In this document: in pieces, positions 1 through 32,335 of the stretch | Position numbering within the stretch: position 1 is the first letter of the stretch | Layout: every line of letters begins with the position of its first letter | Origin: Acidobacteriota bacterium | GTDB taxonomy: Bacteria; Acidobacteriota; JAAYUB01 | Assembly (NCBI GenBank): GCA_017996395.1 | Contig: JAGOHA010000030.1 | Span: forward strand, 1 to 32,335 | Direction of reading: 5' to 3' | DNA length: 32,335 bases | Made by a program: the position numbers and the translations under genes | The notes under the pieces: model-generated | Told to the model about the DNA's origin: nothing | What the model saw: only the letters and a program-made list of their open reading frames with translations | Databases searched by the model: none

Positions 1-39
1 AAAAGAAAACGGCCGGGACGCTGCAAAGCGTCCCGGCCG
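1..39 (-). terminator. Intrinsic terminator of the OFOR operon
   Basis: A perfect 12-bp stem (CGGCCGGGACGC at 10-21 with its complement at 28-39) encloses the 6-base loop TGCAAA. Read on the minus strand it is followed by GTTTTCTTTT, the expected T-rich tract. It lies just past the stop codon of the beta-gamma subunit gene and so ends the minus-strand operon that starts near 5.7 kb. Confidence 0.93.
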
Positions 40-60
40 GGGGTTGAGCCAACGCGGGCG

Positions 61-1497
<1,437 letters not shown>

Positions 1498-1506
1498 GGC
1501 TTCCTC

Positions 1507-2547
1507 CTAGAGCTTCCGGATCACGCCGAGCAGTTCCTGCGCCGACGGGACCGAGCCGCCCATGCGGCCGTAAAACTTGACCGGCTTGCGGCCCTCGACG
1601 GCCAGCCGGACGTCATCCACCATCTGCCCGTTGGACAGTTCCACCACCTGGATCGTCTGCACCCGCTCGCACAGCTTCTGGATCCGCTTGGCGGGGAACG
1701 GCCACAGGGTCACGGGGCGGAGCAGCCCCACCTTGATCCCCTGCTCCCGGGCCAGATCCACCGTCGTGCGCAGGATGCGGCTGATGATGCCGTACCCGAT
1801 GACCAGCAGTTCGGCGTCCCGGGTGCGGTACTCGTCGACCAGCACCTCTTTCCGTTCGATCTCGGCGTATTTCTTCTGGAGCTTGCGGTTGTGCTCCTCG
1901 AGCTCTTCGGGATCCAGGTAGATCGAGTTGATCAGGTTCTTCCGGGTGGCGTCGTCGCCGTGCACGCCCCAGTCGTGGCGTTTCGGATGCTGGACGGCGG
2001 TGGGAAAGTTCACCTGCTCCATCATCTGGCCGATGTAGCCGTCGGTCACCACGTAGACCGGTGTGCGGTACTGGTCGGCCAGATCGAACGCCTTGATCGT
2101 GAGATCGCACATCTCCTGGGCGGAGTTGGGCGCCAGGACGATGCAGCGATAGTTGCCGTGGCCGCCGCCCTTGACCACCTGGTGGTAGTCGGATTGTTCG
2201 GGGGCGATGTTGCCCAGACCCGGGCCGCCGCGCATGATGTCGGCGATGACGCACGGCAGCTCGGCGCCGGCGCAGTAGGAGACGCCCTCCTGCTTGAGCG
2301 AAATGCCCGGCCCCGAGGAGGCGGTCATGACGCGGACGCCCCCGCCGGCGGCGCCGTACACCATCTGGATGGATGCGATTTCGCTCTCCGCCTGGATGAA
2401 CGTCCGGCCCACCAGGGGAAAGTACTTGGCCGCGGCTTCGGCGATCTCGCTGGCCGGGGTGATGGGGTAGCCGAAATAGGCCTGACACCCCGCCAGGATG
2501 GCCGCCTTGACGACCGCTTCATTGCCCTTGATCAGTTCTCTTGGCAT
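1507..2547 (-). CDS. 2-oxoacid:ferredoxin oxidoreductase alpha subunit (VorB/KorA type)
   Basis: This 346-residue protein is the alpha subunit, carrying the pyrimidine-binding and C-terminal transketolase-like domains. Diagnostic motifs are [10 protein letters not shown] near residues 26-35, QAESEIASI near 53-61, [10 protein letters not shown] near 75-84 and RGGPG near 106. The C-terminal half (about 240-346) is the transketolase C-terminal fold ([26 protein letters not shown]). It is shorter than KorA forms carrying an N-terminal gamma domain, which agrees with gamma being fused to beta here. The likely complex is delta (ferredoxin), alpha, and beta-gamma, transcribed in that order. The start is ATG behind GGGAGGAAG. 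Annotation could read VorB or KorA; motifs do not separate branched-chain oxoacid from 2-oxoglutarate specificity. Confidence 0.95.
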
Positions 2548-2560
2548 GGCTTCCTCCCGC

Positions 2561-2803
2561 TCATTGCGCCTGCTTGGCCAGGCGGTAGACGGTCACCGCC
2601 CCGGGCTCGGGGCAGGCGTAGAAGCAGGTGCCGCATCCCGTGCAGCCGCTCCCCTTGTACTGGGCGGGGTGGTACCCCTGCTTGTTGATCACGGTCTTCG
2701 AGAATTCGATCACCTGGACCGGACACGCCACGATGCACAGGCCGCAGCCCTTGCACTCGTCGACGGAGATCTCGAGCCGGCCCCGGTCGAGCTTGTCAGT
2801 CAT
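2561..2803 (-). CDS. 2[4Fe-4S] ferredoxin, OFOR delta-type subunit
   Basis: An 80-residue protein with two ferredoxin cluster motifs: [12 protein letters not shown] (about 17-28) and [16 protein letters not shown] (about 54-69). This fits two [4Fe-4S] clusters that carry electrons from the TPP site to soluble ferredoxin. It ends 13 bases before the alpha-subunit start, so it is almost surely the delta subunit of the same complex. The second motif has the usual extended ending with Pro-Glu-Pro-Gly. A perfect hairpin separates it from the upstream GTPase gene. The start is ATG with GGGGGTG upstream. Confidence 0.95.
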
Positions 2804-2833
2804 GAAACACCCCCGAACGGTTGGATTGTGGGG

Positions 2834-2863
2834 GCCGCCCCGCCGCGCGGGCGGCGGGGCGGC
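2834..2863. other. Perfect 13-bp GC hairpin in the operon spacer
   Basis: GCCGCCCCGCCGC (2834-2846) is exactly complementary to 2851-2863 with a 4-base loop. It lies in the 94-base gap between the cPGS-like gene and the ferredoxin gene. There is no T-tract on either strand, so it is unlikely to terminate transcription. It could be an mRNA processing or stability element that sets different levels of the GTPase and OFOR transcripts. Confidence 0.6.
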
Positions 2864-2897
2864 GGATATCGCGGGGCGGCTCCAGCCGCCCGTCCGG

Positions 2898-4229
2898 CTA
2901 CTTGCGCCGCGGCTTCAGGAAGCGGCCCAGGACGTCGGCCAGGTCGGGCGAGCCGATTTCCTGCAACTCGTACATCACCCGGACCGTCGGGTGCTTGATC
3001 TTGCACACCCGGCGCAGGTCGATGGGCGTGCCGATGACCACCAGGTCGCACGGCGTGTTGTTGATGGTCTTCTCGAGGTCCTTCACCTGCTGGCCGCCGT
3101 AGCCCATGGCCGGGAGGAGGCCCTCCACTTCGGGGTACTGGGTGAAGGTTTCCACCAGCTTGCCCACCGCGTACGGCTTCGGATCCACCAGCTCGGCGGC
3201 GCCGTACTTCATGGCCGCCATGACCCCGGCGCCGTAGTCCATCTCGCCGTGGGTGAGGGTCGGGCCGTCCTCGACCACCAGGACGCGCTTGCCGTGGATG
3301 GCGCCGTAATTCTCCACGAAGAGCGGGCTGGCCGCGTCGATGACGACGGCCTTGGGATTGGCCTCGCGGATCGACGCCCGCACTTCCTCGATCCCGTCGA
3401 GGTCGGCGGTGTCGATCTTGTTGATGATGATCACATCGGCCCGGCGCAGATTGGTCTCGCCCGGGTGGTAGGCCAGCTCATGGCCGGCCCGGTGCGGGTC
3501 GACCACGACGATTTCCAGGTCCGACTTGTAGAACGGGAAGTCGTTGTTGCCGCCGTCCCACAGGATGACGTCGGCTTCCTTCTCGGCCTGCCGCAAGATC
3601 GCCTCATAGTCCACGCCGGCGTACACGATGACGCCCTTGGCGATGTGCGGCTCGTACTCCTCCATCTCCTCGATGGTGCACTTGTGCTTCTTCAGGTCCG
3701 CCAGCGAGGCGAACCGCTGGACGGCCTGGGCGGCCAGGTCGCCGTACGGCATGGGGTGCCGGATGGCCACGACCTTCTTGCCCAGCGCCTGCAGCGCGCA
3801 GACCACGGCCCGGCTGGTCTGGCTCTTGCCGCAGCCGGTTCGGACGGCGCACACCGAAACCACCGGCTTGGTCGATTTGACCATGGTGGCGTCGGGGCCG
3901 ATGAACCGGAAGTCCGCGCCCTTGGCCAGCACGCGCGAGGCCTTGTGCATGACCACGTCGTGGGGCACGTCGCTGTAAGCGAAGATCACCTGGTGGACCT
4001 TGTACTTGTCGATGAGCTGTTCCAGCTCGCGCTCGTCGTAGATGGGGATCCCCTTCGGATACAGCTTCCCCGCCAGCTCCCGGGGATACTTCTTGCCGGA
4101 GATGTCCGGGATCTGGGTGGCGGTGAAGGCGACCACCTCGTATTGCGGGTTGTCGCGGAAGCAGGTGTTGAAGTTATGAAAATCGCGCCCGGCGGCGCCC
4201 ATGATCAGCACGCGAATCTTGTCAGCCAT
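2898..4229 (-). CDS. cyclic-2,3-diphosphoglycerate-synthetase-like P-loop GTPase
   Basis: This 443-residue protein matches the family named after archaeal cyclic 2,3-diphosphoglycerate synthetase. An N-terminal Rossmann-like part (1-115) carries [11 protein letters not shown] (11-21) and IFAYSDV. A P-loop nucleotide-binding part follows, with RTGCGKS (130-136), a WDGGNND element near 224-230 that looks like the Walker B/switch region, and NKID near 270-273 as the base-recognition motif. In methanogens the enzyme makes the thermoprotectant cDPG with ATP. The role of bacterial members is not settled, and the family is often listed simply as a GTPase. A strong GGAGG precedes the ATG. It sits between a DUF1015 gene and the OFOR genes and probably shares their promoter. 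The spacer above it (4230-4392) holds a small hairpin, CGGGGGG at 4277-4283 pairing with 4287-4293. Confidence 0.85.
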
Positions 4230-4392
4230 GTTGTCCTCCTCTTTATGTTTGATTTCAGGCCCTCGGGTCCGGATATCGGGGGGCAGCCCCCCGGATTCAG
4301 CTCAGCGGGCCGATCCTCTGAGTGAAGAACGAGACGGTGAGTTGACGTTTCCGTTCCATATGTCCGCTCCAGGTCGGCGGCACGACGCCGCG

Positions 4393-5631
4393 CTAGTCCA
4401 GGAGATGGGAGACCAAACCGTCCTTGAGTTTCGGCTCGAACCAGGTGGACTTGGGCGGCATGATCCGGCCGGCGTCGGCGATGGCCATCAGCTCGTCGAC
4501 GGAAGTGGGGTAAAGGGCGAAGGCCACCACCGCCTCGCCGCTCCGGACCAGCCGCTCCAGCTCGCCGATGCCGCGGATGCCGCCGACGAAGTCGATGCGC
4601 TTGTCCTTGCGCGGATCGCCGATCCCCAGCACCGGCGCCAGCAGGTTTTCCTGCAGGATGCTCACATCGAGGCTGCGCACCGGGTCGTCCGCGGGGAACG
4701 TGCCCGGCCGGGGCGACAGGCGGTGCCACCGGCCGTCGAGGAACATCCGGAATTCGTGGCGGCGCTCCGGCCGGCCCGAATCCGCGGGCGCCACGTCAAA
4801 CGCCTGCTCCAGCCGGGCTAAGAACCCGGCCTTGTCCAGCCCGTGCAGGTCATGGACCACCCGGTTGTAATCCATGATCCGGAGCTGGTTGTGGGGAAAG
4901 ATGTAGGCCAGGAAAAAGTTGTAGTCCTCGCGGCCGGTGTGCCCCGGATTGGCGTCCCGGCGCATCCGGCGCACCCGCGACGCGGCGGCCGAACGGTGGT
5001 GGCCGTCGGCGACGTACAGGTGCGGGATCTCGCGGAAGATGGCGGTGACGTCCGCGATCCAGCCGGGGTCGGAGACCACCCAGAACCAGTGTTCGATGCC
5101 GTCGGCGGAAGTGAAGTGGTACTCCGGCTCGCGGCGGCAGGCCGACTCGATTCTGGCGTCGAGGTCGGCCCGGGCGTGGTAGGTCAGGAAGACCGGGCCG
5201 GTCTGGGCGTTGAGCTCGCTGACGTGGCGGGTGCGGTCGTCCTCCTTGTCCTGCCGGGTCAGCTCGTGCTTGCGGATCACGTCGGCGTCATAGTCGTCCA
5301 CCGACGCGCCGGCGGCCAGAGAGGTCTGAATGTGATCGCCCATCCGCTGGCGGTAGATGTAGAGGCTGTCGGCCGCATCCCGGAACAGCACGCCGTCGGC
5401 GATCAGGCGCTGGAAGTTTTCCTGGCCCTTATGGTAGACGCGATCGTCGTACAAATCGATGCCGGGGGGCAGGTCGATCTCGGGCTTGCCCACGTGGAGG
5501 AAGGAGTAGGGATTGCCGCCCGCCATGGCCAGGGCCTCCTTCGATGACAGGACATCATACGGGGGCGACGCTACCTGCTCCACCAGGTGCCGCACCGGCC
5601 GGACGCCTCGAAACGCCTTGATCACCGCCAT
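4393..5631 (-). CDS. DUF1015 family protein
   Basis: This 412-residue protein matches DUF1015 in length and motifs: ASPPYDVLS near 21-29, a Y-R-Q element followed by RKHELTR near 139-145, LYVADGHHRSAAA near 226-238, and DYNRVVHDL near 284-292. The ADGHHR motif resembles the core of ParB/SerK-like nucleotide-binding folds, and from memory DUF1015 genes often sit by serine-biosynthesis genes in other bacteria. No serA or serC is visible here. It is the first gene of the minus-strand operon, with a promoter about 45-70 bases upstream and GGGAGTGA as ribosome-binding site. Cytoplasmic; no signal or membrane segment. Its biochemical role is unknown. Confidence 0.88.
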   Translation of the reverse strand: MAVIKAFRGVRPVRHLVEQVASPPYDVLSSKEALAMAGGNPYSFLHVGKPEIDLPPGIDLYDDRVYHKGQENFQRLIADGVLFRDAADSLYIYRQRMGDHIQTSLAAGASVDDYDADVIRKHELTRQDKEDDRTRHVSELNAQTGPVFLTYHARADLDARIESACRREPEYHFTSADGIEHWFWVVSDPGWIADVTAIFREIPHLYVADGHHRSAAASRVRRMRRDANPGHTGREDYNFFLAYIFPHNQLRIMDYNRVVHDLHGLDKAGFLARLEQAFDVAPADSGRPERRHEFRMFLDGRWHRLSPRPGTFPADDPVRSLDVSILQENLLAPVLGIGDPRKDKRIDFVGGIRGIGELERLVRSGEAVVAFALYPTSVDELMAIADAGRIMPPKSTWFEPKLKDGLVSHLLD

Positions 5632-5672
5632 CGCTTCACTCCCAAAAGATCTGATTACAGTCGGAATATGAA

Positions 5673-5701
5673 AGTGTACCGAGGCTGCAATCCAAAGTCA
5701 A
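5673..5701 (-). promoter_or_regulatory. Sigma70-type promoter for the DUF1015-cPGS-OFOR operon
   Basis: Read on the minus strand: TTGACT (5696-5701), a 17-base spacer, TACACT (5673-5678). The spacing is ideal and it sits about 40 bases upstream of the DUF1015 start. The rest of the 164-base gap, 5702-5795, shows no gene. Confidence 0.75.
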
Positions 5702-5795
5702 ACACAATCACGCTGGCCGGCGGCACGGCGTGCCGGGACGCTATCCAATGACGGATTCTCTGCGGTTCTCGACGGGAAGCCGGATCGGCCGGAGG

Positions 5796-6413
5796 TCAGA
5801 CCCGGGAGCTGAGGACGCGCCGGCGGATCAGCTCGTCGCTCACCCGGAACCGGACCAGGCGGTTCTCGCGCAGGTTCTCCAGCTCGTTGGAGGGAATGGA
5901 TTTGAACTCCATGTACAGCGATTTGAGGTAGGTGTAGTAGTTTTCCAGCGGCGCGAACGCGTGATAGATGGAGAACTTGCGCCGGTGGCCGTAGAACGTC
6001 TTGAGGAAACGGATCAGGGTGTTCCAGCGCACCGGGTGCTCCAGATCGGGGGCGAAGCCGCCCTTGGAGAAAAAGCTGTGGGCGCGGGCCTCGGCTTCGA
6101 AGTGGAAGCGGTACGGATACCAGTACTCACCCTGCTTCATGTAGCAGTTGTAGGTGTCGATCACCACCAGCTCGCCGCTGACCTCGGGCACGCGGTCCCC
6201 CTCCCGGCCCTGCACCAGGCTCAGCAGCAGGCTCGCGTCCACGGCGATGGGCACACCGCGCAGCAGGTAGTTGTACACGTCGTTCTGGTAGACCAGGCAG
6301 CTCTGCCGGTCCACGAAGATTTCCATGGGGTAGTTCTGGATGTCGCAGAAGAGCTGCACGTGCTCCAGCACGCTCAAACGATCAGATGGCAGTAGGAGGC
6401 GCTTGTCGTTCAT
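5796..6413 (-). CDS. Hypothetical protein, 205 aa
   Basis: I do not recognise this protein. It is soluble, has no signal peptide or membrane segment, and is rich in Tyr and Phe (for example GEYWYPYRFHFEAEA and LENYYTYLKSLYMEF). The C-terminal 50 residues are charged and probably helical. Coding signal is good: it is the only long frame in the sensible direction and has GC-rich third positions like its neighbours. It starts at ATG, with AAGG a few bases upstream, and a TATAAT hexamer so close that the mRNA may be nearly leaderless. It is separated from the DUF1015 operon by that operon's promoter, so it is probably a single-gene unit. Confidence 0.75.
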   Translation of the reverse strand: MNDKRLLLPSDRLSVLEHVQLFCDIQNYPMEIFVDRQSCLVYQNDVYNYLLRGVPIAVDASLLLSLVQGREGDRVPEVSGELVVIDTYNCYMKQGEYWYPYRFHFEAEARAHSFFSKGGFAPDLEHPVRWNTLIRFLKTFYGHRRKFSIYHAFAPLENYYTYLKSLYMEFKSIPSNELENLRENRLVRFRVSDELIRRRVLSSRV

Positions 6414-6422
6414 ACGCGCCTT

Positions 6423-6451
6423 ATTATACCAGAGAACGGCGGCGGCGTCAG
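6423..6451 (-). promoter_or_regulatory. Predicted promoter with consensus -10 for the 205-aa gene
   Basis: Read on the minus strand: CTGACG (6446-6451), 17 bases, TATAAT (6423-6428). The -10 is a perfect match and the -35 matches 4 of 6. The -35 part lies at the very end of the preceding acyltransferase gene. The expected start point (about 6416) is only about 3 bases from the ATG at 6413. Confidence 0.6.
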
Positions 6452-6456
6452 GCTTC

Positions 6457-7596
6457 TCATGCGCCCGCCCCGGCGGACGCCGTCAAGTCCTTGTGGTAGA
6501 TGCGGAACCGCTTGTAGCACTCGGAGCCGAGCATCTCCGCGGCGCGGTTCATCATGACGTTGTCTTCGAGCACCCAGCCGATCTCCGCATGATGGTAGCC
6601 CGCCGCCGTGCCCCGGGTGACGATGTCGTGGTAGAGCGCCGCCGCAAAGCCCATGCTCTGGTAATCCTTCAGGGAGCCCATGGCCAGCACCCGCAGCACG
6701 TTCAGCCGTCGCCTGGCGCGCAGCAGCCGGAGCCAGCCCAGCGGCAGCAGTCGGCCGCCCAGGTCCTTGAGGATCAGATTCAGCTCGGGGAGCGCCAGGA
6801 GGAAACCCACCGGCTCGCCGCCGCGCTCGGCGATGTAGACAACGCGCGGATCCACCACCCACTTGAAGTCCGCGGCCATGGCGGCGATCTCCTCGCGGGA
6901 CATGGGCACGAAGCCCCAGTTGCTGCTCCAGGCGTCGTTGTAGACCTTGAAGATCCGGTCGATCTCCTCGTCGAGGCGGTCCATCCGGATATCGCGCGTG
7001 GTCAGGCCGTACCGCTGCATCAGCCGGCCGGTGACGCTGGCCAGCTTCTCCGGAAAGGGGTGGTCGTCGCTGAGCCAGTACGCCAGCAAATCCTTGGCCT
7101 TGACGAATCCCGCCGCCTCGATCAGCCCCGCGTAGTACGGGTAGTTGTACGGCATCATGAACGCCGGCGGACGGTCGAAGCCTTCGATGAGGAGGGCGCA
7201 CTCGTAGTTGGTGGAGGGGCTCACCGGCCCCTGCAGGGCGGTCAGACCCCGACCGGCGCACCAGGCGGCCGCCGCCTCCAGGAGCGACCGGGCCGTGGCC
7301 GGGTCGTCCTCGGTTTCGAAGAAGCCGAAGAAGCCGGTGGCGTCGTGACAAAATTCGTTGTGGGCCCGGTTGTGGATGGCCGCCACCCGGCCCACCGGGC
7401 GGCCGTCGCGCTCCGCCAGGAAAAACTCCGCCGTCGCCTGCCGGTAGAACGGGTGACGCCGCCGGTCCAGCAGCCGCCGCTGATCGTACCGCAGCGGCGG
7501 GACCCAGTGGGGGTGCCCGGCATAGTGCCGGTACGGGAACTCGATGAAGGCGCGCAGATCGCGCGCGCCGGACACCGGCCGAACCGTCGTCGTCAT
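6457..7596 (-). CDS. GNAT-fold N-acetyltransferase-like protein
   Basis: A 379-residue protein resembling the YghO-like GNAT family. Visible features are FIEFPYRHYAGHPHWVPP near the N-terminus, FFLAERDGRPVGRVAAI near 60-76 (the acetyl-CoA-binding beta strand pattern of one GNAT unit), GPVSPSTNYECALLIEGF, and a second GNAT-like half containing VVYIAERGGEPVGFLLALPELN and a C-terminal GWVLEDNVMMNRAAEMLG. The donor and acceptor substrates are unknown. I start it at the ATG at 7596, which has GGGAG 8 bases upstream, rather than at the ATG 15 bases earlier, which lacks a ribosome-binding site. It follows hflX by 27 bases and is likely co-transcribed with it. Confidence 0.82.
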   Translation of the reverse strand: MTTTVRPVSGARDLRAFIEFPYRHYAGHPHWVPPLRYDQRRLLDRRRHPFYRQATAEFFLAERDGRPVGRVAAIHNRAHNEFCHDATGFFGFFETEDDPATARSLLEAAAAWCAGRGLTALQGPVSPSTNYECALLIEGFDRPPAFMMPYNYPYYAGLIEAAGFVKAKDLLAYWLSDDHPFPEKLASVTGRLMQRYGLTTRDIRMDRLDEEIDRIFKVYNDAWSSNWGFVPMSREEIAAMAADFKWVVDPRVVYIAERGGEPVGFLLALPELNLILKDLGGRLLPLGWLRLLRARRRLNVLRVLAMGSLKDYQSMGFAAALYHDIVTRGTAAGYHHAEIGWVLEDNVMMNRAAEMLGSECYKRFRIYHKDLTASAGAGA

Positions 7597-7623
7597 GACT
7601 GTCGCTCCCATCGCCGGTTTGGG

Positions 7624-9288
7624 TCAGCGGCTCCGCGCCGACACGGCGGCGGCGTCGAGCGCCGTGCGGATCTCGTCGGCCAGCCGCTCCAGGCCGTCGC
7701 CCCGCAGCGCCGACACGGTCAGGTCGCCGTATCGCTGGGCCAGGTGGGCCTGTTCGGCCGGGTCCAGCCGGTCGGCCTTGTTGAGCACCCGCAGCCGCGG
7801 GATCCCGTCCAGGCCGAGGTCGGCCAGCAACCGCTCCACGGTCAGGATGTGGTGGTCCCGCTGCGCGCTGGTGGCGTCGACCAGGTGAATGATCAGCGCC
7901 GAGTCCTCGATTTCCTCCAGCGTCGCCTTGAATGCCTCGAGCAGGGGCGGCGGCAGCTCGCGGATGAATCCCACAGTGTCCGAAACGATGACCTCCTGCC
8001 CCCACGGCAGCCGCATGCGCCGGCTCACCGGGTCCAGCGTGGCAAACAGCTTGTCCTCGACCGGGACCGCCGCCCGCGTCATGGCGTTCATCAGGGTGGA
8101 TTTGCCGGCGTTGGTGTACCCGATGATGGATACCACCGGCGCCCCCCGCCGCTGCCGGCCCAGGCGCCGCTGCCGCCGCGAGGTGCGGATCGCGGCCAAT
8201 TTCTGCGCCAGCAGGTCGATGCGATCCTTGATGCGGCGGCGGTTCACCTCCAGCGACGTCTCGCCGGGACCGCGGCCGCCGATGCCCCCGCTGAGGCGGG
8301 ACAGGGAGTCGTCGAACTCCACCAGCCGCGGCATCAGGTACTGGAGCTGGGCCAGTTCCACCTGGATCTTCCCCTCCTGGGAGCGGGCCCGGCGGGAGAA
8401 GATATCGAGGATGAGCTGGCTCCGGTCGATGACCTTCAGATCGGTCTCGCGACCGATGAGCCGGCTCTGGGTGGGGGTGAGGGTCTGGTTGAAGATGAGC
8501 AGGGTGGCGCCGAGCTGCATGCTCCGGGTGATGAGCTCCTGCAGCTTGCCCCGGCCCAGGAGGTAGCGGGGATCCAGGGAGGCGCGGCGCTGGACGAACC
8601 GGTCGATCACCTGCACGTCGGCGGAGTAGGCCAGCTCATCCAGCTCGTCCATCCGCTCGCGTTCGGTGTCCACGGGACCAGTGGTGACCCCCAGCAGGAT
8701 CGCCCGCTCCGCGTGCTCCTGGCGGCGGAGCTGCGAGGTCTTCCGGACGAACTCGCCCTCCAGGTCGCGGATGAAGGCCTCGTAGTTCAGGTCCAGCCGG
8801 TACACGTCGCAGGGCGGGAGCAGCCGCCACAGCTCGGGCCGGGCGGCGCCGCCCGGCGGATCGAAGTCGGGCGACAGGTGGGCGGTGTGCACCTGCCCGG
8901 GCCGGCCGTCGTCGGTGACATCCAGGGCGGTCATGGTGTCCAGCCGCAGGAGCGAGAGGTCCGTCAGGTCCTCCCGGCTCAGCCCCGCCTCGCCGAAATG
9001 GGTGTGGATGCACCGGAGGCCGCGGAAACGGCGCAGATCGGTGCGGATCCGCCGGAAGTCGGGCAGCTCGATCCGGCCGCGGTCCCCCACCACCACGTAC
9101 TCGACGGCGCCCTTCCGGTCCACCAGCACCCCCACCTGGCGCCGGATCTCGGCCGCGATCCGGGCCAGGCCCGCCGCGAACTCCGGCGTCAGCAGGCTCT
9201 GGGCCGGCAGGCGGCGCTGGTAGATTTTCTGAAGCTGGCGGATCTGGCTGGGCTTGAGTCCCGAGGTGTTGCCGTAGATCTTGGAGAT
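7624..9288 (-). CDS. hflX: GTPase HflX, apparently starting at an AUC codon
   Basis: HflX is a ribosome-associated GTPase that splits stalled or hibernating 70S ribosomes. About 554 residues: an N-terminal segment with IYGNTSGLKPSQI (5-17), the HflX linker GGIGGRGPGET (334-344), and a TRAFAC GTPase domain with P-loop GYTNAGKST (390-398), DTVGF, and NKAD in the C-terminal quarter. The conserved N-terminus is in frame only as far as position 9288, because a TGA lies at 9292-9294. No ATG, GTG or TTG exists in frame before residue 50, yet GGAGG (9295-9299) stands 6 bases upstream of an ATC codon. The best start is therefore that ATC; an in-frame GTG at 9135 would drop a conserved domain. It follows the Cys-rich gene with only 3 bases between stop and start. 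Confidence 0.9.
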   Translation of the reverse strand: MSKIYGNTSGLKPSQIRQLQKIYQRRLPAQSLLTPEFAAGLARIAAEIRRQVGVLVDRKGAVEYVVVGDRGRIELPDFRRIRTDLRRFRGLRCIHTHFGEAGLSREDLTDLSLLRLDTMTALDVTDDGRPGQVHTAHLSPDFDPPGGAARPELWRLLPPCDVYRLDLNYEAFIRDLEGEFVRKTSQLRRQEHAERAILLGVTTGPVDTERERMDELDELAYSADVQVIDRFVQRRASLDPRYLLGRGKLQELITRSMQLGATLLIFNQTLTPTQSRLIGRETDLKVIDRSQLILDIFSRRARSQEGKIQVELAQLQYLMPRLVEFDDSLSRLSGGIGGRGPGETSLEVNRRRIKDRIDLLAQKLAAIRTSRRQRRLGRQRRGAPVVSIIGYTNAGKSTLMNAMTRAAVPVEDKLFATLDPVSRRMRLPWGQEVIVSDTVGFIRELPPPLLEAFKATLEEIEDSALIIHLVDATSAQRDHHILTVERLLADLGLDGIPRLRVLNKADRLDPAEQAHLAQRYGDLTVSALRGDGLERLADEIRTALDAAAVSARSR

Positions 9289-9291
9289 GGC

Positions 9292-9780
9292 TCACCTCCG
9301 CCGGGGACGCGGCCGGGGCCGTCCGCCGCGCCGCTTCAGGTGGCGCTGGAACAGCGCGCGCATGCCGGGACGCCTGGCAGCGGCGGCGTCCGGCGCGGGT
9401 TCACTTTGGGCGAACGTTTCATGCAGCTCCCCGTCCTGCACCGTGACCCGGCCCTCGGTGCTTAGGCGCACCCAGTGGGTGCAATAGGCGCGCCATCGGC
9501 CGCCGCCGCACTGGCGGATGCAGAAGGTGTCGGTGTCGGTGCAATTGACGCATTCGCCCAGCAGCATGCAGATGCGCGGCACCAGCAGACCGCACGTCTG
9601 GCACTGGATGTACGGCTCGTCCATCGGCTCGAAGCGGGGGCAGTCCGCCCGCGCCCGGTAGTCCTCGATGTGGCCGAAGACGGTGCAGCCGTAAAACAGG
9701 CGGTCGGTCCGGCTGGTGGCCGAGTCCATGGACCGGAAGTCATCAAACCAGTTCCGACAGGTCCGGCAATCGACGATCAC
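9292..9780 (-). CDS. Cys-rich zinc-ribbon-like hypothetical protein
   Basis: A 162-residue protein with many paired cysteines: CRTC (5-8), CTVF..DCPRF, CQTCG, CVNC, then a FCIRQCGGG and YCTHW region. The pattern suggests two or three zinc ribbons or knuckles. The last 35 residues are Ala/Pro/Arg-rich and end in a strongly basic run, which could bind nucleic acid. It begins with GTG, preceded by GAGAGGT. Its stop codon lies inside the Shine-Dalgarno/start region of hflX, so translation of the two is likely coupled. I do not recognise the family. Confidence 0.75.
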   Translation of the reverse strand: MIVDCRTCRNWFDDFRSMDSATSRTDRLFYGCTVFGHIEDYRARADCPRFEPMDEPYIQCQTCGLLVPRICMLLGECVNCTDTDTFCIRQCGGGRWRAYCTHWVRLSTEGRVTVQDGELHETFAQSEPAPDAAAARRPGMRALFQRHLKRRGGRPRPRPRRR

Positions 9781-9874
9781 GACAGGTTGACCTCTCGAAC
9801 GGGCTGGGGGCGGGTGACGGGTGTCGGGCGGCGGAGACGCGACGCGGCGCGGGGAGCGGGGGATGCGGGCGGCT

Positions 9875-10396
9875 TCATCGGGTGCTACCGCCGGTCATCA
9901 AGGGATCCTCGAATGGGCTCGCCGGATCCCAGCCGCGGCGGATCAGCTTCAGGTGGACGTCGCGGCGACCGAAGCGGATGGCCTCCTGACCGGTGGGCAT
10001 GTAGATGTCCACCTCCCGGCCCTGGATCTCCGGACCGGTGTCCATGGCGGTGTAGATGCCGGAGTAGCCCTCGCCCTGGATCTCGACGATGGAACCGAGG
10101 GGCACCACGCGCGGATCCACCGCGATGATGCCCCGCCGGACCCAGACGCCGCTCTTGGTGATGCCGAAGACGGAGTAGGCGGTGGCTTCGAACGTCTGCC
10201 ATTCGCCGTCGTCGGACAGCGGTTCGATGACCGGCGGCGGGGCGGTCGCCGGGCGGTGGGGCTCCAGCTCCAGGCTGAAGGCGGCCTCATCGTCGATCGT
10301 GCGCGCAAAGATCACCCGGTTCTCCAGCGCCACGTAGGAGAACAGGATGACATTGAGCAACAGGATCAGCACCAGAATCGACTTCCGGATGTACAC
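9875..10396 (-). CDS. Membrane-anchored 3D-domain protein (possible peptidoglycan-active)
   Basis: A 173-residue protein with an N-terminal membrane segment (about 6-24, SILVLILLLNVILFSYVAL) that acts as a signal anchor. The rest is a 3D domain: FEATAYSV near 71-78, GIIAVDPRVVPLGS near 91-104, AMDTGPEIQG near 118-127 and EVDIYMP near 129-135. The three Asp residues (VDP, MDTG, VDIY) are those after which the domain is named. The fold is shared with MltA-type lytic transglycosylases and with RlpA and resuscitation-type proteins. It probably acts on peptidoglycan outside the cytoplasmic membrane. The start is GTG with GGAGG 6 bases upstream, and an AT-rich region with TATAAT (10430-10435) lies above it. 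Confidence 0.85.
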   Translation of the reverse strand: MYIRKSILVLILLLNVILFSYVALENRVIFARTIDDEAAFSLELEPHRPATAPPPVIEPLSDDGEWQTFEATAYSVFGITKSGVWVRRGIIAVDPRVVPLGSIVEIQGEGYSGIYTAMDTGPEIQGREVDIYMPTGQEAIRFGRRDVHLKLIRRGWDPASPFEDPLMTGGSTR

Positions 10397-10423
10397 AGCC
10401 CCTCCAGCCTCACTCTACCAGTC

Positions 10424-10448
10424 GATATTATTATAAACTGAAAGTCAA
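10424..10448 (-). promoter_or_regulatory. AT-rich promoter region for the 3D-domain gene
   Basis: On the minus strand the sequence holds TTGACT (10443-10448) and TATAAT (10430-10435), but only 7 bases apart, so they cannot be one classical promoter. The TATAAT with an AT-rich flank is the more likely -10, with a poor -35. Confidence 0.4.
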
Positions 10449-10513
10449 ACCCGCGGACCCCGATGTTTACCCGGCTGCCGCCGGCGGCGGCGCCCGGCGT
10501 CGGCCTGAAGCCC

Positions 10514-10542
10514 TTGGGCCGCACGGAAAAGTCTGCTATCAT
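10514..10542 (+). promoter_or_regulatory. Promoter for the deoxyribosyltransferase-like/tdk pair
   Basis: TTGGGC (10514-10519), 17 bases, TATCAT (10537-10542), with an extended -10 TGC directly before it. The ATG lies 22 bases downstream behind GGAGGGCGG. Confidence 0.65.
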
Positions 10543-10563
10543 ATCCCGGCACATGGAGGGCGG

Positions 10564-11028
10564 ATGAAGGCGTACCTGTCGGGGTCGATGGAATATGCCC
10601 CGGATTTCGGGACCGGCTGGCGCGAGGAGATCGAGGCGTACCTGCGCGGCACCCTGCGCCACGAGGTGTACAATCCGGCCCGCGACATCCGCAAGAATCT
10701 CTCCGCCGAGGAGCAGGCCAATTTCCGGCGCTGGAAGACCGACGACCCGCCCCGGTTCCGCGAGGTGATCCGCAAGATCATCCATTACGACCTGGATGTC
10801 CTCGAGGGGGGCGTCGGATACGTCGTCTGTCACTGGGACCGGCACTGCCGGCGCGGCGGCGGGACGCACGGCGAGCTCACCACCGCCTTCCGCCGCGGCA
10901 TCCCGGTCTACATGGTGACCGAGGAGCCGCCCCACGAAATCAGCGGCTGGATCCTGGGCTGCTGCGACGAGGTGTACGGCTCCTGGCCGGAGCTTTGCGC
11001 CTTCCTGCAGGCGCGCTTTTCCCAATGA
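10564..11028 (+). CDS. Nucleoside 2-deoxyribosyltransferase-like protein
   Basis: A 154-residue protein whose N-terminal [11 protein letters not shown] and [12 protein letters not shown], together with a later D-L-D-V-L element (YDLDVLEGG) and [10 protein letters not shown], follow the order of motifs in the nucleoside 2-deoxyribosyltransferase superfamily: the substrate loop, Asp, then GT-x-E-L. In the known enzymes the Glu of GT-x-E is the nucleophile that takes the deoxyribosyl group; here it would be Glu in GTHGEL near 105. It sits 19 bases before thymidine kinase in one transcript, which fits nucleoside salvage. It could instead be a distant relative acting on another N-glycoside. Confidence 0.75.
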
Positions 11029-11047
11029 TCATTCGGAGGCACGCTTC

Positions 11048-11653
11048 ATGCAAAAGTTCATCCGCGGACAGATGGGTTGGATCGAGGTGGTCACCGGCAG
11101 CATGTTCAGCGGCAAGAGCGAGGAGCTCATCCGCCGCCTGAAGCGCGCCGAGATCGCCAAGCAGCGGATCCAGGTCTTCAAGCCCTGCCTCGACGACCGG
11201 TACAGCGACACGCACATCGTCAGCCATAGCGACATGAAGTATCAGTCCGAGATCGTGAAAAAGGCCAGCGAGATCATGGAGCGGGTTCTGCCCCGCACCG
11301 AGGTGGTGGGCATCGACGAAGCCCAGTTCTTCGATCCCGGCATCGTGGATGTCTGCAACCGCCTCGCCGACATGGGCAAGCGCGTCATCGTCGCCGGCCT
11401 GGACCGGGATTACCGCGGCGTGCCGTTCGACCCCATGCCCCAGATCATGGCCATCGCCGAGGACATCACCAAAACCGCCGCCATCTGCATGCAGTGCGGC
11501 AATCCCGCCTATTACACCCAGCGGCTCATCGCCAGCCAGGAGCGGATCGTGGTGGGCGCCGCGGACGCATACGAGGCCCGCTGCCGGCGCTGCTTCGAGC
11601 CGCCCAAACCGGAAGAAACGTCCCCGACCCGGCCGAAGGACCCGAAGGCGTGA
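11048..11653 (+). CDS. tdk: Thymidine kinase
   Basis: A 201-residue type II thymidine kinase, which phosphorylates deoxythymidine to dTMP for salvage. It shows the P-loop GSMFSGKS (17-24), the catalytic-base motif DEAQFF (about 91-96), GLDRDYRG (about 117-124) and the structural zinc site CMQCG (about 143-147) with CRRC (about 177-180). The lasso region ends PAYYTQRL. Length and motif order are standard. The C-terminal 20 residues are a Pro/Lys tail not needed for the fold. The start is ATG with GGAGG 8 bases upstream. Confidence 0.96.
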
Positions 11654-11707
11654 GCCCCCGCCGCCGGGCCGACCACCCGAAGGCGCGGCGGCGGCACAGG
11701 GCCGACC

Positions 11708-11716
11708 TGCTATAAT
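11708..11716 (+). promoter_or_regulatory. Extended -10 promoter
   Basis: TGCTATAAT matches the extended -10 consensus exactly. No good -35 is seen 17 bases upstream, which is common for extended -10 promoters. It precedes the zinc-ribbon/DUF2007-like gene by about 125 bases, leaving a long 5' leader. Confidence 0.55.
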
Positions 11717-11840
11717 GAACTCAGGATGACACCGAACCGCCGATCACGCGACGCGTCGCGTCCCCGCCCCACCGGAAGTGCGGGGGCCGCGGCGGCGGCG
11801 CTGGCGGCCCCTGACCGCAATTCCCCCTGGGAGGCGAACT

Positions 11841-12263
11841 ATGTGGTGCCCCACCTGTCGAGCCGAGTACGTGGAGGATGTCCGCCGCTGCCCGGTCTGT
11901 GACGTGGACCTGGTGAGCGAGCTGCCCGACGAGACTCCCGAGTACATCCCCGACACCTGGAAGCTCGCAGCGGAGTACACGGACGAGATCGCGGCCAGCC
12001 TGGCGGAGGGGCTGCTGGAGGACAACGATATCCCGTGCAAGCTCGAGAACCTCACCTTCCACGCCGAGCCCATCGCCGTGTCCCAGTCCTTCAGCCGCGT
12101 GCGGGTCTGGGTGGAGGAGGACAACCTGGCGGCGGCCCAGACGCTCCTGGCCGAGGCGGACAATTTCGCCCTCTGTTCGGAATGCGGTGCGGCGGTGAAG
12201 AAAGAGGACACGGCCTGCCCCCAGTGCGGCGTCACACTGGAGGACGAGCCGGCGGGCGACTGA
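11841..12263 (+). CDS. Zinc-ribbon protein with DUF2007-like domain
   Basis: A 140-residue protein. It begins MWCPTCRAEY and continues CPVCDVDL, making an N-terminal zinc ribbon (CxxC...CxxC). The middle (about 35-105) resembles DUF2007, the putative signal-transducing domain: LAAEYTDEIAASLAEGLLEDNDIPC, then a hydrophobic strand pattern ending VRVWVEEDNLAAAQTLL. A second ribbon at the C-terminus has CSECG and CPQCG. The role is unknown; such proteins are thought to be small adaptors or metal-dependent regulators. The start chosen is the ATG after GGGAGGCGAACT. An upstream in-frame ATG at 11778 would add a poorly conserved basic stretch with no Shine-Dalgarno. Confidence 0.82.
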   Translation: MWCPTCRAEYVEDVRRCPVCDVDLVSELPDETPEYIPDTWKLAAEYTDEIAASLAEGLLEDNDIPCKLENLTFHAEPIAVSQSFSRVRVWVEEDNLAAAQTLLAEADNFALCSECGAAVKKEDTACPQCGVTLEDEPAGD

Positions 12264-12278
12264 CCGCGCCCACCGGTC

Positions 12279-12304
12279 CACGGCGCGCTCCGGGCGCGGC
12301 CGTG
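12279..12304. terminator. Possible bidirectional terminator between convergent genes
   Basis: CACGGCGCGC (12279-12288) can pair imperfectly with GCGCGGCCGTG (12294-12304) in the 57-base gap between the convergent zinc-ribbon and BON genes. There is no T-tract on either side, so this is a weak call. Confidence 0.3.
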
Positions 12305-12320
12305 CATCCAAATCAGGGGA

Positions 12321-12848
12321 TCAGGGAACGACGAACAGTTCCCGGGCGACCACTTCGCGGACTCCGGGCAGCTTGCGGACATCGGCGATGAGCCGTTGCC
12401 TGGCCTCCTCGGTGGGGACCTGGCCGAAAAGCTCCACGCGCCCGGCGTCGCAGTTGACGCTGACGGTGCTCCCCTTGTACCCCAATCGGATCTTGTTCAG
12501 CACCAGGAAGGTCAGGTCCTTGTCGGACAGCTCGTAAACCACCCCGTCGGCGGCGCCGGCTGCGGCCGGCGCGGCGGGCGCGGCGGCGCCCGGGGCGGTG
12601 GCGCGCGCGGCTTCGCCGGCCCACCGGCGGCGGGCCTCCTCCTCCACGGCCTTGCGGCGAGCCTCCTCGGCTTCCCGCTGTTTCATCTTCTCCGCCGCCT
12701 CACGCCGGGCGTCCTGCTCCAGGCCGTCCAGGAACGCGGATTTTCCCCGTTTCTCATCCGTCGATGAACACCCCGTCGCCACCGCTGCGGTCAGCAGGAG
12801 CGCCGCGGCGGCGCAGGCGGAACACATGGCTCGGGTCAGGCGGGTCAT
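12321..12848 (-). CDS. BON-domain lipoprotein
   Basis: A 175-residue exported protein. The start taken (MTRLTR, 12848) gives a short basic n-region, a hydrophobic core (CSACAAAALLLTAAV) and a lipobox-like ATGC, so Cys would be lipidated. An ATG 12 bases upstream (12860) is equally possible. A charged coiled-coil-like stretch (about 30-75; REAAEKMKQREAEEARRK) is followed by an Ala/Pro linker and a C-terminal BON domain (about 100-175) with KIRLGYKGSTVSVNC and the typical GQVPTEEARQRL and ELFVVP. BON domains bind phospholipid and are found in OsmY-like periplasmic proteins. It is likely an outer or periplasmic membrane-associated protein involved in envelope stress or stability. Confidence 0.8.
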   Translation of the reverse strand: MTRLTRAMCSACAAAALLLTAAVATGCSSTDEKRGKSAFLDGLEQDARREAAEKMKQREAEEARRKAVEEEARRRWAGEAARATAPGAAAPAAPAAAGAADGVVYELSDKDLTFLVLNKIRLGYKGSTVSVNCDAGRVELFGQVPTEEARQRLIADVRKLPGVREVVARELFVVP

Positions 12849-12967
12849 GGTGCGGCTCATCCCCTTGAATGGCGTCACCCGCGGAGCGGCCGCGGGTGCA
12901 AAGCGCGGGCGGGAGCCCGTCGCCGGACTCCCGTCCCCGGTCATTTACATGCGCAGCGGGCGTCCCC

Positions 12968-13600
12968 TCAGGAGGTGAAGGCCGCCTTGACGTTCTTGTC
13001 CAGCAGCACGATCAGCGCCCAGATGCCCACCGGCAGACCGAGGCAGCAGCACGGCCAGATGCAGGGCAGCATGGGGAGGATCGCCGCCACCATGGCGAAC
13101 ACGTAGGACTGCAGGGCCTTCATCTTCATCGCGCCGAAGATCACCACGCCGCAGATGGCGATGGAGATGATGCTCATCAGGATGCCGATGCCGCCCGACA
13201 TCATGGAGAGCGCTTCGCTGGGCATGTCCTCGGCCATGCCGCCCATGAACGACATGCCGGTTCCCAGGATGTTCAGCAGGAGCATCACGATGTGCCACAG
13301 GATCGACAGGCCGGCGACCACCATGAGCAGGATGGCCGGCAGCGACACCTTGGCCTGGGCGGCCGCGGCATCCGTGGGCGGCGCCATCGGGGGCGGCGCG
13401 CCGTAGGACGGCGGCGGCGCAGGCGGCGGCGGCGCGGGCGCACCGGCGTACGGAGGCGGCGACGGCGGACCGGGCGGCGGTCCCGGCGGCGGGGGTGCCG
13501 GCGGGGGCGGCGTCGCGGCTACCGCGGGGAACGAGAAGCCGCAATTCTTGCAGAATTTTGCCGAATCGGGATTCTCCGTGCCACATGCAGGACAAAACAT
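12968..13600 (-). CDS. Zinc-ribbon membrane protein with proline-rich linker
   Basis: A 210-residue protein. It starts [17 protein letters not shown] with CKNCG, a zinc ribbon of the type found at the N-terminus of many bacterial membrane proteins. A long Pro/Ala/Gly linker follows (about 27-75), then three to four hydrophobic segments: [70 protein letters not shown]. The CIWPCCCLG stretch is unusual. The start ATG (13600) has GGAGGT upstream; a longer open frame to 13756 has no ribosome-binding site. The function is unknown. The promoter TTGCTT-17-TACACT lies upstream. Confidence 0.8.
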
Positions 13601-13636
13601 CGGGACCTCCCATGCTGCGGATGATTGATGTATCGA

Positions 13637-13665
13637 AGTGTAACGGCGGCCCGTGAAAAAAGCAA
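13637..13665 (-). promoter_or_regulatory. Sigma70-type promoter for the zinc-ribbon membrane gene
   Basis: Read on the minus strand: TTGCTT (13660-13665), 17 bases, TACACT (13637-13642). It resembles the operon promoter at 5673-5701 and lies 37 bases upstream of the start. Confidence 0.72.
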
Positions 13666-13909
13666 ACGCAAATTTGGCCCCGCCGTTCGCATCCTCCGGC
13701 GCCGAACGGGTCCGCGCGATCCGGCCGGCGGCAGGCGGTCCGGGGTCGGCCTGCAACGCACCGCGTCCGCGGCTGCCGGAAGATCCTGAGTCAATAGACG
13801 GCGGTTCGCCAGCTTTTCACACGTTTCCACACGGCGGCGGCCTCTCGGTCCCGCCGCGTCGGGAGCGCGACACCGGCCGAGACCACGTGCCGGCGGATTA
13901 AAAATGTGG

Positions 13910-13938
13910 TTCAGATCCGGCGGGGGCGGATATAGAAT
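13910..13938 (+). promoter_or_regulatory. Promoter for the polytopic membrane protein gene
   Basis: TTCAGA (13910-13915), 17 bases, TAGAAT (13933-13938). The -35 matches 4 of 6 and the -10 5 of 6; the start codon is about 50 bases downstream. Confidence 0.55.
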
Positions 13939-13988
13939 GATCCCACGGCAAACATCATCGGAGCGAGACAACCGTGCGGGAGGTCGGG

Positions 13989-15086
13989 ATGGGGGAAAAG
14001 AGATTCCTGCTGCTGGAACCGTTCGAGTCCGCCTGGGCCCACATGCGCCGCACGCTCTATCATCCGTTCTCCTGGAAGAAGTGGTTCGCCTGGGGCCTGC
14101 TGGCGTTAATCGGCGCCAACATCCAGCATGGCGGAGGTTTCCCCAACATCTTTTCCTTCATTCAGGACGAAGCGGAGAACCGGTCGGACCGATTCGCCGC
14201 CAGCGGCTTCCCGGCCGAGGCGCTGCCGGGTGATCCGGCGTCCTGGTTCGGCGGAAACGTGTGGCTGATCGCCGCGGTGATCGGCGGCATCGCGCTGGTG
14301 TTTCTGGCCGTCATCATCCTGTTGACTTACATATTCAGCCGCGGCCGGTTCATGTTCGTCGAGTGCCTTGTGGAAAACAAGACCGCCCTCGGCGAGAGCT
14401 GGCACCGCAACCGCGTCCAGGGCCTGTCGCTGTTCTGGTGGTATCTCGGCTTCAGCGTGTTCATCCTCCTGCTGCTGGTGCTGGCGGGCGTGACCGTGTT
14501 CCTCACCCTCTTCCGCGACGGCGAATTCGCCCCCTTCGGCCAGATCTGGCCGCAGCTCCTGGCCATCGGGGCCGGCGCCCTGCTGGCTCTCATCCCCATC
14601 ATCGTCATTGCCATCTACCTGGAGGACTTCGTCGTCCCCATCATGTGGAGCCGGCGCATCCGGGTGCTCGAGGCCTGGAACGCCTTCTTCACCCTGTTTC
14701 AGGAACACACCGGCGCCCTGCTGCTGTACCTGCTGATGCGCCTCGGGCTGAGCATCGCCGCGAGTTTCGTGATGAGCTGCGGCGTCTGCCTGACCTGCTG
14801 CATCGCCGCCATTCCCTGGGTCGGCCAGACGCTGCTCCTGCCCGTCTACGTCGTCATGCGCATGTATCCCATCCAGGCGCTGGCGCAGGTGGATCCCGCA
14901 CTGGCGGAACGGCTGGCTGCCTTCGCGCCACCCCCGGCCCCGCCGGCGCCCGCCGTCGTCACGGAAGCCGAGACGGCGCCCCCCATCGGCGCCGAACTCG
15001 TCGCGCCACCCGACGACGCGGCCCCGCAATCGGACGCGGACCTTTCCAATCCGCCGGCCGCGCCGCCGGATCCGCCCCGGGAATAG
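13989..15086 (+). CDS. Polytopic membrane protein (DUF7544-like)
   Basis: A 365-residue integral membrane protein with about six membrane segments. Hydrophobic stretches lie near 32-45, 90-115, 148-175, 188-212 and 240-290, followed by a 60-residue Pro/Ala-rich cytoplasmic or periplasmic tail. Soluble motifs include FMFVECLVENKTALGESWHRN and SRRIRVLEAWNAF, recalling the family of membrane proteins related to the glycerophosphodiester phosphodiesterase membrane domain (DUF7544-like). The start taken is the ATG behind GGGAGGT; a GTG 15 bases earlier is possible. Its function is unknown. It stands alone, downstream of a predicted promoter and upstream of the DnaA-box-like region. Confidence 0.75.
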   Translation: MGEKRFLLLEPFESAWAHMRRTLYHPFSWKKWFAWGLLALIGANIQHGGGFPNIFSFIQDEAENRSDRFAASGFPAEALPGDPASWFGGNVWLIAAVIGGIALVFLAVIILLTYIFSRGRFMFVECLVENKTALGESWHRNRVQGLSLFWWYLGFSVFILLLLVLAGVTVFLTLFRDGEFAPFGQIWPQLLAIGAGALLALIPIIVIAIYLEDFVVPIMWSRRIRVLEAWNAFFTLFQEHTGALLLYLLMRLGLSIAASFVMSCGVCLTCCIAAIPWVGQTLLLPVYVVMRMYPIQALAQVDPALAERLAAFAPPPAPPAPAVVTEAETAPPIGAELVAPPDDAAPQSDADLSNPPAAPPDPPRE

Positions 15087-15255
15087 CTGCCCGTCATCAC
15101 ACACGCACCGGCACCCGATGCGTGGCCGAGCATCCGGACACGGCGCCTTCTCACCGGTCGAGCCGTCCCGAAACGCACGCCTGTCGGGCACCTTTTCAGA
15201 TCCGCTCGGGAGCCCCTTTTCTAACCGCTTGATATTCAAAAATATTCAATGAAAC

Positions 15256-15440
15256 TGTGGATCCGCGTGAGGAAAACTTGTGGACAACCCCGGGAGGTGG
15301 GCGCCGAAACAGGATTTCCGCTATTTGCTTAAATAAGTGGCAGTCCGCTAACTGACTCAAAAAAAGGGACTTTTATTTATACTGTAATCAGATTGCAGGC
15401 CCATTCGGACGCTGCGAAGTTTTCCACAGATTTCTCCACA
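15256..15440. other. AT-rich region with four DnaA-box-like sites (origin-like)
   Basis: The 432-base gap 15087-15518 between convergent genes contains no gene that I can see. It holds four sites like the DnaA box TTATCCACA: 15256-15264 (7 of 9, minus orientation), 15279-15287 (TTGTCCACA on the minus strand, 8 of 9), 15420-15428 (TTTTCCACA, 8 of 9) and 15432-15440 (TTCTCCACA, 8 of 9). Two point left and two right, on either side of an AT-rich core (about 15308-15395) that stands out in this GC-rich sequence. This could be a replication origin, a DnaA-titrating locus or chance. No dnaA, dnaN or gyrB lies nearby, and genes on both sides mostly run on the minus strand. Confidence 0.35.
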
Positions 15441-15518
15441 GCGCGCATTTACAGCGGCGAGAAGAAATACAACTTCGCATGGGATAAGGGGTTGCGAATA
15501 GCGGTCGGTTTGCACCCA

Positions 15519-16037
15519 CTATTCAACGACGAAAAGCACATCTCCAGTTAGCACGGTTTCACCTTCCTTGGGACCGATGCGGCTGATGGTCCCTGCACGC
15601 GGCGCGACGATGGCGTTCTCCATTTTCATCGCTTCCATGTACAGGACGGTGTCCCCTTCGGCGACCGTTTCCCCCGCGCTCTTCAGCACGCGGACGATGA
15701 GCCCGGGCATGAACGCGCGCACCAGGCCCTCCTTCACCATCTTCACTTCCTGACGCGTGGTGAGGAGCTTGCCGGCCATGATCTCCTGGACCGAGAACAG
15801 GGTGTTGTCCACCTTGACCGCCGCCAGGTCGCCGCTCTCGTTGCGGACCGCCTCGATGTCGAACGGCACGCCGTCCACCAGGATGGACAGAATTCCCTGT
15901 TCCCGGCTCCAGGCCAGGATCCGGCTGCGATAGCGGTGATAACCGATCTCGACATCCACTTCCGCCGCCGGGTCGGGATAGACGTCGGCGAGGATCACGT
16001 TGAAGTTCTTGTTGTCGATGCATACGCGGTACTTCAT
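15519..16037 (-). CDS. Biotin carboxyl carrier protein of acyl-CoA carboxylase
   Basis: A 172-residue biotin carrier. The C-terminal domain (about 105-172) has FMPGLIVRVL, VAEGDTVLYMEAMKMEN and a GDVLFVVE end. Lys 138 in EAMKM is the biotinylation site. The N-terminal 100 residues carry an RYRSRILAWS / DGVPFDIEAV / GDLAAVKVDNTLF pattern, as in the larger biotin subunits of propionyl-type carboxylases. It shuttles CO2 between biotin carboxylase and carboxyltransferase. It is the last gene of the operon, 15 bases after the biotin carboxylase, with GGGAGG before ATG. Confidence 0.92.
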   Translation of the reverse strand: MKYRVCIDNKNFNVILADVYPDPAAEVDVEIGYHRYRSRILAWSREQGILSILVDGVPFDIEAVRNESGDLAAVKVDNTLFSVQEIMAGKLLTTRQEVKMVKEGLVRAFMPGLIVRVLKSAGETVAEGDTVLYMEAMKMENAIVAPRAGTISRIGPKEGETVLTGDVLFVVE

Positions 16038-16052
16038 GGCCGTGGCCTCCCC

Positions 16053-17555
16053 TCACAGATGGCGGCGGGTGATGAGTTCCACCCGGCCGGACATGCCCCA
16101 GACATTGCCGCCGGGGGTGGTCCGCTGGAACGCGGAAGTCCGGAAGCGGCCCATCAGCTCGTGGTTGAGCACGGCCACCAGCGCGGCCACCTCCTGGCGG
16201 CGGCGGTCGTCGGCGCCCTGCGGCAGGAAGTCCTTGAGCTTGAGGTCACACTTCAGGGAGCCGGCGGCGAACGCTTCGCTCCCCACGACGCGGCTCAGGA
16301 ACGGGATGTTCGTCTGGACGCCTTTCAGCCGGATCGCCTCCAGGGCGAAGCGGGTCTTCGCCAGCGCCTCGGCGCGGGTGGCGGCGAAGCAGTCCACCTT
16401 CATGATCATGGGGTCGTAGTAGATGTCGATCCGCTTCCCCTTCTGGACGCTGGAGAGCACGCTGTAGCCGTAGCCGCCGGGGATGTAGTATTCGTGGACC
16501 ATCCCGGCGGACGGCTGGAAATCGCTGCCGGGATCCTCGGCGTTGATCCGGCACTCGATGGCGTGCAGCCGGGGCCGGTGGGCGTCGGCGGGGAGCGCCA
16601 GCGGCTCGCCCGCGGCGATGCGGAGCTGCTCCTTGATGATCTCCACGCCGTAGACGATCTCGGTGAGCGCGTACTCCACCTGGAGCCGCGGGTTGATCTC
16701 CATGAAGTACCAGCGGCCCTTTTCGTCCACCATGAACTCCACCGCTCCGCAGCCGGTAAAGCCGATGCTGCGGATCAGCGACAGCGCCGCTGCGGCCATC
16801 TGGTCCCGGCTCTCGGTCGGGAGCCAGGCCGACGGCGTTTCCGAGATCAGCTTCTGGAAGCGGCGCTGCACGACGCATTCGCGCTCGCCGAGCTGGACCG
16901 CGTTGCCGTGTTGGTCGGCCAGCACCGGGAACTCGATGTGCACCGCCCGGCGGATGTACCGCTCGAGGTAGAACGGCACGTTCAGTCCCTTGATCGCCTG
17001 CTCGCGGAGGAAGGTCCGGTAGCTCGCCAGCAGGTCCTCCTTCCGATAGGCCTTGAAGATGTACCGGCCGCCGGTGCCGGTCACCGGCTTGAGCAGGACG
17101 GGATAGCCCAGGTCCTGCGCCTTCTGGACGAGGTCCGCCTCGTCCTGCACCGGCAGGCTGTGCTCCGGCACCGGGATCTTCAACTGGGCGGCCTTGCTCA
17201 GGAGGAGCAGCTTCTCGTGGCAGCTGGCCAGCACCTCCGGCGCCGGGCCGATGAAAGTGATGCCCTTTTCGCGGCAGCCGTGGGCGAACTCCGGCGATTC
17301 CGACAGGAAGCCGTACCCGCAGTAGACGGCGTCGGCGCCGGCCGCCTCGGCCGCTTCCAGGATCCGCTGGATGGAGCCGTAGGTGCGGGAGGTCCGCGCC
17401 CCGGCCAGCGGCAGCGCCTGGTCGGCGTAACGGACATGCAGGGAGTCGGCGTCGACGCTTGAGTAGACGGTGGCGCTCTCGAGGCCCATCTCCCGGATGC
17501 AGCGCAGCGCGCTCAGCGCGATCTCGCCCCGGTTGGCGACCAGAATCTTCTGCAT
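16053..17555 (-). CDS. Biotin carboxylase (divergent acyl-CoA carboxylase subunit)
   Basis: A 500-residue ATP-grasp enzyme that carboxylates biotin from bicarbonate and ATP. It begins MQKILVANRGEIALSALRC and continues CGYGFLSESPEF, both classical. Key active-site residues align: the Lys before the glycine-rich loop (LLKPVTG), the His in VHIEF, the Lys in QRRFQK, the Glu/Asn/Arg/Glu set in MEINPRLQVEYALTE, and HAIECRINAEDP with the catalytic Arg. Departures are the loop KPVTGTGGRYI where KASGGGGGRGM is usual, Phe instead of His in QRR-F-QK, and Tyr instead of His after the final Glu. It is therefore a divergent branch but probably active. The C-terminal 60 residues contain an extra domain after the core. 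It starts with ATG after a strong Shine-Dalgarno. Confidence 0.9.
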   Translation of the reverse strand: MQKILVANRGEIALSALRCIREMGLESATVYSSVDADSLHVRYADQALPLAGARTSRTYGSIQRILEAAEAAGADAVYCGYGFLSESPEFAHGCREKGITFIGPAPEVLASCHEKLLLLSKAAQLKIPVPEHSLPVQDEADLVQKAQDLGYPVLLKPVTGTGGRYIFKAYRKEDLLASYRTFLREQAIKGLNVPFYLERYIRRAVHIEFPVLADQHGNAVQLGERECVVQRRFQKLISETPSAWLPTESRDQMAAAALSLIRSIGFTGCGAVEFMVDEKGRWYFMEINPRLQVEYALTEIVYGVEIIKEQLRIAAGEPLALPADAHRPRLHAIECRINAEDPGSDFQPSAGMVHEYYIPGGYGYSVLSSVQKGKRIDIYYDPMIMKVDCFAATRAEALAKTRFALEAIRLKGVQTNIPFLSRVVGSEAFAAGSLKCDLKLKDFLPQGADDRRRQEVAALVAVLNHELMGRFRTSAFQRTTPGGNVWGMSGRVELITRRHL

Positions 17556-17568
17556 GGTCTCCTCCCTC

Positions 17569-19122
17569 CTAGAGCGGGATGTTCCCGTGCTTGCGGTACG
17601 GACGGGCGACCCGCTTGCCCTGCATCGTCTCCATGGCGGAGATGAGCCGCACCCGGGTCAGGTGGGGCGGGATGATCTCGTCGATGAAGCCGTACTCCGA
17701 CGGCAGTTTGGGATTGGCGAACTTCTTCCGGTAGTCGTCCAGGAGCTGGGTGCGCTTGCGGGTAGAGTCCTCGGCTTCGGCCAGCTCCCGGCGGAAGATG
17801 ATGTTGATGGCGCCCTCCGGCCCCATCACCGCGATTTCGGCCGAGGGCCAGGCGTAGTTGAGGTCGGCGCCGATGTGCTTCGAGTTCATGACGATGTAGG
17901 CGCCGCCGTAGGCCTTGCGGGTGACCACGGTCACGCGCGGCACAGTGGCCTCGGAGAAGGCGTACATCAGCTTGGCGCCGTGCCGGATGATGCCGCTGAG
18001 TTCCTGACTCTTGCCGGGGAGGAAACCGGGCACGTCGCACAGCACCACCAGCGGGATGTTGAATGCGTCGCAGAAGCGGATGAACCGCGCCCCCTTCACC
18101 GAGGCGTTGATGTCCAGGGTGCCGGCGAAGAACTTGGGATTGTTGGCGACCACGCCCACCGTCCGCCCGTTGAGGCGGGCGAAGCCCACCGAGATGTTGG
18201 GCGCGTAGTGCTCGTGCACCTCGAAATACTGGCCGCGGTCCATCAGGCAGCGGACCACGTCCTTGACGTCGTACGCCTTGATGGGGTCGAACGGTACGAT
18301 GTCGTACAGCTCGTCGCAGATGCGCTGGGGGTCGTCACCGGGATCCACCACCGGCGGCGGCTCGAGGTTGTTCGACGGGATGTAGCCGAGCAGGGTCTTG
18401 ACCTTCTGCAGGGCCTCCTCCTCGTCCTCGGCCATGAAGTGGGCCACCCCGCTCTCCGTGTTGTGGGTCTGGGCGGAGCCCAGCTCGTCGAAGGTGACCT
18501 CCTCCTTCGTCACGGCCTTGATCACGTCGGGGCCGGTGATGAACATGTGGCTGGTGCCCTTGACCATGAACACCATGTCCATGATGCCCGGCGAGTAGAC
18601 CGCGCCGCCGGCGCACGGGCCCATGATCACCGCGATCTGCGGGACGATCCCGGAGGTGTTCGTGTTGCGGTAGAAGATGTCGCCGTAGCCGGCCAGGCTC
18701 ATGACCCCTTCTTGGATGCGGGCGCCGCCGCTGTCGTTGAGGCCGATCACCGGAGCGCCGTTCTGAACCGCCAGGTCCATGACCTTGCAGATCTTCTCCG
18801 ACTGCTTCTTGCCCAGCGAGCCGCCCAGGACGGTGAAGTCCTGCGCGTAGACGTACACCAGCCGACCGCCGATGGCGCCGTAGCCGGTGATGACGCCGTC
18901 GCCCGGGTAAACCATCTTGTCCATGCCGAAGTCGTTGCACTTGTGCTGGACGAAGGTGTCCAGCTCGTGGAACGACCCGGGGTCGAGCAGGATGTCCAGC
19001 CGTTCCCGGGCGGTGAACTTGCCCTTGGCGTGCTGGCTCTTGATCTTGTCGGGGCCGCCGCCCTGGCGGGCGACCTCGATCATATCCAGCAATTCGCGCG
19101 TTTTCTCACGCAGAGTGGTCAT
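17569..19122 (-). CDS. Acyl-CoA carboxylase carboxyltransferase (propionyl-CoA/methylmalonyl type)
   Basis: A 517-residue crotonase-like carboxyltransferase of the PccB/MmdA class, which moves CO2 from carboxybiotin to acyl-CoA. Both half-domains are seen: the N-terminal half with [37 protein letters not shown] and [12 protein letters not shown], and the C-terminal half with [20 protein letters not shown]-type [10 protein letters not shown] and [19 protein letters not shown]. Pairing with a biotin carboxylase in one operon favours a carboxylase over methylmalonyl-CoA decarboxylase, whose membrane subunit is not visible. Acetyl- versus propionyl-CoA preference is not decided by what I can see. 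It is first in the operon, with GGAGAC before ATG. Confidence 0.93.
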
Positions 19123-19154
19123 GGTCTGTCTCCTGTGCCGGGATGAGCGCGTCT

Positions 19155-19183
19155 ATCTTAATCACGCCCCCCGGGGAATGCAA
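19155..19183 (-). promoter_or_regulatory. Promoter of the acyl-CoA carboxylase operon
   Basis: Read on the minus strand: TTGCAT (19178-19183), 17 bases, TAAGAT (19155-19160). The carboxyltransferase start is about 33 bases downstream. Confidence 0.7.
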
Positions 19184-19193
19184 CGCAAATCCC

Positions 19194-19218
19194 GGGCGGG
19201 CCGGACTCCGGCCGGCCC
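19194..19218 (-). terminator. GC-rich hairpin, possible terminator of the argF cluster
   Basis: GGGCGGGCCGG (19194-19204) pairs with CCGGCCGGCCC (19208-19218) with one mismatch and a 3-base loop. It lies between the argF stop and the carboxylase promoter. Only a short ATTT follows on the minus strand, so termination would be weak or Rho-dependent. Confidence 0.4.
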
Positions 19219-19272
19219 GGCCGCTGGGGCCGGACGGGCGGGCGATCTGGGCCGCGGCGACGGACCGCGCGG

Positions 19273-20211
19273 CTATATCGTGGCCAGCATGACGGCCTTG
19301 ATGGTGTGCTTGCGGTTCTCCGCCTCGTCCCAGGCGCGGCTCTGCGGGCCGTCGAGCACGTCGGCGGTGACCTCCTGCCCCTTCACCGCCGGGAGGCAGT
19401 GGAGGAACACGGTGTCGCGCCGCCCGGTGGCGGCCAGGGCCTTGGCGTTGACCTGGAAGGGGGTCAGGAGCTGGATGCGTTCCTTGGCCTTGCTCTCCTC
19501 GCCCATGGACGCCCACACGTCGGTGTAGATGATCTCGGCGCCCTTCACCGCGTCCTTCATCTGGTCGGTGATGGCGATGGAGCCGCCCGACGCCTTGGCC
19601 CACACCTGGCACTCCTTGACCAGCTCCTTGGCGGGCCAGAGCGACTTCGGCGCGGCGATGACATAGTGCAGGCCCATTTTGGCGCAGCCGATCATGAGCG
19701 AGTTGGCCATGTTGTTGCGGCCGTCGCCCGCGTACACGAACCGGATGCCCGCCAGGCGGCCGAAGGCCTCCTCCACGGTCATCAGGTCGGCCAGGACCTG
19801 GGTGGGATGATACAGGTCGGTCAGACCGTTGTAGACCGGCACGCCGGACCAGCGGGCCAGCGCGTCCACGGTTTCCTGCTTGAAGCCGCGGAACTGGATG
19901 GCGTCGAACATCCGGCCCAGCACCCGGGCGGTGTCCTCGATGCTCTCCTTGGCGCCGAGCTGGATGTCGTCGACGGACAGGAACACCGGATAGCCGCCCT
20001 CCTCGCCGAAGGCGGTCTCGAAGGCGCAGCGGGTCCGGGTGGACCGCTTTTCGAAGATCAGCGCCAGCGTCTTGCCCAGGAAGCGCTGGTGAGCGACGCC
20101 CGCCCGCCGGTCCTTCTTCACCTGATGGGAGATGTCCAGCAGGAAGCGGATTTCCTCGGGGGTTTCCTCCTTGAGACTCAGCAGCGAACGCCCTTTGAGG
20201 TTAAATGCCAT
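19273..20211 (-). CDS. argF: Ornithine carbamoyltransferase
   Basis: A 312-residue ornithine transcarbamylase: carbamoyl phosphate plus ornithine gives citrulline, or the reverse. Motifs in order are STRTR (about 48-52; carbamoyl-phosphate site), QLGAKESIEDTARVLGRM, HPTQ (about 135), DGRNNMANS, DVWASMGEE and FLHCLPA (the ornithine-binding Cys loop). The sequence after HCLP is shorter than in E. coli ArgF and ends with AENRKHTIKAVM. Because it sits beside carbamate kinase it could act in the catabolic direction (ArcB), but no arginine deiminase is present in the window. The start is the ATG behind AAGGAGAT; an upstream ATG lacks a site. Confidence 0.95.
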   Translation of the reverse strand: MAFNLKGRSLLSLKEETPEEIRFLLDISHQVKKDRRAGVAHQRFLGKTLALIFEKRSTRTRCAFETAFGEEGGYPVFLSVDDIQLGAKESIEDTARVLGRMFDAIQFRGFKQETVDALARWSGVPVYNGLTDLYHPTQVLADLMTVEEAFGRLAGIRFVYAGDGRNNMANSLMIGCAKMGLHYVIAAPKSLWPAKELVKECQVWAKASGGSIAITDQMKDAVKGAEIIYTDVWASMGEESKAKERIQLLTPFQVNAKALAATGRRDTVFLHCLPAVKGQEVTADVLDGPQSRAWDEAENRKHTIKAVMLATI

Positions 20212-20241
20212 GGGTGTATCTCCTTGAATCAAATTTTCTTA

Positions 20242-20362
20242 TCGAGGCTAGAGACTCGAGGCTCGTACCTTCTATTCGATATCATCCTGCCAGAACTCCA
20301 GCATCGAACTTCCAATTCCAAGATTTTGACCCAAGACTTTCAACTCGAGCCTCTAGCCTCGA
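20242..20362. repeat. Inverted CTCGAG-type repeat in the argF-arcC spacer
   Basis: The 155-base spacer between arcC and argF is flanked by inverted 19-base arms: 20242-20260 and 20344-20362, matching at 18 of 19. Each is built from TCGAG / AGGCT modules. The 18-base string CGAGCCTCTAGCCTCGAG (20346-20363) recurs exactly at 32013-32030. Between the arms lie about 80 bases of lower-GC noncoding sequence. The arcC stop codon (20367-20369) directly abuts the repeat. Confidence 0.75.
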
Positions 20363-20366
20363 GCCT

Positions 20367-21311
20367 CTATTCCCGGGTGAAGTGCGTGCCGGCGCGGCCG
20401 TGCAGCGCGTCGTACGCCTTGTCGAGCGAAGCGATGATGGCCCGCTGGCCGCCGCTTTCGAGGAAGTCGATCACCGCCTCCACCTTGGGGCCCATGCTTC
20501 CCTTGTGGAAGTGGCCCTCCGCGAGGTACCGGCGCGCTTCCGCCACCGTCAGGTTGTCCAGGAAGCGCTGGTCCGGTTTGTTGAAGTTGAGGGCGACCTT
20601 GTCCACTTCGGTGAGGATGATCAGCTCGTCGGCGCCGATCTCGCGGGCGAGCACCGCCGAGGCGCGGTCTTTGTCCACGACACCGTCGATCCCCTCGTAC
20701 GTGCCGTCGTCCGCGACGTAGACGGGCATGCCGCCGCCGCCGCAGGCGATGACGATGTGCCCGGCATCCACGAGCTGGCGGATGACGGGGCTTTCCACCA
20801 CCCGGCTCGGGTGGGGCGAGGGCACCACGTGGCGCCAGCCCCGGCCGGCGTCCTCCACCATGTGCTTCCCCTCGGCCATCATCAGGCGCGCCTCGTCCTC
20901 GGTGTGGAACCGGCCCACCGGCTTGGTGGGATGCTTCAGGCTGGGGTCCTCGCGGTCCACGATGACCTGGGTGACCACGGCCACCACCTCGCGGCGGATC
21001 TGCTCGCGGGTGAGGCGGTTCTGGAGCGACTGGGCGATCATGTAACCCATTTCGCCCTGGGTGTCGGCCACGCAGACGCCCAGCGGCAGATCGTAGGCGA
21101 AACCGCGCGAGCGGTCCACCCGGATCATCATGTTGCCCACCTGCGGGCCGTTGCCGTGGGTGATGACGACGTCATGGCCGTCCCGGATCAGGCCCATGAT
21201 CCGGTCGATGGCCAGGCGCGTGTTGGCGAACTGCTCGTAGACCGTGCCCTCCTGGCCTTTTTGCAGGATGGCGTTGCCTCCGAAAGCGATGACGATGCGT
21301 TGCTTCTTCAT
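20367..21311 (-). CDS. arcC: Carbamate kinase
   Basis: A 314-residue carbamate kinase of the amino-acid kinase fold: ADP plus carbamoyl phosphate gives ATP plus carbamate, or carbamoyl phosphate synthesis in the reverse direction. It shows IVIAFGGNAI (6-15), ITHGNGPQVGNMM, the CVADTQGEMGY region, KPVGRFH, ACGGGGMPV, GVVDKDRASAVLA and LTEVDKVALNF, in the standard order and length. It could supply carbamoyl phosphate from ammonia and bicarbonate to the neighbouring carbamoyltransferases, or harvest ATP from citrulline or other ureido compounds. It starts at ATG with GGAG 8 bases upstream, 53 bases after pyrI. Confidence 0.95.
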   Translation of the reverse strand: MKKQRIVIAFGGNAILQKGQEGTVYEQFANTRLAIDRIMGLIRDGHDVVITHGNGPQVGNMMIRVDRSRGFAYDLPLGVCVADTQGEMGYMIAQSLQNRLTREQIRREVVAVVTQVIVDREDPSLKHPTKPVGRFHTEDEARLMMAEGKHMVEDAGRGWRHVVPSPHPSRVVESPVIRQLVDAGHIVIACGGGGMPVYVADDGTYEGIDGVVDKDRASAVLAREIGADELIILTEVDKVALNFNKPDQRFLDNLTVAEARRYLAEGHFHKGSMGPKVEAVIDFLESGGQRAIIASLDKAYDALHGRAGTHFTRE

Positions 21312-21364
21312 AACAGAGACTCCATGCGCTGATTGCGGATGATGGCGGCCGGCGGGTCGCGGGG

Positions 21365-22794
<1,430 letters not shown>

Positions 22795-22805
22795 TTAAAG
22801 GTGGG

Positions 22806-22816
22806 ATCATATCATA
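22806..22816 (-). promoter_or_regulatory. Tandem TATGAT -10 boxes upstream of pyrB
   Basis: Two overlapping TATGAT hexamers (22806-22811 and 22811-22816 on the minus strand) form TTATGATATGAT. The distal one has an upstream TGA that makes an extended -10. No clear -35 is seen. The leader to the pyrB ATG would be about 25 bases. Confidence 0.55.
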
Positions 22817-22861
22817 ATCGTCCACCGATGGCACCGGATATTTCCGCCGGCGGCCGGTCCC

Positions 22862-24244
22862 TCAGCGGACGGCTCCGGCCGACAGCGGCCAGCGCTCGGG
22901 CCGGCGCTCCAGGTGGCGGAACCGCAGCCAGAACACCAGCCCCGTCGCCGCCATCTCCAGGATGAGCGCCGCCCACGCGCCCGGCAGCCCCAGGCCGGCG
23001 GGAAGCGCCAGCGCCCACGCCAGCGGCAGGGCCAGCAGCCACTGCCCGGCCATGTACACCAGGGTGGGGAAGCGGGTGTCGCCCAGGCCCTTGAGGCAGC
23101 CGTACAGGACGATGGTCAGCCCGTCGAAGATATGGAACACCACCATGAGCGAGACCATCGCCGCCGCCGGGGCAACCAGCGCCGCCTCCAGGGAAAAGGC
23201 GCGCACGATGGGCTCGCGGGCCAGCAGGTAAGCCAGCGACAGGGCCACCAGGACGCCGGCCGACAGCTGCAGCGCCAGCCGCGCCGACCGGCTCACCGCC
23301 GCCGGCCGGCCCGCCCCGGCCGCCTGCCCCACCAGCGTCGTGGCGGCGATGGAGAGCCCCAGGTTGAACATGTACGACAGCGCCATGACCCGCACCGGCA
23401 CCTGGTTGATGGCCAGGGCGGTCACGCCGATCCACTCCACGATGGTGGAGAACGCGAACAACCCACCGATATCCAGCAGCACGTAGACGCCGTTGGGCAG
23501 CCCCACGCGGAAAAACTCGCGCGCGAACGCCCGGTCGGGGCGCTCCCCCGCCCCGTCCGGGGGGCGGAGCACCGCCGGCGGCCGCCACTTCAGGATCGCC
23601 GCGAACACCAGAAACGACACCAGATTGGATGCGGCGGTGGCCAGGGCGGCCCCCTCGATCCCCATGGCCGGGAAGCCGCCGTGGCCGAAGATGAGCAGGT
23701 AGTTCAGGCCGATGTTCATCGCGTTGGCGAGCACGGTGATGGTCATAGGCGTCCGGACATGGCCCAGGCCGTTCAGCACGTTCGCCCAGCCGACGACGAC
23801 GAACAGGAACGGCGCCCCCAGGGCCCGGCGCGACACGTAGAGAAACGCCTGGCGGCGGATTTCCGGCTCGATGCCGAGCAGCGCCATCAGCCCGTCCGAG
23901 GCCCACGACAACGCCGCCACCCCGAGCCCGGCGACCAGCCCCAGCCAGAGCGCCAGCCGGACCAGCCGGCGGCAGTCCGCGCCGCGGCCCGCGCCGAAGA
24001 ACTGCGCGGCAAAGGCGTTGCCGATGCTGATGAGCCCGATGGGGAATCCGTAGATGAGGAACACCAGCAACAGGCCGTAGCCCACCGCCGCCAGCTCGGT
24101 GGTGCCGAGCGACCCCACCATGAGCGTGTCGGCCAGCGCCAGCAGGTTGTTGCTGATGTTCGCCAGGATCACCGGCGCCGCCAGGGCCAGCACGTGCCGG
24201 TACTCTCGCCAGGGGATCCGGTGCCAGGGGGCCTGCGGTGGCAT
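22862..24244 (-). CDS. MATE family efflux transporter
   Basis: A 460-residue polytopic membrane protein with about 12 membrane segments, matching the MATE (multidrug and toxic compound extrusion) fold. Diagnostic stretches are VLALAAPVILANISNNLLALADTLMVGSLGTTELAAVGYG near the N-terminus, GANAF-like GNAFAAQFFGAGRG, GLGHVRTPMTI in the first half and INQVPVRVMALSYMFNLGLSIAATTLVGQAAGAG in the second half. It would export drugs or metabolites by Na+ or H+ antiport. It starts with ATG at 24244 without a clear Shine-Dalgarno, 20 bases after the GT2 gene, so it is probably translated with it. Confidence 0.92.
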   Translation of the reverse strand: MPPQAPWHRIPWREYRHVLALAAPVILANISNNLLALADTLMVGSLGTTELAAVGYGLLLVFLIYGFPIGLISIGNAFAAQFFGAGRGADCRRLVRLALWLGLVAGLGVAALSWASDGLMALLGIEPEIRRQAFLYVSRRALGAPFLFVVVGWANVLNGLGHVRTPMTITVLANAMNIGLNYLLIFGHGGFPAMGIEGAALATAASNLVSFLVFAAILKWRPPAVLRPPDGAGERPDRAFAREFFRVGLPNGVYVLLDIGGLFAFSTIVEWIGVTALAINQVPVRVMALSYMFNLGLSIAATTLVGQAAGAGRPAAVSRSARLALQLSAGVLVALSLAYLLAREPIVRAFSLEAALVAPAAAMVSLMVVFHIFDGLTIVLYGCLKGLGDTRFPTLVYMAGQWLLALPLAWALALPAGLGLPGAWAALILEMAATGLVFWLRFRHLERRPERWPLSAGAVR

Positions 24245-24264
24245 GGCGGGAGGGGAGGGGGCGC

Positions 24265-25017
24265 TCAGGGCCGCAGCCGGGCCCGGAGCTCCGCGTCGAA
24301 CCAGAGTCGCCGCCGCAGATCGAGGATCCGGCGGAGGAAGTAGACGATGTCGCGGATGAGCCGCACCTTGCTGTCACGGACCTGGTCGTCGCGCCAGCAC
24401 ACCGGGATCTCCCGCACCCGGCAGCCCCCCCGGCCGGCCAACAGCAGGAGCTCGGAATCGAAGAACCAGTGCGAATCGCGGGTCAACGGCAGGAAGCGGT
24501 CCCGGACGGAGCGGCTCACCGCCTTGAACCCGCACTGGGCGTCGCGGAACGGCGCCTGGAAGAACAGCCACAGGCACAGGTTGTACCCGCGGGAGGAGAC
24601 CTCGCGGCTCAGCGACCGGTCGGTCACCCGGGCGCCGGGGATCAGCCGGCTGCCGATGGCCGCGTCGGCGCCGTCGCGCACCGCCCCCAGCAGCTCGGGC
24701 AGGTGGCGCAGCTCGGTGGCCAGGTCGGCGTCCATGTACGCATAGATGTCGGACTCATGCTCGGTCCAGCACTGCCGGAGCGCCCGGCCGCGCCCCTTCT
24801 CGGCCACGCGGACGTACTCCACGCCCATGAGCCGTTCGGCCAGCCCCCGGCCGATGGCGCCGGTGGCGTCGGTGGACGCGTTGTCGGCGATGAGCAGGCG
24901 CCAGTGATAGCCCTCCAGGCGGGTTTCGCAGAACGCCCGGAGGGTGGTCACGTTCGCCTCGAGGATCTCGGCTTCGTTGTGGCACGGCAGCGTGATGAGC
25001 ACGCGGGGCACGGACAT
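24265..25017 (-). CDS. GT2 family glycosyltransferase (dolichyl-phosphate-sugar synthase-like)
   Basis: A 250-residue family 2 glycosyltransferase. It has the nucleotide-sugar site LPCHNEAE (10-17), DNASTD (45-50), the metal-binding YMDADLA (94-100) and DAQCGFKAV (159-167), which is typical of polyprenyl-phosphate hexose transferases. It would add a sugar from a nucleotide donor to a lipid phosphate on the inner face of the membrane for later envelope use. The length and lack of membrane helices fit a cytoplasmic or peripheral enzyme. It starts at ATG 25017, 87 bases after efp. Confidence 0.9.
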   Translation of the reverse strand: MSVPRVLITLPCHNEAEILEANVTTLRAFCETRLEGYHWRLLIADNASTDATGAIGRGLAERLMGVEYVRVAEKGRGRALRQCWTEHESDIYAYMDADLATELRHLPELLGAVRDGADAAIGSRLIPGARVTDRSLSREVSSRGYNLCLWLFFQAPFRDAQCGFKAVSRSVRDRFLPLTRDSHWFFDSELLLLAGRGGCRVREIPVCWRDDQVRDSKVRLIRDIVYFLRRILDLRRRLWFDAELRARLRP

Positions 25018-25104
25018 GACGTTTGACCTCCCCCCGGCCGGAGCCGGGCGGTTGGCGCCGGGTGCGCCGGCCGGCGGCGCGGGCGCGGGAAACCCGCCCC
25101 GGCC

Positions 25105-25662
25105 TCAGCAGCGGCTGACGTAGGTGCCGCTGTCGGTGTTGACCTTGATGATGTCGCCTTCCTCGACGAAGGGGGGCACCTGCACCACCAGGCCGGTCTC
25201 CAGCTTGGCGGGCTTGGTCACGTTGGACACGGTGGCGTTCTTCACCGCCGGGTCCGTCTCGATCACCAGCAGTTCCACCGCGGCGGGCAGTTCGACACCC
25301 ACCGGCTTGCTGTCGTAGAAATCCACCGTGATGACGGTCTCGGGCTTGAGATAGTTCACCGCGTCACCGAGCGCCTCGGGGCCGAGGCTGACCTGTTCGT
25401 ACGTCTCGGTGTTCATGAAGTAGAAGTGGTCGCTGTCGGCGTAGAGATAGGACATCTGGTGGGTGTCGAGAAAAGCCTTCTCCACCCGGTCGGTGGAGCG
25501 GAAGCGGTAGTCCTTCTGGGTGCCGGTCTTGAGGTTGCGCAGCTTCGTCTGCACGAAGCCCCGCAGGTTGCCCGGTGTGGCGTGGTGGTACGTGAGCACC
25601 TGGAACAGTTCGCCATCCATCTTGATGATGACGCCCTTGCGGATATCGGTGGCGTTGATCAT
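25105..25662 (-). CDS. efp: Elongation factor P
   Basis: A 185-residue EF-P, which binds the ribosome between P and E sites and rescues stalling at polyproline. It has DIRKGVIIKMDGELFQV, then the tip loop ATPGNLRGFVQTKLRNLKTG (28-47), RSTDRVEKAFLDTHQMSYLY and VVQVPPFVEEGDIIKV, with a TYVSRC end. The residue that is Lys 34 in E. coli (PGKGQAF) is Asn 32 here (PGNLRGF), with Arg at 34. The usual lysylated, rhamnosylated or other modified residue is therefore not at its normal site. The start is ATG at 25662 with GGAGGT upstream. It lies 98 bases after serS. Confidence 0.95.
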   Translation of the reverse strand: MINATDIRKGVIIKMDGELFQVLTYHHATPGNLRGFVQTKLRNLKTGTQKDYRFRSTDRVEKAFLDTHQMSYLYADSDHFYFMNTETYEQVSLGPEALGDAVNYLKPETVITVDFYDSKPVGVELPAAVELLVIETDPAVKNATVSNVTKPAKLETGLVVQVPPFVEEGDIIKVNTDSGTYVSRC

Positions 25663-25723
25663 GATCGGGGGATACCTCCCTTGGGGGAATCGGAGCGGGC
25701 CACGGGGCGCGCCCTTATGAAAT

Positions 25724-25755
25724 CCCGGGCCGCACCGCCGCGGCGGCGGCCCGGG
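25724..25755 (-). terminator. 10-bp hairpin between serS and efp
   Basis: CCCGGGCCGC (25724-25733) pairs perfectly with 25746-25755 around a 12-base loop, just after the serS stop. The minus strand continues ATTTCATAAGG, not a clear T-tract, so it may be a weak terminator or processing signal separating serS from efp. Confidence 0.4.
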
Positions 25756-25760
25756 CGCGT

Positions 25761-27035
25761 TCACGGAACGATGGCCTCCTGGCCGTGCAGGTAAGGCCGC
25801 AGCGCTGCCGGGATGGTGACCGAGCCGTCGCGCTGCTGGCCGTTTTCCAGCAACGCCACCCACGTGCGGCCGATGGCCAGGCCCGAACCGTTCAGGGTGT
25901 GCAGGAAGCGTACCTTGCCCCCGTCCGCCGGCCGGTAGCGCAGGTTGGCCCGGCGCGCCTGGAAATCCTTGAAGTTGCTGCAGGAGGAGATCTCCACGTA
26001 CTTCCCGGCGCTGGGGAGCCACACCTCGAGGTCGTACGTCTTGGCCGAGGAAAAGCCCATGTCGCCGGTGCAGAGCGCCACCACGCGGTACGGCAGCTCC
26101 AGCCGCTGGAGGATCCGTTCGGCGTCGGCGGTGAGGCCTTCGAGCTCGGCCATGGAGTCCTCGGGGCGGCAGAACTTGACCAGCTCCACCTTGTGGAACT
26201 GGTGCTGCCGGATGAGCCCCCGCGTCTCCTTCCCGTGCGCGCCCGCCTCGGAGCGGAAGCACGGGGTGAAGGCCACGTGGCGGATGGGCAGGCCGGCCTC
26301 GGGCAGGATCTCCTCCCGGTAGAGGTTGGTGACAGGGACCTCGGCCGTGGGGATCAGGTAGAACGGCCACCCCTGCAGGCGGAACAGGTCCTCCTCGAAC
26401 TTGGGCAGGTTGCCCGTGCCCACGAGCGCGTCGGCGTTGACGATGTACGGCGGCAGGATCTCCTGGTAGCCGTGCTCCCGGACGTGCACGTCGAGCATGA
26501 ACGCGGCCAGCGCGCGCTCCAGCGCCGCGCCCGCGCCCCGGTAGACGGCGAACCGGGCGCCGGTGATCTTGCCGGCCCGGTCCATGTCCAGGATGTTCAG
26601 GGCGCGTCCCAGATCGACGTGGTCCCGCACCGGAAAGTCGAACGCCCGCGGCTGCCCCCACCGGCGGACCTCCACGTTCTCATCGGCGGAGGCGCCCACC
26701 GGCACCGAGTCGTCGGGCAGGTTGGGCACGTTGAGGAGGAAGCCGTCGAGGTTCCGTTCCGTTTCGGCCAGATCGGCCTCGAGTCCCTTGATCTCCTCGC
26801 CCACCGCCTTCATGCGCGCCATTTCGGCCGCGACGTCCCGGCCCTCTTTCTTGAGCCGCGGGATCTCGCCCGACACCTTGTTGCGCAGCGCCCGCAGCTC
26901 CTCGACGCGGACGAGGATCTCGCGGCGGCGCCCCTCCAGCCCGGCGAAGGCGTCGAAGTCCGGCGCCGCGCCGCGCTGGGCGATTTTCGCTTTGACAAGC
27001 TCGAGGTTTTCCCTTACAAATTTCAGGTCCAGCAT
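25761..27035 (-). CDS. serS: Seryl-tRNA synthetase
   Basis: A 424-residue class II synthetase. The N-terminal coiled coil (about 25-100; RVEELRALRNKVSGEIPRLKKEG) binds the long arm of tRNA-Ser. The catalytic domain has motif 2 as CFRSEAGAHGKETRGLIRQHQFHKVE (positions near 254-279) and motif 3 as GSGLAIGRTWVALLEN near 380-395, with EISSCSNFKDFQARR and TLN before it. All of this is standard. It begins MLDLKFVREN, with GGTGGAG in front of ATG. It is the first gene of the minus-strand run down to the pyr cluster, with its own promoter at 27066-27094. Confidence 0.97.
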   Translation of the reverse strand: MLDLKFVRENLELVKAKIAQRGAAPDFDAFAGLEGRRREILVRVEELRALRNKVSGEIPRLKKEGRDVAAEMARMKAVGEEIKGLEADLAETERNLDGFLLNVPNLPDDSVPVGASADENVEVRRWGQPRAFDFPVRDHVDLGRALNILDMDRAGKITGARFAVYRGAGAALERALAAFMLDVHVREHGYQEILPPYIVNADALVGTGNLPKFEEDLFRLQGWPFYLIPTAEVPVTNLYREEILPEAGLPIRHVAFTPCFRSEAGAHGKETRGLIRQHQFHKVELVKFCRPEDSMAELEGLTADAERILQRLELPYRVVALCTGDMGFSSAKTYDLEVWLPSAGKYVEISSCSNFKDFQARRANLRYRPADGGKVRFLHTLNGSGLAIGRTWVALLENGQQRDGSVTIPAALRPYLHGQEAIVP

Positions 27036-27065
27036 CCGGAAACTCCACCGGCGAAGAAAAGAGGT

Positions 27066-27094
27066 ATTTTAAAAAAAAGCAGTCCAAATTACAA
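27066..27094 (-). promoter_or_regulatory. serS promoter
   Basis: Read on the minus strand: TTGTAA (27089-27094), 17 bases, TAAAAT (27066-27071), about 30 bases upstream of serS. An 8-base T run inside the spacer may help bending. Confidence 0.65.
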
Positions 27095-27100
27095 TATGAT
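27090..27100 (+). promoter_or_regulatory. Plus-strand -10 elements for the PP2C gene
   Basis: TACAAT (27090-27095) overlaps TATGAT (27095-27100). The first has a TTTTAA 17 bases upstream, a poor -35. It overlaps the serS promoter on the other strand, so the two directions may compete. Confidence 0.4.
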
Positions 27101-27141
27101 CCTGATTCGACCATACCCCGACCGCGAGGCGAACATTTTTC

Positions 27142-28001
27142 ATGGGCGGTGACCGGCAGCCGAAGAGACCCCCGCAGCTCCTGTATGCCGCGTTGACCGA
27201 CACCGGCCGGGAGCGTCAGAACAACGAGGACGGTGTGGTGGCCTGCGATCTCGCCACCGCCACCGGCCATCGGCAGGCCGTGTCCGCGTTCTTCGCGGTG
27301 TCCGACGGCATGGGCGGCCACAACGCCGGCGAGATCGCGGCCATGACCGCCATCCAGAGCGTGGCGGCCTCCCTCACCCGCGGCTACTTCCTGCCCGTCC
27401 TGCGCACCGACATCTACCAGCTTCCCGAGCGCGTCTACAACTACCACTTTCGCCGCGCCAAGCGCCGCCCGACCCGCCCCGCCGCCCGGCGGGTGCTGAC
27501 CGCCGCCATGGAGCGGGCCAACGCCGCGATCATCGACCTGTCGCGCAAGAATCCCGCCTTTTTCGGCATGGGCGCCACCCTGACGGCGGCGGTGCTGGAC
27601 GACCACCGGCTCACGGTGGCCAGCGTCGGCGACAGCCGCTGCTACGTGTACGCCGACAAGCGGCTGCAGCAGGTGACGAAGGACCACACCATCGTCAACC
27701 AGATGGTGGAGCTGGGCCGGATCTCCCCCGAGGACGCCGCCCATCACCCCGGCCGCAACTTTCTCTACAAGAGCCTCGGCTCCTCCGAGCGGCTCGAATT
27801 CGACCTGTTCGACCTGGAGCTGGCCCCGCCGGCGTGGATCCTCATCTGCTCCGACGGGCTGACCGGCATGGTGCCCGATGCGGAAATCGCCCGGGTGGTC
27901 GCCGACTGCCGCCAGCCGCACAACGGCGCCGCGGAGCTGATCCGGCGGGCCAATCGGGCGGGCGGCAAGGACAACATCTCCGTGGTATTGGCTAAGCTGA
28001 C

Positions 28002-28005
<4 letters not shown>
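27142..28005 (+). CDS. PP2C-family Ser/Thr protein phosphatase
   Basis: A 287-residue PP2C. It carries the metal-binding residues in RERQNNEDGVV (about 24-34), VSDGMGGHNAGE (about 53-64), the GDSRCYVY strand (about 159-166), CSDGLTGM (about 234-241) and GGKDNISVV (about 275-283). All the usual aspartates are present, so it should be active, removing phosphate from Ser/Thr targets in the cytoplasm. Its stop overlaps the start of the kinase gene as ATGA, implying that the pair works as a reversible phosphorylation module. The start is ATG with a GAGG about 11 bases upstream; the ribosome-binding site is weak. Confidence 0.93.
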
Positions 28006-29564
<1,559 letters not shown>

Positions 29565-29573
29565 CCCGCGCCC

Positions 29574-29597
29574 CGGCCGCTCCCGGCCGTTGCTTTT
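29574..29597 (+). terminator. Weak terminator overlapping the next promoter
   Basis: CGGCCG (29574-29579) and CGGCCG (29584-29589) form a 6-bp hairpin with a 4-base loop, followed by TTGCTTTT. The T-rich tract also contains the -35 of the HAD gene promoter. Confidence 0.5.
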
Positions 29598-29617
29598 CCC
29601 CCGTGCTCTGGTACAAT
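29590..29617 (+). promoter_or_regulatory. Promoter of the HAD phosphatase gene
   Basis: TTGCTT (29590-29595), 16 bases, TACAAT (29612-29617). GAGGAG and the ATG at 29638 follow at normal distance, giving a short leader. Confidence 0.7.
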
Positions 29618-29637
29618 GGCCCCTCGCTCGAGGAGCC

Positions 29638-30342
29638 ATGACCGATCCGATCCGCCACGTGCTGCTGTTCGACATCGACGGGACGCTGATCTCCACCGGC
29701 GGCGCCGGCCGCCGCGCCATGGACACGGCGTTCGCCTCGGTGCACGGCGTCGCCGACGCCATGGCCGGCGTGGTGCTGTCGGGCAAAATCGACCCCATGA
29801 TCTACGACGAGGTGTGCCGCCGCTTCCGCCTGGCGCCGGCCATGGACTCTTTCCGCGAGGCATACCTCGAACACCTGGCCGCGGAGCTCCCCCGCTGCCG
29901 CGACCGCGGCGCTGTGATGCCCGGCGTGGCCGGGCTCCTCCGGCACCTGGACGGCGCGCCGGGGGTGCTGCTAGGGCTGCTCACGGGGAACTGGCGCGAC
30001 GGCGCGTACGCCAAGCTCCGGTTCTACGGCCTCGACCGCCACTTCCCCTTCGGCGCCTTCGGCGACGACGCCGCCAACCGCAACGCCCTGCCGGCGGTGG
30101 CCATCCGGCGCGCCGCGGAGCTCGCCGGTCCGGTCGTCACGGCGGCGACCCGCTTCACCGTGATCGGCGACACCCCGCGCGACATCGAGTGCGCCCTCGG
30201 CTCCGACTGCCTGGCCGTGGCCGTGGCCACGGGCGAGTACCCCGTGGAGGAACTGGCCGCCTACCAGCCCCAGGTGCTCCTGCCGGACCTGGCCGACCCC
30301 GCCGCCTTCTGCCGCCCCCTGGACCTGCCGTGCCCGGCGTGA
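29638..30342 (+). CDS. HAD-family phosphatase (phosphoglycolate phosphatase-like)
   Basis: A 234-residue haloacid-dehalogenase hydrolase. Motif I is FDIDGT (about 11-16; the nucleophile and acid Asp), motif II is LLTGNW (about 114-119), and motif IV is IGDTPRDIEC (about 177-186). Subclass I cap residues follow motif I (GKIDPMIYDEV). It dephosphorylates a small phosphorylated metabolite, perhaps 2-phosphoglycolate; the substrate is not certain. The start is ATG behind GAGGAG. It is its own transcription unit. A 9-bp inverted repeat (30351-30385) follows its stop. Confidence 0.88.
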   Translation: MTDPIRHVLLFDIDGTLISTGGAGRRAMDTAFASVHGVADAMAGVVLSGKIDPMIYDEVCRRFRLAPAMDSFREAYLEHLAAELPRCRDRGAVMPGVAGLLRHLDGAPGVLLGLLTGNWRDGAYAKLRFYGLDRHFPFGAFGDDAANRNALPAVAIRRAAELAGPVVTAATRFTVIGDTPRDIECALGSDCLAVAVATGEYPVEELAAYQPQVLLPDLADPAAFCRPLDLPCPA

Positions 30343-30350
30343 CACGCACG

Positions 30351-30385
30351 CCGCATTCGACGTACGCCGCAGTCAACGAATGCGG
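30351..30385. other. Inverted repeat after the HAD gene
   Basis: CCGCATTCG (30351-30359) is perfectly complementary to 30377-30385, with a 17-base loop. It may be part of transcript end formation. There is no T-tract. Confidence 0.45.
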
Positions 30386-30474
30386 TCCGCGGCAAGCTCC
30401 ACCGGCAGGCCAAGATTGCAGCCTCGGTTTGCAGAAATTTCACTCACTGCGGATGATCGGGTTTCCTGCACCGG

Positions 30475-30495
30475 CGCGCGTTCATCGAACGCGCG
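30475..30495. other. Perfect 9-bp hairpin in the intergenic region
   Basis: CGCGCGTTC (30475-30483) pairs exactly with GAACGCGCG (30487-30495) around ATC. It lies in the 338-base gap 30343-30680, which has no gene that I can see. No T-tract follows. Confidence 0.5.
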
Positions 30496-30555
30496 GTACG
30501 GCCACCAGGCCGCGAGATACTCAGCCGTCAGCAAAACACCTGCAGAAACAAGTAG

Positions 30556-30584
30556 TTGACACCCAAGCACAATTTCAATAGTAT
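30556..30584 (+). promoter_or_regulatory. Strong promoter of the secreted-protein gene
   Basis: TTGACA (30556-30561), 17 bases, TAGTAT (30579-30584): a consensus -35 and a good -10. The start of the secreted protein is about 96 bases downstream, leaving a leader of about 90 bases that contains a short open stretch but no clear riboswitch. Confidence 0.8.
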
Positions 30585-30680
30585 TTGTGAAGATATCCGA
30601 GCTGAGTCCTCATCATGAGGCGATCGTTTGCTTTTACCATCCCGTTCACAACCCACAACTTAAATATTGAGGGAGGCAAC

Positions 30681-31811
30681 ATGAAACACTCATTGCGTTT
30701 GCTGGCGGTGCTCGGCGCGCTGCTTCTCCTGGCCGGCCTGGCGCCGGTACTGGCGGGCGATTCGGCCCGCGGCGGCACGGGGACGGGGCTCCAGATCGTG
30801 AGCGGGCCGACCGATCACAACTTTCTGTACAGCACCAACTACAATCCGCCCGAGCGGCGGCACACCCTGACGCGCTCCAAGTCGTCCGGCACCACTCTGG
30901 CCGGCGGCGTCGTGGGGATCTTCAAGGATGCAAACCCGTGGGGCTCCACCGCCTGGGAACAGGCATGCCTGGCCAACGGCATCCCGTACGAGGTCCACGG
31001 CTCAGCCGAGTTCGCCACGCTGGACTTCAGCCAGTTCCAGGTGATCATCATGTGCAGCGTGCAGAACGATACTTTCTATGCGAACTACGCCGCCCAGGAA
31101 GCCAAGTTCGTGAATTACGTGATGAACGGTGGCTTCATCTTCTTCTCCGGCTGCCGCTATGTACCCAGTTCCTCGTATCCTACTCCCCCCGGTAGCGGCA
31201 TGACCAACAGCGCATATCTGGATCAATTCAACCTCATCGACGACCCCACCCATCCTGCTGTAGCCGGGATCAGCAGCCCATTCCAGGGAAACGCCGCCAG
31301 CCATAACTATTACACGAACCTGCCCGTCGGCGCCCATATCATCACGCATGGCCAGGGTTCAGGATTCCCCACACTGGTGGAATACACCTTGGGATTGGGC
31401 GTGGTCCTGGCATCCGGCTTGACCCAAGAGTATTACTATGGCTCCGGTGGCGGAAACTGTGACGTTGTCGAAAACAGCCTGCTGTACCTGTACAACTTCG
31501 CGCCGCCGTTCGAGCTGACGTTCGACGACGACTACGGCCGCGCCCAGCTTTGCCTCAACCCGGAGACCGGCGAGTTCCTCTACCGGGTCCTCACCGGCGC
31601 CGGCGCCGGCGAGTACGAACTGACCGGCACCGTCTACACCCGCGGCAACGTGCTCTTCCTCCAGTCGCCGCGCCCCTCCCCCTGGACGCTGCTGCTGTCC
31701 TACGACATGGCCACCCACCGCGCCAACGCCTACCTGGTGTACCCGGAGAAGGGCGTGCGCTCGGTGCTCTACGACCGGAACACGCTGAACGACGGCGCCT
31801 GCGGCAACTAG
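30681..31811 (+). CDS. Secreted protein, possible glutamine-amidotransferase-like fold plus beta domain
   Basis: A 376-residue exported protein. The ATG at 30681 follows GAGGGAGG and gives a clear signal peptide (KHSLRLLAVLGALLLLAGLAPVLA, cleaved after ALA). The first 230 mature residues contain VVGIFKDANPWG, QVIIMCSVQND, AKFVNYVMNGGFIFFSGC and HPAVAGI, a pattern like ThuA or DUF4159-type amidotransferase folds, with Cys in FFSGC where a nucleophile could sit; this is tentative. The C-terminal 100 residues (FDDDYGRAQLCLNPETGEF onward) look like a separate beta domain. The middle (about 31040-31490) is visibly lower in GC than both ends. It may be a surface or periplasmic enzyme; the substrate is unknown. 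Confidence 0.75.
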   Translation: MKHSLRLLAVLGALLLLAGLAPVLAGDSARGGTGTGLQIVSGPTDHNFLYSTNYNPPERRHTLTRSKSSGTTLAGGVVGIFKDANPWGSTAWEQACLANGIPYEVHGSAEFATLDFSQFQVIIMCSVQNDTFYANYAAQEAKFVNYVMNGGFIFFSGCRYVPSSSYPTPPGSGMTNSAYLDQFNLIDDPTHPAVAGISSPFQGNAASHNYYTNLPVGAHIITHGQGSGFPTLVEYTLGLGVVLASGLTQEYYYGSGGGNCDVVENSLLYLYNFAPPFELTFDDDYGRAQLCLNPETGEFLYRVLTGAGAGEYELTGTVYTRGNVLFLQSPRPSPWTLLLSYDMATHRANAYLVYPEKGVRSVLYDRNTLNDGACGN

Positions 31812-31852
31812 GCGCGCCGGCGCCTGCGGCGACTCAGCACGCCGGTGCCCTG
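31793..31852 (+). repeat. 25-base tandem repeat at the 3' end of the secreted-protein gene
   Basis: Two adjacent 25-base copies (31793-31817 and 31818-31842) match at 21 of 25, and a partial third follows to 31852. The first copy encodes the last few residues and the stop codon; the second is noncoding. It looks like a recent local duplication that created or moved the protein's end. Confidence 0.65.
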
Positions 31853-31866
31853 ACCATGCACTCAAC

Positions 31867-31901
31867 CGGGGCGGCCCGTTCGGGGCCGCCCCGTTCGTTT
31901 T
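31867..31901 (+). terminator. Intrinsic terminator of the secreted-protein gene
   Basis: CGGGGCGGCCC (31867-31877) pairs perfectly with 31883-31893 around a GTTCG loop, followed by TTCGTTTT. A strong rho-independent terminator 55 bases past the stop. Confidence 0.9.
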
Positions 31902-31940
31902 ATGGAGCCGGTTTGGTTTCGGCGTCATCCGTGTGGAGGC

Positions 31941-32164
31941 ACGAGTACGAGCACGATCACGATCACGAATTACGAGCACGAAATCCGATGTCCGAATTCC
32001 GCATGGAGGAAACGAGCCTCTAGCCTCGAGTCTCGAGCCTCGATTACGATTACGAATTACGATGACGATTACGAATTACGAGCACGGGTACGAATCACGC
32101 GCCCGCCGTTCCCTCTCACTCCTATCTCCTCACTGTTTACTATTTACTGTTCATTGTTCACTCT
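31941..32164. repeat. Mosaic of low-complexity repeats
   Basis: This gene-free stretch is built of distinct simple motifs. ACGA-type units (31941-31983 and 32041-32098) include an exact 17-base direct repeat, 32046-32062 and 32065-32081, with a 19-base period, and a 16-base string shared by 31965-31980 and 32071-32086. CTCGAG/AGCCT modules (32013-32043) share 18 bases exactly with 20346-20363. A pyrimidine-rich block (32109-32164) repeats TTTACT/TTCACT. The units are too irregular for CRISPR. Confidence 0.75.

Positions 32165-32335
<171 letters not shown>

Follow-up and report, generated by a model that had tools for sequence, protein, structure and literature searches.

Long-type hflX genes of several bacterial phyla commonly start at AUU, AUC or AUA, the start codon class of infC

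Results

The hflX locus

The window, a stretch of 32,335 nucleotides, carries on its minus strand an hflX gene immediately downstream of a gene for a Cys-rich protein (Table 1). The predicted HflX product, (M)SKIYGNTSGLKPSQI..., scores 427 bits against the equivalog model TIGR03156 (GTP_HflX, cut-off 217) over residues 195-543, and its domains follow one another in the order PF13167 (N, residues 211-297), PF16360 (middle, 300-378) and PF01926 (G, 386-504). By analogy with its homologues, this HflX presumably splits 70S ribosomes (PMC9067457). The domains are preceded by a 190-residue N-terminal extension that is kept across phyla in alignments of long-type HflX proteins and was found in no solved HflX structure, the PDB matches starting at residue 187 or later.

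Table 1. Features of the hflX start region and their positions in the window.
Feature	Position	Strand	Remarks
hflX coding sequence, 554 aa	7624..9288	-	ATC (read as fMet) to stop; homology match 7627-9288, open frame of 555 codons
N-terminal extension of long-type HflX, residues 1-190	8719..9288	-	conserved GNTxGLKPSQ motif, from alignment
First in-frame canonical start downstream, GTG	9133..9135	-	51 codons on; its use would lose 51 conserved residues
Non-canonical start codon ATC	9286..9288	-	same codon in G001, G002 and G003; ATT, ATC or ATA in 241/320 homologues
TGA, stop of the upstream ORF	9292..9294	-	in the hflX frame, two codons ahead of ATC; kept in G001 and G002
Shine-Dalgarno sequence GGAGGTGA	9292..9299	-	overlaps the last codons and the stop of the upstream ORF
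Cys-rich ORF, 162 aa	9292..9780	-	its distance from hflX would permit re-initiation coupling; homologues in G001, G002 and G003

On the minus strand the start region reads ...CGG CGG AGG TGA GCC ATC TCC AAG ATC TAC GGC AAC ACC TCG GGA CTC AAG... The GGAGG (9299-9295) lies 6 nt (TGAGCC) ahead of the hflX ATC and belongs to an 8-nt match to the complement of the anti-Shine-Dalgarno sequence, GGAGGTGA, at a spacing of 6; GCC (9291-9289) is the sole codon separating the TGA from the ATC. Between this TGA and codon 51 no ATG, GTG or TTG occurs in the hflX frame. Since an in-frame stop precedes the ATC by two codons, GGAGG is placed at 6 nt and the next canonical codon follows 51 codons on, we assign the start of hflX to the ATC, which confirms the preliminary description in taking this codon as the 5' limit of the frame. 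The predicted RNA fold of the 81-nt region at the hflX start was no better than that of shuffled sequences (z 0.37).

The same arrangement was found in near relatives. TGA-(G/C)CC-ATC-TCC-AAR-ATC follows GGAGG in two further species of the genus (G001, G002), and AGT-ATC-CAG-AAG-ATT does so in a member of another genus of the family (G003). The matching codon is ATT or ATC in most of the same-phylum relatives with a long-type HflX. Within the genus (three species), the Cys-rich gene ends 3 nt ahead of the ATC, and its last codons contain the Shine-Dalgarno (SD) sequence, while in G003 the Cys-rich homologue ends 157 nt before the ATC and both SD and ATC are retained. No locus outside the family yielded a homologue of the Cys-rich gene. 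Its 162-aa product is without a Pfam or NCBIfam match, is kept within the family, with 47% identity to the G003 homologue, and possibly binds metal. Further upstream on the same strand (9875-10396) lies a gene for a 3D-domain protein (PF06725).

Start codons of long-type hflX genes

Long-type hflX loci were collected from Acidobacteriota, a named genome collection and the phyla of named Deltaproteobacteria, Nitrospirae, Myxococcota and Nitrospinae members, by similarity to one HflX subfamily; Firmicutes, Cyanobacteria, Chloroflexi and others lie outside this sample. After duplicate removal 322 loci were retained and 320 labelled, counts in which near-identical species may persist. We refer to ATT, ATC and ATA as ATH and to ATG, GTG and TTG as canonical. 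For the 320 loci, which belong to Acidobacteriota, Desulfobacterota, Nitrospirota, Myxococcota, Nitrospinota and others, the assignment of ambiguous cases by SD placement gave 241 starts at ATH (ATC 111, ATT 99, ATA 31), 73 at a canonical codon and 6 at another triplet. ATH prevails over canonical starts in each of the larger phylum sets: 62 vs 15 in Acidobacteriota, 57 vs 15 in Desulfobacterota, 57 vs 7 in Nitrospirota and 21 vs 5 in Myxococcota. In a further small phylum, four genomes have ATC, two of them (L445, L447) directly after TAG, and two have TTG. Within the nine codons ahead of the conserved Gly of the GNTxGLK motif, ATH is present without any canonical codon in 227 of the 322 loci. 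Judged by these comparisons, long-type hflX genes of at least five phyla usually start with AUU, AUC or AUA, and this codon class has long been kept. Some lineages can do without the device, as 73 of the 320 homologues have ATG, GTG or TTG.

The six hflX copies that are neither canonical nor ATH have ACG (L046, L185, L201) or CTG (L099, L377, L380) at the expected position, with an SD-like stretch before several of them. In short-type HflX of Acidobacteriota (L019-L030), inspected by eye, ATG or GTG candidates were present in most loci and a few were ambiguous.

Evidence that ATH is the start codon

Conservation of ATT, ATC or ATA is by itself insufficient, as an internal Ile codon would vary likewise; the assignment is decided by stops, SD placement and the lack of canonical starts. 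In 159 of the 241 ATH loci the stretch from the upstream in-frame stop to the ATH is free of canonical codons, and in 21 loci this stop precedes the ATH by one codon at most, e.g. AAGGAGGAATAA-ATT-AAC-AGA. An SD was found at the correct position of 235/241 ATH starts vs 14/73 canonical starts; in the strict sets the counts were 220/226 and 9/37, respectively. An SD of at least 5 nt at a spacing of 5-9 precedes 64.8% of the true ATH positions vs 0.4-1.3% when the anchor is shifted by 9 or 12 nt. The position of the SD tracks the ATH codon across the 227 ATH-only loci. In several loci, L090 and L197 among them, an ATG abuts the SD, too close for use, and the ATH stands at a spacing of 7.

These data bear on two explanations in which hflX would not start at AUC. 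The preliminary description had named an ATG-to-ATC sequencing error as the main alternative, and draft metagenome-assembled genomes do contain single-base errors; the three other genomes of the family nevertheless have ATC, not ATG, at this codon, and ATH predominates in the phylum. As relatives share the ATC, it is not an error, and we regard the probability of a true ATG as negligible. The other explanation is translation from a different codon, namely GTG 9135, GTG 9295 with a frameshift, or read-through or initiation upstream. Annotation programs restricted to ATG, GTG and TTG would pick GTG 9135, the first canonical codon in frame. With a start there, however, the protein would be without 51 residues that are conserved in several phyla, and in the ATH-only loci, where the SD tracks the ATH, the first canonical codon downstream lies a median of 32 codons away, within conserved sequence. 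We thus reject GTG 9135 as the N-terminus. A frameshifted start from GTG 9295 was likewise discarded, as this codon is out of frame and is not kept in relatives. Initiation at any of these codons is highly improbable.

Comparison with infC and frr

The same SD scoring was applied to infC, and the best SD-supported start was ATH in 29 of 31 loci, the source genome included. The infC gene of the source genome (L141, G000:C166, about 7280-7819 on the plus strand) has ATT after AGGAGG and no in-frame canonical codon back to the stop. Der/EngA proved a poor control due to long open N-terminal extensions in many Acidobacteriota copies; the ribosome-recycling gene frr of Desulfobacterota was used instead, and ATG or GTG was found in 28/28 loci, mostly with an SD. 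Hence the ATH effect is due neither to the genomes nor to the method. As infC is mostly ATH and frr always canonical under the same procedure, we group hflX with infC among the genes with IF3-discriminated starts: it has a triplet without a 3' G, a strong SD at spacing 6 and a conserved codon class. The analogy with infC that the preliminary description drew for the AUC start is thereby strongly supported.

Evolution of the start codon and its relation to the SD

On a FastTree phylogeny of the HflX N-terminal domain (about 140 aa), which is approximate only, parsimony gave about 67 changes among ATT, ATC and ATA, about 13 from ATH to ATG and 2 from a canonical codon to ATH; the ATH/canonical label changed 24 times. 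With about five-fold more changes within ATH than to ATG, the third base of the hflX start wanders between T, C and A and is rarely replaced by G. The scarcity of SD sequences before canonical starts suggests, at the level of sequence, that hflX initiation is held weak one way or another. On phylogenetically independent pairs, the link between codon and SD was not significant (median p 0.22 with 7 supported pairs, an underpowered comparison). The hflX copies with ATG (L066, L069, L082, L088, L098, L104 and others) are mostly without a recognisable SD. In L066 and L069 a TATAAT-like box lies about 16 nt 5' of the ATG, and some of these genes may be nearly leaderless.

Discussion

HflX splits 70S ribosomes and IF3 prevents the re-association of the 30S subunit (PMC9067457). 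IF3 also discriminates against start triplets without a 3' G and antagonises leaderless mRNAs (PMC4611024). We consider it probable that translation of hflX starts with fMet at the conserved AUC placed by the SD, and that rejection of this codon by IF3 keeps HflX scarce and tied to IF3 and the 30S subunit. The strong SD would position the 30S subunit on the AUC, with fMet as the first residue, and IF3 bound to the 30S subunit would reject this codon as it does in infC, making initiation inefficient. Initiation on hflX would then drop as the occupancy of the 30S subunit by IF3 increases, so that the ribosome splitter would be kept scarce and its synthesis linked to how IF3 and free 30S subunits are balanced. 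In the source genus, re-initiation after the TGA two codons ahead may contribute as well, a process that excess IF3 reduces (PMC2268962). Published IF3 biochemistry makes a low HflX level and its dependence on IF3 plausible. The sign of any feedback is uncertain, since splitting frees 30S subunits, IF3 would be titrated and initiation at AUC could rise.

The AUC start might also be real and merely set a constant low level of HflX, with IF3 not acting as a physiological regulator, a possibility to be taken seriously to which we give somewhat less than even chances. Start codon and SD strength can compensate for each other (PMC5622118), a weak codon with a strong SD or a strong codon without an SD would both give low initiation, and canonical hflX genes mostly lack an SD, yet Desulfobacterota frr combines ATG with an SD. 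For a constant low level, however, GTG, TTG or a poor SD would suffice, and instead the IF3-discriminated class with a strong SD is kept in 241/320 loci; the link between codon and SD is, moreover, the one that was not significant on independent pairs. The hflX genes with ATG and no SD are also compatible with control by IF3, as leaderless mRNAs are antagonised by this factor (PMC4611024). According to another explanation, which we consider unlikely, HflX is made mainly by re-initiation after the Cys-rich gene, whose translation would set its level. The position of the TGA and of the SD within the end of the Cys-rich ORF, kept in three species, is in favour of this, and an SD near the restart site increases re-initiation (PMC2268962). 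Against it, ATC and SD persist in G003, and the Cys-rich gene was detected within the family alone. The coupling to the upstream gene put forward in the preliminary description therefore fits the genus but neither G003 nor the loci outside the family: given that G003 keeps SD and ATC despite the 157-nt gap, any coupling would be a local addition and not the cause of the AUC.

Initiation at the SD-placed AUC under discrimination by IF3, which we prefer, leads to the tentative proposal of a small IF3 regulon defined by start codon identity, with hflX as an ancient second member beside infC in at least five phyla. If this holds true, ribosome splitting by HflX and the anti-re-association activity of IF3 would be adjusted jointly to the pool of free 30S subunits. 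What appears to be new here, from comparison of genomes, is that a second translation gene has a start of the infC type, and that this start has an unusually wide phylogenetic reach. Full-text searches turned up no paper pairing hflX with an AUU start codon, nor did a broader search return one, in literature where subscription papers and preprints were thinly covered. The conservation over several phyla is the main point, beyond what the reading of a single sequence could show, and a second translation gene with the same device suggests that IF3 fidelity may serve as a regulatory input beyond IF3 itself. Furthermore, gene callers limited to ATG, GTG and TTG should truncate or misplace the HflX N-terminus in these phyla, thus hiding part of a conserved domain that lies outside all solved structures found.

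Among known systems, infC is the classic case of a conserved AUU, AUC or AUA start with a strong SD and IF3 autoregulation. Like infC, hflX has this codon class with a strong SD at 5-9 nt, conserved across phyla and present in the same genome, where infC itself has ATT, and both products act on ribosomal subunits. In contrast to infC, hflX encodes a ribosome-splitting GTPase, so that control by IF3 would be exerted in trans and not as autoregulation, and the ATH device has been lost in more lineages. E. coli pcnB, a gene unrelated to hflX, has an AUU start that limits its expression. The HflX described here exceeds the TIGR03156 cut-off and thus belongs to the same family as E. coli HflX, whose structure 5ADY matches residues 189-513; the E. 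coli protein differs in being without the 190-residue extension, its residue 4 corresponding to residue 189 here. In E. coli, hflX is one of the genes of the hfq operon, and heat shock raises the level of hflX mRNA about 5-fold (PMC9067457). Triplets lacking a 3' G are exceptionally rare as starts: a switch to AUU was seen in one survey for 1 of 61,358 ancestral AUG starts (PMC5622118). In S. aureus, cvfC1 (AUU) and ccpN (AUA) resemble hflX in combining a conserved non-canonical start with an extended SD; they have other functions, were described from Staphylococci (ccpN also from B. subtilis) and were demonstrated by experiment, whereas hflX was recognised by comparison alone (PMC13009471). 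The AUU and AUA starts of these two genes lower reporter yield relative to AUG, and infC of S. aureus has AUA (PMC13009471).
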